Below, piece by piece: positions 1-64,000 of a stretch of DNA of 64,000 bases. The notes under the pieces were generated by a model. The model had not been told where the DNA came from, did no database searches, and saw only the letters and a program-made list of their open reading frames with translations. The DNA comes from an uncultured Oscillospiraceae bacterium (GTDB taxonomy: Bacteria; Bacillota; Clostridia; Oscillospirales; Oscillospiraceae), in assembly GCA_944386985.1 (NCBI GenBank), contig CALXDD010000001.1:124001-188000 (forward strand), in the 5' to 3' direction. The first letter of the stretch is position 1; each line of letters starts with the position of its first letter. The translations under genes and the position numbers were made by a program.

Positions 1-2
1 CT

Positions 3-998
3 TGGAACTATCCGGTCAATATTCCCAGCGAGTATTTGGCTGCGGCTTTGGCGACCGGCAATACCGTCGTTTGGAATCCTGCTTCCAGCACAACGCTGTG
101 TGCAATTAAACTCATGGAATGTCTCGACAAAGCAGGGGTGCCCGCAGGCGTAATTAATCTGGTAACCGGACGCGGCTCCGTTGTGGGCGACGAAATCGCA
201 ATGAGCAATGATATCAACGGAATCGGCTTTACTGGAAGTACGGAAGTTGGCAAGACCATCGCATCCAAGGCAACGGCCAAAAGTATGCTTTTGGAGTTGG
301 GCGGGAATGGGCCGAGCATCATTTTTGAGGATGCGAAGCTGGACCTGGCGATCCCTCCGATTGCTTCTGCCTGTTTTGACAATGCAGGACAGATCTGCTG
401 CGCAACAGAGAGAATTCTGGTGCAGCGCAGCATCTATAAAGAAGTCTGCGATCGAATGGTTGCAGCGGCAGAGGCGTATGTGCTGGGCGACCCAATGGTG
501 AAGGGCGTCACAATGGGCTCTATGAACAACCAAAGCACCTTCCAGAAAAATATTGAGCATGCAGAGGATGGGAGACGCAGAGGCGTAAAGTTCTTGACCG
601 GCGGAAAGCCGGCAGAAGGCTTTGAACGTGGATTCTATTTCCAACCCACGGTGGTATGCGATGTTCCTCTGGATAGTCTTTACAATCTCGATGAGACCTT
701 CGGGCCCTGTGCTCCGATCTTCCCCTTTGATACGGAAGAGGAAGCGCTGCGCCTGGCCAACTGTGACCAGTGGGGACTTGTAAAGTCTGTATTCACGCAA
801 AATATTTCCCGCGCGCATACCTTTGCTGAAAAGCTGGAAAGCGGCGTGGTCGTAGTGAATGATGGAAACTGCTATCTGGAGTATCACCTGCCCTTCGGAG
901 GCAGCGGCAGCAAATGGAGCGGGGTTGGCCGGTTGGGCGGCAAATATGCTCTGCAGTGTATGTGTGATATAAAAACGATTTGCATTGATATCCGCTGA
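3..998 (+). CDS. aldehyde dehydrogenase (5' truncated by window edge)
   Basis: NAD(P)-dependent oxidation of an aldehyde to an acid. The open frame runs off the left edge: the first visible codons give W-N-Y-P-V, the conserved nucleotide-site motif of the ALDH superfamily, so roughly the first third of the protein is missing. The visible 331 residues carry the L-E-L-G-G segment with the general-base Glu and the N-x-G-Q-I-C motif with the catalytic Cys at about nt 396. The frame ends in TGA at 996-998, 65 nt before the next gene, a transporter binding protein, so it is probably the first visible gene of the catabolic operon reaching 8.35 kb. Semialdehyde oxidation downstream of the DapA/NanA-type lyase at 4.2 kb would fit. 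The substrate is unknown. Confidence 0.9.
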   Translation, partial: WNYPVNIPSEYLAAALATGNTVVWNPASSTTLCAIKLMECLDKAGVPAGVINLVTGRGSVVGDEIAMSNDINGIGFTGSTEVGKTIASKATAKSMLLELGGNGPSIIFEDAKLDLAIPPIASACFDNAGQICCATERILVQRSIYKEVCDRMVAAAEAYVLGDPMVKGVTMGSMNNQSTFQKNIEHAEDGRRRGVKFLTGGKPAEGFERGFYFQPTVVCDVPLDSLYNLDETFGPCAPIFPFDTEEEALRLANCDQWGLVKSVFTQNISRAHTFAEKLESGVVVVNDGNCYLEYHLPFGGSGSKWSGVGRLGGKYALQCMCDIKTICIDIR

Positions 999-1063
999 AT
1001 TCTTAAAGAACTGAAAGGCTTATGGTTGCCTTTTAGATAAAATTCATTTTTAAGGAGGATACC

Positions 1064-2376
1064 ATGAAAAAGTTTGTAGCATTGGTTCTTGCAGCAGTAC
1101 TAACCGCAACCTTTTTACAGGCTGCAACGGAGCCAATAACGATGACGGCAACAAAACGAATGACACTGGCGGCAGCACTGAATTCACCGTTTGGATGCTG
1201 AAGAATTTTTCCGATGTATCCAACCAGTACTTTGTAGACCGGTCTGAACAGTTCGGCGAAGAGAAAGGAATCAATGTTACAGTTGAAATGATCCCCTACG
1301 CAGAGTTTCTCACCAAGTGGACAGCTGCCATAGAATCCGGAGAGACTCCCGATGTGACCTATATGGGGTATCAGGAAGCGGGTATGTTTGCGGATCAGGG
1401 CGTTCTGCTGGACCTCTCCGATGTATACCAGCAGATTGATGAGCGCCAGGCCCTGTATCCCTCCCTTGCAAGCGCTGTCAGTTATGAAGGCGCCCAGTAT
1501 GCGATTCCTTACTGGACAGAGCCCATTGTCCTGCACTATCGAAAGGATCTTCTGGAGAAAGCGGGATATACTGAGCCCCCCAAGACCTGGGAGGAATTTC
1601 GTGAGATTGCAAATGCGTGCAACGACCCTGCAAGCGGAGTGGTCGGCGCCGGCGTCGGCTTCGGCAAGAACAATTCGGATGCCGAGTGGTTTGCGCGGGC
1701 TGTGATTTGGAGCTATGGCGGCGCGTTGTTCTCAGAGGACGGGAAGAGTTCGATTGTAAACTCCAAGGAGTCCGAAGAAGGCGTACAGCTGATCTCTGAC
1801 ATTTTCCTTGTGGATAAATCTGTGGCGCCTTCTGCGGTAAACTGGGATGATTCTTCCAACAACAACGCGTATTTGAGCGGACAGGCTGCCATGGTCATTA
1901 ATGCGGGCAGTATCTACAACAACCTTAAGACCAGCGATGAGGAGTTGTTTGAGAAGACCGGCGTCGCCACGCTGCCCTCCGGTCCTGCAGGTCGATACAT
2001 TCCGGGCGTCTGCAACAACCTGGCGGTATTCAAGAACACAGCAAACCCGGAATTGGCAAAAGAATATTTGCTGTATATGACGGAGCCTGAGTCTTACAGA
2101 GAGTGGCTGGAGGGCGGTGCGCCGCTGACTTGTCCGATCTATGAGGACTTCAAGAACGACGAAATCTGGCAGGACCCTGTCAATAAGGCGTTTATTGATA
2201 CGGTGGACAGCTTCGTATTCCTGGGCTATCAGTCCGATTTTAATCCCGCTGCCGGCGAGGTATACACCCAGCGGTTGGTCAACGATATGTTCCAGCAGGT
2301 TCTGGTCGAGCAGACGGATATTCCGACTGCGCTGCAAAATCTCCAGGACAAGATTGATGCAGTGATCGCAAAGTAA
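1064..2376 (+). CDS. sugar-type ABC transporter substrate-binding lipoprotein, frameshifted in signal peptide
   Basis: Extracellular solute-binding protein family 1, which delivers a carbohydrate-like ligand to the two permeases that follow. The well-placed start is ATG 1064 behind AAGGAGG and opens a signal peptide beginning MKKFVALVLAAVL. That frame stops at TGA 1199. The mature protein continues in another frame whose first in-frame ATG is only at 1195, inside the mature domain. The other frame encodes T-G-C-N-G just after a T5A tract at 1112-1117, so one extra base there would give a normal lipobox (F/L-T-G-C) followed by an Asn/Asp/Gly-rich linker. The rest is full length with typical binding-protein features. 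This could be a sequencing or assembly error, or a real slippage mutation that inactivates the importer. Confidence 0.85.
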
Positions 2377-2398
2377 CGACTTCGCCAGGGAACAAACT

Positions 2399-2435
2399 GC
2401 TGCCGGCGCCCCAATGGGCGCCGGCAGCAAAAAAA
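2399..2435 (+). other. strong intergenic mRNA hairpin after the binding-protein gene
   Basis: A 13-bp GC-rich stem (2399-2411 with 2416-2428, loop CAAT) is followed by seven A residues, not T, so it is a poor intrinsic terminator on this strand. Hairpins between a binding-protein gene and its permease genes commonly protect the upstream transcript or limit read-through, giving excess binding protein. A similar hairpin follows pstS in this window. Confidence 0.6.
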
Positions 2436-2468
2436 CACAGGATCTTACTTATAACAGGAGGAATGCTT

Positions 2469-3368
2469 ATGAGGCAGGGGTACTTCTTTCGCAAAGGATC
2501 ACGGCAGACGCACCTGCGTCGGCTGGGAATTGCACTCATCTCCCCTGTTGTAGTTTATATGCTCATCGTAATGGTGTTCCCATTTATATGGGCTCTTTTT
2601 GTGAGCTTGACTGACAAAAAAGTCGGAAGCGAAGGATCATTTATCGGATTTCAAAACTATGTGGATCTGATAAAAGATCCCCTTTTCTGGCGTTCAGTGT
2701 GGAATACCGTAATTTTTACAGTAGCGGCAGTAGCTCTGAAGGTCGTCTTCGGCGTCATTATGGCCTTGCTGCTCAATGAACGGATCGTATTCCGAAATGT
2801 CAATCGAGCGCTGCTGATTTTGCCCTGGACAATTCCAACAATGGTATCTGTTCTGATTTGGCAGTGGATTTTTTCAGATATCAGCGGAGTTTTGAATTAT
2901 ATTCTGCTGAATTTGAACATTGTGGAGGAGCGCATTGGATTTTTAGCGAGCCGCTCGCTGGCTATGGGGGCGGTTGTGCTGGTAAATGCCTGGCGGGGAA
3001 TCCCCTTTGTTGGAATCTCCGTGTTAGCCGGGCTGCAATGTATTGACGGGACACTTTATGAAGCTGCCAGAATTGATGGAGCAAATGTGTTTCAGAGATT
3101 TCGCTCCGTCACGCTTCCGATGATTAAAAATGTAACGATACTTGCAACAATCGTCACAACAGTTTGGACACTGGGAGACTTTGAGATCGTGTGGGTCTTG
3201 ACAAAAGGAGGGCCTGCAAACGGCACGCAAATCCTGTCGACCCTGAGCTATACGTTTGGATTTATGAATATGGACATTGGAAAAGCATTGGCTGTTGCAT
3301 TGATTTCCTTCCCGCCGCTTGCGGTTTTGATCCACTTTACCACAAAGAGAATGTTGGATCAATCCTGA
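2469..3368 (+). CDS. carbohydrate ABC transporter permease (MalF/UgpA type)
   Basis: Inner-membrane subunit of a binding-protein-dependent importer, 299 residues with about six membrane segments. The cytoplasmic EAA-type loop (E-A-A-R-I-D-G-A, near residue 198) that docks on the ATPase is present. ATG 2469 is preferred over ATG 2463 because the AGGAGG at 2456-2461 lies 7 nt upstream of the former and only 1 nt from the latter. It sits between the binding protein and the second permease, 19 nt before the latter. No ATPase gene is present in the cluster, as in many Firmicute sugar importers that share one MsmX-type ATPase encoded elsewhere. Confidence 0.92.
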   Translation: MRQGYFFRKGSRQTHLRRLGIALISPVVVYMLIVMVFPFIWALFVSLTDKKVGSEGSFIGFQNYVDLIKDPLFWRSVWNTVIFTVAAVALKVVFGVIMALLLNERIVFRNVNRALLILPWTIPTMVSVLIWQWIFSDISGVLNYILLNLNIVEERIGFLASRSLAMGAVVLVNAWRGIPFVGISVLAGLQCIDGTLYEAARIDGANVFQRFRSVTLPMIKNVTILATIVTTVWTLGDFEIVWVLTKGGPANGTQILSTLSYTFGFMNMDIGKALAVALISFPPLAVLIHFTTKRMLDQS

Positions 3369-3387
3369 GAAGAGGAGGAAAATAATT

Positions 3388-4221
3388 ATGAAACGAAATA
3401 CATGGATCAAATGGATTATTGTATATTCCGTGCTGATTTTATTTCTTGTGGCCGCTCTGTTTCCTGTTTATTGGATGGCAAACACATCTTTCAAGTTTCA
3501 AAAGGAAATTTATAATCCGGCGCCTACATTTTGGCCGCATGTGTTTACACTGTCCGGTTACAAAGAGGTCCTCTTTGACAAGGGATTCCTCAATAATATA
3601 AAAAACAGCTTGATTGTGTCCTGCACCGTAACGCTTATCTCCGCAGTCGTAAGTTATATTGCGGCATACGCAATTGTAAAACTGGATTTCCCCGGTCGGA
3701 AATTTTCCTCAAAAGCCGTCCTGTACGCATATCTCCTGCCCAGAACGGTTTTGTACATTCCTCTCTACCTCTTTATATCCAAAATAGGGCTCAGTGATAC
3801 GCTTTTGGGACTCATTTTGATCTATCCCACCTTTACAATCCCCTATGCGACTTGGATGCTGATCGCCTATCTGAAATCTATTCCGGAGGGGCTGGAAGAA
3901 TCCGCCGAAATAGATGGATGCAGCAAGCTCCAAAGCATGGTCCGTATTGCGCTTCCGCTGTCCCTTCCCGGGGTAATGAGCACGGTTATTTTTATGTTCA
4001 CCATGTGCTGGAGCGAATATTTGTACGCACTTGTGGTCATCCAGGAGTCTGCAAAGAAGACGATTACGCTTGCGCTGTCCAATATGATGATCGGCGATAT
4101 TTTTGCATGGGGACCGTTGATGGCGGGCTCTATCATCTGTACGCTGCCAGTATTGCTGATGTACGTTTTGTCCTCCAGATATCTGGTAACAGGAACAACA
4201 ATGGGAGCAGTAAAGGGTTAA
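3388..4221 (+). CDS. carbohydrate ABC transporter permease (MalG/UgpE type)
   Basis: Second membrane subunit of the importer, 277 residues, about six predicted membrane segments starting at residue 10. The EAA loop reads E-S-A-E-I-D-G-C (near residue 170), the expected signature of a CUT1 permease. A GAGGAGG ribosome-binding site lies 8-10 nt before ATG 3388. It is followed after 16 nt by the aldolase gene, so transport and first catabolic step are probably co-expressed. The ligand cannot be read from the sequence. Confidence 0.92.
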   Translation: MKRNTWIKWIIVYSVLILFLVAALFPVYWMANTSFKFQKEIYNPAPTFWPHVFTLSGYKEVLFDKGFLNNIKNSLIVSCTVTLISAVVSYIAAYAIVKLDFPGRKFSSKAVLYAYLLPRTVLYIPLYLFISKIGLSDTLLGLILIYPTFTIPYATWMLIAYLKSIPEGLEESAEIDGCSKLQSMVRIALPLSLPGVMSTVIFMFTMCWSEYLYALVVIQESAKKTITLALSNMMIGDIFAWGPLMAGSIICTLPVLLMYVLSSRYLVTGTTMGAVKG

Positions 4222-4237
4222 ATAAAGGAGAACGACT

Positions 4238-5152
4238 ATGACAAAATATGATACCTCCGCATTCACCGGTATTTTTGTAGCCCTCAATACGCCGTATGAC
4301 GCGCATGGGAATGTATCGCCGCAGGCAATTCGGGAAATTGCAAGGCAGTACGCAAAGCTGGGCGTCACCGGCATGTATGCCTGTGGATCCACAGGGGAAG
4401 GCGTTTTGCTCACTGTTGAGGAGAGAAAGCTGGTAGCGGAAACGCTGCTGGATGAAGTGGGCGACAAAATGACGATCATCGTTCATGTAGGCGCGCCTGC
4501 CACATGCCATTCGGTTGAATTGGCCGAACACGCCTGGAAGTGTGGTGCCCATGGAATCTCTGCGGTGCCCTGCATCTACTACCGTCCGGATGAAGCCACT
4601 ATTGAGCAGCATTGGAAAGCCATTATGGACGCAGCTGACATTCCGTTTATCATTTATAACATTCCGCAGCTGACCGGATATGATCTTTCGATGAATCTGT
4701 TCCGAAAAATGCTGGAATATGACCGCGTCTCAGGAATTAAGAACACATCTATGAACGCGTACCAGACCGAGCAGTTCAAAACGGTTGGCGGAAAGAATTT
4801 CATTGTATTCAATGGCCCGGATGAGCAGTATTTGGCCGGCCGGATCATGGGCGCTGATGCCGGAATTGGCGGAACATACGGAACGATGCCGGAGATCTTT
4901 CTGAAGATCGAGCGCTGCATTCGGGCCAAGGATTTTGAACAGGCACAGTTGTGGCAGATCCGCGCCAATGAACTGATCACGGAGTTGGTATCGTATCCTT
5001 CTCTCTACGGAGCGTGCAAGACCATCATCCGTGAAAGATTTACCGATATCGGTGAGCCGAGAGCCCCGTTCCTCCCGGTTCCCATGGAGTATCCCGGCAT
5101 GAAACAGACATACGAAAAAATGATGCGCTATATCTCCCTGATCGAAGATTAG
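4238..5152 (+). CDS. DapA/NanA family aldolase or lyase
   Basis: Class I Schiff-base lyase of the dihydrodipicolinate synthase/N-acetylneuraminate lyase superfamily, 304 residues, usual length. Visible signatures are G-S-T-G-E-G near residue 50, the catalytic Tyr region Y-Y-R-P near 110, and S-G-I-K-N-T-S, whose Lys should form the Schiff base with a 2-keto acid. The stretch F-N-G-P-D-E-Q followed by G-A-D-A-G-I-G-G-T-Y resembles sialate lyases more than biosynthetic DapA. The transporter, dehydrogenase and reductase neighbours make a catabolic cleavage of a 2-keto sugar acid likely. No nanE or nanK is present, so sialic acid as substrate is not supported. Confidence 0.88.
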   Translation: MTKYDTSAFTGIFVALNTPYDAHGNVSPQAIREIARQYAKLGVTGMYACGSTGEGVLLTVEERKLVAETLLDEVGDKMTIIVHVGAPATCHSVELAEHAWKCGAHGISAVPCIYYRPDEATIEQHWKAIMDAADIPFIIYNIPQLTGYDLSMNLFRKMLEYDRVSGIKNTSMNAYQTEQFKTVGGKNFIVFNGPDEQYLAGRIMGADAGIGGTYGTMPEIFLKIERCIRAKDFEQAQLWQIRANELITELVSYPSLYGACKTIIRERFTDIGEPRAPFLPVPMEYPGMKQTYEKMMRYISLIED

Positions 5153-5171
5153 TACAAATGGAGAAATCATC

Positions 5172-6155
5172 ATGAGCAGACGTATTTGGCTAAATCTTTA
5201 TGATGACCTTTTCGCAGATCCTCTGATTCAAGGGCTGCGCGATGAAGGGTTTACAACTGTGCGAAAGCATGTGGATAAAGCAGACCGGCAAAAACTGCTG
5301 GAGGTTGCTGCGGAGGGATACGACTATGTTATCGCCAGTCTGGAGGAATGGGATCAGGAATTGATTGACGCCGCACGGCCCCAATTGAAATTGCTGATCA
5401 AATATGGAACCGGCGTAAATAATTTTGATATTCCATATGCGACAAGCAGGGGGATTGCCATTGCCAACCTGGCAGGGGCCAATGCACAGGCAGTCGCACA
5501 GCTTGCATTGACGCATATCCTTTCCTGCCTTCGCGGCTATGCGTATGCCTGCAGCTGTTCACGGGAAAAAATTTGGAGTCCTTACACAGGAAGGGAACTG
5601 GACGGGAAAGTGGTAGGACTGATTGGGTTCGGACAAATCGCTCAACACCTGTCCAGAATGCTGGAGGGATTTCATGTGCGGGTAATGGCATATGATATTG
5701 TCAAAAACGAAAAAGCCCTCCAGCAGCACCCAAACGTAGAATTCTTTCATGACATGGAAACTGTTCTGAGAAACAGTGACGTCATCAGTCTCCACATTCC
5801 TTCTACCCCTCAGACAGAAAATCTGGCTGATGAGACGTTCTTCTCTTCTATGAAAGATGGAGCGATCTTCGTCAATACCAGCCGGGGAGAGCTGGTGGAT
5901 GAAGCCGCGCTGATTCACGCGCTGAACAGCAAAAAGATCTCCTTTGCCGGACTTGATGTCACCCGCGCAGAGCCTTTTGATTGCAGCAATCCGCTGCTGA
6001 CTATGCCCAACGTCTCCGTCACCCCCCATATTGGGGCGGCTACGTTGGAGAGCGAGGAGCGGTGTCAGCGCCTTATGGTAGAAATTGCGTCCGCCTTCTG
6101 CAGAACGGGGAGTCATGCAAGAATTATCAATCCACAGTTTGCGCAATACCAGTAA
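5172..6155 (+). CDS. D-isomer specific 2-hydroxyacid dehydrogenase family protein
   Basis: NAD-dependent oxidoreductase of the SerA/PGDH-like family, 327 residues. The Rossmann motif G-L-I-G-F-G-Q-I-A lies near residue 152, N-T-S-R-G-E near 236, and the late catalytic His in P-H-I-G-A near residue 283. It probably interconverts a 2-keto and a 2-hydroxy acid related to the aldolase substrate or product. ATG 5172 follows a modest GGAGAAAT site, 19 nt after the aldolase stop. It lacks the C-terminal ACT domain of biosynthetic SerA, so serine biosynthesis is not the preferred role. Confidence 0.88.
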   Translation: MSRRIWLNLYDDLFADPLIQGLRDEGFTTVRKHVDKADRQKLLEVAAEGYDYVIASLEEWDQELIDAARPQLKLLIKYGTGVNNFDIPYATSRGIAIANLAGANAQAVAQLALTHILSCLRGYAYACSCSREKIWSPYTGRELDGKVVGLIGFGQIAQHLSRMLEGFHVRVMAYDIVKNEKALQQHPNVEFFHDMETVLRNSDVISLHIPSTPQTENLADETFFSSMKDGAIFVNTSRGELVDEAALIHALNSKKISFAGLDVTRAEPFDCSNPLLTMPNVSVTPHIGAATLESEERCQRLMVEIASAFCRTGSHARIINPQFAQYQ

Positions 6156-6182
6156 CGTCGCTGAATAATAAGGAGATGTACC

Positions 6183-7172
6183 ATGCGATATCTCAGGATA
6201 AATGACACAGCCTTCTCAAAACTTGTTTTAGGAACCGATTTCTTCGGAGATAAGATCGGCGTTGAAACAGCGTTTGAAATGATGGATGTCTATACGGAGA
6301 TGGGAGGCAACACACTGGATACCGCGCATGTATACGGTATGTGGACCGAGGCCGGATTACCATACAGTGAGATACTTGTCGGTCTTTGGATGAAAGATCG
6401 AAAAAATCGCGATAAAATCCTTCTTTCTACAAAGGGCGGACATTTTCCTCTGGGGCATCCGGAGCAGCGCAGATTGGATCGAGCCAGTATAGAATCAGAT
6501 CTCAATGCAAGTCTGAAAATTCTTGGCACGGACTACGTCGATATGTATTGGCTGCACAGAGATGATGAGAGCCGGCCTGTGGAAGAGATCTGCGAGACGC
6601 TCAATGATATCGTGAAAACAGGGAAGGCGCGTTTGGTTGGGGTATCCAATTGGCATCATGAACGGATCGAAGCATTTCAGGCATATGCACGGGAGAAACA
6701 TCTGACCCATCTGGCTGCATCTCAGATGCAATGGAGTCTGGCTTATACAACGCCGGAGCTTCACGGCGATACGACTCAGTTTTTCATGACTCCGTCAGAG
6801 TACGACTGGTATTGTACAAGCGGTCTGCCTGTATTTGGTTTTTCCTCCCAGGCAAAAGGTTTTTTTGCAAAAGGTGCCCTTGGGCTTGATCATCTGAGTG
6901 AACGAGCCAGACATCGATATTTGAATGAGGAGAATCTCCAGAAACTGGAGCGGGTAAAAGAGATTGCGCATCAGAAGGGAGTCTCCGTTACATCTGTAGT
7001 TCTGGCATATATTACCTGCAATATGGTGCCTGCGTCAGCAATTTTTTCCAGCAGTAACATCGAGCAGTTGCGGGATTCCATGCAGGCGGCAGATGTTGTG
7101 CTGTCGCAGGAAGAAGTTTCGTATCTTTACCAAGGAAATGCGGGGTGTACGCATGAATGCGCTTTTTCATGA
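6183..7172 (+). CDS. aldo/keto reductase
   Basis: NADPH-dependent carbonyl reductase of the AKR superfamily, 329 residues. The barrel signatures are visible: N-T-L-D-T-A-H-V-Y-G with the catalytic Asp and Tyr near residues 39-45, a Lys in S-T-K-G-G-H, and W-L-H-R-D-D carrying the catalytic His near residue 117. A segment R-L-V-G-V-S-N-W follows. A GGAG site precedes ATG 6183. Its 3' end overlaps the following peptidase gene by 20 nt in another frame, which supports translational coupling and a shared operon. Confidence 0.9.
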   Translation: MRYLRINDTAFSKLVLGTDFFGDKIGVETAFEMMDVYTEMGGNTLDTAHVYGMWTEAGLPYSEILVGLWMKDRKNRDKILLSTKGGHFPLGHPEQRRLDRASIESDLNASLKILGTDYVDMYWLHRDDESRPVEEICETLNDIVKTGKARLVGVSNWHHERIEAFQAYAREKHLTHLAASQMQWSLAYTTPELHGDTTQFFMTPSEYDWYCTSGLPVFGFSSQAKGFFAKGALGLDHLSERARHRYLNEENLQKLERVKEIAHQKGVSVTSVVLAYITCNMVPASAIFSSSNIEQLRDSMQAADVVLSQEEVSYLYQGNAGCTHECAFS

Positions 7173-8349
7173 ATCATATTTCGCCTATGCGTATGACCTG
7201 CTCACCAGGATGGTAGCAGTCAATACAACCAATCCCCCGGGAAACGAACGAGAATTGTCGGAATTCCTCGGCGCAGAACTTTCTTCCATTGGTGCAGAAG
7301 TATCCATACAGGATGCAGCAGAGGGGCGCGCCAATTTGATTGCCCGAATAAAAGGAGGTTCCGACGGCCCTGTGTTGGTTTTAACCGGCCATCTGGATAC
7401 GGTTGCAGCCAATTCAGGGTGGACAAAGGAACCTTTCCAGGTCACAAGGTCAGACGGCCGGCTCTTCGGCCTCGGTGTAACCGATATGAAGGGGGGAATT
7501 GCCGCGCAGATTGCCGCTGTACGCAAACTGCTGGATACGGGTGAGATTAATCGTGGGGAACTGGTCTTGTGCTATGTAGCGGATGAGGAATCGCGCAGCA
7601 TCGGACTGAAAAAAGCGCTGGAAACTCTTGGACATGCAGATTATGCGGTAATAGGCGAGCCAACTGAATTGAGGCCGGCGGTGTGTCATAAGGGCGTTGT
7701 GCGAATGAAGGTGACGATTACCGGAAAAGGCGGCCATGCGGCCCGTCCTGATCATGCGGTGAATCCTATAGCAGATATTCCTACTGTTGTGAATGCCGTT
7801 GCGGAGATTAATCGCCGGCTGGAAGGAAAACGTCATCCCCTCCTCGGCTGCGGGACAGCTGTAATCACAGTTGTCCGCGCAGGAGATAAGGGCAATCAAA
7901 TTCCATCTGCATGTGAGATGAAAATTGACCGGCGGCTTCTTCCGGGAGAAACTGCAGAGCAGGCTTGTGCTGAAATAGCCGAACAGCTTACGACTGCTTT
8001 TGCAGGAAAGCATACCACATTTTCGTTGGTTCCATACCTGTCAACAGGGAGCGGAAGTGTTCCCGAAGAGTCAGAAATTGTACAGACAGTATCCGAGGTT
8101 TGCCAGCGCTTGTTTGGACATCAAACTTGTGTTGCATTTGACGGATGCTGTGAGCAGACATTTTGGGAAGCTGCCGGTGTAGACACAGTCATTTTCGGGC
8201 CAGGGAGTCTTAATCAGGCGCACGCCGCAGATGAAAGTATGGAAGAATCTCAACTATATGATGCCGTTGGCGGATATTATGAGATTGTGCGGGAACTTTT
8301 GGGCAAGGAAACTGTGCCTGCGGCAAAGGCATCTTCGATTCTGACTTGA
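7153..8349 (+). CDS. M20 family metallopeptidase (ArgE/DapE/CPG2-like)
   Basis: Zinc-dependent amidohydrolase of the ArgE/DapE/carboxypeptidase G2 family, 398 residues. Metal and catalytic signatures are in order: T-G-H-L-D-T-V (first His), G-V-T-D-M-K-G-G (bridging Asp), D-E-E-S (general base and ligand), I-G-E-P-T-E and a late N-Q-A-H. The dimerisation-domain motif G-K-G-G-H-A-A-R is intact. ATG 7153 is chosen because homologous sequence starts there; the frame could extend to 7093 but that part would lie inside the reductase. It may deacylate an N-acyl compound imported by the operon's transporter. This is the last gene of the AT-rich block. Confidence 0.9.
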   Translation: MNALFHESYFAYAYDLLTRMVAVNTTNPPGNERELSEFLGAELSSIGAEVSIQDAAEGRANLIARIKGGSDGPVLVLTGHLDTVAANSGWTKEPFQVTRSDGRLFGLGVTDMKGGIAAQIAAVRKLLDTGEINRGELVLCYVADEESRSIGLKKALETLGHADYAVIGEPTELRPAVCHKGVVRMKVTITGKGGHAARPDHAVNPIADIPTVVNAVAEINRRLEGKRHPLLGCGTAVITVVRAGDKGNQIPSACEMKIDRRLLPGETAEQACAEIAEQLTTAFAGKHTTFSLVPYLSTGSGSVPEESEIVQTVSEVCQRLFGHQTCVAFDGCCEQTFWEAAGVDTVIFGPGSLNQAHAADESMEESQLYDAVGGYYEIVRELLGKETVPAAKASSILT

Positions 8350-8362
8350 ACATTAAATAGCA

Positions 8363-8422
8363 AAGCATCCTTTCTGTCCGCAGTGGAGAGATCATCCACG
8401 CAAGGATGGAAAGGATGTTTTT
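8363..8422 (+). terminator. probable terminator of the catabolic operon
   Basis: CATCCTTTC (8366-8374) pairs with GAAAGGATG (8409-8417), with a second small hairpin inside (GTGGA/TCCAC), and is followed by TTTTT. It lies 17 nt after the peptidase stop. Confidence 0.6.
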
Positions 8423-8614
8423 ATAAGAAATTTCCGATATATTTCCGCTGCTCTGGGGCTTGTCCGGGGCAGCGAATTTCTATGGGTGACTGCTGCGCAC
8501 ATAAAATTTTCCGGCCAGCAGCTCACTATGGAAGGGGAGATTTCTCCATAGAGGAAGACATCTTTTCTGTGCTTTCATAGACCTTGATGATCAATCCTAT
8601 TTTTAATACTGGTT
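8423..8614. other. gene-free spacer
   Basis: I see no convincing gene here. A 65-codon frame (8383-8580) crosses the terminator and shows no family features. A loose inverted repeat occurs near 8449-8475. This is the junction between the AT-richer catabolic block and the tRNA genes. Confidence 0.5.
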
Positions 8615-8666
8615 GGGAGAAAATAAAAAAAGATACCGGAAATTCAACAGAATTTCCGGTATCTTT
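8615..8666 (-). terminator. terminator of the tRNA transcription unit
   Basis: A perfect 17-bp stem (8629-8645 with 8650-8666, loop AACA). On the minus strand it is followed by a U-rich run (complement of AAATAAAAAAA). It starts directly at the CCA end of tRNA-Val. Confidence 0.85.
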
Positions 8667-8742
8667 GGTGGAGACTGCTGGACTCGAACCAGTGACCTCC
8701 TGCGTGTGAAGCAGGCGCTCTAACCAGCTGAGCTAAGCCTCC
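8666..8742 (-). tRNA. tRNA-Val (anticodon CAC)
   Basis: 77 nt including an encoded CCA. The acceptor stem pairs GGAGGCT with AGTCTCC. The anticodon stem CCTGC/GCAGG encloses loop TTCACAC, giving anticodon CAC (reads GUG). The T arm GGTTCGAGTCC is canonical. It is transcribed leftward behind tRNA-Leu and followed at once by a terminator. Its 3' end faces the AT-rich catabolic block. Confidence 0.95.
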
Positions 8743-8770
8743 ATCCGATTGCTTGTACCAATCAAGCTTC

Positions 8771-8853
<83 letters not shown>

Positions 8854-8886
8854 GTAACACTGGTTGGAGAACTCGGTACGAACGAT

Positions 8887-8936
8887 AGTATAGCACCTCT
8901 TTGCCTCTTGCGCAAGTGGAAAAAACGTAGTATAAT
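8887..8936. promoter_or_regulatory. divergent promoters sharing -35 bases (tRNAs leftward, pyridoxal kinase rightward)
   Basis: Rightward: TTGCGC (8908-8913), 17-nt spacer, TATAAT (8931-8936). Leftward: TTGCGC (complement of 8910-8915), 17-nt spacer, TATACT (complement of 8887-8892). The palindrome CTTGCGCAAG supplies both -35 hexamers, which overlap by 4 bp. Confidence 0.75.
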
Positions 8937-8976
8937 AACCAAGAATTACATCTTATTTTTGTTGGAGTTGACCAGG

Positions 8977-9825
8977 ATGCGAACCACACCCCGCGTAGCG
9001 GCCATCCACGACCTGTCCGGATTTGGCCGTTGTTCCCTGACGATTGTCATGCCGGTGCTCTCCGCCATGGGGGTACAGTGCTGCCCCTTGCCTACGGCTT
9101 ACCTCTCCACCCACACCGGCGGCTTTACTGGAAATACCTTCCTGGACCTTACCGATCAGCTGGCGGAGGCCATGGACCACTGGCTCTGTCTGGACCTCAC
9201 CTTTGAGGCGGTCTACACCGGCTTTATGGGCAGCTGCCGCCAGATGGAACTGTGCCGGTCCTTCCTGACCTCCCTCAAGGAGAAAAGCACTACCCTGGCG
9301 GTGGTGGACCCGGTTATGGGGGACAATGGCGTACTCTACCGCACCTATACCACAAAGATGTGCCGGGCGATGGCTGCCATGGCGGCGGAGGCGGATGTGA
9401 TCGTGCCCAACCGTACAGAAGCTGCCCTGCTGCTGGGCCGGAAGTATGAGGACCTGCCCCACAGCGCCGCCGAGGAGATGGTCCGGGAACTCAGCCTGGG
9501 GGGACGGCGCAGCGTGGTGCTCACCGGAGTGAGCCTCCAGCCGGGAAAGACCGGCGCCGCCTGCTTCGACCGGGAGACCGGAACTGTCGCCATGATCCAG
9601 ACGGACTTCGTGGGGCGGTCCTTCCACGGCACCGGCGACCTCTTTGCCAGCGTTCTCACCGGGGCGCTGGTCCGGGGAGAGAGTCTGAAGGCGGCGGCGG
9701 AGCAGGCGGCGGAATTCGTCCGCCAGTGCGCCATCCACACCTTCCCCCAGAATCTGCCGCCCCGGGAGGGCATCGACTTTGAGCCTATGCTGGGCCTTTT
9801 GGCCCAGGAGAGGAGACGGGCATGA
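8977..9825 (+). CDS. pdxY: pyridoxal/pyridoxamine kinase
   Basis: Ribokinase-family kinase phosphorylating B6 vitamers, 282 residues. The N-terminal V-A-A-I-H-D-L-S-G-F-G-R-C-S segment is characteristic of PdxK/PdxY and binds the pyridoxal ring. D-P-V-M-G-D appears near residue 110, V-P-N-R-T-E near residue 144, and the C-terminal anion hole G-T-G-D-L-F near residue 217 includes the catalytic Asp. ATG 8977 has GGAG 9 nt upstream; the longer frame from 8908 would overlap the promoter. Its stop overlaps the DUF3810 gene start in ATGA. PdxY versus PdxK cannot be settled from sequence alone. Confidence 0.9.
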   Translation: MRTTPRVAAIHDLSGFGRCSLTIVMPVLSAMGVQCCPLPTAYLSTHTGGFTGNTFLDLTDQLAEAMDHWLCLDLTFEAVYTGFMGSCRQMELCRSFLTSLKEKSTTLAVVDPVMGDNGVLYRTYTTKMCRAMAAMAAEADVIVPNRTEAALLLGRKYEDLPHSAAEEMVRELSLGGRRSVVLTGVSLQPGKTGAACFDRETGTVAMIQTDFVGRSFHGTGDLFASVLTGALVRGESLKAAAEQAAEFVRQCAIHTFPQNLPPREGIDFEPMLGLLAQERRRA

Positions 9826-10901
9826 GAGAGCGATTTCACTGCGCCCCCAAGCGCCACATCTGGTTTGCTGTAGCTGCAGCTCTGCTGCTCCTTTTTCTGA
9901 TTGGACGAAAGAGTCAAAGCGCCATGACCTGGCTGGTGGATCATGTGACCCAGCCCTTCAAGCAGGGGCTCAGCGCCGTGACCTATTTGGTGCCGGTCCC
10001 TCTTGCGGAACTTCTCTATGTGGGGCTGGGGCTGGCGCTGGTGATTGCCCTGATCCGACTGCCCTTTGTCATTCGAAAGGCGGAAAACCGGAGGCGGGAG
10101 GCATACCTCCGGGTGTTATCCCTCCTGTGCGGCGTTCTCACCGTGGCAGATTGGTTTTGTCTCGCCTGGGGGATCAACTACTACGCCGACGGGTTTCAGG
10201 AGCGCAGCGGCCTCTACGCCCAGCCGGTGACGGTGGAAGAACTGTACCGGGTAACGGCGCTGTTTACCGAAGAACTCAACGACCTCTGCGGCGCGGTACC
10301 CCGGGACGGGCAGGGACTTTTCAACGTGGAACGGGAGGACATTTTCCAAAGCAGTACCACGGTGTACAGCAACCTCTCCCGGGAGTTTCCCTTTCTGGCC
10401 CGAGAGGACCGGGTGCCCAAGAAGATGCTGTGCTCCAAGCTTCTCAGCGCCATGGGGTTCACCGGCTACTACGCCGGGATGACCGGGGAGTCGGTTTTGA
10501 ACGTGGACAGTCCCGCCTGCCTTCTGCCCGCCACCATCACCCATGAGCTGGCACACCAGCGGGGGATCGCTTCGGAGCAGGAGTGCAACTTCCTGGCGGT
10601 GGCGGCATCCACCTCCTGTGACAATGTGGTGTATCAATACTCCGGCTACTTAATGGGCTACATCCACCTCTCCAACGCCCTCTACAAGGCGGACCGGGAG
10701 CTCTGGACCCAGCTGCGGCAGGAACTGGCCGAAGAAGTGCTGCTGGACATCCAGTACAACAACGTCTACTGGCAGCAGTGGGAGTCCCCGGTGGACACGG
10801 TGAGCCAGAAGGTCTATGACACCTTCCTCAAAAGCTACGGCCAGGAGGACGGCGTCCAGTCCTACGGTACCGTGGTGGACCTGCTGGTGGCGTACTATTA
10901 A
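9822..10901 (+). CDS. DUF3810-like membrane protein with HExxH motif
   Basis: 359-residue protein with two or three N-terminal membrane segments (about residues 9-28, 60-80 and 100-125) and a soluble C-terminal region. It contains H-E-L-A-H near residue 242, then E-Q-E-C-N-F-L-A, an arrangement typical of zinc metallopeptidases and of the DUF3810 family. The catalytic role is inferred only. It overlaps pdxY by 4 nt (ATGA), so it is translationally coupled to a vitamin B6 kinase, an association I cannot explain. Confidence 0.75.
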   Translation: MRERFHCAPKRHIWFAVAAALLLLFLIGRKSQSAMTWLVDHVTQPFKQGLSAVTYLVPVPLAELLYVGLGLALVIALIRLPFVIRKAENRRREAYLRVLSLLCGVLTVADWFCLAWGINYYADGFQERSGLYAQPVTVEELYRVTALFTEELNDLCGAVPRDGQGLFNVEREDIFQSSTTVYSNLSREFPFLAREDRVPKKMLCSKLLSAMGFTGYYAGMTGESVLNVDSPACLLPATITHELAHQRGIASEQECNFLAVAASTSCDNVVYQYSGYLMGYIHLSNALYKADRELWTQLRQELAEEVLLDIQYNNVYWQQWESPVDTVSQKVYDTFLKSYGQEDGVQSYGTVVDLLVAYY

Positions 10902-10969
10902 ATTCTCTCCACGAAGAGCCGCTTGACCGCGGGAGAACATAAAAAGCTCCGTCCCGGCGTATGAGGGGC

Positions 10970-11013
10970 AAAAGAGCCTGCCCGACGCGGAAACATTCCG
11001 CGCCGGGCAGGCT
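10970..11013 (-). terminator. terminator of the redox operon (after rubrerythrin)
   Basis: AGCCTGCCCG and CGCGGAA (10975-10992) pair with TTCCGCG and CGGGCAGGCT (10996-11013), broken only by an A:C mismatch. On the minus strand the stem is followed by CTTTTGCCCC. It may also stop rightward transcription from the pdxY unit. Confidence 0.7.
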
Positions 11014-11035
11014 GTAAAGCATCATAGGGAATCGA

Positions 11036-11575
11036 TTAATAGTTCTCCGCCTTGATCTCAAAGTAGGCCTGAGGATGGGCGCAGACAGGACAGATCTCAG
11101 GCGCCTTTTTGCCCACCACAATGTGGCCGCAGTTGCCGCACTTCCAGATGGTATCGCCGTCCCGGGAGAAGACGATGCCGCCCTCAATGTTGGCCAGGAG
11201 CTTGCGGTAGCGCTCCTCGTGCTCCTTCTCAATGGCGGCCACCCCGCGGAACAGGCGGGCGATGTCGTCAAAGCCCTCCTCCTCCGCATCCTTGGCGAAA
11301 CCGGCGTACATATCCGTCCACTCGTAGTTCTCGCCGGCGGCGGCATCCTTCAGATTGTCCATGGTGCCGGGGACAGCGCCGTCGTGGAGCAGCTTGAACC
11401 AGATCTTGGCGTGCTCCTTCTCGTTGTGAGCGGTCTCCTCAAAGAGGTTGCCAATCTGGACAAAGCCGTCCTTCTTGGCCTTGGAAGCGTAGTAGCCGTA
11501 TTTGGTATAGGCCTGGCTCTCGCCGGCAAAAGCTGCCAGCAGGTTCTTCTCGGTCTTGGTTCCTTTCAGATTCAT
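11036..11575 (-). CDS. rbr: rubrerythrin
   Basis: Non-haem diiron peroxidase that reduces hydrogen peroxide in anaerobes, 179 residues. The four-helix diiron domain has the paired E-x-x-H ligand motifs (E-T-A-H-N-E-K-E-H near residue 47 and I-E-K-E-H-E-E-R further on). The C-terminal rubredoxin domain has two C-x-x-C pairs (C-G-N-C and C-P-V-C) for electron entry. A strong GGAGG precedes ATG 11575. It is the last gene of the trx-rhodanese-CoA-disulfide reductase unit, 24 nt after the reductase, which fits a peroxide defence function. Confidence 0.95.
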
Positions 11576-11599
11576 CGTTTTTTCCTCCTTGCTTTCCTT

Positions 11600-13294
11600 T
11601 TATCGTGCCAGTCCGCAGGGGCCGGTGCCCTGCGGCGCGAGGCACTGATCCTTCACGACGGTGGAATAAAATCCGTATCCGCCGGAGAGATTGTAGCATT
11701 CCACACCGTTCCCTGTCAACATCCGGCAGGCGATGTAGCTGCGCAGTCCGCTCTGGCAGTATACATATACAGTCTTCCCATTGGGAAGCTCCCCCATTCT
11801 CTCCCGCAGCTCGTCCACGGGGATGTGGAGGGCCCCCTCAATATGTCCCCGGTCAAACTCTCTCTGAGTCCGGGTATCCAGCAGCACCGCGGAGCTGTCC
11901 CTCTGAATCGCCTCCACATCCTGCCAGTGGAACTGGCGGACCTTACCGGTGAGGACGTTCTCCATGACGAAGCCCGCCATGTTCACCGGGTCCTTGGCGG
12001 AGGAGTAGGGCGGGGCGTAGCTGAGATCCAGCTCGGTAAGGTCGAAGGCGGTCATGCCCGCCCGAATGGCGGTGGCCAGCACGTCGATGCGCTTGTCCAC
12101 CCCGTCGTAGCCCACGATCTGGGCCCCCAGGATCTTTCCGGTGGGGGTCTCGAAGAGCACCTTCACCACCATGCTCTTTGCCCCGGGATAATAGGAGGCG
12201 TGGGAGGAGGAGGTGAGGACCACCTTGTCATAGGAGAGTCCCAGCCCCTGAATAGCCGCCTCATTGAGGCCGGTGACCGCGGCGGTCATGTCAAAGAGCT
12301 TCAGCACCGAGGAGCCCTGGGCTCCGGTGTACCGGCTGGGAATGCCGGCGATGTTGTCGGCGGCGATGCGGCCCTGCTTGTTGGCGGGGCCCGCCAGAGC
12401 GATGCTGGCCCGCTTGCCGGAGACAAAGTGGGTGGTCTCCACCGCGTCTCCCACGGCGTAGATGTCCGGGTGGGAAGTCTCCATCCGGTCGCTGACCACA
12501 ATGGCGCCGCGGCTGTTTACCGCAAGGCCCGCAGCCTTGGCAAGGCTGCCGTCACTCTGGACGCCGATGGCCAGCACCACCATGTCCGCGCCCAGGCGCT
12601 GTCCGTCGGTGAGCTCCACCTCCACCTGGTTCTCCGCGGGATGGAGGGCAGCGGCACTGGTGCCGAGACGCAGGTCCACCCCCGCCTTCCGCAGCTTTCC
12701 GTGGAGCATGGCGGCCATGTCCGGATCGAGAGGACGCATCACCTGCCGGGGCCTCTGGAGCATGGTCACCTGAATGCCGCGGTTTATCAGGTTTTCCGCC
12801 ATTTCAAGGCCAATGAACCCGCCGCCGGAGATGACGGCGGTCTTGGGGGCGTACTGCGTCACAAAATCGTAGATGCGGAAAGTGTCCTCCACGGTCCGCA
12901 GGGTAAAGACCCGGGGCCCGTCCACGCCGGGGATATCCGGCTTCACCGGCGCAGCCCCCGGGGACAAAATCAGCTTGTCATAGGACTCGGTGAAAGTACG
13001 GCCGCTCTGCAGGTCCCGGACCTCCACGGTCTTTTCCTCCGGGTGGATGGCGGTGACCTCGTGGCGGACCCGCACATCGATGTTGAAGCGGCGGCGGAAG
13101 CTCTCCGGGGTCTGGAGGGTCAGCTCCTCCCGGTCGGTGATCTCCCCGCCGATGTAGTAGGGCAGGCCGCAGTTGGCGTAGGACACATAGCCAGAGCGCT
13201 CAAAAATAATGATCTCCGCCTGTTCCTCAAGCCGCCGCAATCTCGCCGCGGCGGTGGCGCCGCCGGCCACGCCTCCCACGATCACAACCTTCAT
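11600..13294 (-). CDS. CoA-disulfide reductase with C-terminal rhodanese domain
   Basis: FAD/NAD(P)-dependent reductase of CoA or polysulfide disulfides, 564 residues. The FAD motif G-G-V-A-G-G-A is at residues 7-13, and the single active-site Cys is C42 in Y-A-N-C-G-L-P-Y-Y, typical of the CoADR/Nox/polysulfide reductase family. A second Rossmann motif (G-G-G-F-I-G-L-E) lies near residue 157 and a dimerisation domain follows. A C-terminal rhodanese domain has loop C-Q-S-G-L-R, so the protein is a CoADR-rhodanese fusion that may handle persulfide sulfur. ATG 13294 is preferred; an in-frame GTG at 13303 is possible. Confidence 0.92.
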   Translation of the reverse strand: MKVVIVGGVAGGATAAARLRRLEEQAEIIIFERSGYVSYANCGLPYYIGGEITDREELTLQTPESFRRRFNIDVRVRHEVTAIHPEEKTVEVRDLQSGRTFTESYDKLILSPGAAPVKPDIPGVDGPRVFTLRTVEDTFRIYDFVTQYAPKTAVISGGGFIGLEMAENLINRGIQVTMLQRPRQVMRPLDPDMAAMLHGKLRKAGVDLRLGTSAAALHPAENQVEVELTDGQRLGADMVVLAIGVQSDGSLAKAAGLAVNSRGAIVVSDRMETSHPDIYAVGDAVETTHFVSGKRASIALAGPANKQGRIAADNIAGIPSRYTGAQGSSVLKLFDMTAAVTGLNEAAIQGLGLSYDKVVLTSSSHASYYPGAKSMVVKVLFETPTGKILGAQIVGYDGVDKRIDVLATAIRAGMTAFDLTELDLSYAPPYSSAKDPVNMAGFVMENVLTGKVRQFHWQDVEAIQRDSSAVLLDTRTQREFDRGHIEGALHIPVDELRERMGELPNGKTVYVYCQSGLRSYIACRMLTGNGVECYNLSGGYGFYSTVVKDQCLAPQGTGPCGLAR

Positions 13295-13299
13295 TGCCT

Positions 13300-13617
13300 T
13301 CACGATCCTTTCTCCACAGGGCCCCGCCACCCGGCGATGCCGCCGATGTTGCGGACACTCTCATATCCGTTCCCTTCCAGCTCCGCTGCCGCGCTGGCGC
13401 TGCGGGCGCCGCTGTAGCAGTAGACGAAGAGAGGCGTGTCCTTTTTGGCGATCTGGTCCACACCCTCCAGTTTTCCCAGGGGGACGTTTACGCTGCCGGG
13501 GATATGGCCGCCGGCGTATTCCTCCGCCGTCCGCACATCCAGCAGCACAGCACCTGAGGTGGAGCGGTACTGCTCCACCCCGGCATTGATATCCGCTCTT
13601 TTGAAAAATCCAAACAT
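13300..13617 (-). CDS. single-domain rhodanese-like sulfurtransferase
   Basis: 105-residue rhodanese domain. The active-site loop is C-Y-S-G-A-R-S near residue 72, preceded by the typical L-L-D-V-R-T-A-E-E-Y and G-H-I-P-G-S-V-N signatures. It probably carries persulfide sulfur between the CoA-disulfide reductase and thioredoxin encoded on either side. ATG 13617 begins 1 nt after the trxA stop. Its stop is 5 nt from the reductase start, inside that gene's ribosome-binding site, so translation is likely coupled. Confidence 0.9.
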   Translation of the reverse strand: MFGFFKRADINAGVEQYRSTSGAVLLDVRTAEEYAGGHIPGSVNVPLGKLEGVDQIAKKDTPLFVYCYSGARSASAAAELEGNGYESVRNIGGIAGWRGPVEKGS

Positions 13618-13618
13618 G

Positions 13619-13930
13619 TTACTTCCACATCTTCTCGATGGAGGCCTTGGGCTGCAGGCCCACAGCCCGGCCCGCCATGGCGCCCTTGTCAAAAAGGATC
13701 ATGGTGGGGATGGAGACAATGCCGAACCGGGCGGCCAGATCCATCTCCTCGTCGATATTCACCTTGGCCACCGCAATCTTGCCCTCGTTCTCTCCGGCGA
13801 TCTCCTCCAGCGTGGGAGCCAGCATCCGGCAGGGGCCGCACCAGGGCGCCCAGAAATCCACCAGGACGGGAATATCGGAATGGAGGACTTTCTCCTCAAA
13901 ATCCTGCGTCGTTACATGCATCACTGCCAT
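13619..13930 (-). CDS. trxA: thioredoxin
   Basis: Canonical thioredoxin of 103 residues with redox motif W-C-G-P-C (C31, C34) and the conserved cis-Pro segment S-I-P-T-M. It reduces protein disulfides and, in this operon, may reduce persulfides or CoA-linked substrates. ATG 13930 lies 9 nt after AGGAG; the in-frame TTG two codons upstream is less likely. It is the first gene of the trxA-rhodanese-CoADR-rubrerythrin operon, behind a promoter with a Crp/Fnr-type palindrome. Confidence 0.95.
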   Translation of the reverse strand: MAVMHVTTQDFEEKVLHSDIPVLVDFWAPWCGPCRMLAPTLEEIAGENEGKIAVAKVNIDEEMDLAARFGIVSIPTMILFDKGAMAGRAVGLQPKASIEKMWK

Positions 13931-13961
13931 AGTCAAAAACTCCTTTCAGTTTCTCGCTTGA

Positions 13962-14011
13962 TGGCTTTAGTATACCCGAAAACCCCTCTGTCTTCTGTGA
14001 CTACGGTCACA
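13962..14011 (-). promoter_or_regulatory. trxA operon promoter with Crp/Fnr-type operator at -41.5
   Basis: On the minus strand the -10 hexamer is TATACT (complement of 13969-13974), which places +1 near 13962. There is no good -35. Instead a perfect palindrome TGTGA-N6-TCACA (13996-14011) is centred at 14003.5, which is -41.5, the classic class II activator position. A Crp-family gene ends 17 nt beyond the palindrome. Confidence 0.8.
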
Positions 14012-14028
14012 TATTCCCGAAATTTTCC

Positions 14029-14691
14029 TCAGCCGTCTGCCAGCCGCTCAAGGCCCTCCGGGGCCTTCACTGTCACGGTGCCGCGGCCAAGCTCCACCAA
14101 CCCCTCCTCGCTGAAGCGCCGGAGCATCCGGGTCACTACCTCCCGGGCGGACCCCAGATCCCGGGCGATCTGCTCATGGGTCACCTTCAGCTGCTGCCCG
14201 CCGGCGCGGCGGCAGGCCTCAACCAGGAAGAGGGCCAGGCGGCGGTCAAAGCCCATGAAGAGGATCTGCTGCATCACCCACAGTACCTCGGAAAACCGCT
14301 CCGCCGCCATCTCATAGAGAAAGCAGCGGATGGAGACATTCTCCTCTGTCAGCTGCCGGAAGACGCCGCTGCCAAGAAGCAGAAGCTCCGATTCCTCCTC
14401 TGCTTCCATGTGGGTCTCGAAGTGGATCTGGCTCATAACGCAGCTGGCGGAGAGGACGCAGCACTCCCCGGGCCCCACCCGGAACACGGTGACCTCCCGC
14501 CCCTCCTCGGAGAGAAGATAGGCCCGCAGCCGCCCCTTTGTCACCAGCAGAAGGCCCAGGCAGTCGCCGCCGCCCAGCACCAGGGCGTTCTTTTCAAAGC
14601 GGAGGGTCCTGATGTTTTCCTCCACCAGATTTTGTTCCTTCTCTGTCAGGGCGTCCCAGTAGAGCAGCTGAAAAAAGGGTGTGGCGTCCAT
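14029..14691 (-). CDS. Crp/Fnr family transcriptional regulator
   Basis: 220-residue regulator with an N-terminal cupin/cyclic-nucleotide-binding-like domain (about 15-125), a dimerisation helix and a C-terminal winged helix. The recognition helix reads S-A-R-E-V-V-T-R, preserving the R-E-x-x-x-R pattern with which E. coli Crp contacts TGTGA. The sensor domain lacks an Fnr-type N-terminal Cys cluster, so an oxygen-labile iron-sulfur cluster is not indicated. Several Cys near residues 77-85 could be redox sensitive, but that is speculation. It lies just upstream of, and in line with, the redox operon it probably activates. Confidence 0.88.
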   Translation of the reverse strand: MDATPFFQLLYWDALTEKEQNLVEENIRTLRFEKNALVLGGGDCLGLLLVTKGRLRAYLLSEEGREVTVFRVGPGECCVLSASCVMSQIHFETHMEAEEESELLLLGSGVFRQLTEENVSIRCFLYEMAAERFSEVLWVMQQILFMGFDRRLALFLVEACRRAGGQQLKVTHEQIARDLGSAREVVTRMLRRFSEEGLVELGRGTVTVKAPEGLERLADG

Positions 14692-14852
14692 ATCGGTACC
14701 TCCTTGAGGATGTTATCGCTGATATGGTTATTGTACCTTACCAGATCCTGGGCCGCAAGCCCTCTTTTTGTCTGCCGGAGTCCTCAGGCGGGGAGAAAAG
14801 GGACGGCGGCAGGCGGTCTGCGGGGCGGCTTTCAGGGAATTTTCAAAATTTC

Positions 14853-14881
14853 TGTTACCAGGCGGCGGTCCCCTGCGTCTA
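14853..14881 (+). promoter_or_regulatory. putative ECF-sigma-dependent promoter
   Basis: TGTTAC (14853-14858), a 17-nt spacer, then CGTC (14876-14879), preceded by an A/T-rich run. This resembles Firmicute ECF promoters (TGAAAC/TGTAAC with CGTC/CGAC) and lies about 45 nt upstream of the ECF sigma gene, as expected for autoregulation. Confidence 0.55.
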
Positions 14882-14924
14882 TCAGGGTGAAAGGCCTTTT
14901 CACCGTCGCAAAGGAGCGGAGCAT

Positions 14925-15482
14925 ATGGACGACAAACAGATCATTGAGCTGTACTGGGCCCGGGAGAAACACGCTGTCGCGGCCACAGCGGAAAAATACG
15001 GGCGGTACTGCCATGCCATTGCCTACCATATTCTGGGGAGCCGGGAGGACAGCGAGGAGTGCGTCAACGACGCCTATCTGAAGGCGTGGAACGCCATCCC
15101 GCCCCAGCGGCCCGACAGCCTGCAGGCATATCTCGGCGCCATTACCCGGAACCTCTCCCTGGACCGGTACCGCAGCGCCGCGGCGGAAAAGCGGGGAGCG
15201 GGACAGGCGGCTCTGGCGCTGGAGGAGCTGCGGGACTGCGTTCCGGGAGGAGCGCCGGAGCGGATGGATGAAACCCTGGCGCTCCGGGACGCGCTGAACC
15301 GTTTTTTGGAGGCCCTTGCGCCCCAGGTCCGGATCGTCTTTCTGCGCCGCTACTGGTATTTCCTTTCGGTCAAGGAGATCGCGGCCTCCTGCGGCATGTC
15401 AGAGGGGAAGGTCAAAATGGTGCTGCTGCGCACCAGGCGAAAACTGAAAACATATTTGGAGAAAGAGGGGATTTCTCTATGA
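14925..15482 (+). CDS. ECF-type RNA polymerase sigma factor
   Basis: 185-residue sigma-70 family protein with region 2 (Y-C-H-A-I-A-Y-H-I-L-G followed by D-S-E-E-C-V-N-D-A-Y-L-K-A-W) and region 4 helix-turn-helix (S-V-K-E-I-A-A-S-C-G-M-S-E-G-K-V-K). Sigma regions 1 and 3 are absent. ATG 14925 has AAAGGAG 8 nt upstream; the open frame extends further back to 14679 but has no other good start. The stop overlaps the next gene by 4 nt (ATGA), the usual layout for an ECF sigma and its membrane anti-sigma. The signal it answers is unknown. Confidence 0.92.
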   Translation: MDDKQIIELYWAREKHAVAATAEKYGRYCHAIAYHILGSREDSEECVNDAYLKAWNAIPPQRPDSLQAYLGAITRNLSLDRYRSAAAEKRGAGQAALALEELRDCVPGGAPERMDETLALRDALNRFLEALAPQVRIVFLRRYWYFLSVKEIAASCGMSEGKVKMVLLRTRRKLKTYLEKEGISL

Positions 15483-16459
15483 AGGAACAACGAATTGCCG
15501 ACGCGCTCGGCGGCGTGGACCCACGGTTTGTGTTGGAAGCCGCGCCGGAGGAACGGGAAAGCAGGCGTCACCGCCGCGTCCGGTGGGGCGCTCTGGCGGC
15601 CTGCCTGGCGCTGGCTGTGGCTCTGGGGGCCACGGCGGCCCTTGCCGCCGGTATGCTGGACCCGCTGCAGTCCTATTTTGAGGGAGAGACGGAGTTTTAC
15701 CTGGAGGAGATCCTCTCCTCCGCGGGCTCGGTGTCCAATGGGGAGATGGAGCTGCGTGTGGAGGGCGCGGCGGCGGATGAGAGCGTGTGCTATGTCCTGG
15801 TGTCCATGATCGCCCGCACCGATGAGGCTCGGCAGGCGTGGGAGAAAACGGACCTGTCCGAGCAGTACGGCCGCTTTCAGGTGTACGCCTTGTCCCATGA
15901 CGGGCAGGAGATCGAGGGCTTTCCCTGGAGCAGCGGCACCTATACCAGGCAGGGGCTCTTTGGAAATCTGTCCAACACCCACTTTTCCGACGCCGACATG
16001 ACCTTCCTCATCAGCTGCGACCTGGGGCGGGAGCGCATGGCGGAGACGGAGAAGGTCTGCTTTGGCTACGGAGATTTAACGGCGGAGGTGGATGTGTCGG
16101 CGTACCGCTTCCCGGAGGCCGTCCTTGTCTCTGAGGATGGAGAAGGGGAACTGACGGACGTCCGCCTCTCTTCCATCGGGCTCTACTTTACCGCCCCTTA
16201 TACGGAGGAACCGTTCCAGTTCACCGTCCGCCTCATCCACGCCGATGGGACCTTGGCCAGCCGGGAGGAGATGGAGGAGATCGGCCTTCATCTCTCCGGA
16301 AGAAACCAGGGAGACGGGACGGCTATGCCGGTGACAGGGAATTGGGGCAGCGCTCCCGCTCTGCGGCTTATCGACCTGGAGGACTACTGCGGGGTGGAGA
16401 TCAACGGCGTGCGCTATTTGATGGGGGAACAGGAGATGGCAGCAGATCCCGCCCTTTGA
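15479..16459 (+). CDS. membrane-anchored partner of the ECF sigma (DUF4179-like, putative anti-sigma)
   Basis: 326 residues: a short charged cytoplasmic N-terminus (about 1-38), one membrane segment (about 39-58) and a large extracytoplasmic domain. Its coupled position after an ECF sigma and this topology match DUF4179/RsiX-type anti-sigma proteins of clostridia. No zinc-binding HxxxCxxC anti-sigma motif is seen, so sigma binding would rest on the N-terminal tail. Function is inferred from context. Confidence 0.72.
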   Translation: MKEQRIADALGGVDPRFVLEAAPEERESRRHRRVRWGALAACLALAVALGATAALAAGMLDPLQSYFEGETEFYLEEILSSAGSVSNGEMELRVEGAAADESVCYVLVSMIARTDEARQAWEKTDLSEQYGRFQVYALSHDGQEIEGFPWSSGTYTRQGLFGNLSNTHFSDADMTFLISCDLGRERMAETEKVCFGYGDLTAEVDVSAYRFPEAVLVSEDGEGELTDVRLSSIGLYFTAPYTEEPFQFTVRLIHADGTLASREEMEEIGLHLSGRNQGDGTAMPVTGNWGSAPALRLIDLEDYCGVEINGVRYLMGEQEMAADPAL

Positions 16460-16482
16460 AAGCAAGAGACAGCGAAGCAAAG

Positions 16483-16513
16483 AGCTCCGGCGCATCGCGC
16501 CGGGGCTTTTCTT
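16483..16513 (+). terminator. terminator of the ECF sigma operon
   Basis: AGCTCCGGCGC (16483-16493), loop ATC, GCGCCGGGGCT (16497-16507), then TTTCTT. Confidence 0.8.
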
Positions 16514-16527
16514 AGCAAAATTGGGGA

Positions 16528-16557
16528 TTGCCGGGGCAGCCGGACAGGCGGTATAAT
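16528..16557 (+). promoter_or_regulatory. sigma-A type promoter for the secreted serine hydrolase
   Basis: TTGCCG (16528-16533), 18-nt spacer, consensus TATAAT (16552-16557), 28 nt before ATG 16586. Confidence 0.7.
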
Positions 16558-16585
16558 GAGAAAAACCTGAATAGGAGGAAACACT

Positions 16586-18634
16586 ATGGAACAAATGATG
16601 AAGCGGAGTGCCGCTCTGCTTTTGGCCCTGATTTTGTCTGTCGTTCTGGCGCTGCCCGCGGCGGCAGCGGAGGAGGACGTGGTGGGTCAGGCCGCCTATG
16701 ACGCGGCGGCGGGGGCCATGACCTACGGTGACGCTGTCTCCGTCCAGTACGCCCTGTGGCACGACGGGGAGATCATCGCCTCCGGCCAGCAGGGGGTATA
16801 TTCCAAAACCGAAAACCGGCTTCTCACGGCGGACAACCTCTACGGCGTGGGCTCAGTGAGCAAGATCTACACCACTGTGGCTATGATGAAGCTGGTGGAC
16901 GACGGAAAGGTGGATCTGGACGCCCCGGTGAAGCGATATCTGCCGGAGTTCACCATGGCCGACAGCCGGTATAAGGACATCACCGTGCGGATGCTCCTCA
17001 ACCACTCCTCCGGCCTTATGGGCACCACCAGCCTCAATGCGTTCCTCCTCAATGACGGGGACAACGACGGGGCGGTGGACGGTCTTCTGGAGCAGCTGAA
17101 AACCCAGACCTTCCAGGCGGACCCGGGGGCCTACAGCGTCTACTGCAACGACGGCTTTACCCTGGCCCAGCTGGTGATCGAACGGGTCAGCGGTATGCCC
17201 TTTGAGGATTTTCTCCGCCAGGAGATCGCGGAGCCTCTGGGCCTTACCGCCACCTTCGCGCCTCAGGACGACTTTGACCAGTCCCTTCTGGCCAAGACCT
17301 ACATCGGCCAGAGCACGCAGGCCCTGCCTCCGGAGACCCTGCCCATTGTGGGGGCCGGCGGTATCTACGCCAGCGCTGAGGACCTGGCCGCCTTCGGCGG
17401 GGCCCTCTGCGGCACGGACCTTCTCAGTGAAACGAGCCTCGATGCCATGGAAAATGCGGAGTGTCTCCGGGGACTGTGGCCGGAGGACAGCGAGGGGAGC
17501 CTCCTCTCCTATGGCCTGGGCTGGGACGCCGTGTCTCTCTACCCCTTTTCCGGCGCCGGCATCCAGGCCCTGGTGAAGGGCGGCGACACCCTCAGCTACC
17601 ACTGCGGTCTGATCGTGCTGCCGGAGTATGACATGGCAGCGGCAGTGCTCACCAGCGGGGGCATCTCCAGCTACAACGAGATGGCGGCGGCCAGCATGCT
17701 CATCGCCGCCCTGGCGGCGGAGGGGGTGACGGTGGATGTCTCCACCGCCGTTTTGGATGAGGCGGCGGCAGCCGCCATGCCGGAGGCTCTCACCGCCTGC
17801 TCCGGCGACTACGGCTCCAGCACCGGCCTTGCCCAGATCACCGTCACCAAAGACGGCGCCCTGTCCCTCACCATGGCGGGGATGGAGGAGCCCATGACCT
17901 TTACCTACCGCCAGGACGGCACCTTCCGGGATGAGGGGAATACCGTGGCCCTGCGGCTGACGGAGGAGGACGGCCACGTCTATCTCCAGCAGATCGCCTA
18001 TACCGGCCTTCCCGGCCTGGCGCCCTTCTACAGCGCCGAGTACATCTATGAGAAGCTGCCCCAGCCCGTGGCCGATGAGACAACCATGGCGGCCTGGGAG
18101 GCCCGGGAGGGGAAGATCTACGCCCAGATCAACGAGGTCTACACCTCTGCCCTCTACCCCTTCGGAGCGGTATTTGGCGCGGTAAGCCTGGTGGGAAGCC
18201 CGGAGGGATATCTCTCCATCAACCGCCTGGAAGACGGGAACACCGCCGCCCCGGTGCTGCAGATCCCCGGGGTGGGCAGCCGGGACAGCGGCGTTATTGA
18301 GATGGTCGCCGATGAAAACGGCGTGGAGTATATGACCATGAACGGCGCCGTCTATCAGGATACAGACTCCTTCTCCCCCATCTACGGCGGAGCCCGTTCT
18401 CACTGCACTATTCCGAGCAGCGGCTATGCCCGGTGGTACGACGTGGGGGAGAGCAGCGGAAAGACCATGACGGTGACGGTCCCTGAGGGCGGCGGCTTCT
18501 GTGTCTACGACGGCTCCCTCCAGGCCGTGGCCGCCTCCTGGGCCTACGGCACCACTACCGTGGAGCTGCCGGAGAACGGATTTGTGGTCTTTGCCGGAGC
18601 GGCGGGGACGGTCTTCTCCGTGACCATGGCGTGA
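16586..18634 (+). CDS. secreted serine hydrolase of the beta-lactamase/D-Ala-D-Ala carboxypeptidase family
   Basis: 682-residue exported protein. A signal peptide (residues 1-28, Lys-Arg then a hydrophobic stretch ending A-A-A-A-E) is followed by a class C beta-lactamase-like domain with S-V-S-K (the SxxK nucleophile) near residue 91 and Y-C-N (the YxN motif) near residue 188. The roughly 300-residue C-terminal region has no motif I recognise and makes the protein much longer than a simple esterase or beta-lactamase. It may act on peptidoglycan or on ester or peptide substrates outside the cell. Resistance to beta-lactams should not be assumed from the fold. It is a single-gene unit with its own consensus promoter. 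Confidence 0.82.
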   Translation: MEQMMKRSAALLLALILSVVLALPAAAAEEDVVGQAAYDAAAGAMTYGDAVSVQYALWHDGEIIASGQQGVYSKTENRLLTADNLYGVGSVSKIYTTVAMMKLVDDGKVDLDAPVKRYLPEFTMADSRYKDITVRMLLNHSSGLMGTTSLNAFLLNDGDNDGAVDGLLEQLKTQTFQADPGAYSVYCNDGFTLAQLVIERVSGMPFEDFLRQEIAEPLGLTATFAPQDDFDQSLLAKTYIGQSTQALPPETLPIVGAGGIYASAEDLAAFGGALCGTDLLSETSLDAMENAECLRGLWPEDSEGSLLSYGLGWDAVSLYPFSGAGIQALVKGGDTLSYHCGLIVLPEYDMAAAVLTSGGISSYNEMAAASMLIAALAAEGVTVDVSTAVLDEAAAAAMPEALTACSGDYGSSTGLAQITVTKDGALSLTMAGMEEPMTFTYRQDGTFRDEGNTVALRLTEEDGHVYLQQIAYTGLPGLAPFYSAEYIYEKLPQPVADETTMAAWEAREGKIYAQINEVYTSALYPFGAVFGAVSLVGSPEGYLSINRLEDGNTAAPVLQIPGVGSRDSGVIEMVADENGVEYMTMNGAVYQDTDSFSPIYGGARSHCTIPSSGYARWYDVGESSGKTMTVTVPEGGGFCVYDGSLQAVAASWAYGTTTVELPENGFVVFAGAAGTVFSVTMA

Positions 18635-18645
18635 GGTCTTTCCCC

Positions 18646-18674
18646 TTGCAAACACCGGGAAAAGCCGGTATACT
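18646..18674 (+). promoter_or_regulatory. near-consensus sigma-A promoter
   Basis: TTGCAA (18646-18651), 17-nt spacer, TATACT (18669-18674), upstream of the small zinc-ribbon gene. Confidence 0.75.
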
Positions 18675-18716
18675 GTAAGGGAGGAGAACCAAGTGAAATG
18701 GAAGGGAGGAGATAGG

Positions 18717-18941
18717 ATGAATTGTCCGTTTTGTAAAAATGCCATGCGTCCAGGCACCATGCACAGCGCCAACCACGAGGGAATCTACTGGATTCCCGAG
18801 CACCTCAGGAGCTTTGACGTGGGGCGGCTGTATGTGACCAAGAAGGCGGACGAGGCCCACGGCGACGCCGGAAAGCCCACGCCGGAGAGTTATTACTGCG
18901 ATATCTGCAAGATTTGGATTACCAAGGACGGCAAGGAGTAA
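18717..18941 (+). CDS. small zinc-ribbon protein (PF20097/DUF6487-like)
   Basis: 74 residues with an N-terminal C-P-F-C and a C-terminal C-D-I-C, forming a likely four-cysteine zinc ribbon around a central region. A GGGAGGAG site precedes ATG 18717. It has its own consensus promoter and a strong terminator, so it is an independent, probably well expressed unit. No enzymatic motif is visible and the function is unknown. Confidence 0.75.
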   Translation: MNCPFCKNAMRPGTMHSANHEGIYWIPEHLRSFDVGRLYVTKKADEAHGDAGKPTPESYYCDICKIWITKDGKE

Positions 18942-18952
18942 TTCCTTCCAGG

Positions 18953-18998
18953 AAAGCCCCGCCGGGTCCGGAATGCCGGATTCGGCGGGGCTTTCTTT
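18953..18998 (+). terminator. terminator of the zinc-ribbon gene
   Basis: AAAGCCCCGCCG pairs with CGGCGGGGCTTT, with an inner TCCGG/CCGGA stem, followed by CTTTG. Confidence 0.85.
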
Positions 18999-19217
18999 GC
19001 TTGATTTCAATACGGATTGTTATATGTGAAATCAAATCAACGATTTGGAGTTAAATTCTCTGCGGCTGCACGGACCTGCTCTGCCTTGCGGAGGATGTAC
19101 AGATTGGTGTCCAAGCCTCCGGCGGCCTGACGCTATTTTGCTTGTATACCGTCGGACACCGGCAAAATACCTTGTCCCTTTGTCGAAAGAGAGAATGAGG
19201 AGTGTCCCGGCCAGAGG
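18999..19217. other. spacer with no supported gene
   Basis: A 75-codon + strand frame (19045-19272) has two Cys-rich patches but no good ribosome-binding site and runs through the glnN terminator, so I do not call it. No RNA family is recognised. Confidence 0.4.
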
Positions 19218-19262
19218 AGAAAAAGAAGCCGCCGCAGAGTGTACGCTCTGCGGCGGCTTCTT
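19218..19262 (-). terminator. terminator of glnN
   Basis: A perfect 17-bp stem (19223-19239 with 19246-19262, loop TGTACG). On the minus strand it is followed by TTTTCTC. Confidence 0.85.
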
Positions 19263-19273
19263 CAAAATCTGAT

Positions 19274-21364
19274 TTATTTCACGCTGAACAGCAGATCGCA
19301 GTAGGAGGGGAGGGGCCACAGCGTGGAGGGGGTGCAGGTCTCCAACTCGTCTGCGTACACCCGCAGCTCCTCCATCCGGGCAAAGACGGTATATCTGTAG
19401 TAGTGGGCCTGATCCTCTGCCGTGCCGCCGGGCAGCCCGGGCAGGGCCGCCTCCAGCCGCTCACAGGCCGCCATCATCTTGTCGCTGAGATCGCTGAGAC
19501 GGCGCAGCAGGCGCTCCTCGCTGGCACAGGGGATGGAGGTGATGGCCGCCTTCTTGGACACGATGGTGTCCGCCACCTGGCGCATGTAGGTGCATACGGC
19601 GGGATAGATGTCCCGCTTCACCATGTCCACCATGGTGAGAGCCTCAATGTGGATCACCTTGCAGTAGTTCTCCAGATGGATCTCACTGCGGGCCCGGAAC
19701 TCCTCCTCAGTGTAGATGCCGTGCTTCACAAAGAGGTCGATGTGCTTCTGGTCGGCATAGTGCTGCAGGGCGTCGGCGGTGCAGGAGAAGTTCTCCAGTC
19801 CCCGGCGCTTGGCCTCCTCCAGCCAGGCGGCCTCGTAGCCGTTGCCGTTGAAGATGATCCGCTGGTGATCCCGGAAGACGTCCCGGATCAGGGTCTGGAG
19901 GGCGCTGTTGAAGTCCTCCGCCTTCTCCAATACGTCGGCAAACTGCTGCAGCTCCTCGGCCATAATGGTGTTCAGCGCCACATTGGGTCCGGCGATGGAC
20001 TGGGTGGAGCCCAGCATGCGGAACTCAAACTTGTTGCCGGTAAAAGCCAGGGGGCTGGTGCGGTTGCGGTCCGTGTTGTCCTGGGGGATGTGGGGCAGCA
20101 CATCCACACCAATGGCGAGGCTCCGCTTGTCCTGGCCCACATACTCGGTGCCCTGGATGATGGAATCCACCACAGCGGTGAGATCGTCTCCCAGGAAAAT
20201 GGAGATCACGGCGGGGGGCGCCTCGTTGGCGCCTAAGCGGTGGTCATTGCCGGCGTTGGCCACGGTGCACCGCAGCAGCGTCTGGTACTCATCCACGCCT
20301 TTTACAAAGGCCGCCAGAAACAGCAGGAACCGGGCGTTCTGGGCGGGAGTGGAGCCGGGCTTGAAGAGGTTGAGGCCGGTGTCGGTGCAGAGGGAGTAGT
20401 TGTTGTGCTTGCCCGAGCCGTTGACCCCGGCAAAGGGCTTCTCATGGAGCAGGCACACCATGCCGTGGCGGCCGGCCACCTTCTTCATGGTCTCCATGGT
20501 CAGCTGGTTCTGGTCGCAGGCGGTGTTCACATCACAGAAGATAGGGGCCAGCTCGTGCTGGGCGGGAGCCACCTCGTTGTGCTTGGTCTTGGCCAGCACC
20601 CCCAGCTTCCACAGCTCCTCGTCCAGCTCTGCCATGTAGGCCGCCACACGGGGCTTGAGGGTGCCGAAATAGTGGTCGTCCATCTCCTGTCCCTTGGGGG
20701 GACGGGCGCCGAAAAGGGTGCGGCCGGTGAGAATCAGGTCTTCACGCTTCTCATAGACCGCCTTGTCGATGAGGAAATACTCCTGCTCGGGCCCCACCTG
20801 ACAGGTGACCTTCTTTACCTGGTTGTCCCCGAAGAGACGGAGGATCCGCACTGCCTGACGGCTCATCTCGTCTAAGGAGCGGAGCAGAGGGGTTTTCTTG
20901 TCCAGGGCCTGGCCGCCATAGGAGCAGAACACAGTGGGGATGCAGAGGCTGTTGTCCTTGATGAAAGCGAAGGAGGTGGGGTCCCAGGCGGTGTAGCCCC
21001 GGGCCTCGAAGGTGGCCCGGAGACCGCCGGAGGGGAAGGAGGAGGCGTCGGGCTCGCCCCGGACCAGTTCTTTACCGGAGAAATGCATCAGGACCTTGCC
21101 GCCGCCGGCGGGGGTGATGAAGCTGTCGTGCTTCTCCGCCGTGACGCCGGTCATGGGCTGGAACCAGTGGGTGTAGTGGGTGGCGCCTTTTTCAATGGCC
21201 CAGGCCTTCATGGCGTTGGCCATCTCGGTGGCAATGTTGATGGGCAGGCTCTTTCCCTCGGCGATGCAGCTCTTCCAGCCCATGTAGCATTCCTCGCTCA
21301 GGCGCTCGCGCATCACTTCCTCATTGAAGACCATGCTGCCAAACAGTTCGGTGACTTTGCTCAT
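19274..21364 (-). CDS. glnN: glutamine synthetase, type III
   Basis: Makes glutamine from glutamate, ammonia and ATP. 696 residues, the length of the GSIII class and far longer than GSI (about 450). The type III signature V-N-G-S-G-K-H-N-N-Y-S is intact, as is P-E-Q-E-Y-F near residue 190 (a metal site). GAGGAAA precedes ATG 21364. It is downstream of and co-oriented with asnB, which uses glutamine as nitrogen donor. A possible -10 (TATAAT in the 21365-21471 gap) suggests it also has its own promoter. Confidence 0.95.
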   Translation of the reverse strand: MSKVTELFGSMVFNEEVMRERLSEECYMGWKSCIAEGKSLPINIATEMANAMKAWAIEKGATHYTHWFQPMTGVTAEKHDSFITPAGGGKVLMHFSGKELVRGEPDASSFPSGGLRATFEARGYTAWDPTSFAFIKDNSLCIPTVFCSYGGQALDKKTPLLRSLDEMSRQAVRILRLFGDNQVKKVTCQVGPEQEYFLIDKAVYEKREDLILTGRTLFGARPPKGQEMDDHYFGTLKPRVAAYMAELDEELWKLGVLAKTKHNEVAPAQHELAPIFCDVNTACDQNQLTMETMKKVAGRHGMVCLLHEKPFAGVNGSGKHNNYSLCTDTGLNLFKPGSTPAQNARFLLFLAAFVKGVDEYQTLLRCTVANAGNDHRLGANEAPPAVISIFLGDDLTAVVDSIIQGTEYVGQDKRSLAIGVDVLPHIPQDNTDRNRTSPLAFTGNKFEFRMLGSTQSIAGPNVALNTIMAEELQQFADVLEKAEDFNSALQTLIRDVFRDHQRIIFNGNGYEAAWLEEAKRRGLENFSCTADALQHYADQKHIDLFVKHGIYTEEEFRARSEIHLENYCKVIHIEALTMVDMVKRDIYPAVCTYMRQVADTIVSKKAAITSIPCASEERLLRRLSDLSDKMMAACERLEAALPGLPGGTAEDQAHYYRYTVFARMEELRVYADELETCTPSTLWPLPSYCDLLFSVK

Positions 21365-21471
21365 GATGTGGTTTCCTCCTTACGCCCCGCAGGCGTCAAA
21401 ATATTATTATAAATGTATCCGCTTTTTTCCGATGGAACCCTGCGGATCTTTTGCCGCCCCGGGGAAAGGGA

Positions 21472-23058
21472 TTATTCCCCGCTGGCGCCGTAGTTACGCA
21501 GCACCCGGGCGCTGGGATCGTCCACGTCGCATCCGGGCCAGGTGCGGTTGGGCATCCAGTAGTCCGCCACCATCTCCGCCTGACCGGGATAGTACTTCTC
21601 AAAGATCTCCCGATACAGCAGAGACTCCTTGGTGAAAGGCTTGGCGTGGTAGGCGTACTGCTCCGCCCTCTGCTGCCAGTCATCGCCGTAGAGGCGGTCG
21701 GCATAGGCCTTCAGGTCGTCCACCATACTGTGGCCCACCGCATCAGAGAAGGCGGCCTTCTCCCGCTGCAGGATGGACTTGGGGAGGTAATCTCCCTCAA
21801 AGGCCCGCCGCAGCAGATATTTTCCCTTGCCGTAGATGTTCATTTTCTTGGCCGGGTCGATGCTCATCACATACTCCACGAAATCCAGGTCGCCGAAGGG
21901 TACCCGGGCCTCTAAGCTGTTGGTGGAGATGCACCGGTCGGCCCGGAGCACATCGTACATATGGAGCTCCCGGATGCGTTTCTCGCTCTCCTCCTGGAAA
22001 TCCTTGGGCGAGGGGGCAAAATCAGTATATTTATACCCGAACAATTCATCACTGATCTCGCCGGTGAGGAGCACCCGCACGTCGCTCTGCTCATGAATCG
22101 CCCTGCACAGCAGGTACATGCCCATGCTGGCCCGGATGGTGGTAATGTCGTATGTACCTAAAGTATACACGACAGTTTCCAATGCGTCCAGCACATCTTG
22201 CTCCGTCATGATAATTTCATGGTGGTGGCTGCCGATATGCTCTGCCACCTGGCGGGCATATTTGAGGTCGATGGCGTCAATGTCCATACCGATGGCATAG
22301 GTCTCGATGGGCCTGCCCAAAAGCCGGGCGGCGATGGCGCACACCAGGGAGCTGTCCAGACCGCCGGAGAGGAGGAAGCCCACAGGCACGTCGGCGTCCA
22401 GCCGCTTGGCCACGCCCAGGATCAAAAGCTCCTTGATCTTCCGGCAGGTCTCGTCCAGACTGTCCTTGCTGACGGCCTTCACCTTGGTCATATCCCGGTA
22501 GCAGGTAAACTTGCCGTCCTTATAGTAGTGGCCCGGAGGGAAGGGAAGCACCTCGCCCGCGGCGAGTCCCACTAAGTTCTTGGGCTCGCTGGCAAAGAGG
22601 ATTTTGCCGCTCTCGCTGTAGCCATAGTACAGGGGACGGATGCCGATGGGGTCCCGGGCGGCGATGAACTGGCCGGAGGGGGCGTCATAGAGGACCATGG
22701 CAAACTCCGCGTCCAGCATGGCGAACATGTCCGTGCCGTACTCCTTCCACAGGGGAAGCAGCAGTTCGCAGTCGCTGCCGCTGCGGAAGGTGTAGCCCCT
22801 TTCCTCCAGCGCCAGCTTCATCTTGCGGAACCCGTAGATCTCGCCGTTGCACACCACGGCGCTGCCGTCTTCCCAGGAGAAGGGCTGCATGCCCTCGGGC
22901 TGGGGGCCCATGATGGCCAGGCGGTGGAACATGAGGACGCCGCCGGGCACCTGAAGGGTCCGGCTGTCGTCGGGCCCGCGGCTCTTGGTCTTGTCAAAGA
23001 AGGCCGTCAGCTGCTCCAAGGAAAGATCCGTACCAGTATAACCCATGATTGCGCACAT
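21472..23058 (-). CDS. asnB: asparagine synthetase B (glutamine-hydrolysing)
   Basis: ATP-dependent amidation of aspartate using glutamine, 528 residues. The start is set at ATG 23058 because it gives M-C-A-I-M-G, making Cys2 the required N-terminal nucleophile of the Ntn amidotransferase domain; GGAGGT lies 8 nt upstream. The longer frame to 23133 is part of the leader. The synthetase half has the PP-loop L-S-G-G-L-D-S-S near residue 240. An Asn-specific T-box lies directly upstream, so expression should rise when tRNA-Asn is uncharged. Confidence 0.95.
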   Translation of the reverse strand: MCAIMGYTGTDLSLEQLTAFFDKTKSRGPDDSRTLQVPGGVLMFHRLAIMGPQPEGMQPFSWEDGSAVVCNGEIYGFRKMKLALEERGYTFRSGSDCELLLPLWKEYGTDMFAMLDAEFAMVLYDAPSGQFIAARDPIGIRPLYYGYSESGKILFASEPKNLVGLAAGEVLPFPPGHYYKDGKFTCYRDMTKVKAVSKDSLDETCRKIKELLILGVAKRLDADVPVGFLLSGGLDSSLVCAIAARLLGRPIETYAIGMDIDAIDLKYARQVAEHIGSHHHEIIMTEQDVLDALETVVYTLGTYDITTIRASMGMYLLCRAIHEQSDVRVLLTGEISDELFGYKYTDFAPSPKDFQEESEKRIRELHMYDVLRADRCISTNSLEARVPFGDLDFVEYVMSIDPAKKMNIYGKGKYLLRRAFEGDYLPKSILQREKAAFSDAVGHSMVDDLKAYADRLYGDDWQQRAEQYAYHAKPFTKESLLYREIFEKYYPGQAEMVADYWMPNRTWPGCDVDDPSARVLRNYGASGE

Positions 23059-23069
23059 AAAAAATGCAC

Positions 23070-23368
23070 CTCCGAATTTGCCGACGCCTAAAATAAAAAT
23101 TTTAGGACGAATCGTCGGAATCCGCGGTGCCACCTAATTTGCCGCTCTCGCGGCCACCTTCAAGCTCAAGCAAGCTCTACAGCTGTAACGGGCTGCCCCG
23201 TCTTCCCTACTGCCCAGCCGGGTTTCAGGTCGAAGCTCAGAAGTGTTATTCACCAAGGCTCCGCCGCGGGGTTTCCACTGTCTCCCGCTCACTGTAGGTG
23301 ATTTCCTCAGATACTTCTCTTCTTCAACGCCTTTTCCACGCCGCCTGTTGTCCGCGGCGTCAAATTAT
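23070..23368 (-). promoter_or_regulatory. T-box leader (asparagine specific) of asnB
   Basis: The minus strand carries the T-box sequence AGGTGGCACCGCGG (complement of 23122-23135), a stem I with the usual GA-rich and AG elements, and a specifier candidate AAC (Asn codon, complement of 23245-23247) followed by A within GAATAACACTTC. Downstream, CCTAAAAT/ATTTTAGG extended by CCGACG/CGTCGG forms a helix before the asnB ribosome-binding site. That helix has no following U-run, so the output could be translational. Confidence 0.88.
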
Positions 23369-23374
23369 GGGATT

Positions 23375-23403
23375 ATCATACGCACCCTTTCCCCGATTGT
23401 CAA
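23375..23403 (-). promoter_or_regulatory. consensus promoter of the asnB T-box leader
   Basis: Minus strand TTGACA (complement of 23398-23403), 17-nt spacer, TATGAT (complement of 23375-23380). Transcription would start near 23368, at the beginning of the T-box leader. Confidence 0.85.
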
Positions 23404-23440
23404 GCATAAATTTTTTATTTTTTACAGAAACTTTTTTAGC

Positions 23441-23469
23441 TTGACGAAGCCCACAAGGTGGTATAAAAT
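23441..23469 (+). promoter_or_regulatory. promoter of pyrG
   Basis: TTGACG (23441-23446), 17-nt spacer, TAAAAT (23464-23469), divergent from the asnB promoter. Confidence 0.7.
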
Positions 23470-23543
23470 GATGAACTATGTTTTTATGAAAAAACGACAA
23501 ATACTGTATGACTATGCATACACAAGCAGGGAGGATGGAAGCG

Positions 23544-25136
23544 ATGGCAACGAAATACATTTTTGTGACCGGCGGTGTGGTATCCGGACTTGGCAAGGGA
23601 ATCACAGCGGCGTCTCTGGGGCGGCTTTTGAAGCAGCGGGGATTGCGGGTGAAGGTGCAGAAGCTGGATCCCTATCTCAATGTGGACCCGGGCACCATGA
23701 GCCCCTACCAGCACGGGGAGGTGTTCGTCACCGACGATGGAGCGGAGACGGATCTGGATCTGGGCCACTACGAGCGGTTCATTGACGAGAACCTCACCCG
23801 GGAGTCCTCCGTCTCCTCCGGCCGGATCTACTGGGATGTGCTGAACCGGGAGCGGGAGGGCCGGTATCTGGGGGGAACGGTGCAGATCATCCCCCACATC
23901 ACCGACGAGATCAAGGCCCACGTCAACGCCTTAGACAGCCCGGACACGGATGTGGCCATTGTGGAGATCGGCGGCACTGTGGGTGACATTGAGTCCCAGC
24001 CCTTCTTAGAGGCCATCCGGCAGGTGGCGGCGGAGCGGGGACGGGACCAGGTCATGTTCCTTCATGTCTCTCTGATTGTCTCTATCCCGGGGACAGGGGA
24101 GCTGAAGAGCAAGCCCACCCAGCACTCCTGCAAAGAGCTTTTGCGCCTGGGTATCCAGCCTGATGTGATCCTCTGCCGATGCGATGAGGAGGTGCCGGAG
24201 GATATCCGCCGGAAGATCGCCCTCTTCTGCTCTATTCCCAAGGAAAACGCCATTCCCAACCTCACCGCATCCATCCTCTATGAGGTGCCTCTGCTGCTGG
24301 AGGAGGCGGGCCTCGGCGACGTGGTCACCCGGGGCCTGAACCTCCCCTGCCACGCCCCGGATCTCCGGGAGTGGACCGCTATGGTGGAGCGGGCCAAATG
24401 TCCCACCCGCCGGGTGAAGATCGCCCTGGTGGGGAAATATGTTGCACTGCACGACGCATATCTCTCTGTTGTGGAGGCACTTACCCACGGCGGCATTGAA
24501 AATGATGCAAAAGTGGAGATTCAGTGGGTCAACAGTGAGGAGGTCACGGACCAGAACGCCGCCTCCATCCTCAGCGGCTGTCAGGGCATACTGGTGCCCG
24601 GCGGCTTTGGAGACCGGGGAGTGGAGGGCATGATCTCCGCCATCCGGTACGCCCGGGAGAACAGGATCCCCTTCTTCGGCATCTGCCTTGGGATGCAGAT
24701 GGCGGTGGTGGAGGTTGCCCGCCACGTCTGCGGTCTCGCCGGGGCCCACTCCCGGGAGCTGGACAGCGCCACTCCCTATCCCGTCATCGACCTGATGCCG
24801 GATCAGGTGGGGGTCACCGCAAAGGGCGGCACCATGCGCCTGGGCGGCTATCCCTGTCTTCTGACTGAGGACAGTCTGGTCCGCTCGATCTACGAACAGC
24901 AGGAGATCCGGGAGCGCCATCGCCACCGCTATGAGGTCAACAATGACTACCGCCAGGCACTGGAGGAGGCGGGCCTCAAACTGTCCGGCCTCAGCCCCGA
25001 CGGACGGCTGGTGGAGATGGTTGAGCTGCCGGGCCATCCCTGGTTTGTGGGGTGCCAGTTCCACCCGGAGCTCCGCAGCCGTCCCAACCACGCCCATCCT
25101 CTTTTCCGAGCCTTCATCGCAGCGGCGCTGCAGTAA
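23544..25136 (+). CDS. pyrG: CTP synthase
   Basis: Converts UTP to CTP with glutamine and ATP, 530 residues. The N-terminal synthetase begins [13 protein letters not shown], the amidoligase P-loop. The C-terminal class I amidotransferase has the nucleophile in G-I-C-L-G-M-Q and the catalytic His/Glu in C-Q-F-H-P-E. ATG 23544 is chosen since GGGAGG lies 9 nt upstream and the family N-terminus starts there; in-frame codons back to 23508 are too far upstream. It is a single-gene unit ended by a strong bidirectional terminator. Confidence 0.96.
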
Positions 25137-25141
25137 AACCG

Positions 25142-25180
25142 CACACCCCCGGAGAAACTTCTCCGGGGGTGTGTTGTTTC
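25142..25180. terminator. bidirectional terminator between pyrG and purL
   Basis: CACACCCCCGGAGAA pairs with TTCTCCGGGGGTGTG. It is followed by TTGTTT on the + strand and by GCGGTTTT on the minus strand, so it serves the convergent pyrG and purine operons. Confidence 0.88.
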
Positions 25181-25183
25181 ATC

Positions 25184-28100
25184 TTATCTGAAATACTTTG
25201 CCGCGCTGCGGAAGAGACCCAGATCGTAGTTGCCGGGGACATTGCGGTAGAGATCTCTCCCCACCCGCTCGCTGTGGCCCATCTTGCCCAGCACCCGACC
25301 GTCGGGGCTGGTGATGCCCTCAATGGCCCAGAGGGAGCCGTTGGGGTTGAAGGCAGTGTCCAGGGAGGGCACGCCGTCAAGGTCCACATACTGGGTGGCA
25401 ATCTGGCCGTTTTCGGCAAGTCTTTGGAGCATCTCCTCCGAGGCGATGAAACGGCCCTCGCCGTGGGAGATGGGGACGCTGTACACACCGCCCAGCTCCG
25501 CCTCCATGAGCCAGGGGGACTTGTTGGTGCACACCCGGGTGCGGACGATGGAGGACTGGTGGCGGCCGATGGTGTTGTAGGTCAGGGTGGGGCAGCTGCC
25601 ATCCATGGTGCGGATCTCGCCATAGGGCACCAGACCCAGCTTGATGAGGGCCTGGAAGCCGTTGCAGATGCCCAGCATCAGGCCGTCCCTGTTCTGAAGC
25701 AGATCATGGATAGCGTCGGTGAGCCGGGGGCTTCTCAGGAAGGAGGCGATGAACTTGGCGGAGCCCTCAGGCTCATCGCCGCCGGAGAAGCCGCCGGGGA
25801 GGAAGACGATCTGGGCGTCCCGGATGGCCTTCTCCAGAGCCTTCGCAGACTCCTCCAGAGAGGCGGCGCTGAGATTCCGCACCACCAGGATCTCCGGCTC
25901 CAGCCCCGCCCGCAGGCAGGCACGGGCGCTGTCGTACTCGCAGTTGGTGCCGGGGAACACAGGGATTACCACCTTGGGGCTGGCGGCCTTGTGGGTACAG
26001 ACAGCGGCGCAGCCCTTGTCCCAGGTAATGGCCTGGGCGCTGCCGCCCTGGCCTGCCGCAGTGGGGTATACCTTCTCCAGCACGCCGTCGTTGAGGGCCA
26101 GAAGCTCCGAAAGGGAGACGCTGTCCTCTCCGATGGTGATGGTGGGTTCGGCAGTGGTGACGCCCAGCCTGGTGCAGAAGGGACTCTCCAGCTCCCCCTC
26201 CACCTCGGCCACGATGCCGCCGGGCATGGGGAGATACCAGAGTCCCGCCGTGGGGCCCTCGGCGGCAAAGCCGATCCGATTGCCGAAGGACATCTTCATC
26301 ACCGCCTCGGCAAGGCCATGTTCCACCGCCCAGGCGGCCTTGATGCGGCCCTGGCGGCAGAGGTCGTGGAAGAAGTCCCAGGCAGCCTTACGGCCCTCGT
26401 AGTCTGTCCGCTCCCCGGGGCCGAAGACGTAGACGCTGCGGCCTGCCGCCTTGAATTCGGGAGTCAGCACCTCAGAGGCCCTCACAGGGGCGATGGCGAA
26501 GGAGATCAGCGTGGGGGGCACATCTAAATCCATGAAGGAGCCGGACATGGAGTCCTTGCCGCCGATGGCGGCGGCGTTCAGATTGAGCTGGGCGTCCAGG
26601 GCACCCAGCAGGGCAGAGAAGGGCTTGCCCCAGCGCTCAGGCTCGGTACGCAGACGCTCAAAGAACTCCTGGAGGGTGAGATAGGCCTTCTTGTAGTCAG
26701 CGCCGGCGGCTACGATCTTGGCCATGGAGACGATGACGCTCTCCTGGGCACCAGCGTAGGGGTCCACGCTCATGCGGTCCGGGTCAAAGCCCCAGGCCAT
26801 GACGCTGGCCTGGTCCGTCTCCTGACCCGGCTCCACAGGGAAGAGAGCGGCCATGGCCTGGGCGGGGGTCCGCTGGGTGCTGCCGCCGAAGGGCATCAGC
26901 ACGCTGCCCGCGCCGATGGAGCCGTCAAACCGCTCGGTGAGACCGCGGCGGGAGGCGGACTGGAGGCTCTGGGCCATCTCCCGGAGGGAGTGGAAGGAGG
27001 GAACGTCAAAGGCGGAACGGTCAGTCTTGGGAACGGAGAGGTTGGCGTGCTTTACCGCACCGTTGGTGTTGAGGAACTCCCGGCTGAGGTTTGCAATGGT
27101 GTGCCCCTTCCAGGTCATCACCATCCGGGGGCTCTCGGTGACCACCGCCACCTGGTAGGCCTCTAAGTTCTCGCTCTCAGCGGCGGCAATGAACTTGGCC
27201 GCGTCCTCGGGGGCCACCACCACGGCCATTCGCTCCTGGCTCTCGGAGATGGCAAGTTCCGTACCGTCCAGGCCCTCATATTTCTTCCGAACCGCGTCTA
27301 AATCGATGGTGAGGCCGTCGGCCAGCTCGCCGATGGCCACGGATACGCCGCCTGCGCCGAAGTCGTTGCAGCGCTTGATAAGACGGGTCACGCCGCCCCG
27401 GCGGAAGAGCCGCTGGATCTTCCGCTCCTCCGGGGCGTTGCCCTTCTGGACCTCGCTGGCCATGGTGGTGAGGGACTTCATGTTGTGGCTCTTGGAGGAG
27501 CCGGTGGCGCCGCCGATGCCGTCCCGGCCGGTGCGGCCGCCCAGGAGGATCACCACGTCCCCGGGAGCGGGGACCTCACGGCGGACATGGTCCGCGGGAG
27601 CCGCGCCCACCACCGCGCCGCACTCTAAGCGCTTGGCGATGTAGCCGGGGTGGTAGACCTCCGCCACATGGCCGGTGGCAAGACCGATCTGGTTGCCGTA
27701 GGAGGAGTAGCCTGCCGCGGCGGTTTGGGCGATCTTCCGCTGGGGGAGCTTGCCCGGGGTAGTGTCGGCAAAGGACACCCGGGGATCGCCGCCGCCGGTG
27801 ACGCGCATGGCCTGATGGACGTAGGCCCGGCCGGAGAGAGGGTCACGGATGCAGCCGCCGATGCAGGTGGCTGCGCCGCCAAAGGGCTCAATTTCCGTGG
27901 GATGGTTGTGGGTCTCGTTCTTGAACATGAGGAGCCAGTCCTGTTCCTTGCCGTCCACCGTAGCGGGGACGTGGATGGAGCAGGCGTTGATCTCCTCACT
28001 CTCGTCCAGCTCCGGCAGGAGGCCCCGCTTCTTCAGCACCTTGGTACCCAGGGTGGCGATGTCCATGAGGGTCTGGGGCCGCTTGGCGGCCTTCTCCTCG

Positions 28101-28882
28101 CCGTAGACCTCCACCCGGGCCTTGAGATACCGGTCATAGGCGGCCTTCACTTCCTCGTCGGCGAGAGCGATCTCATCCAGATGGGTGGAGAAGGTGGTGT
28201 GGCGGCAGTGGTCGGACCAGTAGGTGTCCACCACCCGGATCTCGGTGATAGTGGGGTCCCGATGCTCCTCATCCCGGAAGTAGGTCTGGAGGAATTTGAG
28301 GTCGTCCAGGTCCATGGCGAGGCCCAGCTTGCCGAGGAGCTCCTCTAAAGCGGCCTCATCCATGGCGGTGAAGCCGGTGACAGTGGCCACGGTGGAGGGG
28401 ATGTCATAGGAGCGTACCAGGGTGTCGGGCTTGTCGAGACCGGCCTCCCGGCTCTCCACCGGGTTGATGACGTAGCGGCGGATCTTGTCCAGCTCCTCGT
28501 CAGAGAGGGTGCCCTCCAGAATGTACACCCGGGCGTAGGCCACCAGGGGGCGCTCCACCCCGGCCATCAGCTGGATGCACTGGGCGCAGGAGTCGGCCCG
28601 CTGGTCGAACTGGCCGGGCAGGGCTTCTACCGCCAGAATACGGTGGGGAGTCTCCGGCAGGGGGAAGGTCTCGTCGTAGGTATCGTCCACCTGGGGCTCG
28701 GAAAAGACCACGCCACGGGCCTTTTCAAAAACAGCCTCGTCGATGCCCTCCACATCGTAGCGGTTGAGAATGCGAAGACCGGTGAGGGCCTCAATGCCCA
28801 GGAAGGACCGGAGGTCCCCAAGGAGGCTCTGGGCCTCAGGGCTGAGACCCGGCTTTTTCTCTGCGTAAATTCTCCGTACCAT
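25184..28882 (-). CDS. purL: phosphoribosylformylglycinamidine synthase, single-chain form
   Basis: ATP- and glutamine-dependent conversion of FGAR to FGAM. 1232 residues, fusing the PurL synthetase halves to a C-terminal glutaminase (F-P-G-T-N-C-E, then P-G-G-F-S-G-G-D and the nucleophile in G-I-C-N-G-F-Q). Many Gram-positive bacteria use separate PurS, PurQ and PurL; the long form here is the version known from clostridia and streptococci. It starts 2 nt after the purD stop and is the last gene of the purine operon. Confidence 0.95.
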   Translation of the reverse strand: MVRRIYAEKKPGLSPEAQSLLGDLRSFLGIEALTGLRILNRYDVEGIDEAVFEKARGVVFSEPQVDDTYDETFPLPETPHRILAVEALPGQFDQRADSCAQCIQLMAGVERPLVAYARVYILEGTLSDEELDKIRRYVINPVESREAGLDKPDTLVRSYDIPSTVATVTGFTAMDEAALEELLGKLGLAMDLDDLKFLQTYFRDEEHRDPTITEIRVVDTYWSDHCRHTTFSTHLDEIALADEEVKAAYDRYLKARVEVYGEEKAAKRPQTLMDIATLGTKVLKKRGLLPELDESEEINACSIHVPATVDGKEQDWLLMFKNETHNHPTEIEPFGGAATCIGGCIRDPLSGRAYVHQAMRVTGGGDPRVSFADTTPGKLPQRKIAQTAAAGYSSYGNQIGLATGHVAEVYHPGYIAKRLECGAVVGAAPADHVRREVPAPGDVVILLGGRTGRDGIGGATGSSKSHNMKSLTTMASEVQKGNAPEERKIQRLFRRGGVTRLIKRCNDFGAGGVSVAIGELADGLTIDLDAVRKKYEGLDGTELAISESQERMAVVVAPEDAAKFIAAAESENLEAYQVAVVTESPRMVMTWKGHTIANLSREFLNTNGAVKHANLSVPKTDRSAFDVPSFHSLREMAQSLQSASRRGLTERFDGSIGAGSVLMPFGGSTQRTPAQAMAALFPVEPGQETDQASVMAWGFDPDRMSVDPYAGAQESVIVSMAKIVAAGADYKKAYLTLQEFFERLRTEPERWGKPFSALLGALDAQLNLNAAAIGGKDSMSGSFMDLDVPPTLISFAIAPVRASEVLTPEFKAAGRSVYVFGPGERTDYEGRKAAWDFFHDLCRQGRIKAAWAVEHGLAEAVMKMSFGNRIGFAAEGPTAGLWYLPMPGGIVAEVEGELESPFCTRLGVTTAEPTITIGEDSVSLSELLALNDGVLEKVYPTAAGQGGSAQAITWDKGCAAVCTHKAASPKVVIPVFPGTNCEYDSARACLRAGLEPEILVVRNLSAASLEESAKALEKAIRDAQIVFLPGGFSGGDEPEGSAKFIASFLRSPRLTDAIHDLLQNRDGLMLGICNGFQALIKLGLVPYGEIRTMDGSCPTLTYNTIGRHQSSIVRTRVCTNKSPWLMEAELGGVYSVPISHGEGRFIASEEMLQRLAENGQIATQYVDLDGVPSLDTAFNPNGSLWAIEGITSPDGRVLGKMGHSERVGRDLYRNVPGNYDLGLFRSAAKYFR

Positions 28883-28884
28883 GC

Positions 28885-30165
28885 TTATTTTCCCTCCATA
28901 GCGTTCAGAGCGCGCTGGCCGATGTCGGAGCGGCAGTAGGCGTTTTCAAAATGGATACGATGGGCCAAGGCGTAGGCGGCGTCGATAGCCTGGGCCAGAG
29001 TGTCCCCGGTGGCCACCGCTCCCAGAACCCGGCCGCCATTGGTGACTAAGGCGCCGTCTTCGGTCCGCTTGGCACCGGCGATGTAGATCTCCTCATTCTC
29101 CACGGTTTCCGGCAGGGTAATGGGGAAGCCCTTGTCATAGTGGCTGGGGTAGCCCTTGCTGGCCAGCACCACGCAGCAGGCGTGTCCGTCCTTCCACTTG
29201 ACAGGCGTGTCGGCCAGGTTGCCGTTGGTGGCAGCCTCCATGACGGTGAGGAGGTCGCTGGCCAGCAGGGGCAGCACCACCTGGGCCTCCGGGTCGCCGA
29301 AGCGGCAGTTGTACTCAATGACCTTGGGGCCCTTGGGGGTCAGCATGAGGCCGAAGTACAGGCAGCCCTTGAAGGGCCTGCCCTCCGCCTTCATAGCCCG
29401 GATGGTGGGCAGGAAGATGGTGTCCATGCAGACCTGAGCGATCTCCGGGGTGTAGTAGGGGTTGGGGGCTACGGTGCCCATGCCGCCGGTGTTGAGGCCC
29501 TGGTCGCCGTCCAGGGCCCGCTTGTGGTCCATGGAGGACACCATGGGCACCACGGTCTCCCCGTCGGTGAAGGAGAGGACGCTGACCTCCGGACCGGTGA
29601 GGAACTCCTCGATGACCACCCGGCTGCCGCTGTCGCCGAAGACCTTGTCGGCCATCATGGAGCGCAGGGCCTCCCGGGCCTCTTCCCGGGTCTCCGCAAT
29701 GATGACGCCCTTGCCCAGGGCCAGGCCGTCGGCCTTGATGACGGTGGGCAGGGGGCAGGTCTCCACATAGCGAAGGGCGGACTCCAGGTCGGTAAAGACC
29801 TCATAGTGGGCAGTGGGAATGCCGTACTTCTTCATCAGATCCTTGGCGAAGACCTTGCTGCTCTCAATTTGGGCGGCGGCGGCGGCGGGGCCGAAGCAGG
29901 GGACGCCGATGGCGTTCAGGGCATCCACAGCCCCCAGAGCCAGGGGGTCGTCGGGGGCTACCACGGCGTAGCCGATGGCGTGGGACTTGGCGAAGTCCAC
30001 CATGGCGGGAATATCCTTGGCGCCGATCTCCGGGACGCAGACGGCGTCGCCGTCCATGCCGCCGTTGCCGGGCAGGACGTAGAGGGTGTCGATACGGGGG
30101 CTTTCTTTCAGCTTCCGGACGATGGCGTGCTCCCGCCCGCCGCCGCCGATGACCATCACATTCAT
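28885..30165 (-). CDS. purD: phosphoribosylamine-glycine ligase (GAR synthetase)
   Basis: ATP-grasp ligase joining phosphoribosylamine to glycine, 426 residues. It begins M-N-V-M-V-I-G-G-G-G-R-E-H-A, the PurD N-terminal signature. ATG 30165 with GAGG upstream is chosen; the open frame continues into the repeat-rich gap and is spurious there. It is followed directly by purL. The 167-bp gap to the preceding purH gene contains a palindromic repeat element. Confidence 0.95.
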   Translation of the reverse strand: MNVMVIGGGGREHAIVRKLKESPRIDTLYVLPGNGGMDGDAVCVPEIGAKDIPAMVDFAKSHAIGYAVVAPDDPLALGAVDALNAIGVPCFGPAAAAAQIESSKVFAKDLMKKYGIPTAHYEVFTDLESALRYVETCPLPTVIKADGLALGKGVIIAETREEAREALRSMMADKVFGDSGSRVVIEEFLTGPEVSVLSFTDGETVVPMVSSMDHKRALDGDQGLNTGGMGTVAPNPYYTPEIAQVCMDTIFLPTIRAMKAEGRPFKGCLYFGLMLTPKGPKVIEYNCRFGDPEAQVVLPLLASDLLTVMEAATNGNLADTPVKWKDGHACCVVLASKGYPSHYDKGFPITLPETVENEEIYIAGAKRTEDGALVTNGGRVLGAVATGDTLAQAIDAAYALAHRIHFENAYCRSDIGQRALNAMEGK

Positions 30166-30204
30166 CAGAAAAACCTCATTTCTTGTTCTCGTTCCAACCC
30201 CGTC

Positions 30205-30331
30205 GGAGACCGGAGGGGGTATCAGGCCAGGGTGTAGATACACCCTGGCCTGTATCCAGGGGGAACTGGTTCCCACTGGAAGGCGCATCCTTCGCGGAGC
30301 GAAAGCCTTTCCGCAGAAAGGCGATGCGCCA
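30205..30331. repeat. palindromic repeat element A (purH-purD gap)
   Basis: Hairpins in series: 30224-30236 with 30239-30251 (13 bp), 30255-30280, and a branched hairpin 30282-30330. The order GGGGGTATC, variable hairpin, GTATCCAGGGGG, GTTCCC, CTGGA, GGCG is shared with element B at 34.02-34.09 kb, although the hairpin arms differ. Confidence 0.7.
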
Positions 30332-30332
30332 C

Positions 30333-31511
30333 TTAGTGGTGGAACAGCCGCATGCCGGTGAACGCCATCACCATGCCGTACTTGTCGGCAGTCTCGATGA
30401 CGTTGTCGTCCCGGATGGAGCCGCCGGGCTCCGCCACATACTGCACGCCGCTCTTCCGGGCCCGCTCAATGTTGTCACCGAAGGGGAAGAAGGCGTCGCT
30501 GCCCACGGACACGCCGCTCTGGGTGGCGATCCAGGTCTTCTTTTCCTCCACCGTCAGAACCTCGGGCTTCTCAGTAAAGAGCTTCTGCCATGCGCCGTCG
30601 GCCAGCACATCCTCATATTCGTCGGAGATGTACACATCGATGGCATTGTCCCGCTCGGGGCGGCGGACGTCCGCCTTGAAGGGCAAATTCAGCACCTTGG
30701 GGCACTGGCGGAGATACCAGTTGTCCGCCTTGCTGCCCGCCAGGCGGGTGCAGTGGATGCGGCTCTGCTGGCCGGCGCCCACGCCGATGGCCTGGCCGTT
30801 TTTCACATAGCAGACAGAGTTGGACTGGGTGTACTTCAAAGTGATGAGGGCAACGATCAGGTCGATCTTGGCCTGGTCGGTGAGATCCTTGTTCTTAGTG
30901 ACGATATTGCTCAGCAGCTCCTCGTCGATCTTGAAGTTGTTCCGGCCCTGCTCAAAGGTGATGCCGAACACATCCTTGTACTCCTGGGCGGCGGGGACAT
31001 AACTGGGGTCCATCTTCACCACATTGTAATTGCCCTTCTTCTTGGTCTTCAAAATCTCCAGGGCCTCGGGGGTGTAGTCCGGGGCGATGACGCCGTCGGA
31101 CACCTCCTCCTTGAGATAGAGGGCGGTGGCCTTGTCGCAGGTATCGCTGAGAGCGGCCCAGTCGCCGTAGGAGCAGAGACGGTCCGCACCCCGAGCCCGG
31201 ATGTAGGCGCAGGCAATGGGGGTCAGCTCCGCGGCGGGGTCCACAAAGTAGATCTTCTTGTCCACTTCGCTGAGGGGCAGGCCAACGGCGGCCCCGGCGG
31301 GGGAGACGTGCTTGAAGGAGGCGGCGGCGGGAAGACCGGTGGCCTTTTTCAGCTCCATCACCAGCTGCCAGGAGTTGAAAGCGTCCATGAAGTTGATGTA
31401 GCCGGGCTTGCCGTTCAAAACTTCAATGGGCAGCTCTCTGCCGTCCCGCATGAAGATCTTGGAGGGCTTCTGGTTGGGGTTGCAGCCGTACTTCAGTTCC
31501 AGTTCTTTCAT
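30333..31511 (-). CDS. purH: AICAR formyltransferase-only PurH
   Basis: Transfers formyl from 10-formyl-THF to AICAR. 392 residues starting K-Y-G-C-N-P-N-Q-K-P, the first motif of the AICAR transformylase domain. The N-terminal MGS-like IMP cyclohydrolase domain of ordinary bifunctional PurH (about 520 residues) is absent. The next reaction is assigned to the PurO-type gene immediately upstream in the operon. ATG 31511 has AGGAGG 9 nt upstream. The longer frame to 31637 overlaps purO and is not coding. Confidence 0.93.
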   Translation of the reverse strand: MKELELKYGCNPNQKPSKIFMRDGRELPIEVLNGKPGYINFMDAFNSWQLVMELKKATGLPAAASFKHVSPAGAAVGLPLSEVDKKIYFVDPAAELTPIACAYIRARGADRLCSYGDWAALSDTCDKATALYLKEEVSDGVIAPDYTPEALEILKTKKKGNYNVVKMDPSYVPAAQEYKDVFGITFEQGRNNFKIDEELLSNIVTKNKDLTDQAKIDLIVALITLKYTQSNSVCYVKNGQAIGVGAGQQSRIHCTRLAGSKADNWYLRQCPKVLNLPFKADVRRPERDNAIDVYISDEYEDVLADGAWQKLFTEKPEVLTVEEKKTWIATQSGVSVGSDAFFPFGDNIERARKSGVQYVAEPGGSIRDDNVIETADKYGMVMAFTGMRLFHH

Positions 31512-31515
31512 TCTT

Positions 31516-32220
31516 TTACGCCTCCTGATGTTTGTTGTAGAGTACCGTGTCCGTCTTGCCGTTGGCAAGGTCGATGTAGCTGACATAGAGGGACACCTTG
31601 TTGTCGCTGTTGAGGCTCTGCCACAGCTGGTCCCCAAGCTCCCTGGCGCTGGCGGCGGTAATGGCGCAGGTCAGGGGATCGCCGGTGAAGGAGGGCAGGG
31701 GACTGCCGTCGGACTGGTAGGTGCTGATGAAGTGGCCCACACCGGCGAGGGGCGCGTCGTACTCGTAGAAGAAGCGGTTGCAGGCTACGCCGTCCCCGGC
31801 GTTTTTCAAAATGGAGAGACGGTAGGAGCCGTCGGGACGGACCATGCCGGAGATCCGGGGGGTGAAGTTGGGGCCGTCGGGCTCAAACTCCCGGGTGCGG
31901 AGGGCACGGACCCAGCTCTTCCCGGCCCGGAGGGCATCGGCCACCGTGTCGGTCTGGTCGCCGTTGGTGACCACCGTGGTGCCGTCCACCACCCGGACGG
32001 GGTGGTAGATGATGAGGGAGGGGTCCACCATCTTACTCTCGTCAAAGGCTTTGGTGCGGATGCCGTCCTCGGTGGTCTCAAAGATCCGGTTGCGGCTGTT
32101 TTCGCTGCGGCCCATGATGAAGTAGGCGATGACCGCCTTCTTGTTGTCGGCGCTGCGGCCCAGGAAAATGCCCCGGCCGGGATAGGGGTTGCCCTGGAGA
32201 TATTGGTTGAGATCGATCAT
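31516..32220 (-). CDS. purO: IMP cyclohydrolase, PurO type
   Basis: Closes the purine ring of FAICAR to give IMP. 234 residues with the N-terminal G-N-P-Y-P-G-R-G-I motif and the length of the PurO family, first known from archaea and unrelated to the PurH cyclohydrolase domain. It overlaps purN by 4 nt (ATGA) and ends 4 nt before purH, which here lacks its own cyclohydrolase. Sequence and context therefore agree that these two genes replace bifunctional PurH. Confidence 0.9.
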   Translation of the reverse strand: MIDLNQYLQGNPYPGRGIFLGRSADNKKAVIAYFIMGRSENSRNRIFETTEDGIRTKAFDESKMVDPSLIIYHPVRVVDGTTVVTNGDQTDTVADALRAGKSWVRALRTREFEPDGPNFTPRISGMVRPDGSYRLSILKNAGDGVACNRFFYEYDAPLAGVGHFISTYQSDGSPLPSFTGDPLTCAITAASARELGDQLWQSLNSDNKVSLYVSYIDLANGKTDTVLYNKHQEA

Positions 32221-32837
32221 TGCTGGGTGCTCCTTTCCGTCAGTTCTTTTGCGGCCAGCTCCGTGGCGCGGGGCAGGAGGATCCACTCCGCCTGTTCCAT
32301 CACCCGGCGCTGGAGAATCTCCGGCGTGTCGCCGGGAAGAATGTCCACCGCCTTCTGGGCGATGATCTCCCCGCCGTCGGGAATTTCGTTGACATAGTGG
32401 ACCGTGGCGCCGGTGACCTTGACGCCGTAGTCCAGGGCCGCCTGGTGGACCCGCAGCCCGTAGAAGCCCTCTCCGCAGAAGGAGGGGATGAGAGAGGGGT
32501 GAATATTGAGAATCCGCCGGGGCCAGCGGGCAGTGAAGTCCCCGCTGAGGATGGCCAAAAATCCTGCCAGAACGATCATGTCGATGCGATGCTCCTGGAG
32601 GAGGGCGGAGAGCCGGTCCTCAAAGTCCTGCTGCTCCCCCTTCTTTTTCTCCACCACCACCCCGGGGATGCCGGCCTTCTCCGCCCGGGTGAGGGCGTAG
32701 ACCCCCGCCTTGTTGGAGACCACTAAGACGATCTCCCCGTGAGGAGTCTCGCCCCGGCTCTGGGCGTCTAAGAGGGCCTGGAGGTTGGTGCCGCCGCCGC
32801 TGACCAGAACGGCGATGCGGGCCTTGGCGCCGGTCAC
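32217..32837 (-). CDS. purN: phosphoribosylglycinamide formyltransferase
   Basis: 10-formyl-THF-dependent GAR transformylase, 206 residues. It has the N-terminal [11 protein letters not shown], the catalytic N-I-H-P-S-L-I-P segment and the downstream G-A-T-V-H-Y-V. The start is GTG 32837, overlapping the purM stop in GTGA. Its own stop overlaps the purO start in ATGA, so purM-N-O are translationally linked. Confidence 0.95.
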
Positions 32838-33874
32838 GCCAGCACCACCTTCTCGTCGCCCCGGACGATCTCGCCCAGGACCACCGGCTCCTCGCCCTGC
32901 GCCTTGAGGATGGAGAGGGCCTCCTCCGCCTGGGCGGCGGGGACGGTGATGGTCATGCCGACGCCCATATTGAAGGTGTTGAACATATCCCGCTCGGGGA
33001 TGTCGCCGGTTTGGGCCAGAAGATCAAAGATAGGCAGCACAGGGACGGCGCTCTTGTTGATCCGGGCGCAGAGGCCGTCAGGGATGCTGCGGGGAATGTT
33101 CTCATAGAAGCCGCCGCCGGTGATGTGGGAGATGCCCTTCACATCCACCTTTTCCAGAAGAGCCAGGACCGGCTTTACATAGATGCGGGTGGGGGTCAGG
33201 AGGGTCTCGCCGAGTCCCTTGCCGCCCAGGGCCTCTAAGGGGGCGTTTAAGTTGGCGCTTTCCACCCGGAAAATCTTCCGCACCAGAGAGAAGCCGTTGG
33301 AGTGGACGCCGGAGGACCGGAGGCCCAGCACCACGTCGCCCTCAGCGGTGCGGTTGGGGTCGATGATCTTCTCCTCGTCCACAATACCGACGGAGAAGCC
33401 AGCCAGATCGTACTCGTCCGCAGGGTAGAAGCCGGGCATCTCGGCGGTCTCGCCGCCCACCAGTGCGCAGCCCGCCTGACGGCAGCCCTCGGTGACGCCG
33501 GAGACGATGTCGGCAATGCGGACGGGATCGTTCTTGCCGCAGGCGATATAGTCTAAGAAGAACAGGGGCTTGGCGCCGCCGCAGATAATGTCGTTGACAC
33601 ACATGGCCACGCAGTCGATGCCTACCGTGTCGTGCTTGTCCATCAAAAAGGCCAGCTTCAGCTTGGTGCCCACGCCGTCGGTGCCGGACACCAGCACCGG
33701 CTTTTTCATGCCGCCAAGGTCGGGGGCGAACATACCGCCAAAGCCCCCCAGAGTCCCCATGACGCCGGGGATATAGGTGGATTCCACCATGGGCTTCATG
33801 CGGCGCACCGCCTCATAACCGGCGGTCACGTCTACGCCGGCGGCGGCGTAGGAAGCAGAATGGGAGTTTTCCAT
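32834..33874 (-). CDS. purM: phosphoribosylformylglycinamidine cyclo-ligase (AIR synthetase)
   Basis: ATP-dependent ring closure of FGAM to AIR, 346 residues. Characteristic parts are A-G-V-D-V-T-A-G-Y, the S-G-T-D-G-V-G-T-K nucleotide segment and [12 protein letters not shown] 33874 with AGGAGG upstream is preferred. The open frame extends another 88 codons upstream, but that stretch reads through a chain of hairpins and is not conserved-looking. Confidence 0.95.
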
Positions 33875-33910
33875 GTCAAAACCTCCTGATTTTATAAAGG
33901 TTTTTATAAA

Positions 33911-34089
33911 TTCCGCCTCCGGCGGAACAAAATCAAATCCGTCCGCAGGCGAATTCACTTCGCCGGAGGACCCATCTGCCCCCGGCCGCGGCGGCCGGGG
34001 CCGCCTTTTCCGTGAAAAGGCGAGGGGGGTATCGGCGGCGGTTTCACCGGAACCGCCGCCGTATCCAGGGGGGACAACGTCCCCCCTGG
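33911..34089. repeat. palindromic repeat array B (purF-purM gap)
   Basis: Six consecutive perfect or near-perfect hairpins: 33911-33927, 33941-33971, 33980-34000, 34003-34021, 34034-34060 and 34063-34089. The last two lie in the same framework as element A (GGGGGTATC, hairpin, GTATCCAGGGGG, CCTGGA, GGCG). The stems are conserved by pairing, not by sequence. Confidence 0.75.
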
Positions 34090-34094
34090 AGGCG

Positions 34095-35519
34095 TCAGCC
34101 CTTTCCGTTCCAGCAGTAGGTGCAGACTTTGGACTCATCCAGGCCGATGGCCTCCAAAAGGCCCTTCAGAGACTGGTAGCCGAGGGAGGTGAAGCCAAAC
34201 TTCTCGCAGATAGCCTTTAAAAGACAACCGCCCCGCTCGGTAGTGCCGTCGGCATACTCCTCTAAGTGCTGCTGGCCCTCGTCGCCCTCCAGCTCCTGGA
34301 CGATCCGACGGGCCAGCAGGTCCATGTCCGAGTTGCCCCGGGAGAAGTTCAGGTATTTGCAGCTGTACATGATGGGGGGGCAGGCGGAGCGCATATGGAC
34401 CTCCTCCGCCCCGGAATCGTAGAGAAATTCCACCGTCTCCCTGAGCTGGGTGCCCCGAACGATGGAGTCGTCCACAAACAGCAGCTTCTTGCCCTCGATC
34501 AGCTCGGGGACGGGGATCTGCTTCATCTTGGCCACCTGGTTGCGGACCTCCTGATTCTCCGGCATGAAGGACCGGGGCCAGGTGGGGGTGTACTTCACAA
34601 AAGGACGGGCAAAGGGCTTTCCGCTGCGGTTGGCAAAGCCGATGGCGTGGGGGACACCGGAATCGGGGACCCCGGCCACATAATCTACCTTGGGAAGCTT
34701 TCCCCGGGCAATCTCGTCCCGGGCCATGATCTCCCCGTTGCGGTAGCGCATGACCTCCACATTGATGCCCTCATAGTTGGAGTTGGGATAGCCGTAGTAG
34801 GACCACAAAAAGGCACAGATCTTCATTTCCTCCCCGGCGGGGGACAGGGTTTCCACCCCCTCCGGCGTCACCCGGACAATCTCCCGGGGACCCAGCTCGT
34901 AAGCGTCGGCATAGCCCAGCTTGTGGTAGGCGAAGGATTCGAAGGACACGCAGTGGCCCTCCTCGTTCTTTCCCACCAGCACCGGCAGACGGCCCATGGC
35001 GTCCCGGGCGGCGACGATCTCCCCTCTGTCCGTCAGGATCAGCAGGGTGAGAGAGCCCTGGATCTCCTCCTGGGCGTGGAGAATACCGCTGACCAGGTCG
35101 TCCTTCTGGTTGATGAGGGCGGCGGCCAGTTCCGTGGAATTCACCTTGCCGGAGCTCATGGCCATAAACTGGTGGCCGTGGTCGGAGAAATAGCGGGCGA
35201 TCAGGTCGTCGGCGTTGTTGATGATGCCCACGGTGGTGATGGCGTACAGCCCCAGATGGCTGCGGACCAGCAGAGGCTGGGGATCGCTGTCGCTGATGCA
35301 GCCGATGCCGCTGCAGCCGTGGAACTCCGCCAGATCCCGCTCGAACTTGGTGCGGAAGGGGGTGTTCTCAATGGAGTGAATCTGCCGCTGGAAGCCGTCG
35401 GCGGCGTCGTGGATGATCATGCCGCCCCGGCGGGTACCCAGGTGGGAGTGGTAATCCACTCCAAAAAAAATGTCAAGCGTCACATCCCGGCGGGACACGG
35501 CGCCAAAAAAACCTCCCAT
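34095..35519 (-). CDS. purF: amidophosphoribosyltransferase-like PurF without N-terminal cysteine
   Basis: First committed step of purine synthesis (PRPP to phosphoribosylamine). 474 residues, with an Ntn-type glutaminase-like domain and a phosphoribosyltransferase domain carrying the PRPP loop V-D-D-S-I-V-R-G-T. The N-terminus reads [11 protein letters not shown], with no Cys at position 2 or after a short propeptide, whereas PurF glutaminases need an N-terminal Cys. ATG 35519 follows GGAGGG and no upstream in-frame start would restore a Cys. It may use free ammonia. It is the only PurF in this operon and its reading frame is intact. Confidence 0.85.
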
Positions 35520-35571
35520 AGGGGCCCTCCTGTGCTCTTAGCAATAACAGTCAAATGATAAAGACAAGAAA

Positions 35572-35652
35572 ATGGGGACAGACCGCCGGCAGCGGCCCCC
35601 GCCCGCTCCCGTGAGGGGAGGGACGGACCGGCCGCCGGCGGCAGATCCCCAT
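35572..35652. repeat. long GC-rich inverted repeat (purC-purF gap)
   Basis: ATGGGGA (35572-35578) pairs with TCCCCAT (35646-35652), and CCGCCGGC (35583-35590) with GCCGGCGG (35634-35641), enclosing a second G/C-rich hairpin. No U-run follows, so it is more likely a transcript-stabilising or repeat structure than a terminator. Confidence 0.55.
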
Positions 35653-35669
35653 TGGCGACGGTTTGGGGG

Positions 35670-36380
35670 TTATTTGCCCATCAGACGTCTCATAACCTCC
35701 TGGTAGGCGTCCTCCACGCCGCCCAGATCCCGGCGGAAGCGGTCCTTGTCCAGCTTCTCGTGGGTCTTGCTGTCCCAGTAGCGGCAGGTGTCGGGGCTGA
35801 TCTCGTCGGCCAGGACGATAGTGCCGTCGGCGGTTTTGCCGAACTCCAGCTTGAAGTCAATCAGATCGATGCCGATGCTGAGGAAGAAAGCCTTCAGAAT
35901 GTCGTTGACCTTGAAGGACAGCTCCTTGATGCGGTCGATCTCCTCCTTGGTGGCCAGCTTCAGGGCCAGGGCGTGGGAGGTATTCAGCAGGGGGTCGTGG
36001 AGATCGTCGTTCTTATAGGAGAACTCCAGCACCGGCTGGTCAAAGACAATGCCCTCCTCCACGCCGTAGCGGCTGGCGAAGTGGCCGGCGGACACGTTGC
36101 GGATAATGACCTCCAAAGGCACGATGGAGACCTTCTTCACCACGGTCTCACGGTCGTTCAGTTCCTCCACGAAGTGGGTGGGAACGCCCTCCTTCTCCAG
36201 CATCTGCATGAGATAGTTGGTCATACGGTTGTTGATGGAGCCCTTGCCCTCAATGGTACCCTTCTTGGCGCCGTCAAAGGCGGTGGCGTCGTCCTTGTAG
36301 GACACGATCACCAGATTGGGGTCCTCGGTGGCAAACACCTTCTTGGCCTTGCCCTCGTACAGCTGCGTGGTCTTTTCCAT
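35670..36380 (-). CDS. purC: SAICAR synthase
   Basis: ATP-dependent ligation of aspartate to CAIR, 236 residues, usual length. It begins with the PurC signature [16 protein letters not shown] follows near residue 30, and the S-P-D-T-C-R-Y-W motif near residue 194. AGGAGGAG precedes ATG 36380. Second gene of the purine operon, 75 nt after purE. Confidence 0.96.
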
Positions 36381-36455
36381 GACAGTACTCCTCCTGAATA
36401 TGAAAAAATATAAGAAATAAAGTTAAGGGATGAATCGAAGAGAAAGGGAAACCTC

Positions 36456-36950
36456 TCAGTGGTTGAACCGCTCCTCAATGGCGGCGTTCTTCGCCAGCAC
36501 GGCGGCGCTGTCCCGCTCCCGCTTCTCCTGGAGACGGCGGGCCAGATCCTGGTCCTCCACCGCTAAAATCTGGGCGGCAAGCAAAGCGGCATTGACTGCT
36601 CCGTCTATGGCTACCGTAGCGACCGGAATACCCGAGGGCATCTGCACGGTGGACAGAAGGGCGTCAATGCCGTCTAAATTATTGGAACGAATGGGGATAC
36701 CGATGACGGGGAGGGTGGTGTTGGCTGCAATGGCCCCCGCCAGGTGGGCCGCCTTACCGGCAGCTGCAATAATAGCGCCAAAGCCCCGCTCCCGGGCGGA
36801 GAGGGTAAAGTCTCTGGCCTCCACAGGGGTGCGGTGGGCGGAATAGACGTGGACCTCAAAGGGGATCTCCAGCTGCTCCAGCATGTGGATGGCCTTTTCA
36901 ACCACCGGCAGATCGCTGTCGCTGCCCATGATGACGGCTACTTTCTTCAT
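36456..36950 (-). CDS. purE: N5-carboxyaminoimidazole ribonucleotide mutase
   Basis: Converts N5-CAIR to CAIR, 164 residues. It has the N-terminal M-G-S-D-S-D-L-P motif, S-A-H-R-T-P and a later A-G-K-A-A-H-L-A. Class I PurE normally pairs with PurK; no purK is in this window. ATG 36950 with GGAGGT upstream is the start; the frame runs on into the riboswitch but that part is leader. First gene of the operon. Confidence 0.95.
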
Positions 36951-36981
36951 GGTGTACCTCCGTTTGGTAAATTTGGGGATG

Positions 36982-37003
36982 AAAAAATGGACAGTCCTGT
37001 CCC
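36982..37003 (-). terminator. riboswitch-controlled terminator before purE
   Basis: Minus strand GGACAGGACTGTCC hairpin followed by A and TTTTTT. The CCTGT just downstream of the riboswitch core could pair with ACAGG in the terminator stem as the competing fold. Confidence 0.75.
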
Positions 37004-37014
37004 TTATCAAAACA

Positions 37015-37097
37015 GGCTGCCCAGACGGTCGACATAGCTGCTGCGTATCCGTTCCCATGTGGTGCTCCACAGTTCCGTCAGTTGCGGGTACGCCCTT
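37015..37097 (-). promoter_or_regulatory. ZTP (pfl) riboswitch of the purine operon
   Basis: The minus-strand leader matches the pfl/ZTP pattern: a C-A-A-C-T-G-A-C-G segment, a GTGG...CCAC stem, GGGAACGG, and the conserved 3' element CCGTCTGGGCA (complement of 37018-37028). ZTP/ZMP (AICAR monophosphate) accumulates when 10-formyl-THF is short, and binding turns such operons on. It begins at the predicted transcription start and ends just before the terminator upstream of purE. Confidence 0.85.
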
Positions 37098-37111
37098 GAT
37101 TTTCCATCTCC

Positions 37112-37140
37112 AATGTACCATACCCCTTCCCAATTTGCAA
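37112..37140 (-). promoter_or_regulatory. promoter of the purine operon
   Basis: Minus strand TTGCAA (complement of 37135-37140), 17-nt spacer, TACATT (complement of 37112-37117). The start would be near 37105, just before the ZTP riboswitch. Confidence 0.65.
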
Positions 37141-37211
37141 CGGGACACATTTCACAAAAAATGGAAGAAAAAGGCGGAAACTTTCTGTTTCCTTTGAATT
37201 GTTTCCTTTTT

Positions 37212-37253
37212 CACAAAGAAAAGTCCCCCGGCGCAGAAAGTGCGCCGGGGGAC
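37212..37253 (-). terminator. terminator of the SCP2-transketolase operon
   Basis: GTCCCCCGGCGCA (37223-37235) pairs with TGCGCCGGGGGAC (37241-37253), loop GAAAG. On the minus strand it is followed by TTTTCTTTG. Confidence 0.88.
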
Positions 37254-37265
37254 AAGGGCTTGTGC

Positions 37266-38639
37266 TTATTTCAGGAACATGCGGACCATCCGTTCCCTCT
37301 TTTTGGTGTAGGGACGGTAGCGCATGGGGAGGTCCAGCAGGGTGGACTTCTTCACGATGCTTTTCTCATGGATGAAGGTGTTGAAGCTCCGCTTGCCGTG
37401 GTAGCTGCCCATGCCGCTCTGGCCCACGCCGCCAAAGCCCATGTGGGAGGTGGCTAAGTGGATGATGGTGTCGTTGACGCAGCCGCCGCCGAAGGACAGC
37501 CCGCCCAACACCTTCCGCTCCACCGCGCCGCTGGAGGTGAAAAGATAGAGGGCCAGGGGCTTGGGCCGCCGAGCGATGGCGGCCATGGCCTCCTCCAGGT
37601 CCGTGTAGGTCAGCACCGGCAGGATGGGGCCGAAGATCTCCTCCTGCATCACCGGAGCGTCCCAGCTTACCTCGTCCAGCACCGTGGGAGGAATGAAGCG
37701 GCGCTGGGGGTCCGCCATGCCGCCCAGGGCCACGGTCTGCCCCTCTAAAAGGCCCATCACCCGCTGGAAGTGCTTGTCGTTAACGATCACCGGCATGTCG
37801 CTGTAGTCACCGCCTGGGAAGAAGGAGGCCACCGCCTTGCGGTACTCGGTGAGGAAGGCATCCTTCACACTGCGATGGATCAGAACGTAATCCGGGGCCA
37901 CGCAGGTCTGACCAGCGTTGAGGCACTTGCCGAAGGCTACCCGCCTGGCGGCCAGGGGAATGTTGGCGGTCTCGTCGATGAGGACGGGGCTCTTGCCCCC
38001 AAGTTCCAGGCTCACAGGGGTCAGGTGTTTGGCGGCCTTCTCCATGACCATCCGTCCCACCGACACGCTGCCGGTGAAGAAGATATAGTCAAACTGTTCC
38101 TCTAAAAGGGCGCTGTTCTCCGCCCGGCCCCCCTCGATCACCGTTACATATTCCGGGGGAAACACGGCGGCGATAAGCTCGGCCAAGACGCGGCTGGTTT
38201 TAGGGGCGTAGGCGGAGGGCTTCACCACGGCGCAGTTGCCCGCGGCCACGGCCCCCGCCAGAGGCTCCAGCGTCAGCTGGACGGGGTAGTTCCAGGGGGA
38301 CATGATGAGAGCCACCCCGTAGGGCTCCTTCAAAATGAAGCTGCTGGCAGGGAACTGGGCCATGGGGGTGGGCACCCGGGTGGGCTTTGCCCAGGCGGCG
38401 GTGTGCTTGCGGAGATAGGCGATCTCGCTGAGGACCATACCGGTCTCCGTCATATAGCTCTCCATGGGGGGCTTGTTGAGGTCCGCTTTGAGGGCGGCGT
38501 TGATGTCGTCCTCCCGCTGGCGGATGGCCTCCTCCAGCCGCCGGAGCATCTCCAGACGATGGGGCACAGACTTGGTGGCGCCGGTAGCAAAGTAGTCCCT
38601 CTGGCGCTGGATGATGGCTTGAATGTCTGAGGCGTTCAT
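37266..38639 (-). CDS. aldehyde dehydrogenase, class 3 type
   Basis: 457-residue NAD(P)-dependent ALDH of the short class 3/AlkH type, whose known members often act on fatty or aromatic aldehydes. The oxyanion motif S-P-W-N-Y-P-V, general base in L-E-L-G-G-K and catalytic Cys in N-A-G-Q-T-C-V-A-P are all present. The C-terminus ends basic (K-K-R-E-R-M-V-R-M-F-L-K), as in membrane-associating family members. It is the last gene of a seven-gene operon, 6 nt after SCP2-like protein B, and would oxidise an aldehyde generated or carried by that system. Confidence 0.93.
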   Translation of the reverse strand: MNASDIQAIIQRQRDYFATGATKSVPHRLEMLRRLEEAIRQREDDINAALKADLNKPPMESYMTETGMVLSEIAYLRKHTAAWAKPTRVPTPMAQFPASSFILKEPYGVALIMSPWNYPVQLTLEPLAGAVAAGNCAVVKPSAYAPKTSRVLAELIAAVFPPEYVTVIEGGRAENSALLEEQFDYIFFTGSVSVGRMVMEKAAKHLTPVSLELGGKSPVLIDETANIPLAARRVAFGKCLNAGQTCVAPDYVLIHRSVKDAFLTEYRKAVASFFPGGDYSDMPVIVNDKHFQRVMGLLEGQTVALGGMADPQRRFIPPTVLDEVSWDAPVMQEEIFGPILPVLTYTDLEEAMAAIARRPKPLALYLFTSSGAVERKVLGGLSFGGGCVNDTIIHLATSHMGFGGVGQSGMGSYHGKRSFNTFIHEKSIVKKSTLLDLPMRYRPYTKKRERMVRMFLK

Positions 38640-38645
38640 GTGGTC

Positions 38646-39485
38646 TTATTCCGTCTCCTTCCAATCAAGGTAGAGGCCCTTGGCATAGTCTCCCACAGTA
38701 AAGAGGTAATCGCCGATGATGGCGGCAAACTCGGGAGCGCCCTCCACGGTGAGGTACTGCTGGGCGATATAGTCGATCATATCCCCCTTGCCCATAAGGA
38801 TGTCCAGGGCGTGCTGGGGACTGTCGAAGCGGAGAGTCAAAAAGGGCTTGCACCGGGGATACTCCCCCCGGCCCGCCTTGGAGTTGCCCTCCTTCACCCT
38901 CAGATAGCTGTTGAGGGCCGGGTAACCGGTGACGGCGAAGGCGTAGGCCCGGTCGGGGGATTGGAGGGCCCACTGGTGGATCTTTTCGTGGCCCGCCTTG
39001 TTCAGCTGGCTGATGCCTGCGGGCAGCAGGTAGAAGTACAGCTTCACCAGCAGCACCTGGTCCTGGAGACGCTTGGGGGCGTCCTGGGCCTGGAGAAGGC
39101 CAGCCATCACCAGCAGAGACCGGAGCAGGGCCGCGAAGATCAGGGGGTGGCTGGCCGCGCCCCGGATCTGGGGCAGGGGCTTGCCCCGGCCGGAGAAGAA
39201 GAGGATGAAATCCTTCAGATTGTAGAACTCCAGCTCAATGTCGGGGGCAAGGTGGACCTCATTCACCTTCACGGTGAACTTGCCGTCCTCCACCACAAAG
39301 TGGGTGGCCATTTTGCCGCCCTTGGCCCGGACATACAGGGCAGAGACCTGAAAGACAAAGGACTTGCCCTTGAAGAGCTTGCTGAGATCCGGCCGGCTCT
39401 CCACCACCACCCGCAGCAGGGGCAGGGCGGCGTTGAAGAAGATCCGGGCGGCGTAGAGGTCGTTTTTCGTGATCTTCTTTCCCAT
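38646..39485 (-). CDS. SCP2-like lipid-binding protein B (two tandem SCP2-like halves)
   Basis: 279 residues, no signal peptide. Two segments look like sterol-carrier-protein-2 folds: about 33-125 (G-K-F-T-V-K-V, an acidic pair, then a hydrophobic P-L-P-Q-I-R-G segment and long hydrophobic helix) and about 175-265 (A-Y-A-F-A-V-T-G-Y-P-A-L, L-R-F-D-S-P-Q-H-A-L-D-I-L-M-G-K, a V-E-G-A-P-E-F motif). SCP2 domains bind sterols, fatty acyl chains or other hydrophobic ligands. The same two-half layout is seen in protein A of this operon. The assignment is pattern-based and needs a profile search. It lies between the transketolase and ALDH genes. Confidence 0.5.
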   Translation of the reverse strand: MGKKITKNDLYAARIFFNAALPLLRVVVESRPDLSKLFKGKSFVFQVSALYVRAKGGKMATHFVVEDGKFTVKVNEVHLAPDIELEFYNLKDFILFFSGRGKPLPQIRGAASHPLIFAALLRSLLVMAGLLQAQDAPKRLQDQVLLVKLYFYLLPAGISQLNKAGHEKIHQWALQSPDRAYAFAVTGYPALNSYLRVKEGNSKAGRGEYPRCKPFLTLRFDSPQHALDILMGKGDMIDYIAQQYLTVEGAPEFAAIIGDYLFTVGDYAKGLYLDWKETE

Positions 39486-39489
39486 AGCC

Positions 39490-40560
39490 TTACACCTCGT
39501 CTGTCCAGTCGATCTCCGCCTCGAAGTTCCGGTCGTCAAACTTCAACGCCCGGGTGGCCCGGCCGTCGGCGTCGATCTCCACCACATGGGCCCGCTTGAT
39601 CATGTCGAGGGATGCCTCAATGATGTGCTCGGTGTCGATGCCGTTGATGCTCATCAGGTCCTCGTGGAAGCCGATGGCGCTGAAGTGGTCATTGAGACCC
39701 AGCTTCTTGAAGGCGCAGGCGTGGCCGCTGTCCAAAATCACCTCGCCCACGGCGGTTCCGAGACCGCCTAAGACCGTGTGGTCCTCCACGGTGATGATCC
39801 GCCGGGTCTCCTCCACCGCCTGGAGGATGATGTCCCGGTCGATGGGCTTGATGGTGTGGAGGTTGATGACCCGGGCGTGGACGCCGTAGTCGTGCTCCAG
39901 GGCCCGGGCGGCCTGGATGGCCTGGAAGACGCAGGAGCCGTTGGCGATGATGGTCACATCGTCCCCCTCCGTCATCAAAACGCCCTTGCCCAGCTGGAAG
40001 CCGTAGTCTTCGCCGGTGTACACCGTCTGGTCAAAGCCCCGGTTGATGCGGATATACACCGGGCCGTCGGTCTCGTAGGCCGCCCGGATGGCGTTGGCGG
40101 TCTCATAGCCGTCGGCGGGGACGATGACCTTCAGATTCACCAGGGAGCGGACCATGGCGATGTCCTCAATGGCGTGGTGGGTGCTGCCCGCCTGTCCGAA
40201 GGAGGTGCCGCCGTGGGTGCCGATGATCTTCACGTTCACATTCTGGTAGCAGATGTCCGTGTGGAGCTGGTCCGTGGCACGCATGCTGGCGAAGACGGAG
40301 AAGGTGCTGGCAAAGGGGATGAGCCCCGCCTTGGCCATGCCCGCCGCCACGCCGAAGAGGTTCTGCTCGGCGATGCCCACGTTGAAAAACCGCTCCGGGA
40401 ATCGCTTCATGAAATCGCCGATCTTGGTGGATTTGGCCAGGTCTGCGGTGAGGGCCACCACCCGGGGGTCCTTCTCGCCCAGCTCCACCAGGGTTTTGCC
40501 GAAAATTTCAGCGGTGGCCATTTTGGTGCTTTCCACCGCGGTATAGTTCATTCCGCCCAT
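39490..40560 (-). CDS. transketolase, C-terminal (pyrimidine/C) subunit
   Basis: 356 residues, the second half of a split ThDP-dependent transketolase. The cofactor-activating Glu lies in V-G-I-A-E-Q-N near residue 64, with the following T-H-G-G-T-S-F-G-Q-A-G-S-T-H-H segment. The C-terminal domain is complete. ATG 40560 is chosen with AGGAGG 6 nt upstream, 1 nt after the stop of the N-terminal subunit. Split transketolases are common in Firmicutes, but here the pair sits in an aminotransferase/SCP2/ALDH operon and not with pentose phosphate genes. Confidence 0.92.
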   Translation of the reverse strand: MGGMNYTAVESTKMATAEIFGKTLVELGEKDPRVVALTADLAKSTKIGDFMKRFPERFFNVGIAEQNLFGVAAGMAKAGLIPFASTFSVFASMRATDQLHTDICYQNVNVKIIGTHGGTSFGQAGSTHHAIEDIAMVRSLVNLKVIVPADGYETANAIRAAYETDGPVYIRINRGFDQTVYTGEDYGFQLGKGVLMTEGDDVTIIANGSCVFQAIQAARALEHDYGVHARVINLHTIKPIDRDIILQAVEETRRIITVEDHTVLGGLGTAVGEVILDSGHACAFKKLGLNDHFSAIGFHEDLMSINGIDTEHIIEASLDMIKRAHVVEIDADGRATRALKFDDRNFEAEIDWTDEV

Positions 40561-40561
40561 C

Positions 40562-41428
40562 TCAGCCCTCCTGTTCCGCGCGGGCAATGCGCTTTGCCTC
40601 GTAATCCTTCAGATCCTGGGTGGCCTTTGCGTATTTCTCCGAGTCCATGGCGCCGTAGTGCCACTTGTAGTCCCCGGCCATGAAGGAGATGCCCTCCCCC
40701 TTGATGGTGTCCAGGATGATGCATACCGGCTTCTCCTTGGCGGCCATGGCCTTTTCCATGGCATCGGAGAGCTTTTGCATGTGGTGGCCGTCCACCTCGA
40801 TGACCTCAAAGCCGAAGGCCCGCCACTTGTCCGCAAAGGGCTCCAGGGCCAGCACGTCCTCAGTGGGGCCGTCGATCATGGCGCGGTTCCGGTCCACTAC
40901 GGTGATGAGGTCCGTGGCCTTGTAGTGGGCGGTGGCCATGGCCGCCTCCCAGACGCTGCCCTCGTCGCACTCACCGTCGCCCAGGAGCACCCAGGTCTTG
41001 TGGGGGTTGTTCAGCACCCGGGCGGCCAGGGCGTCGCCGAGAGCCAGGGAGCTGCCGTGGCCCAGGGAGCCGGTGGAGGCCTCCAGGCCCTTCACCTTGT
41101 TGCTGTCCAAGTGCATCCCCAGCTTGCTGCCGGTGAGGTTGAAGGTTTTGAGATCCTCCTTGTCCACCAGTCCCAGCTGGGCAAAGAGGGCGGCCAGGAT
41201 CACGCCGATGTGGCCCTTGCTGACGATGCAGCGGTCCCGCTTGGGGTCTGTGTAGTTCTTGGGGTCAAAGTTCAGGTACTTGTGGTAGAGCAGCGTAAGA
41301 AAATCCGCGCTGCTCAGGGAGCCGCCCATATGGGCGCTGCCGGCCCAGTTGCAGGTGTCCAGGGTCAGCTGGCGAAGTTCCGACGCCTTGTGTTCCAGTT
41401 CGATCCATTCCGCTTTGGACAGTGCCAT
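40562..41428 (-). CDS. transketolase, N-terminal (ThDP-pyrophosphate) subunit
   Basis: 288 residues with the ThDP motif starting G-D-G-E-C-D-E-G and closing at D-R-N-R. The substrate-side loop reads S-A-H-M-G-G-S-L-S where ordinary transketolases have S-G-H-P-G-G-S. The Asn of D-x-N is kept, but the usual Gln after it is not at the expected place (V-D-R-N-R-A-M-I-D-G). These changes near the active site hint at a substrate other than the usual sugar phosphates. It is translated just before the C-terminal subunit. Confidence 0.92.
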   Translation of the reverse strand: MALSKAEWIELEHKASELRQLTLDTCNWAGSAHMGGSLSSADFLTLLYHKYLNFDPKNYTDPKRDRCIVSKGHIGVILAALFAQLGLVDKEDLKTFNLTGSKLGMHLDSNKVKGLEASTGSLGHGSSLALGDALAARVLNNPHKTWVLLGDGECDEGSVWEAAMATAHYKATDLITVVDRNRAMIDGPTEDVLALEPFADKWRAFGFEVIEVDGHHMQKLSDAMEKAMAAKEKPVCIILDTIKGEGISFMAGDYKWHYGAMDSEKYAKATQDLKDYEAKRIARAEQEG

Positions 41429-41458
41429 GGCAACATTCCTCCTAACTTTGTTCCTGAT

Positions 41459-42718
41459 TTACTGATAGAGCTCGGGGTGACGGGCCTTCAGGGCCTTGAA
41501 GGCCTCATCGGCCACCTGGCCGGTGAAGTCGATGTCCGCGTCGGTGAGGGAGAGGTTGGTGAAGTGATTGTGGTGGTTGGTGACGTACACCCCCCGCTTC
41601 ACCATCTCAGCGATCCACTCCTGGTGGAGCATGAGGCTGTTGTCGTCAGTGATGCGGAGGTAGAAGAGGGAGGGCTCGCCGGAGATGGAGAGGCCCACGC
41701 CGTTCTCCCGGGCGGCCTTGGCCAGCACGTCGCAGACCTTCCTGCCAAGGGCCAGGTGGGCCTGACCGCCGCCCAGGGCCTTCATCTTGTTGATGCAGGC
41801 GATGGCCGCCGCGAAGGGCACCGCGCTCATCCAGTAGCTCCCTGTGTAGGTGATGGAGGAGACGGTGGGCTTTAAGAAGTCCTTGCCGCAGAGGGCGGAG
41901 ACGTTGAAGCCGTTGGCAATGCCCTTGCACAGGCACAGAAGGTCCGCCTCGAAGCCGTAGTAGTGGTCGCTGCCCGCCAGATCCAGCCGCCAGCCGCAGC
42001 GGACGTCGTCAATAATGAGGATAATGCCGTTTTCCGTGCACAGCCGCCGCACCTCCTGCCAGTAGCCGGGGGCGGGGAGGACGTTGTCCACGAAGTTGCC
42101 GTGCATGTAGGGGGTGGAGATGAAGCAGGCGATGTCGTCCTTGTTCTCCTCAATGATCTTCTTGAGCCCCTCGATGTCGTTGAAATCCACCATCAGGTTG
42201 TGCTCCACCTCGCTGGGCAGCACCCAGGGGGCGTCGGCACGCTGGGTCCACTGGGCCACGCCGTGGTAGTAGCCCTTCACAAAGATGATCTTCCGCTTGC
42301 CGGTGGCGGCCCGGGCGGTAAGCACCGCCAGGGTGGTGGTGTCGCCGCCGTTTTTGGCGAAGAAGGTCCAGTCGGCGCACTGCACCGTCTCGTGCATCAG
42401 CTCTGCCAGCTCCACCATCTTGTAGGAGGGGGCGGTGATGCAGTCGCCGATGGCCATCTGCTCCATGGCGGCGGCGTTCACGTCCTCGTCGCAGTAGCCT
42501 AAGATGTTGGGGCCGTAGGCGCACATATAGTCTAAGAACTTGTTGCCGTCCACGTCGTAAAAGTAGCTGCCCTTGGCCTTGGCGGCGAACTTGGGGAAGG
42601 CGCTGATGGGGATGAAGCAGCCCTCGGCGGGACCCTGGTGGCCGTAGACCCCGCAGGGGATCACCTGGGCCGCCCGCTGGAGCAGCGCGTCGTTTTTGGG
42701 ATAGGTGTAGGTGTTCAT
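41459..42718 (-). CDS. class III aminotransferase (glutamate-1-semialdehyde aminomutase-like)
   Basis: PLP enzyme of 419 residues in the GSA-aminomutase/class III family. The PLP-ring Asp lies in I-I-D-D-V-R-C-G-W-R (family usually D-E-V), and the Schiff-base Lys is in L-C-L-C-K-G-I-A-N-G near residue 260. It would transfer an amino group to or from an aldehyde or ketone. No haem biosynthesis neighbours are present, so a hemL role is unlikely. ATG 42718 has AAGGAGG upstream. It lies between SCP2-like protein A (13 nt gap) and the transketolase pair (30 nt gap). Confidence 0.9.
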   Translation of the reverse strand: MNTYTYPKNDALLQRAAQVIPCGVYGHQGPAEGCFIPISAFPKFAAKAKGSYFYDVDGNKFLDYMCAYGPNILGYCDEDVNAAAMEQMAIGDCITAPSYKMVELAELMHETVQCADWTFFAKNGGDTTTLAVLTARAATGKRKIIFVKGYYHGVAQWTQRADAPWVLPSEVEHNLMVDFNDIEGLKKIIEENKDDIACFISTPYMHGNFVDNVLPAPGYWQEVRRLCTENGIILIIDDVRCGWRLDLAGSDHYYGFEADLLCLCKGIANGFNVSALCGKDFLKPTVSSITYTGSYWMSAVPFAAAIACINKMKALGGGQAHLALGRKVCDVLAKAARENGVGLSISGEPSLFYLRITDDNSLMLHQEWIAEMVKRGVYVTNHHNHFTNLSLTDADIDFTGQVADEAFKALKARHPELYQ

Positions 42719-42731
42719 GCTTTGCCCTCCT

Positions 42732-43487
42732 TTACGCCAGATAGACCGCCACACGGCCCAGAATTCGGTTGAGATTGTCAATCATGGGGATATAGCCGCC
42801 CATGCGGATCTTCCCGGCCGCCAGGGCGCTCATGGACTCCAGGGTGCCGTCGAAGAGGCCACGGGCGGTGTCAAAGCTGTCGAAAATCATGTAGGACCGG
42901 GGGCGCTCCGCCTTCCGGCTGCGGGTAACGAGACGGCTGTCCCGGGCGGTGATCTCCACGGCAGGGCCGCCTAAAATCTCCATGGCAATGGTGCCGTCGG
43001 GGATGGCCGCGGCGGCGATGCGGCCCAAGGGGTCGTTGTTGGCGATGGCTGCCAGGGCGAAGGCCACGGTGTGGAAGAGGATGGTGGTGCTGCGCTCAAA
43101 GAAGGCCCGATCCTCCAGATCCTCCTGGGAGGGACGGAGATAGACCTCCAAAAGGTCGGTGAGCTGGGTGAACTCCCGGAGGAGGAAGTTGACCTTGGTC
43201 AGGCCGCTGTAGGGCAGGGGGTTCCTGTCCCCGTCCACCATGGCGTTGAAGGCCTGGGGGGAGGGCAGCAGCAGCTTCACCTTGCCGGTGTTGCCCCGAG
43301 TCATGCGGCAGCTGCCTTCGTCGAAGTGGAGGGTGGCCATGGGCCCCCCCTGGACATGGAAGCCGATGGACATGGGCTTTTTGGGAGAGGCCAGGGCTTT
43401 GGCGGTCTCGTCCAGCGCGCAGAGGGGCTCCAGGGATTTCAGAACTGCCCACATATTCACATGGGCCATCACGACGGGATCTTTCAT
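42732..43487 (-). CDS. SCP2-like lipid-binding protein A (two tandem SCP2-like halves)
   Basis: 251 residues, cytosolic. The N-terminal half (about 35-120) has H-F-D-E-G-S-C-R-M, L-L-L-P-S-P-Q-A-F-N and N-P-L-P-Y-S-G-L, followed by a hydrophobic helix. The C-terminal half (about 160-248) has G-G-P-A-V-E-I, an F-D-S-F-D-T-A-R-G-L-F-D-G-T segment and A-G-K-I-R-M-G-G. Both halves resemble SCP2 domains and match protein B in layout (for example the P-L-P segment and F-D-S...G motif), suggesting duplicated carriers. No catalytic motif is visible. It starts 4 nt after the merR stop. Confidence 0.5.
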   Translation of the reverse strand: MKDPVVMAHVNMWAVLKSLEPLCALDETAKALASPKKPMSIGFHVQGGPMATLHFDEGSCRMTRGNTGKVKLLLPSPQAFNAMVDGDRNPLPYSGLTKVNFLLREFTQLTDLLEVYLRPSQEDLEDRAFFERSTTILFHTVAFALAAIANNDPLGRIAAAAIPDGTIAMEILGGPAVEITARDSRLVTRSRKAERPRSYMIFDSFDTARGLFDGTLESMSALAAGKIRMGGYIPMIDNLNRILGRVAVYLA

Positions 43488-43491
43488 ACGG

Positions 43492-44556
43492 TCACTCCTT
43501 TTCTGTTTGGCTTTGGATCTGTATCAGGAGCCGGGCGGCAGCCCGGTCCGGTTCGGGAAGGGAGGGGGAGAAGTGCAGCTCTCGGGGCGTCAGCACTCCG
43601 AGACCCTGCTGCAGAAGGCGGCACAGCCGCCGGTGGGGGGTGCCGTCCTCTATCTGGGGACGGAAGGCGGAGAGCGTTGTGTTCAAAGTGGAGAGCGCCC
43701 GGGCAATGCCCTGCTCCCGCAGGCGGAGAAGACAGCCGAAGGCGTCGGGCAGGGGCGCTCCGGTCTCCCGGCCCGCCAATACCTCCTCCAGAAGGGCCCG
43801 GTCCGCGTCCTCCAGCAGAGGGGAGAGGCGGCGGGCGTAGGTGTGGAGGCGGCAAAGGAACCGCTCCACCGTCTCCAAAAAGGCGTTGCCCGCCTGGGCG
43901 TTGAGGGCGTAGCGGCGCATGGCGATAAAGCTGTCCAGGGTCTGGTCGGAGACGTTGATGATTTCCACCGCCTGGGCAGTGGTGAGGCCCGGGGAGAGCA
44001 TGCAGTCGCTGAGAAGGCTCTCGATATCCCGGGGCGCGGTCTGCCGGAGGTGAGTCTCGTAGAGGGAGAAGGTCTTCACCGTCTGGGCAGCGGGAATCCC
44101 CGCGTCCAGGCGGCGGCGCACCAGTTCCATGAGCCGGAGCTCCCCCCTGCAGCAGAGGGTTTCCTCCCCCCGGCGCTGGGGGGTGAGGAGACCGGCCGTC
44201 TCCAGAAGGCGTGCGGTATCCTCATCCAGCCCGGCGGCGGTTATGGCCTGGGAGAGAGGGAGGAGGTCGTAGTAGTCGTCCTGGTCGGCCTTGCTGATGG
44301 CGTGGAGCAGCTCCGCCTCCCCCGGGTCCTCCTGCTGCAGCAGCCTCCGGATCACGGAGAGAGGGTAGAACCGCTCCCCCTGGAGCCGACGGATCAGGCG
44401 CACCTGTTCCACCGCTTCCGGGGCGTAGTAGGCCATGTTGGGACTGGTTTTTTTCACCGGACGGATCAGGCCCTCGCGGACGTAGTATTTCACGGTGGTG
44501 AGGTTCGTATCCGATGCCTCCGCCACCTCGCTGATTTTCAAAAGCTGCTGTTCCAT
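43492..44556 (-). CDS. MerR-family transcriptional regulator with long C-terminal domain
   Basis: 354 residues. The N-terminal MerR winged helix (K-I-S-E-V-A-E-A, then T-V-K-Y-Y-V-R-E-G-L) is followed by about 270 residues of mostly helical sequence, far longer than metal-sensing MerR proteins and suggestive of a large effector-binding domain. ATG 44556 has GGAGGG about 6 nt upstream. It is the first gene of the operon, so it is probably autoregulated and may sense the pathway's substrate. The effector is unknown. Confidence 0.85.
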   Translation of the reverse strand: MEQQLLKISEVAEASDTNLTTVKYYVREGLIRPVKKTSPNMAYYAPEAVEQVRLIRRLQGERFYPLSVIRRLLQQEDPGEAELLHAISKADQDDYYDLLPLSQAITAAGLDEDTARLLETAGLLTPQRRGEETLCCRGELRLMELVRRRLDAGIPAAQTVKTFSLYETHLRQTAPRDIESLLSDCMLSPGLTTAQAVEIINVSDQTLDSFIAMRRYALNAQAGNAFLETVERFLCRLHTYARRLSPLLEDADRALLEEVLAGRETGAPLPDAFGCLLRLREQGIARALSTLNTTLSAFRPQIEDGTPHRRLCRLLQQGLGVLTPRELHFSPSLPEPDRAAARLLIQIQSQTEKE

Positions 44557-44589
44557 TGGGCCCTCCGCTCTATTTTCCGACAAAAAGTG

Positions 44590-44640
44590 GAGAGTAATAC
44601 TATCTGCTTTTTAGAGTAGCACCGCGGCGAATTTCCCGCA
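44590..44640 (-). promoter_or_regulatory. putative promoter/operator of the merR-SCP2-transketolase operon
   Basis: Minus strand TTGCGG, 17-nt spacer, TACTCT, in a sequence where TACTCT recurs about 24 nt further on (GTATTACTCTCC). The repeat may be part of an operator. Promoter strength is uncertain. Confidence 0.4.
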
Positions 44641-44747
44641 AGGGGGGAATTGTCTTTTCTACAGTGTGTGAGAAATCTTTGTGCACCCTGCCGGGGCCTT
44701 TTATTCCCTCTCATGTGCCAAAACAGGGCTGGCCTTTCCCTCAGCGG

Positions 44748-44790
44748 GAAAAAACGCAGGAGCAGCAGTCCCTCTCAGGACTGCTGCTCC
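44748..44790 (-). terminator. terminator overlapping the end of the GTPase-NYN gene
   Basis: GGAGCAGCAGTCC (44759-44771) pairs with GGACTGCTGCTCC (44778-44790). The stop codon at 44775-44777 is in the loop, so the last codons form one arm. On the minus strand it is followed by TGCGTTTTTT. Confidence 0.8.
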
Positions 44791-47330
44791 CGCAAAAACG
44801 CCTGGATCTGGGCGTTCACCTGGTCCAGCTCCCACCGGAGATCCCCGGCAGACACCCGCTGGGCCCCGTGGCCCAGAATCATGATCTGCTCCAACCCGTC
44901 GGAGGTGGCCACCTTCACCCGGTACTTCCGGGCCAGCTCGTAGGACACCCGCTCAATATACATGTCCGCTGTCTCACCCTCCTTGGTGTATACCACCTCC
45001 ACACCGCCGCGGCGGTCCTCGGTTCCGATGCCGCCGGGCACCTTATAGGCGTCGAACACCACGGTCACATGGCAGTCCTTCACCCCTTTGTAGTTGCTGA
45101 GGGCGTTGAGGAGGGCCGTCCGGGCGTCGTCTAAGCTCTCCTTCGCCAGGCGGTTCAAATCCTCCCAGGCGAAGATGATGTTATAGCCGTCCACCAGCAG
45201 CCAGTCCCCCTTCTGGACGTAAGCGGGCTGCTCCCGGTTGGGAAGGGACGGTCCCGGGGTCCTCCGGCTCTGGCGCAGGGCGTCCATCCCCCGGTTCTTG
45301 ATGGGACCGTAGGTGCGGACAAAGATCTCCTCCAGCTCCTTGTCCCCCGCCGCGCTGCCCGCGCCGCCGGAGACAAACCGCCGGGGCCGCTCCTCCTCCG
45401 CTGGATGGAGCCGGTAGCCGCTGTCCACATGGGCCCGCTTCGGCACCTGATCCCAGGGGACCACCACCCCCGCCCCGTGCTCGCAGAACACCGAGTCCGC
45501 CGTGTTCTCCACATCCCGGTCGCAGTCATAGCCAGAGGCGTCGATGACCGCCTGGGGATCGGCGCAGGGGCGGTAGCCGTCAAAGGCGCAGCTCAGCTGC
45601 CCCTGGCCCCGGGTGTAGGCAGCCACCTCGCTCCAGTAGCCCCCTGCAGCCGCCGCCGGGACCTGACCGGTGAGGGCCGCCAGCTCCCCGGCTCCTTCCT
45701 CCTCGGTGAAGGTTCCGCCCATCCTCTGAACGTCCGCCATGGCCCGCCCCAGATTTTCCCGGGGTACCTCCAGCCGGAAGGCATACCAGGGCTCCAGCAG
45801 GATGCTCTCCGCCTGACGGAGGCCCTGGCGCACCGCACGGTAGGTGGCCTGGCGGAAGTCGCCGCCCTCGGTGTGCTTGAGGTGGCCGCGGCCCGCTAAA
45901 AGGGTGATCTTCAGATCCGTCACCGGGGAGCCGGTGAGGACCCCCACCGGCACCTTCTCCGCCAGATGGGTCAAAATCAGCCGCTGCCAGTTGATGTCCA
46001 GGTCGTCTGCCCCTACGGCGGAGGCGAAGCGCAGGCCGCTGCCCCGCTCCCCCGGTTCCAAGAGGAGGTGGACCTCCGCATAGTGGCGCAGGGGCTCAAA
46101 GTGACCGATGCCCACCACCGGGGCGGCGATGGTCTCCTTGTAGAGGATGCTCCCCTGGTCGAAGTCCACCGTCACGCCGAAGCGGTCGGCAATGCGGCGG
46201 CGGAGCACCTCCTGCTGCACCTCCCCCATGAGGCGGACGTGGATCTCCCCCAGGGCCTCGTTCCAGACGATGCGCAGCTGGGGGTCCTCCTCCTCCAGCT
46301 GCCGCAGCTTTCCAAGAAAGGTGTGGCAGTCGCAGCCCTCCGGCAGAAGGAGCCGGTAGGTAAGCACCGGCTCCAGAGCGGGGGATTCTCCCGCCGCCTC
46401 CGCCCCCAGGCCCTGGCCGGGGAAGGTGTGGGTGAGGCCGGTGACGGCGCAGACTGTCCCAGCCTCCGCCGTCTCAATCTGGCGGAACCTGGCCCCGGAG
46501 TAGAGGCGGATCTGGTTCACCTTCTCCTGCCAGTCCTCCCCGCTGACGGTGTCCTTTACCTTGAGGGCTCCGCCGGTGACCTTCAGGAAGGTCAGCCGCT
46601 CTCCGCCCTCCCGGGCGATCTTGAACACCCGGGCGGCAAAGGTCTCCCCGTAATGGGGGACGGGGCCGTACCGCTGGAGGAGATCCAGCAGCTCCTCCAC
46701 TCCCTCCAGACGCAAGGCGGAGCCAAAGCAGCAGGGAAACAGCTTCCGCTGCCCCACGCAGGCGGCCACCGCCTCATCGTCCAGGGGTTCCCCCGACAAA
46801 TACTGCTCCAAAAGCCCCTCGTCGGCCATGGCCACACTCTCCGCCCAGGCCGCATCCCGGGCGGTGAAGTCCACACAGTTTTCGTGGAGGCGGCGGCGCA
46901 GCTGCCCCAGAACGGCCTCCCGGTCCGCCCCCGCAAGGTCCATTTTGTTCACAAAGAGGAAGGTGGGTACCCCGTAGCGCTCCAGCAGCCGCCAGAGGGT
47001 GGCGGTGTGGCCCTGAACGCCGTCGGTGCCGCTGATAACCAGCACGGCGCAGTCCAGCACCTGGAGAGTCCGCTCCATCTCCGCGGAAAAGTCCACATGG
47101 CCGGGGGTGTCCAGAAGGGTCACCTCCAGCTGGTCCCAGGCAAACTCCGCCTGCTTGGAGAGGATGGTGATGCCCCGCTCCCGCTCCAGCTCGTCGGTGT
47201 CCAGAAAGGCGTCCCGGTGGTCCACCCGCCCCAGCTTCCGCACCGCCCCGGCGGTGTACAGCAGCGCCTCGGACAGGGTGGTCTTCCCCGCATCCACATG
47301 GGCCAAAATCCCCACCACCAGCTTTTTCAT
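44775..47330 (-). CDS. TetM/EF-G-like ribosomal GTPase fused to a YacP/Rae1-like NYN nuclease domain
   Basis: 851 residues. The first ~640 form an EF-G/TetM-type translational GTPase: G1 A-H-V-D-A-G-K-T-T, G2 region R-G-I-T-I, G3 D-T-P-G-H-V, G4 N-K-M-D, then domains II-V. After a linker (K-E-L-E-E-I-F...G-P-I-K-N-R) residues ~711-851 form an NYN/PIN-like domain with acidic positions L-V-D-G-Y-N, V-F-D-A-Y and E-T-A-D-M-Y, as in YacP. B. subtilis Rae1/YacP cleaves mRNA in the ribosomal A site, and TetM-type GTPases enter the same site, so the fusion suggests a GTPase-delivered ribosomal nuclease. Tetracycline resistance is not demonstrated. It has its own promoter. Confidence 0.88.
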   Translation of the reverse strand: MKKLVVGILAHVDAGKTTLSEALLYTAGAVRKLGRVDHRDAFLDTDELERERGITILSKQAEFAWDQLEVTLLDTPGHVDFSAEMERTLQVLDCAVLVISGTDGVQGHTATLWRLLERYGVPTFLFVNKMDLAGADREAVLGQLRRRLHENCVDFTARDAAWAESVAMADEGLLEQYLSGEPLDDEAVAACVGQRKLFPCCFGSALRLEGVEELLDLLQRYGPVPHYGETFAARVFKIAREGGERLTFLKVTGGALKVKDTVSGEDWQEKVNQIRLYSGARFRQIETAEAGTVCAVTGLTHTFPGQGLGAEAAGESPALEPVLTYRLLLPEGCDCHTFLGKLRQLEEEDPQLRIVWNEALGEIHVRLMGEVQQEVLRRRIADRFGVTVDFDQGSILYKETIAAPVVGIGHFEPLRHYAEVHLLLEPGERGSGLRFASAVGADDLDINWQRLILTHLAEKVPVGVLTGSPVTDLKITLLAGRGHLKHTEGGDFRQATYRAVRQGLRQAESILLEPWYAFRLEVPRENLGRAMADVQRMGGTFTEEEGAGELAALTGQVPAAAAGGYWSEVAAYTRGQGQLSCAFDGYRPCADPQAVIDASGYDCDRDVENTADSVFCEHGAGVVVPWDQVPKRAHVDSGYRLHPAEEERPRRFVSGGAGSAAGDKELEEIFVRTYGPIKNRGMDALRQSRRTPGPSLPNREQPAYVQKGDWLLVDGYNIIFAWEDLNRLAKESLDDARTALLNALSNYKGVKDCHVTVVFDAYKVPGGIGTEDRRGGVEVVYTKEGETADMYIERVSYELARKYRVKVATSDGLEQIMILGHGAQRVSAGDLRWELDQVNAQIQAFLREQQS

Positions 47331-47362
47331 CGTCTGTCTCCTTCGTTTTGTCATTTGGAGTC

Positions 47363-47391
47363 AGTATACCACACTTCTCCCCAAAAGGCAA
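47363..47391 (-). promoter_or_regulatory. promoter of the GTPase-NYN gene
   Basis: Minus strand TTGCCT (complement of 47386-47391), 17-nt spacer, TATACT (complement of 47363-47368). The -35 overlaps the U-tract of the preceding phoU terminator. Confidence 0.75.
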
Positions 47392-47428
47392 AAGCCCCGG
47401 CCTCCATGGGGGGAATGGGAGGTCGGGG
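47383..47428 (-). terminator. terminator of the pst-phoU operon
   Basis: CCCCGGCCTCC (47395-47405) pairs with GGAGGTCGGGG (47418-47428). On the minus strand it is followed by CTTTTGCCTTTT. Confidence 0.75.
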
Positions 47429-47443
47429 AGAGAAAAAATCGGG

Positions 47444-48097
47444 TCAGTCGGCCACATTCTTGGGATGGAGGCCGGTGAGGGCGTAGCAGACCCACTCCGC
47501 CACGTTCACCGCGTGGTCGCCGATGCGCTCCATGTACTTGGCGATCATAAGGAAGTCCAGGCACCGCCCCCCCTGGCTGGGGTCCCGGGCGATGGCGTTG
47601 GTAAGCTCCGCCTTTACCTGGTCAAAGAGACCGTCCACCACATCGTCGTAGGCGATGGTGGCCCTGGCCATCTCCAGGTCTCCCCGGACGAAGGCCTCCA
47701 CGCTGTCGGTGACCATCTTGATGACGGACCGGGCCATGTCGCCGATATGGCTGGCGCAGTCCATGCCGTCGCCGCCGGAGTAGGTGAGGATCTCCGCGAT
47801 GTCGGCGGCCTGGTCGCCGATGCGCTCCATGTCGGCAATCACCCGCATGGCGGTGGACACGGTGCGGAGATCCCCCGCCACCGGCTGCTGGCACAGCAGC
47901 AGGTTCATGCACATGCCCTCGATCTCCCGCTCGGATCGGTCGATCTTGTGTTCAATCACATAGGCCTGGGGCAGAAGGCTCACGTCCCGGTCCAGCATGG
48001 CCTTGGCCACCACGGCGATGGCCTGCTCACACAGGCCCCCCATGGTGGTCAGCTCAATATGCAGCTTGTCCAGCTGCCGGTCAAAATGGTTGCGCAT
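47444..48097 (-). CDS. phoU: phosphate transport regulator PhoU
   Basis: 217-residue all-helical protein with two PhoU repeats, each with the metal-binding type motif (R-V-I-A-D-M-E-R-I-G-D-Q-A and K-Y-M-E-R-I-G-D-H-A). It damps phosphate uptake and signalling by interacting with PstB and the PhoR-type kinase. Its ATG overlaps the pstB stop by 1 nt (TGATG). It is the last gene of the pst operon. Confidence 0.96.
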   Translation of the reverse strand: MRNHFDRQLDKLHIELTTMGGLCEQAIAVVAKAMLDRDVSLLPQAYVIEHKIDRSEREIEGMCMNLLLCQQPVAGDLRTVSTAMRVIADMERIGDQAADIAEILTYSGGDGMDCASHIGDMARSVIKMVTDSVEAFVRGDLEMARATIAYDDVVDGLFDQVKAELTNAIARDPSQGGRCLDFLMIAKYMERIGDHAVNVAEWVCYALTGLHPKNVAD

Positions 48098-48858
48098 CAG
48101 CCAAACCTCCCTGTAATGTAGTCCTCGGTCCGCTTGTCCCGGGGCTTGGAGAACATCTGCACCGTGTCGTTGAACTCCACCAGCTCCCCCAGGAGGAAGA
48201 AGGCGGTCTTGTCGGCGATCCGGGCGGCCTGCTGCATGTTGTGGGTCACCATGACGATGGTGTAGTTGCGCTTGAGCTCCGTGGAGAGGTCCTCAATTTT
48301 GGAGGTGGAGATGGGGTCCAGAGCGCTGGTGGCCTCGTCCATCAGCAGCACGTCCGGCTCCACCGCCAGGGCCCGGGCGATGCACAGCCGCTGCTGCTGG
48401 CCGCCGGAGAGACTGAGGGCGGAGGATTTCAGCCGGTCCTTCACCTCGTCCCAGATGGCGGCGGAGCGGAGGGACTGCTCCACGATCTCATCCAGCTTCT
48501 TCTTGCTCCGGACGCCGTGGGTCCGGGGACCATAGGCCACGTTGTCAAAAATGGACATGGGGAAGGGATTGGGCTTTTGGAACACCATGCCGATGCGCTT
48601 GCGCAGCCACGTCACGTCCAGGCCGGGGCTGTAGATGTCCTGGCCGTGATAGGTGATCTTTCCCTTGATGGTTACCCCGGGCACCAGATCGTTCATGCGG
48701 TTGATGGTCTTCAGAAAGGTGGATTTTCCGCAGCCGGAGGGGCCGATGAGGGCGGTGATCTCATGCTCGGGAATGTCCATGGAGATGGACTTCAGGGCCT
48801 GATGGTCTCCGTAAAAGAGATCCAGCCCCTCCGCCTTTAAAATGGTAGGTTCTGCCAT
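48097..48858 (-). CDS. pstB: phosphate ABC transporter ATPase
   Basis: 253 residues with Walker [10 protein letters not shown], signature L-S-G-G-Q-Q-Q-R and Walker B L-L-M-D-E-A-T, the standard PstB layout. It powers high-affinity phosphate import with PstA and PstC. It starts 12 nt after pstA and its stop overlaps phoU. Confidence 0.97.
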
Positions 48859-48870
48859 GTTGGTACTCCT

Positions 48871-49728
48871 TTAGCGTTTCAGTTTCTTTCCGGCCAGACT
48901 GGCTGCCAGGTTGATGACCACCGTCAAAATCAGCAGAATAGTGGCGATGGAGAAGGCCACAGCGAAGTCCGCCCGCTCCTTGGCATAGACATACAGGGCC
49001 ACGGTGAGGGTGGCGCCGGAGCTTTTCAGGAAATTCTCAATGGTGGAGAAATCCTGCATCATGGTGGAGACGCTGACGGTATACATAAGGATGGCGCTCT
49101 CGCCCACAATGCGGCCCACCGCCAGAATGCAGCCGGTGACGATGCCGTCTACGCTGCTGGGCAGCACCACCGTACGGATCATGTGCCACTTGCCGCTGCC
49201 AAGGCCAAGAGAACCCTCCCGGTAGGACTGGGGCACGGTCTTGAGGCTCTCCTGGGTGGTGCGGATGATGGTGGGCAGGGTCATGATCACCAGGGTCAGG
49301 GAGCCGGCGATGAGGGTCTTGCCCAGTTGAAGGGAGACGCAGAAGATGATGTTGCCCACCAGGGCGTAGATGATGGAGGGGATGCCCGCCAGGGTCTCGG
49401 TGGCAAACTCGATGATCTCCACCAGGCGGCGGTTCCGGGCGTACTCCGTCAGATAGATGGCGCCGCCCACCCCCAAGGGAAGCACGATGATCAGGGAGAT
49501 CACAATGACGTAGAGGGTGTTGATAATCGCCGGGAGAATGCCCACGGTGTCGTTGAGCACGCTCTCCGCCGTGGTGAGGAAGCTCCAGCTGATACCGGGA
49601 ACGCCTTTGTAGAAGATGTAGCCGATCAGAAACAGCAGCAGCACGCAGGTCAGGCCGGAGCAGAGGTACAACAGGACCCGGGCGGTGATCTCATAGGCCC
49701 TGCGGGAGGGGGAGAGATTCTGGTACAT
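48871..49728 (-). CDS. pstA: phosphate ABC transporter permease PstA
   Basis: 285 residues, about six membrane segments, with the cytoplasmic loop S-Y-R-E-G-S-L-G-L-G-S-G-K-W that contacts PstB. It starts 1 nt after pstC. The first ~20 residues (S-P-S-R-R-A-Y-E) are cytoplasmic. Confidence 0.95.
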   Translation of the reverse strand: MYQNLSPSRRAYEITARVLLYLCSGLTCVLLLFLIGYIFYKGVPGISWSFLTTAESVLNDTVGILPAIINTLYVIVISLIIVLPLGVGGAIYLTEYARNRRLVEIIEFATETLAGIPSIIYALVGNIIFCVSLQLGKTLIAGSLTLVIMTLPTIIRTTQESLKTVPQSYREGSLGLGSGKWHMIRTVVLPSSVDGIVTGCILAVGRIVGESAILMYTVSVSTMMQDFSTIENFLKSSGATLTVALYVYAKERADFAVAFSIATILLILTVVINLAASLAGKKLKR

Positions 49729-49729
49729 T

Positions 49730-50677
49730 CTAATCCTCCTTTTCCCGCTTCAGCACCACGTTGAGCAGGACGTTGATGAGCATGATGAAGAAGAACAGCA
49801 CAAGGCCGATGGAGTAGAGGGCGTTGCGCTGAAGGCTTCCCACGGCGGCGTAGTTCATCTCGATGGCGATGCCGGTGGTGAGGAAGCGGACGCTGGAGAA
49901 GAGGGAGGGCATATTGGCCACGTTGCCGGCCACCATGATGATGGCCATGGCCTCGCCGATGGCACGGCCGATGCCCAGCACCACCGCGGCGGCGATGCCG
50001 CTCTTGGCGGCGGGGACGCTGATTCGAAAATAGGTCTCCAGCTCTGTGGCCCCCAGGGCGAGACTGGCTTCCTCGTACTCCTTGGGCACCGCCTGAAGGG
50101 CGGTTTCCGATACGGAGATGATGGAAGGCAGGATCATCACCGCCAGCACAATGATGGCGGCGAAAAGACTGTCTCCGGCGGGGAGATCAAAGGTGGTGCG
50201 GATCCAGGGCACCAGAACGATCATGCCCACCAGGCCGTAGACCACCGAGGGGATGCCCGCCAGAAGGTTCACCGCCGGACGGATCACGGCGGCCAGCCGG
50301 GGCGGCGCCACCTTGGCCAGAAACACAGCGGTAAAAAAGCCGATAGGCACGCCGATGACGATGGCTCCGGCGGTGCCGTAGATGGAGGTGAGGATCATGG
50401 GCAGGATGCCGAAATCCCCCTGCCCGGCAGCCCAGGTCTCCCCGAAGAGGAAGTCAATAAGGCCCACCTCACGGATGGCGGGGAGGCCGGAGATAATGAG
50501 GTAAATGGTAATCAGCAGCACAAAGGCCACGGCAATGAGGCCGCAGACTAAAAATACAATCTGCATCAGGCGCTCCACCGTTTTCCGCCCTGCGCTTTTT
50601 TTGCTGGGGGAGGGCGCCACAGCGGCCTTGCTGTGTCCCCAGGGCGCAGCAGAGGCAGTTGTCGTCGCTTCTTTCAT
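49730..50677 (-). CDS. pstC: phosphate ABC transporter permease PstC
   Basis: 315 residues with an N-terminal cytoplasmic tail (about 1-35) and six membrane segments. The coupling loop P-K-E-Y-E-E-A-S-L-A-L-G-A-T-E-L is present. It follows pstS after a 129-nt gap holding a hairpin. Confidence 0.95.
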   Translation of the reverse strand: MKEATTTASAAPWGHSKAAVAPSPSKKSAGRKTVERLMQIVFLVCGLIAVAFVLLITIYLIISGLPAIREVGLIDFLFGETWAAGQGDFGILPMILTSIYGTAGAIVIGVPIGFFTAVFLAKVAPPRLAAVIRPAVNLLAGIPSVVYGLVGMIVLVPWIRTTFDLPAGDSLFAAIIVLAVMILPSIISVSETALQAVPKEYEEASLALGATELETYFRISVPAAKSGIAAAVVLGIGRAIGEAMAIIMVAGNVANMPSLFSSVRFLTTGIAIEMNYAAVGSLQRNALYSIGLVLFFFIMLINVLLNVVLKREKED

Positions 50678-50748
50678 AGTTATTCAGCCTTTCTTATTCT
50701 TCAGCGGCGTTGGGACCCATCGCCCCGACCGCTTCCTTCCGTTCGCGG

Positions 50749-50784
50749 CTGTGAGACACGGCCGAATCCGGACGTGCCTCACAG
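50749..50784 (-). other. hairpin between pstS and pstC
   Basis: CTGTGAGGCACG pairs with CGTGTCTCACAG on the minus strand (12 bp with one G:U). No U-run follows, so it likely stabilises the pstS part of the transcript. Confidence 0.6.
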
Positions 50785-50806
50785 TCTGAGAGAGGTTTCA
50801 GTTTCT

Positions 50807-51688
50807 TCAGGGAGCCACAGCACCGGCGGCGGCGATGTACTCAGCCACCTCGTCGCTCATGGCGTACTGCAGGAACGCCTCAGCGGCCTCGGAAAGTTCT
50901 GCGCCCTCCTTGGTGACCATGACGAAGGGGCGCTGGATCTCATAGGTGCCGTCCTTGACGGTGTCCTCAGAGGGAGCCACACCGTTCACCTTCACGGCCT
51001 TCACAGTGTCGTCCACAGCGGACAGGGAGGCATAGCCGATGGCGTTGGGGTTGGAAGCCACGGAGCCGATGACGTCGCCGGTGGAGCCGTACTCGTTTTT
51101 ATAGACGCAGTTCTCCACGCCCACGATCTCCTCAAAGGCGCTGCGGGTGCCGGAGCCGTCCTCACGGCCCAAAACCGCGATCTCAAGGTCCTCGCCGCCA
51201 AGTTCCTTCCAGTTGGTGATCTCGCCGGTGAAAATCTGAGCGATCTGATCCACGGACAGATCCTCCACACCGTTGGCGGGGTTCACTACAATGGCCACGC
51301 CGTCCAGGGCCACAATGTTCTCCACGGCGCCCTCGGCCTTCTCCTCGTCCTTCAGAGCGCGGGAGGAAAGGCCGATGTCGGCGGTACCGGCCAGAACGGC
51401 CTCGATGCCTGCGCCGGAGCCGGTGGCGGCATAGTTGACGGTGACGTCAGGGTGCAGATTTTTGAAGGTCTCCTGCAGCACGGCCATCACATCGGCCATG
51501 GAGGTGGAGCCGTCGGTGTTCACCACACCGCTGAGGGAGTCCGTATCACCGGTGGCGTCACCGGCGGTATTGTTGGTGTTGCCGGCCGCGCCGTTGTTGG
51601 CCGTGCCGTTGTCGGTGGTGGTGCTGCCGCAGGCCGCCAGAGACAGGGCCAGCATCAGCGCCAGAAGCAGAGAGCATACTCTTTTCAT
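50807..51688 (-). CDS. pstS: phosphate ABC transporter substrate-binding lipoprotein
   Basis: 293 residues. A lipoprotein signal peptide ends in L-S-L-A-A-C, followed by a Thr/Asn/Gly-rich linker and a type II binding fold with phosphate-loop segments V-N-T-D-G-S-T-S and G-R-E-D-G-S-G-T-R. ATG 51688 is chosen because AGGAGG lies upstream; the longer frame from 51733 is excluded. It is the first gene of the pst operon, downstream of Pho-box-like repeats. Confidence 0.95.
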   Translation of the reverse strand: MKRVCSLLLALMLALSLAACGSTTTDNGTANNGAAGNTNNTAGDATGDTDSLSGVVNTDGSTSMADVMAVLQETFKNLHPDVTVNYAATGSGAGIEAVLAGTADIGLSSRALKDEEKAEGAVENIVALDGVAIVVNPANGVEDLSVDQIAQIFTGEITNWKELGGEDLEIAVLGREDGSGTRSAFEEIVGVENCVYKNEYGSTGDVIGSVASNPNAIGYASLSAVDDTVKAVKVNGVAPSEDTVKDGTYEIQRPFVMVTKEGAELSEAAEAFLQYAMSDEVAEYIAAAGAVAP

Positions 51689-51739
51689 TTTGGATTGATC
51701 CTCCTGTTTTGTTGTTTTTTCTCTCTTGAGCACGTGCCT

Positions 51740-51815
51740 ATTGTACGTTTTCTTGTGTTAACTCGGAAAGCATGCCTGGTGAAAATGCGTGTTAAATCCC
51801 CGGCGGCAATGTTAA
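51740..51815 (-). promoter_or_regulatory. pstS promoter with Pho-box-like repeats
   Basis: Minus strand TACAAT (complement of 51740-51745) has no good -35. Upstream are TTAACA copies (complements of 51756-51761, 51790-51795, 51810-51815) and TTTCAC (complement of 51779-51784), phased at about 11 or 22 bp, as in PhoP-bound Firmicute promoters. Confidence 0.65.
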
Positions 51816-51919
51816 CTTTTCCGCTTCCGGCGGGTTCTGTGTAAAAACCGGATATACTATAAAAGCCGTCCCCATATACGGGACAGCCCTGTCCGATTTT
51901 GAATTTTTTATGATATGCC

Positions 51920-51947
51920 TTGACTTTTGCCGGAGATCGGGTATAAT
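51920..51947 (+). promoter_or_regulatory. promoter of the riboswitch-ATPase unit
   Basis: TTGACT (51920-51925), 16-nt spacer, TATAAT (51942-51947), just before the riboswitch. Confidence 0.85.
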
Positions 51948-51955
51948 AATTTCCA

Positions 51956-52052
51956 TCAAAAGGGAGTAGTTTTATCTCAGCATCAACATACCCAGCCGCT
52001 TACACGGCTTGGTGCTGGGCGCCGGATTTCCCATCCGGTTACAAGACTTTTG
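51956..52052 (+). promoter_or_regulatory. yybP-ykoY (Mn2+) riboswitch
   Basis: Carries the family's AAAAGGGAGTAG start, the CCCAGCCG...GGTGCTGGG arm and the 3' element ACAAGACTTTTGAGTA. Members sense Mn2+ and switch on genes for Mn2+ export or homeostasis. The 3' element is also the 5' arm of the terminator that follows, so ligand binding should favour read-through into the ATPase gene. Confidence 0.88.
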
Positions 52053-52103
52053 AGTATATGCTTCGGCGCTGCGGTCGGAGTGCGTACTCAAAAGTCTTTT
52101 TTT
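52044..52103 (+). terminator. riboswitch-controlled terminator
   Basis: AGACTTTTGAGTA (52044-52056) pairs with TACTCAAAAGTCT (52085-52097), followed by a T run. The first arm is shared with the riboswitch. Confidence 0.88.
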
Positions 52104-52148
52104 CATGCTTTTCCCAACCGCATTATTTTATAAAAAGGAGTGTACCCC

Positions 52149-54767
52149 ATGAAAGAGACCTATTTCAGCCGCTCTCCGGAGCAGACCTTGGAGGCCGTCG
52201 GCAGCAGCCGCTCCGGCCTCTCGGAGAAGGAGGCCGCCCACCGTCTGGAGACTGTGGGCCCCAACGCACTGGCCGAGGGGAAGAAAAAGACAGTGCTTCA
52301 GGTGTTCCTGGAGCAGTTCAAGGACCTGCTGGTGCTCATTCTGATGATTGCCGCCGTCATCTCCCTTCTCTCCGACAACGCTGAGAGCACCATTGTCATC
52401 TTCGCCGTTCTGATCCTCAACGCCATTTTAGGCACCGTGCAGCATGTGAAGGCGGAGAAATCCTTAGAGAGCCTCAAATCCATGTCCGCCCCCACCGCCA
52501 AGGTGCTACGAAATGGAAAGAGGGAGATCATCCCCTCCGCCCAGGTGGTTCCCGGGGACCTCATGGAATTGGAGGCCGGGGACATGGTGGTGGCCGACGG
52601 CCGCATCCTGGACAATTTTTCCCTGAAGGTAAACGAGAGCTCCCTCACCGGCGAGAGCGAGGGGGTGGAGAAGACCTCCGACACCATTGATGCGGAGAAG
52701 GTGGCCCTGGGGGACCAGAAGAACATGGTGTTCTCCGGCTCCCTGGTGACCTATGGCCGGGCCCTGGTGGCGGTAACCGCCACGGGGATGGATACGGAGC
52801 TTGGCAAGGTGGCCTCCCTCATGAACCAGACCCAGCAGCGGCGCACCCCCCTCCAGGAGAGTCTGGACAACTTCTCCAAGAAGCTGGCCGTGGCTATTCT
52901 GGCCATCTGCGTGGTGGTGTTCGGCCTTTCCCTCTACCGGGACATGGGGATTTTGGACTCCCTCATGTTCGCCGTGGCTCTGGCGGTGGCCGCCATCCCC
53001 GAGGCCCTCAGCTCCATCGTCACCATCGTGCTGGCCCTGGGCACCCAGAAGATGGCGAAGCAGAACGCCATCATCAAGGACCTGAAGGCAGTGGAAAGCC
53101 TGGGGTCCGTGTCCATCATCTGCTCGGACAAAACCGGCACTCTCACCCAAAACCGTATGACGTTCCAGACCATCTACGCCGATGGGGAGGAGCGGGACGG
53201 CAAGGAACTGAGTCTAAGTAATGACGTACAGCGGCTTCTTTTGAAGGCGGCCCTCCTCTGCAGCGACGCCACCACCGATGAGGACAGCGGCGCCGCCATC
53301 GGCGATCCCACAGAGGTGGCTATGGTGCAGCTGGGGGACCAGTTCTCCGTGGATGAGACAGCCTACCGCAGCCAGCATCCCCGGCTCTATGAGCTGGCCT
53401 TCGACTCCGACCGCAAGCTCATGAGCACCCTCCACGATATCGACGGCGTCCCCACCTTATATACCAAGGGGGCCATGGACGTGCTGCTGAGCCGCTCCAC
53501 CCAGGTGCTGACCCGAAAGGGTCCGGAGTCCCTGACGGAGGAGCGCCGCCGGGCCATTGAAGAGGTCAACGAGGCCATGAGCCGCCGGGGGCTTCGGGTG
53601 CTGGCCTTCGCCTGCCGCACCCTCCCCTCCATCCGCCCTCTCACCCTGGAGGACGAGCGGGACCTCACCTTCATCGGTCTCATCTCTATGATCGACCCGC
53701 CCCGGCCTGAGGCTGTCCAGGCGGTGGCCGACGCCCGCCGGGGCGGCATCCGCACCATTATGATCACCGGCGACCACAAGGTCACCGCCACCGCCATCGC
53801 CCGGGAAATCGGCATTTTCCGGGAGGGGGACGAGGCCCTCAGCGGCACGGAGCTGGACGCCCTCACCGACGGGCAGCTGGATGAGCGGCTGGAGAAGGTG
53901 TCTGTCTACGCCCGGGTATCTCCGGAGCACAAGATCCGCATTGTCTCCGCCTGGCAGCGGAAGGGCAAGATCGTCTCCATGACCGGCGACGGCGTCAACG
54001 ACGCCCCGGCCCTGAAGGCCGCCGACATCGGTGTGGCCATGGGCATCACCGGCACCGAGGTCAGCAAGGACGCCGCTTCCATGATCCTCTCTGACGACAA
54101 CTTCGCCACCATCGTCAAGGCGGTGGTCAACGGCCGGGGCGTCTACACCAACATCAAAAACGCCGTTCGCTTCCTGCTGTCGGGCAACATGGCCGGCATC
54201 CTCTGCGTGCTGGTTACCTCCCTTCTGGGGCTTCCCGTGCCCTTCGCCCCGGTGCACCTGCTCTTCATCAACCTCCTCACCGACTCCCTGCCCGCCATCG
54301 CCATCGGCATGGAGCCTGCCACCGGAGATCTCCTGAACCGCCCGCCCCGGGACCCCAAGGAGCCCATCCTCAACCGGGATCTTATGGGCAGCATCCTGGG
54401 CTACGGCGCGCTCATCGCCGTAGTCACCATGGCGGCCTACTTCCTGGGCCTTCGGGACGGCGGCGACGGCCTTGCTATGACGCTGGCCTTCTCCACCCTC
54501 ACCATGGCCCGGCTCTTCCACGGCTTCAACTGCCGGGGCCAGTCCTCTCTGGTACGTCTGGGCCTCACCACCAACCCCTTCAGCATCGCCGCCTTCCTCA
54601 CCGGCATGGTCCTGCTGGCCCTGGTGCTGTTTGTCCCCGCCATGCACGCTCTCTTTGCCGTCAGCGACTTTACCATGGCGGAGATGGGCACGGCCCTGGG
54701 TCTGGCTCTTTTGCCCACGGTTCTGGTGCAGTTGTGGCGCGTCCTGCGGGAATCCCTCAAAAAATAA
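52149..54767 (+). CDS. P-type (P2-like) cation-transporting ATPase, probable Mn2+/Ca2+ exporter
   Basis: 872 residues with full P-type architecture: an N-terminal cation-ATPase domain, actuator motif S-L-T-G-E-S near residue 165, membrane helix 4 with P-E-A-L, the phosphorylation site D-K-T-G-T-L-T, and the hinge T-G-D-G-V-N-D-A-P. The P2A class includes Ca2+ and Ca2+/Mn2+ pumps. Helix 6 has the N-L-L-T-D ligand pattern. The Mn2+ riboswitch upstream points to manganese efflux, as with other yybP-ykoY-controlled ATPases. ATG 52149 is selected with AAGGAG 9-10 nt upstream. Confidence 0.92.
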   Translation: MKETYFSRSPEQTLEAVGSSRSGLSEKEAAHRLETVGPNALAEGKKKTVLQVFLEQFKDLLVLILMIAAVISLLSDNAESTIVIFAVLILNAILGTVQHVKAEKSLESLKSMSAPTAKVLRNGKREIIPSAQVVPGDLMELEAGDMVVADGRILDNFSLKVNESSLTGESEGVEKTSDTIDAEKVALGDQKNMVFSGSLVTYGRALVAVTATGMDTELGKVASLMNQTQQRRTPLQESLDNFSKKLAVAILAICVVVFGLSLYRDMGILDSLMFAVALAVAAIPEALSSIVTIVLALGTQKMAKQNAIIKDLKAVESLGSVSIICSDKTGTLTQNRMTFQTIYADGEERDGKELSLSNDVQRLLLKAALLCSDATTDEDSGAAIGDPTEVAMVQLGDQFSVDETAYRSQHPRLYELAFDSDRKLMSTLHDIDGVPTLYTKGAMDVLLSRSTQVLTRKGPESLTEERRRAIEEVNEAMSRRGLRVLAFACRTLPSIRPLTLEDERDLTFIGLISMIDPPRPEAVQAVADARRGGIRTIMITGDHKVTATAIAREIGIFREGDEALSGTELDALTDGQLDERLEKVSVYARVSPEHKIRIVSAWQRKGKIVSMTGDGVNDAPALKAADIGVAMGITGTEVSKDAASMILSDDNFATIVKAVVNGRGVYTNIKNAVRFLLSGNMAGILCVLVTSLLGLPVPFAPVHLLFINLLTDSLPAIAIGMEPATGDLLNRPPRDPKEPILNRDLMGSILGYGALIAVVTMAAYFLGLRDGGDGLAMTLAFSTLTMARLFHGFNCRGQSSLVRLGLTTNPFSIAAFLTGMVLLALVLFVPAMHALFAVSDFTMAEMGTALGLALLPTVLVQLWRVLRESLKK

Positions 54768-54782
54768 TCTTCCTGCCTGAAA

Positions 54783-54826
54783 AGACCCCGGCGCGTAAAG
54801 AAAACGCGCCGGGGTCTTCCCGTCTT
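54783..54826 (+). terminator. terminator of the ATPase gene
   Basis: AAGACCCCGGCGCG (54783-54796) pairs with CGCGCCGGGGTCTT (54806-54819), then CCCGTCTTTTTT. Confidence 0.85.
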
Positions 54827-54921
54827 TTTTCCGCATCCCGCCTTGGTAACCGGCACGGCGGAAAATCCGGAAAAATTCTCCTCCGGTACCGGTAGCAAAG
54901 GGGAGGCTTTTTATGGTATGG

Positions 54922-55467
54922 TTATTCGTAGCGGGCCCGGGGACCGCCCACATACCTGGGCCGGGTCCGGGCCATCACCACCCGGGCCTCGCCGATCTCC
55001 CGGAGGGGCGTGTGGATGGGCACCGCCACCGGCCGCAGGTGCATGCCGATAAGGGTGCCGCCGATGTCCATGCCCAGGTGGGCAAGGCCCTTGAGATCCT
55101 CCACCATCACCGCATCCTCCGTGTGGGCGAAGGCGTGGGTGGCAAAGGCGCCGCCGGCATGGAGCCAGGGCCGCACCATCACCTCGGTAAGGCCGTAGCG
55201 CTCCATGCAGGCCCGGGAGACGCAGAGGCTCCGGTTGATGTGCTCACAGCCCTGGACCGCTAAAAACACCCCCGCCTTCTCCAGCACCGGCGTGAGGCCC
55301 GCCCAGAGGGCGGCGGCGATCTCCTCGCTGGAGGCGGAGCCGATCATCTTGCCTCCCACCTCGCTGGTGGAGCAGCCCACCACGCACAGGGAGCCGGGCT
55401 TCGGCGCCGCCTCCCGGATCAGAATTTCCGCCGCCTGGGCCGCCTGGGCCTGAATATCCTGTGTCAT
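54922..55467 (-). CDS. UPF0340/TIGR01440 family protein (YwlG-like)
   Basis: 181-residue conserved protein of unknown function. It has the family's V-V-G-C-S-T-S-E-V near residue 29, Q-G-C-E-H-I-N-R near residue 70 and H-A-G-G-A-F-A-T-H-A near residue 103. B. subtilis YwlG belongs here. It is transcribed leftward from a promoter shared with the divergent dus intergenic region. No function is proposed. Confidence 0.88.
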   Translation of the reverse strand: MTQDIQAQAAQAAEILIREAAPKPGSLCVVGCSTSEVGGKMIGSASSEEIAAALWAGLTPVLEKAGVFLAVQGCEHINRSLCVSRACMERYGLTEVMVRPWLHAGGAFATHAFAHTEDAVMVEDLKGLAHLGMDIGGTLIGMHLRPVAVPIHTPLREIGEARVVMARTRPRYVGGPRARYE

Positions 55468-55503
55468 GTGGAATCCTTCCCTTTGTTATCTGATAGTTTT
55501 TCT

Positions 55504-55533
55504 ATTATACCGCCCCCCTTTTCCCGCCGTCAA
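55504..55533 (-). promoter_or_regulatory. promoter of the UPF0340 gene
   Basis: Minus strand TTGACG (complement of 55528-55533), 18-nt spacer, TATAAT (complement of 55504-55509). Confidence 0.7.
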
Positions 55534-55556
55534 GGGGAGGCAGAGGAGTGTGCGCT

Positions 55557-56513
55557 ATGGAGTATGAATTTGCCCCCCTGGAGGGGATCACCGGTCCGGA
55601 ATTCCGCCGGACCCACCACCACTTTTTCCCCGGGGTGGACCGCTATTTCACCCCCTTCCTCTCTCCCAACCAAAACCACATGTTTCCTCCCCGGGAGCTG
55701 CGGCAGGTGCTGCCGGAGGAGAACCGGGGCCTCACCGTGGTGCCTCAGCTTCTCACCAAAAACGCCGACGACTTTCTCTGGGCCGCCGGGGAACTGGCGG
55801 CTATGGGCTACGGGGAGGTGAATCTCAATTTGGGCTGCCCCTCCGGCACCGTCACCGCCAAGGGCAAGGGGGCCGGATTTCTGGCGGACCTCACCGGTCT
55901 GGAGCGGTTTTTCGACCAGGTTTTTGAACGGACCCCCGTTGCGATCTCCGTGAAGACCCGGCTGGGCATGACCTCAGAGGAGGAGTTCGGCCCCCTCCTC
56001 GCCCTCTTCAACCGCTATCCCATCGCCCGGCTCACCATCCACCCCCGGGTCCGGGAGGACCACTACCGAAACCCTGTCCGGCTGGAGGCCTTTGACCGAT
56101 TTCTCCCCCTCTGCACTCTGCCGGTGTGCTTCAACGGCGGCATCGCCACCGTGGACCAGTGCCGCGCCCTTCAGGATCGGTGGCCCGAGGTGGATGCCTT
56201 CATGATCGGCCAGGGGCTTCTGGCGGACCCGGCCCTTATCCGCCGCCTGAAGGGGGGGCCTCCCGCCGACAGGGAGACTCTCCGGGCCTTCCACGACACC
56301 CTTTACGCCAAATACTGCCGCCGCTTCCAGAGCCCCAAGCAGGCCGCCTACCATATGAAGGAGCTGTGGCGGTACCTCCACTGCCTTTTTGATGGCTTCG
56401 AGTCCTTCGCCCGCCCTCTCCGGAAGGCCGCCGACGGCCCCGCCTACGAGGCGGCGGTGGCCGCTGTTTTCCGGGAGTGCCCCCTCCGCGCCGACGCTCA
56501 GCCGGACTGGTGA
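55557..56513 (+). CDS. dus: tRNA-dihydrouridine synthase family protein
   Basis: FMN-dependent reduction of uridines in tRNA D loops, 318 residues. It has the N-terminal A-P-L-E-G-I-T-G (FMN site), the catalytic Cys in N-L-G-C-P-S-G near residue 95, V-K-T-R-L-G and I-H-P-R-V-R motifs, and a barrel end F-N-G-G-I. ATG 55557 is preferred over the in-frame GTG 55548 because GAGGAG lies 8 nt upstream of the ATG. The exact Dus subtype is not assigned. Confidence 0.92.
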   Translation: MEYEFAPLEGITGPEFRRTHHHFFPGVDRYFTPFLSPNQNHMFPPRELRQVLPEENRGLTVVPQLLTKNADDFLWAAGELAAMGYGEVNLNLGCPSGTVTAKGKGAGFLADLTGLERFFDQVFERTPVAISVKTRLGMTSEEEFGPLLALFNRYPIARLTIHPRVREDHYRNPVRLEAFDRFLPLCTLPVCFNGGIATVDQCRALQDRWPEVDAFMIGQGLLADPALIRRLKGGPPADRETLRAFHDTLYAKYCRRFQSPKQAAYHMKELWRYLHCLFDGFESFARPLRKAADGPAYEAAVAAVFRECPLRADAQPDW

Positions 56514-56575
56514 GAATCACCTTTCCCTCCTCTTCCACATAGGCTGGAGCAGCGCAAACGGAAAGGAGGGGAAGC

Positions 56576-56809
56576 ATGTCAAGTGAAACCTTGGACTGCC
56601 TGCTCCCCGGCCAATGGGCCACCGTCGCCGGCCTGTCGTTTTCCGACGCCAAGCGGCGGCGGCTTTTGGACCTGGGCTTCATCCCCGGCGCCGCCGTTAC
56701 CGCCCTGCAGGCCGCCCCCTGGGGAGACCCGGTGGCCTACGGCGTCCGGGGCGCGGTGATCGCCCTGCGCCGCGCGGACGCCCGCAGGATCTCCATTGTC
56801 GGAAAGTGA
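56576..56809 (+). CDS. feoA: ferrous iron transport protein FeoA
   Basis: 77-residue SH3-like protein: L-D-L-G-F-I-P-G-A-A-V near residue 30, then D-P-V-A-Y-G-V-R-G and a C-terminal I-A-L-R-R-A-D-A. It assists FeoB in Fe2+ uptake. ATG 56576 has AAAGGAGGGG upstream. It ends 10 nt before the proposed feoB start. Confidence 0.93.
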   Translation: MSSETLDCLLPGQWATVAGLSFSDAKRRRLLDLGFIPGAAVTALQAAPWGDPVAYGVRGAVIALRRADARRISIVGK

Positions 56810-56819
56810 GGCAGTCAGC

Positions 56820-58694
56820 TTGAGCGAAGCATCCTATGTCATTGCCTTGGCAGGCAATCCCAACGTGGGGAAATCCACGGTTTTCAACGCCCTCACCCAT
56901 CTTCATCAACATACCGGCAACTGGCCCGGCAAAACCGTGGCCGTTGCCCAGGGGGGCTATCCATATCAGGGGGAGACCTACACCGTTGTGGATCTTCCCG
57001 GTACCTATTCCCTGTTTGCCGACAGCGTAGAGGAGGAGATCGCCCGGGATTTTCTCTGCTCCGGTCAGGCGGACGTAACACTGGTGGTGGCCGACGCCAC
57101 CTGCTTAGAGCGAAATCTCAATCTTCTGCTGCAGATTATGGACCAGACCCACCCGGTGGTGCTGTGCGTCAATCTGCTGGACGAGGCCGCCCGGAAGGGC
57201 ATCACCCTGGACCTTACCGCCCTGGAAAACGCCCTGGGTATCCCAGTGGTGGGGGCCGCCGCCCGGGACGGGGAAGGGCTTGACCACCTGAAGGAGACCA
57301 TCCGCCAGGCGGCGCACCACCCCCTTCCTCCGCCGCCCCGGCAGGTGGAACTTCCGGATCTGGAGGGCCTTTCTCAGCAGGAGCGGCAGGAGGCGGCGGT
57401 GAGCGCCATCATGGCCCGCTCGGAGGAACTGGCGGCCCTGGCAGCCAAGGTCCCTGCCGACGCCCACCGCGCCGACCGGCGGCTGGACCGGCTTCTCACC
57501 TCCCGGAGCACCGGCCTTCTTGTGATGCTGGGCCTTCTCGGTCTGGTGTTCTGGCTCACCATCGCCGGGGCCAACGTACCCTCCCAGCTCCTCAGCGAGG
57601 CTTTGGGGAGCCTCCAGGAGCCGCTGCGGAACCTGCTCCTCGGCTGGGGCCTTCCCCGGGAGGTGTGCGCCGCCCTGTGCGACGGGATCTACCGGACGGC
57701 GGCTTGGGTGGTGTCGGTGATGCTGCCCCCTATGGCGATCTTCTTCCCGCTTTTCACCCTTTTGGAGGACGCGGGATATCTCCCCCGGGTGGCCTTCAAC
57801 TTAGACCGGTGCTTCCAGTGGGCGGGGGCCCACGGCCGCCAGAGCCTCACCATGTGCATGGGCTTTGGCTGCAACGCCTGCGGTGTCATGGGCTGCCGCA
57901 TCATCGACAGCCCCCGGGAGCGGCTCATCGCCATCCTCACCAACAGCTTTGTCCCATGCAACGGCCGTCTCCCCACCCTCATCGCCCTGTTCACCATTTT
58001 CTTCGCCTTTGGCGGCGGGCTGGGGACCTCCCTTTTAACGGCGGTTTTACTGCTGGGGGCCATTGTGGCGGCGGTGGGGATGACCCTTCTCATCTCCCGC
58101 CTTCTCTCCCGGACGGTGCTGCGGGGGGTGCCCTCCTCCTTCGCCCTGGAGCTGCCCCCTTACCGCCGCCCCCGGGTGGGGCAGGTGATTGTCCGCTCTG
58201 TGTTGGACCGGACCCTCTTCGTGCTGGCCCGGGCGGTGATGGTGGCGGCCCCGGCGGGACTGGTGATCTGGCTCACCGCCAACGTGACGGTGGGGGGCGA
58301 GTCCCTTCTCGTCCATTTGGCCGCTTTTTTCGACCCCCTCGGGAAGCTGATGGGGCTGGACGGCATGATCCTGCTGGCATTTCTCCTGGGCTTTCCCGCC
58401 AATGAGATCGTCATCCCCATTCTGCTCATGGGGTATCTCTCCACCGGCTCTCTCACGGACTACCAGGATCTCACCCATCTCCGCCAGCTGCTGGTTGCCA
58501 ACGGCTGGACCTGGCAGACCGCCCTCTCCGCTGTGGTCTTCACCCTCTTCCACTTTCCCTGCGGCACCACCTGCGCCACCATCCGCCGGGAGACCGGAAG
58601 CCTCCGGTGGACGCTGCTGGCGGTGGCCTTGCCTACAGCGGTGGGGATCCTTCTCTGCATGGCGCTGCATCTGCTGCTGACGGCGGTGGGGTGA
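56820..58694 (+). CDS. feoB: ferrous iron transporter FeoB
   Basis: 624 residues: an N-terminal G-protein domain (G1 G-N-P-N-V-G-K-S-T, switch T-G-N-W-P-G, G3 D-L-P-G-T-Y-S, then N-L-L-D) followed by a membrane part with two Gate motifs (M-G-F-G-C-N-A-C-G and a later L-P-T-L-I-A/F-V-P-C-N-G-R-L). It imports Fe2+. The start is not ATG: TTG 56820 is proposed, with GAGG 8 nt upstream; the open frame extends to TTG 56796 inside feoA. It forms a two-gene operon with feoA. Confidence 0.93.
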   Translation: MSEASYVIALAGNPNVGKSTVFNALTHLHQHTGNWPGKTVAVAQGGYPYQGETYTVVDLPGTYSLFADSVEEEIARDFLCSGQADVTLVVADATCLERNLNLLLQIMDQTHPVVLCVNLLDEAARKGITLDLTALENALGIPVVGAAARDGEGLDHLKETIRQAAHHPLPPPPRQVELPDLEGLSQQERQEAAVSAIMARSEELAALAAKVPADAHRADRRLDRLLTSRSTGLLVMLGLLGLVFWLTIAGANVPSQLLSEALGSLQEPLRNLLLGWGLPREVCAALCDGIYRTAAWVVSVMLPPMAIFFPLFTLLEDAGYLPRVAFNLDRCFQWAGAHGRQSLTMCMGFGCNACGVMGCRIIDSPRERLIAILTNSFVPCNGRLPTLIALFTIFFAFGGGLGTSLLTAVLLLGAIVAAVGMTLLISRLLSRTVLRGVPSSFALELPPYRRPRVGQVIVRSVLDRTLFVLARAVMVAAPAGLVIWLTANVTVGGESLLVHLAAFFDPLGKLMGLDGMILLAFLLGFPANEIVIPILLMGYLSTGSLTDYQDLTHLRQLLVANGWTWQTALSAVVFTLFHFPCGTTCATIRRETGSLRWTLLAVALPTAVGILLCMALHLLLTAVG

Positions 58695-58734
58695 GGCGTC
58701 CTGCCGCGGTCTACACCGGCTGAAAGACAAAAGG

Positions 58735-58770
58735 ATACCCTCCGGGGAATTTCCCCGGAGGGTATTTTCC
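58735..58770. terminator. bidirectional terminator between feoB and the phosphodiesterase gene
   Basis: ATACCCTCCGGGGAA (58735-58749) pairs with TTCCCCGGAGGGTAT (58751-58765), with T and A runs on the two sides. Confidence 0.82.
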
Positions 58771-58773
58771 GTG

Positions 58774-59637
58774 TCAGGCGCTGGCCTTTTCCTCCTGTTC
58801 CTCCGCCGCTTTTTTCGGCAGAAAACCCTCGAAAATTACCATGGCGCCGCCGTTCTCCGCCTCTTCCAGCTCCTGCTGGCTCTGGATGGTCCAGCAGACC
58901 TCCTGGCCCTTCAGAGCGTCGATACAAAATCGCAGGCACATACCCCGACGGTTCTGGAAGGGACAGGCAAAGAAATCAGGGCGGGTAAACACGTTGGTCA
59001 GCAGCAGGGCGGGCAGCCGTGCCAATACCCCATATTTTTTCGTCCCCTCGGAGTCCTTCCGGGTCTCCAGCAGCTGGCCCCGGATGACAAAGGGCTCGTT
59101 GCGCCGCATCCATCGCAGCACTCTCGGATCAAAGGACTCCACAGCAAAGTCCCCCCGGTATCCCTCCAGTAATTTGGCGGTCTTCAGGCAGAGATCCCGC
59201 ACATTGTTCTTATAGCTCTTCAGTTCCAGCATCAAAGGGACCTTGCCGTCCACCAGCTGCAGCACTTCCTCCAGGGTTGGCACAGACTCCCGGGTCCCCA
59301 GCAGTTTCAATTTCTGCAGCTCCTCCACCGAGGTCTTTTCCACAAAGCCCTCCACGCCGCACAGGCGCCTGAGGCTCCCGTCGTGGATCACCACCGGCAC
59401 CCGGTCCCGGCTCAGGCGCACGTCCAGTTCAATGCCGAAGCCGCCGGTAACAGCGTAGCGGAATGCCAGCATGGAATTTTCCGGCACGCCTCTGGGCAGA
59501 TTGTGCAGACCCCTGTGGGCATACCGGAACCGCCGCAGCCGCTCCAGTCTCCGTTCCCCTCTCCGGGGCATCAGACAAAACAGCCATCCCAAAGCCAGCA
59601 GGGCAAGAACCGCCAGCGTCACCCATAACCACACCAT
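58774..59637 (-). CDS. glycerophosphodiester phosphodiesterase, membrane anchored
   Basis: 287 residues. An N-terminal membrane segment (about 3-23) is followed by a GDPD barrel: A-H-R-G-L near residue 43 (general base His), P-E-N-S near residue 56, E-L-D-V-R-L with metal-binding Glu and Asp, and H-D-G-S-L with the second His. It hydrolyses glycerophosphodiesters to glycerol-3-phosphate and an alcohol. ATG 59637 follows GAGGAG. The longer frame to 59856 would run into the divergent hydrolase promoter. Confidence 0.9.
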   Translation of the reverse strand: MVWLWVTLAVLALLALGWLFCLMPRRGERRLERLRRFRYAHRGLHNLPRGVPENSMLAFRYAVTGGFGIELDVRLSRDRVPVVIHDGSLRRLCGVEGFVEKTSVEELQKLKLLGTRESVPTLEEVLQLVDGKVPLMLELKSYKNNVRDLCLKTAKLLEGYRGDFAVESFDPRVLRWMRRNEPFVIRGQLLETRKDSEGTKKYGVLARLPALLLTNVFTRPDFFACPFQNRRGMCLRFCIDALKGQEVCWTIQSQQELEEAENGGAMVIFEGFLPKKAAEEQEEKASA

Positions 59638-59848
59638 TTTGCTTCTCCTCGCCAAAACGTCTCCGCTCCGACTGACTGCAGGGCGAAATCCGTCGAATTT
59701 TGTTACTGGTATGGTATCATAAAACGCCGGCAGTGTAAAGCAAAAGGCTCTGGCTTCGCCTGCTCCCCTGAAAATTTCTCTGTTCCTTTCCGGGAAGCTG
59801 TGGTAAAATAAACTGGAATCTGCAATATGTTCGCCAGGAGGACACCCT

Positions 59849-60778
59849 ATGATCACATCGGAATACTATTTCCCGTCCACTCAGGGCCAGGCCCTCATCC
59901 ACGTCAACCAGTGGACGCCCCAGTCCGTGCCGGTCCGGGGCGTGGTGCAGATTGCCCACGGCGTGGCGGAGTACGGCAGGCGGTATGAGCCCTTTGCCCA
60001 GTTTCTCTGCCGTCAGGGCTTCGTGGTCACTGCCCACGACCATCTGGGCCACGGACTGTCCCGAATCCCCGGCGCGCCGCTGGTGTACTTCGGGGAGAAG
60101 GACGGCTGGAAGCATGTGGTGGACGATATGCATACCCTGCGGCTGCAGCTTCAGAAGGTTTGGCCCCAGGTGCCCCATTTCCTCTTCGGCCACTCCATGG
60201 GCTCCTTCCTCACCCGGACCTACCTCATCCGCTACCCCGGCAACGTGCGGGGGGCTATCCTCTGCGGCACGGCCCACCCCTCGGTGTGGACCATCGCCGG
60301 AGGCAAGCTCCTCACCGCCCGGGAGGTTCGCCGTCTGGGGCCAACGGGCTTCAGTGAGCGGGCCAATCAGCTGGCCTTTGGAACCTACAACAAACCCTTC
60401 GCCCCCAACCGGACGGAGTACGACTGGATCAGCGACGACAAGGACAACGTGGACGCCTACATCGCCGATCCTCTCTGCGGAACGCCCGCCACCATCGGCC
60501 TTATGCGGGATCTGATGGACGGTCTGGACTTTTTCACCGACCAGTACGCCATCAACAAGATGGACCGCCGCCTCTCCGCCCTCTTTATCTCCGGGGATTT
60601 GGACCCGGTGGGCGAGATGGGCAAGGGAGTGGAGCGGGCAGCCCGCAGCTTTGAAAAAGCCGGGCTTCAGGATGTGACGCTGAAGCTCTACCACGGCTTG
60701 CGCCACGAGATTCTCAACGAGAAGACCCGCCGCTTTGTTTATCAGGATGTTCTGTCCTGGCTGGAGGCACGTCTGTAA
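59849..60778 (+). CDS. alpha/beta hydrolase (serine aminopeptidase S33/monoacylglycerol lipase-like)
   Basis: 309 residues. The nucleophile elbow is G-H-S-M-G-S near residue 114, the acid is probably Asp in S-G-D-L-D-P near residue 252, and His in H-G-L-R-H-E near residue 282. The layout matches S33/monoacylglycerol lipases that hydrolyse lysophospholipids or monoacylglycerols. The divergent glycerophosphodiesterase suggests a shared role in lipid-ester turnover, an inference from position. Its last 65 nt overlap the convergent CmpB-type gene. Confidence 0.88.
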   Translation: MITSEYYFPSTQGQALIHVNQWTPQSVPVRGVVQIAHGVAEYGRRYEPFAQFLCRQGFVVTAHDHLGHGLSRIPGAPLVYFGEKDGWKHVVDDMHTLRLQLQKVWPQVPHFLFGHSMGSFLTRTYLIRYPGNVRGAILCGTAHPSVWTIAGGKLLTAREVRRLGPTGFSERANQLAFGTYNKPFAPNRTEYDWISDDKDNVDAYIADPLCGTPATIGLMRDLMDGLDFFTDQYAINKMDRRLSALFISGDLDPVGEMGKGVERAARSFEKAGLQDVTLKLYHGLRHEILNEKTRRFVYQDVLSWLEARL

Positions 60779-61304
60779 AGGTCAGGAGGTTTCGCCAGCT
60801 GAGAAGCTCCGGGTCTCCCCCCTGGCGCAGCACCTGCCAGGAGAGGACACAGTCCGCCGCCAGCACCAACGCCATGAGAAGAGCGCTCCACCGGGGCATC
60901 AGGGCGGCCCACCGCTCCACCAGAGGCTGGATTTGCACAAAGGAGAAGGCGGACAGCAGTCCCCATGCCAGGGAGAAGGGCAGGCATACCCGGCCCCACA
61001 CGTTGGCGAACACCCCCTCGTAATCCCAGAAGCGGACGCCGAGGAGGCGGTCGTAGAAGAGGTGGACGGCGTACTCCACCAGGGTGCACAAAATGGCGCC
61101 CCGGAGCACCAGCCCCCACCAGCCCCACTCTCCCGGCTCCGTTACCCCGAGGAACACCACCATGCCGAGGCCGTACACCGGGCACAGGGGCAGCAGTAAA
61201 AACCCCTTTCGCACCTGGAGCCTTGCCTTGGTGAGCCGGGCGAAGGCCCGCTCAAGAAGGAAGCCGGCGAAGCCATAGAAGAAAAAGGACCAGAACAGCA
61301 CCAC
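60714..61304 (-). CDS. CmpB-type putative ABC transporter permease (PF06541-like)
   Basis: 196-residue membrane protein with five or so membrane segments and a hydrophilic C-terminal tail. It has the family's F-Y-G-F-A-G-F-L-L-E near the start, L-P-L-C-P-V-Y-G-L-G near residue 40 and F-W-D-Y near 93. GTG 61304 is preferred to GTG 61313 because AGGAG is 8 nt upstream of the former. The last ~20 codons overlap the hydrolase gene tail to tail. Whether it is a transporter subunit is not established. Confidence 0.75.
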   Translation of the reverse strand: MVLFWSFFFYGFAGFLLERAFARLTKARLQVRKGFLLLPLCPVYGLGMVVFLGVTEPGEWGWWGLVLRGAILCTLVEYAVHLFYDRLLGVRFWDYEGVFANVWGRVCLPFSLAWGLLSAFSFVQIQPLVERWAALMPRWSALLMALVLAADCVLSWQVLRQGGDPELLSWRNLLTFTDVPPARTEHPDKQSGGSSR

Positions 61305-61422
61305 GGGAGACACTCCTTTTCCACAGAAAAAATTGGATGCACCGGACCGTTTTCAGGCACGAAAGGTCCGGCGCTTTCCATAGAGTGTCCCCCAAAGAGG
61401 AAAAGCATACGGAGGAAACCAC

Positions 61423-61995
61423 ATGACGGACAGCTGGGAAAAATTAGAACAGGAGACCATGGCCTGCCGGGGCTGCTCCCTCTGGGAGACCCGGAAGCAT
61501 GTGGTCTTCGGCGTAGGAAACCGGTCGGCGGAGGTCATGCTCATCGGCGAGGGTCCCGGCGCCACGGAGGACCAAGAAGGCGTCCCCTTTGTGGGCAGGG
61601 CGGGAAAGCTGCTGGACGACATGCTGGAGATCATCGATCTGGACCGCACAAAGGTCTACATCACCAACATTGTGAAATGCCGTCCCCCCAACAACCGGGA
61701 CCCGCTGAACACGGAGCAGGAGGCCTGCATCGGCTTTCTCCGGCGGCAGACGGCTCTCATCCGGCCTAAAATTATTGTCTGCCTCGGCCGCATCGCCGCT
61801 ATGCAGCTTATTAAGCCGGATTTCAAGATCACCCGGGAGCACGGCCAGTGGTTTGATAAGGCCGGGATACGGATGATGGCCATTTACCATCCATCCGCCC
61901 TGCTGCGGGACCCCTTCCGCCGTCCGGACACCTTTGACGACCTCAAACGGCTCCAGGCAGAAATCCTGGCCGTCTGTCCCGATACCTACCGCTGA
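61423..61995 (+). CDS. uracil-DNA glycosylase, family 4 (iron-sulfur type)
   Basis: 190 residues. Catalytic motif G-E-G-P-G-A-T-E-D near residue 41, F-V-G-R-A-G, and a late Y-H-P-S-A-L-L. Iron-sulfur cluster Cys are visible in C-R-G-C near residue 15 and K-C-R-P-P near residue 85. It removes uracil from DNA. Family 4 enzymes are typical of thermophiles and many anaerobic Firmicutes. AGGAGG lies before ATG 61423. Confidence 0.93.
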   Translation: MTDSWEKLEQETMACRGCSLWETRKHVVFGVGNRSAEVMLIGEGPGATEDQEGVPFVGRAGKLLDDMLEIIDLDRTKVYITNIVKCRPPNNRDPLNTEQEACIGFLRRQTALIRPKIIVCLGRIAAMQLIKPDFKITREHGQWFDKAGIRMMAIYHPSALLRDPFRRPDTFDDLKRLQAEILAVCPDTYR

Positions 61996-62008
61996 GAGGA
62001 GGCGTTTT

Positions 62009-62545
62009 ATGGACCGGCAATGGCTGGAGGAGCAGCTTCGTGAGCTGCCCCTGGTGCAATATGAATTCTTCCCCACCGATACGCTGGTGTTCTCCCCCAA
62101 GGTCCGCCACATCTGCCGGCAGGAGTGCGCCCAGTATAACCGCTCCTGGGCCTGTCCTCCGGCGGTGGGGGAGGTGGAGGACTGCGAGAACCGGTGCCGC
62201 TCCTACCCAAACGCCCTGCTTTTGGTATCCATGGCGGAGGTGGAGGACGCCGCCGATCTGTCGAAGACCCTGCCCACCCGCCTGGCCCATGAGACCCTTA
62301 CCCACCAGGTGCTGGATCTGGTGCGGCGGGACGGTACGGCGGCCATAGGTCTCTCCACAGAGTCCTGCGCCATCTGCGAAACGTGCGCCTGGCCGGAGGG
62401 ACCCTGCCGCCACCCGGAGAAAATGCTCCCCTGTGTGGAGAGCCAGGGGATTTTGGTGACGGAGCTGGCGGAGCGCTTTGGCATCGACTTTCTGGCCGCC
62501 CCCAATCTGGTCACCTGGTTCAGTCTGGTGCTGTACCGGAACTGA
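62009..62545 (+). CDS. DUF2284 cysteine-rich putative metal-binding protein
   Basis: 178 residues with C-R-Q-E-C-A-Q-Y, W-A-C-P-P, E-D-C-E-N-R-C, and C-A-I-C-E-T-C-A-W-P-E-G-P-C-R-H-P-E. That pattern is typical of DUF2284, presumed to bind metal or an iron-sulfur cluster. ATG 62009 follows AGAGGAGG. It is 13 nt after the uracil-DNA glycosylase and in the same direction. The function is unknown. Confidence 0.85.
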   Translation: MDRQWLEEQLRELPLVQYEFFPTDTLVFSPKVRHICRQECAQYNRSWACPPAVGEVEDCENRCRSYPNALLLVSMAEVEDAADLSKTLPTRLAHETLTHQVLDLVRRDGTAAIGLSTESCAICETCAWPEGPCRHPEKMLPCVESQGILVTELAERFGIDFLAAPNLVTWFSLVLYRN

Positions 62546-62546
62546 A

Positions 62547-62590
62547 AAAAGCAGAACCCGTCCAAATGGACAGGTTCTGTTTCTTTTTAT
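62547..62590. terminator. bidirectional terminator between the DUF2284 gene and atpC
   Basis: CAGAACCCGTCC (62552-62563) pairs with GGACAGGTTCTG (62568-62579) with one mismatch. It is flanked by A and T runs on both sides. Confidence 0.82.
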
Positions 62591-63005
62591 TTTTTTCTCT
62601 GATGACTCTTGGCCTCCAGGCGGGCTTTGGCCCGCTCCAGAGCCGCTCGGGAGAAGGTGTACTCCTGCTGATCGGTGGGGAGGGTCTGCAGCCGGTGCTG
62701 GGCGCGCTCCATAGCCTGCCGGGCACGCTGCTCGTCGATCTCTCTGGGCCGCTCGGCGGTGGTTACCAGAAGGATGGTGGCCTCGGGCATCACCTCGGCG
62801 AAGCCCTTGCCCACGGCGGCAAAGTGCCACATGCCGTCAGCGGTGCGGTACTTGAACACACCGCTCTCCACGGCCGTCACCATGGGCTCGTGACCGGCCA
62901 GCACACCGTACAGTCCGTCCAGGGTGGGCAGCACCATGGATAAGCACTCCCCGCTGAAAAAGGTGCGCTCCGGCGTCACCACCTCCAGAAAGAAGGTGCG
63001 CTCCA

Positions 63006-63006
<1 letters not shown>
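62587..63006 (-). CDS. atpC: F1Fo ATP synthase epsilon subunit
   Basis: 139 residues: an N-terminal beta-sandwich (V-V-T-P-E-R-T-F-F, then G-L-Y-G-V-L-A-G-H-E-P) and a C-terminal helical pair (A-R-Q-A-M-E-R-A-Q-H). It couples proton flow to catalysis and can inhibit ATP hydrolysis. ATG 63006 overlaps the last base of the atpD stop (TAATG). It is the last gene of the operon. Confidence 0.95.

Positions 63007-64000
<994 letters not shown>

What the first reader, a model, noticed from the sequence alone, without database searches (positions are those of the whole stretch)
37266..44556. Uncharacterised seven-gene operon: merR, SCP2-like A, aminotransferase, split transketolase, SCP2-like B, aldehyde dehydrogenase
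All seven genes point the same way with gaps of 4, 13, 30, 1, 4 and 6 nt and one terminator, so they act together. Two proteins look like duplicated SCP2-type hydrophobic-ligand carriers that bracket an aminotransferase and a split transketolase, and the ALDH is of the class 3 type often used for lipophilic aldehydes. The transketolase N subunit departs from the usual S-G-H-P-G-G motif. The gut steroid desmolase DesAB of Clostridium scindens is a split transketolase acting on a lipophilic ketol. I infer a pathway that moves two-carbon ketol units or amino groups on a hydrophobic, carrier-bound substrate. The substrate is unknown and the aminotransferase is not explained by the desmolase model.
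Basis: partly seen in the sequence, partly recalled or inferred. Interest (0 to 1): 0.85.

Follow-up and report, generated by a model that had tools for sequence, protein, structure and literature searches.

The report
Lipid-carrier operon, probable sphingoid-base breakdown
Gut bacteria carry a conserved set of genes, two lipid-carrier-like proteins with an amine-removing enzyme and a two-carbon-cutting enzyme, that looks like an undescribed way to take apart the amino-alcohol backbone of sphingolipids without oxygen.

Summary
The seven genes are real, with the stated gaps and one strong terminator. Both 'carriers' lack a Pfam or NCBIfam match but fold like SCP2; carrier A is a tandem by sequence too. 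The conserved unit is five genes: carrier A, aminotransferase (AT), transketolase (TK) N and C, carrier B. Carrier A abuts AT in 79 of 80 named loci; of 61 loci with at least 4.5 kb after AT, 52 have TK-N, TK-C and carrier B. MerR and ALDH are local additions. AT's closest solved relative is FumI, which deaminates aminopentol, a sphingoid-base analogue. TK keeps its ThDP machinery, but Asp424 (human numbering) is Ala in 65 of 65 operon copies against Asp in 29 of 29 best-scoring ordinary split TKs; Arg318 is lost in 62 of 65 against 0 of 29. Engineers changed the equivalent Asp to make TK accept non-sugar aldehydes. A deaminated sphingoid base is chemically a TK donor. Best reading: AT, TK and class 3 ALDH break sphingoid bases into a fatty acid and a two-carbon unit, with SCP2-like proteins holding the lipid. 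Substrate and direction are inferred; the reverse direction or another lipophilic ketol is not excluded.

The parts
43492..44556 (-). merR-type regulator, 354 aa, with a long C-terminal part not covered by the MerR models
   Evidence: Pfam MerR_1 E 1.2e-18 over residues 7-75; a relative in 6 of 80 named loci
42732..43487 (-). carrier A, 251 aa, two SCP2-like repeats
41459..42718 (-). class III aminotransferase, 419 aa, FumI-like
   Evidence: PF00202 E 2.4e-34; FumI 6hbs E 1.6e-78 vs best GSAM 2.9e-44; 36% identity to FumI; NCBIfam's best are GSAM models, all below their cut-offs
40562..41428 (-). transketolase N subunit (ThDP domain)
   Evidence: PF00456 E 8.5e-41; closest solved: C. hydrogenoformans split TK
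39490..40560 (-). transketolase C subunit (pyrimidine and C-terminal domains)
   Evidence: PF02779 E 1.9e-44 and PF02780; Ala at the places of human Asp424 and Arg318
38646..39485 (-). carrier B, 279 aa, two-lobed SCP2-like protein
   Evidence: No Pfam/NCBIfam match; model pLDDT 92.9; best Foldseek hit an archaeal SCP2, E 1.8e-4; homologous to carrier A, hhalign E 4.8e-11
37266..38639 (-). class 3 aldehyde dehydrogenase, 457 aa
   Evidence: PF00171 E 2e-87; solved relatives ALDH3A1 and human fatty aldehyde dehydrogenase 4qgk, E 2.4e-112
37223..37253 (-). intrinsic terminator of the operon
   Evidence: 13-pair stem, 11 G-C, T-rich tail

Best explanation
The operon breaks down long-chain 2-amino-1,3-diols (sphingoid bases) without oxygen, kinase or S1P lyase. 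Carrier A presents the base to the AT, which moves the C2 amino group to a keto acid (pyruvate in FumI) and leaves a 1,3-dihydroxy-2-ketone. Carrier B presents that ketone to the split TK, which cuts between C2 and C3, passes the glycolaldehyde unit to a sugar phosphate and releases a long-chain aldehyde. The class 3 ALDH oxidises the aldehyde to a fatty acid. Shown: genes, folds of the models, conserved modules, TK active-site change, kinship of AT to FumI. Inferred: substrate, direction, acceptors, and that the carriers bind the intermediates.
For: Conserved unit: carrier A-AT adjacency in 79 of 80 loci; TK-N downstream in 67 of 80; of 61 loci with at least 4.5 kb after AT, 52 have TK-N, TK-C and carrier B. 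Modules: carrier A-AT with no TK in the stretches fetched in 11 family loci (L023-L033); TK-carrier B without carrier A-AT in L043, whose genome has no carrier A match. SCP2 folds. AT nearest solved enzyme FumI: E 1.6e-78 vs 2.9e-44 for the next; profile 2.8e-110 vs 3.4e-62. TK: Asp424 to Ala in 65/65 operon vs Asp in 29/29 background; Arg318 lost in 62/65 vs 0/29; Glu366 and His416 kept in 65/65. In E. coli TK, D469T (equivalence to Asp424 recalled) gives activity on aromatic aldehydes, in a substrate walk that passed through non-polar aliphatic ones (PMC5073344, abstract and passages). Class 3 ALDH. A serine-palmitoyltransferase-like gene lies within 2 kb of carrier A-AT in L030 and of TK-N in L043. 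In 200 genomes of a hindgut/rumen family, carrier B co-occurs with Ceramidase_alk matches: 26/46 vs 13/154, odds ratio 14.1, p 3e-11; GH39 control 25/46 vs 39/154, odds ratio 3.5, p 5e-4.
Against: No assay. The Ceramidase_alk family is absent from the window's own genome and from those of its three closest relatives L045-L047, the two co-occurring matches I could read are partial and lack the serine motif of neutral ceramidases (motif recalled), and the GH39 control is itself associated, so lifestyle or phylogeny contributes. FumI relatives on proteobacterial plasmids (58-63% to FumI, 38-40% to AT; 4 of 24 records looked at) have ABC-transporter genes beside them in 3 of 4 and no carrier or TK match, so FumI kinship does not prove a lipid substrate. 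An ordinary split TK that keeps both residues (C. hydrogenoformans) already accepts phenylacetaldehyde and cyclohexanecarboxaldehyde (PMC7661550, passages), so the lost residues are not needed for hydrophobic acceptors in vitro. One of the genome's three other split TKs has also lost Asp424 (Ser). Serine-palmitoyltransferase-like genes are common in the family (70 of 200) and lie by the cluster in only two genomes. ALDH matches occur in only 5 of 80 loci, one of them far off. In four loci a weak alcohol-acetyltransferase-like gene (PF07247, below cut-off in the one tested), not an ALDH, is next after carrier B.
Confidence: 0.45

Rival explanations
1. The same enzymes run the other way: TK adds a two-carbon unit to a long-chain aldehyde and AT aminates the ketone, making a sphingoid base without serine palmitoyltransferase.
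For: Both reactions are reversible (established). Of 50 full-operon genomes none has a serine-palmitoyltransferase-like gene at E 1e-100 and 2 have a more distant relative (39-40%), while 70 of 200 Oscillospiraceae have a close one. ALDH matches in only 5 of 80 loci. An acetyltransferase-like gene (weak PF07247) follows carrier B in four loci.
Against: In the window and its closest relatives a class 3 ALDH, which oxidises aldehydes, ends the operon. No other gene family recurs in more than 9 of 84 loci, so no constant downstream lipid-building step is seen. Patchy distribution (5 of 200 and 46 of 200 genomes). The samples with and without the SPT-like gene are different clades.
Confidence: 0.15
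2. Another lipophilic ketol, for example a steroid side chain as for DesAB, is the substrate and the AT acts on a neighbouring amine or ketone.
For: DesAB is a split TK acting on a steroid (PMC12876203, passages). An old-yellow-enzyme-type reductase and an MFS gene follow the core in one genome (L049).
Against: No gene family beyond the core recurs in more than 9 of 84 loci (most neighbours were not annotated, so this is weak). Steroids bring no amino group, yet AT is the most constant partner.
Confidence: 0.13
3. Detoxification: the carrier A-AT pair deaminates antibacterial cationic amphiphiles (sphingoid bases or fumonisin-like amines), as FumI does; TK, carrier B and ALDH are additions for salvage.
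For: 11 family loci and 13 of 80 named loci show carrier A-AT with no TK found; in L025, L081, L119 and L122 less than 2 kb follows AT. A FumI-type enzyme makes 2-keto-HFB1, called non-toxic (PMC9858248, passages). Sphingosine is called toxic for bacteria (PMC5150637, passage).
Against: TK and carrier B are present in 52 of 61 loci with enough sequence. On the AT tree the full/minimal label needs 4 changes, so TK was gained or lost several times and the pair need not be the older state.
Confidence: 0.15
4. A soluble amino-sugar or amino-alcohol pathway in which the SCP2-like proteins are scaffolds and bind no lipid.
For: Three of four proteobacterial AT relatives looked at lie beside ABC transporters. 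TK keeps Ser345 or Thr, His416 and Arg474 of the sugar-phosphate site (roles recalled).
Against: Loss of Asp424 and Arg318; SCP2 folds, whose known members mostly hold hydrophobic ligands (recalled); class 3 ALDH.
Confidence: 0.12

Closest known systems
FumI aminopentol aminotransferase of fumonisin degraders (PDB 6hbs)
   Same: Class III fold, shared stretches (YGH, MCAYGPN-LGY, DDVR-G-R, TGS-W-SAVP), best PDB hit by far
   Different: 36% identity; hydrolysed fumonisin has no C1 hydroxyl (recalled), so no TK step could follow; no carrier or TK match within 8 kb of the four FumI-like plasmid enzymes looked at
DesAB steroid-17,20-desmolase
   Same: Split transketolase acting on a lipophilic ketol (PMC12876203, passages)
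   Different: Its operon partners are a 20-HSDH and, as recalled, a putative transporter; no AT or SCP2-like protein is named in the passages seen. Sequence kinship untested
Carboxydothermus hydrogenoformans split transketolase (6yaj, 6yak)
   Same: Closest solved TK for both subunits; accepts bulky hydrophobic aldehydes in vitro (PMC7661550, passages)
   Different: Keeps Arg318 and Asp424
Pseudomonas aeruginosa SphR regulon (sphA, sphBCD, cerN)
   Same: Predicted bacterial sphingosine catabolism: an oxidoreductase and a PLP threonine-aldolase-like enzyme (PMC3900636, PMC5150637; passages)
   Different: Cytochrome and flavin oxidoreductase; no AT, TK or SCP2-like protein named
S1P lyase route
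   Same: Ends in a long-chain aldehyde oxidised by a class 3 ALDH (recalled)
   Different: Needs sphingosine kinase and lyase; neither is in the operon. The genome has one partial PF00282 match (27.3 bits with its neighbours, cut-off 27, at a contig end)
UbiJ and SdsA1 SCP2-like domains
   Same: Fold
   Different: The matched UbiJ and SdsA1 parts are single SCP2 domains; the carriers here are two-lobed, free-standing and paired with enzymes

Membership tests
SCP2-like carrier (Pfam SCP2) | Sequence match to a curated family model | tested here: not met
   No Pfam hit up to E 0.1, no NCBIfam hit up to E 0.01 for either carrier
SCP2-like carrier (fold) | SCP2 alpha/beta fold | tested here: met
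SCP2-like carrier (function) | Binds hydrophobic ligand | not testable with these tools
   No binding data; pocket not measured
Class III aminotransferase, FumI-like | Closest characterised relative is FumI, PLP-Lys conserved | tested here: met
   372 vs 213.6 bits for the next PDB sequence with profile A1; Lys265 (PLP role recalled) invariant in 14 of 14. NCBIfam has no FumI hit; its best is a GSAM model below cut-off
FumI proper | Identity in the range of enzymes shown to act on HFB1 (about 60% or more, PMC9858248) | tested here: not met
   36% identity to FumI; activity not testable
Transketolase | ThDP motif and catalytic residues | tested here: met
   GDGE, Asn185 and His37/77/110 kept in 67 of 67 TK-N; Glu366 and His416 in 65 of 65 TK-C (roles recalled)
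Sugar-phosphate transketolase | Arg318 and Asp424 (human numbering; roles recalled) | tested here: not met
   Asp424 is Ala in 65/65; Arg318 lost in 62/65; 29/29 background enzymes keep both
DesAB desmolase | Groups with DesA/DesB in a tree | not tested
   No DesAB sequence at hand; only organisation compared
Class 3 (fatty) aldehyde dehydrogenase | ALDH3-type sequence | tested here: met
   ALDH3A1 and human FALDH 4qgk among the 12 matches at E up to 1e-60
S1P lyase sphingosine route | S1P lyase and kinase genes | tested here: inconclusive
   None in the operon; one partial PF00282 match at a contig end; kinase not searched

The most novel reading that the evidence does not exclude
A widespread anaerobic sphingoid-base pathway in gut Clostridia that treats the lipid as a ketose: transamination turns the long-chain base into a transketolase donor, its head carbons enter the pentose-phosphate pool and its tail leaves as aldehyde and fatty acid, with two dedicated SCP2-like proteins acting as lipid shuttles of an enzyme complex. 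Run backwards it would be a serine-palmitoyltransferase-free route to sphingoid bases.
Probability: 0.42. Interest if true: 0.88.

Novelty: new variant of a known kind. Interest (0 to 1): 0.72.

Why it matters
Sphingolipids from host, diet and other microbes are abundant in the gut and free sphingoid bases harm bacteria, yet the listings of my paper searches showed no route by which anaerobic Clostridia remove them (open-licence papers only). If true, this operon would link host and dietary sphingolipids to bacterial sugar metabolism, give a genetic marker for sphingolipid-consuming gut bacteria (carrier B in 46 of 200 genomes of one family), and show a natural transketolase changed at the site that engineers changed for non-sugar aldehydes. 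It also points to two protein families without a Pfam or NCBIfam match.

Tried and rejected
Ordinary pentose-phosphate TK: rejected. The genome has three other split TK pairs and one more pyrimidine-domain protein, and the operon type has lost residues kept in 29 of 29 background enzymes. The background is the best-scoring copies from 61 genomes of the phylum (29 loci), not a random draw. Of the genome's three other split TKs, L036 keeps all residues looked at, L035 has Tyr for His416, and L037 has Gly for His416 and Ser for Asp424.

Tree of TK-C: operon copies need 2 changes (starred branches allow 1), but it is a quick tree with long branches, so I rest on the residues. AT tree: FumI is a long branch and its place is unsafe; I rest on scores. 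One row (L046) was wrongly labelled minimal; with labels taken from tblastn the full/minimal label needs 4 changes. Only one of four other own-genome class III enzymes was recovered by my motif.

Neighbours: beyond the five core genes no family recurs in more than 9 of 84 loci (82 plus L021 and L022, which repeat L049 and L094). Genes were called by a simple codon-bias caller of my own and only ten neighbour proteins were put to Pfam, so a ceramidase or lipase in single loci could have been missed. L121 has an alpha/beta hydrolase upstream in a co-directional run.

Ceramidase: 36 of 50 genomes (49 operon-bearing relatives and the window's own) have a Ceramidase_alk match, 31 over the cut-off; the window's genome and those of L045-L047 have none. 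Of three fetched loci two gave a readable protein and both lack the serine motif. The two weakest carrier B rows (G330, G414) are in the count given; without them the odds ratio is 15.9, and 12.0 and 14.8 within GH39-positive and GH39-negative genomes. I treat it as suggestive only.

Serine-palmitoyltransferase link: carrier A vs the SPT-like gene within Oscillospiraceae is not significant (8 of 15 vs 62 of 185, p 0.16).

L044: first taken as a TK-carrier B module without carrier A, but its contig ends in TK-N and the same genome has a carrier A fragment at another contig end, so it is no example.

Carrier B halves: no sequence-level repeat (hhalign E 0.027), unlike carrier A; its two-lobed nature rests on the model's secondary structure. 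Carrier A on plasmids: no match.

Literature: ten searches showed no paper in the listings on an aminotransferase-transketolase route for sphingoid bases; one search returned none with all four terms. The library lacks most subscription papers. PMC11914097 (passages) claims phytosphingosine production by Flavonifractor plautii; no enzyme is named in what I saw.
Full report
Observation. The operon is as described: seven minus-strand genes between 37266 and 44556, gaps of 4, 13, 30, 1, 4 and 6 nt, and a strong terminator at 37253-37223. Pfam and NCBIfam give MerR, class III aminotransferase (AT), transketolase N and C, and aldehyde dehydrogenase; the two carriers match nothing.

Conservation. 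Carrier A occurs in 15 of 200 genomes drawn from the family, carrier B in 5 of 200, own genome included; in the family of G203 (L050, a MAG of a rumen and hindgut group by its relatives' titles) carrier B is in 46 of 200. Carrier A abuts AT in 79 of 80, TK-N follows in 67, TK-N-TK-C in 64, TK-C-carrier B in 61; of 61 loci with at least 4.5 kb after AT, 52 have all three. Other neighbours recur in at most 9 of 84 loci. The cluster is modular: 11 family loci show carrier A-AT with no TK in the stretch fetched, and L043 shows TK-carrier B with a zinc-type alcohol dehydrogenase and ALDH but no carrier A-AT. Each carrier thus travels with its own enzyme. A MerR relative occurs in 6 of 80 loci and an ALDH relative in 5 of 80, one of these (L063) about 8 kb away.

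Aminotransferase. Its best solved relative is FumI ('aminopentol aminotransferase'), which deaminates hydrolysed fumonisin, a sphingoid-base analogue: E 1.6e-78 against 2.9e-44 for the next, 372 against 213.6 bits with a 14-sequence profile. Identity is 36%. NCBIfam, which showed no FumI model, ranks GSAM models first, all below cut-off. A FumI-type enzyme with pyruvate gave 2-keto-HFB1 and an acetamide (PMC9858248, passages). Against a too easy conclusion: proteobacterial plasmid enzymes that are 58-63% identical to FumI and 38-40% to the window's AT have ABC-transporter genes beside them in three of the four looked at (24 records matched), and no carrier or TK match.

Transketolase. The genome holds three other split TK pairs plus one further pyrimidine-domain protein. 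Aligned to human TK, 65 of 65 operon C subunits (window included) have Ala in place of Asp424, and 62 of 65 have Ala, Thr or Ser in place of Arg318; the 29 best-scoring ordinary split TKs from 61 genomes of the phylum all keep both. The three operon-type enzymes that keep Arg318 are L043, L044 and L094, the loci with the zinc-type alcohol dehydrogenase. Glu366 and His416 stay in all 65; Ser345 is Thr in two; Arg474 stays in 64, one gap. The N subunit keeps His37, His77, His110 and GDGE in 67 of 67, while Pro38 becomes Ile, Leu, Met or Val in 67 of 67. That Asp424 and Arg318 recognise the sugar hydroxyl and phosphate, and that Asp424 equals E. coli Asp469, is recalled. In E. coli, D469T gave activity on aromatic aldehydes in a substrate walk away from phosphorylated ones (PMC5073344, abstract and passages). 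In caution, the C. hydrogenoformans split TK keeps both residues and still takes phenylacetaldehyde and cyclohexanecarboxaldehyde (PMC7661550, passages), and one of the genome's other split TKs has Ser at 424.

Mechanism. A sphingoid base is a 2-amino-1,3-diol. Removing the amino group leaves CH2OH-CO-CHOH-R, the ketose-like donor that TK cleaves between C2 and C3 (established chemistry of both enzyme classes). The products are a two-carbon unit on ThDP, passed to an aldose phosphate, and a long-chain aldehyde, the substrate of fatty ALDHs of class 3; the window's ALDH is of that class. The carriers would hold insoluble substrate and ketone. This one substrate class explains AT, TK, ALDH and carriers together, including the AT that the desmolase model left unexplained. 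Substrate, direction and acceptors remain inference.

Independent hints. A serine-palmitoyltransferase-like gene (closest solved: SPT 3a2b, E 7.7e-116) lies 1.6 kb upstream of carrier A-AT in L030, with an SDR between, and 1.8 kb from TK-N in L043. Such genes are common in the family (70 of 200) and carrier A is not significantly associated with them (p 0.16). In the 200 genomes carrier B co-occurs with Ceramidase_alk matches (26 of 46 against 13 of 154; odds ratio 14.1), more than with a GH39 control (25 of 46 against 39 of 154; 3.5, p 5e-4), and also within GH39-positive and GH39-negative genomes (12.0 and 14.8). This is not corrected for phylogeny, and the two matches I could read are divergent. 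The window's own genome has neither a close SPT-like gene nor a Ceramidase_alk match, so its lipid would have to come from outside.

Direction. The ALDH argues for breakdown in the window's lineage. Of 50 full-operon genomes none has a close SPT-like gene, which would also fit an SPT-free biosynthetic route; the sampled clades differ, so this does not decide. In four loci a gene with a weak alcohol-acetyltransferase match follows carrier B.

Known systems. P. aeruginosa is predicted to handle sphingosine with a cytochrome, a flavin oxidoreductase and a PLP aldolase-like enzyme (PMC3900636, PMC5150637; passages). S1P lyase needs a phosphorylated base (recalled). DesAB is a split TK on a steroid ketol (PMC12876203, passages). 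In the passages seen I met none that joins AT, TK and SCP2-like carriers, and ten searches listed no paper on such a route, in a library that lacks most subscription journals.

Verdict. A real, conserved operon for which I found no description; SCP2-fold and altered-TK claims well supported; sphingoid-base breakdown the best single reading at 0.45.

Noticed in passing
L155-L174 and L030: Serine-palmitoyltransferase-like gene in 70 of 200 Oscillospiraceae genomes, in 11 of 20 loci beside an SDR of one cluster, mostly overlapping or abutting: a possible sphingoid-base synthesis pair in this family.
   Followed up: partly
L066:2965-9198, L109:3168-9014, L114:3202-9195: Very long proteins (1948-2077 aa) directly upstream of carrier A-AT in three minimal-type loci; the two tested have no Pfam match.
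   Followed up: partly
L043:6866-12278: TK-carrier B module with zinc-type alcohol dehydrogenase and ALDH but no carrier A-AT; its TK keeps Arg318.
   Followed up: partly
L085:14052-15350 and its relatives in L087, L090, L097: A gene of about 430 aa with a weak alcohol-acetyltransferase match (PF07247, below cut-off, one tested) follows carrier B by about 50 nt in four loci.
   Followed up: no
L049:14140-17525: Old-yellow-enzyme-type reductase (692 aa) and MFS transporter follow carrier B in one genome (HGW-Firmicutes-16).
   Followed up: no
L035, L037: Two of the genome's other split TKs have Tyr or Gly at the place of human His416, one also Ser at Asp424, so they too may have special substrates.
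   Followed up: no
L213, L214: Divergent PF04734 (Ceramidase_alk) relatives, often several per genome in rumen/hindgut Clostridia, keeping an HTH motif but without the serine motif in the two read.
   Followed up: partly
window 44775-47354: Minus-strand 859-aa protein upstream of merR reads like an EF-G/ribosomal-protection GTPase joined to a YacP-type (NYN) domain (from the sequence and recall only).
   Followed up: no
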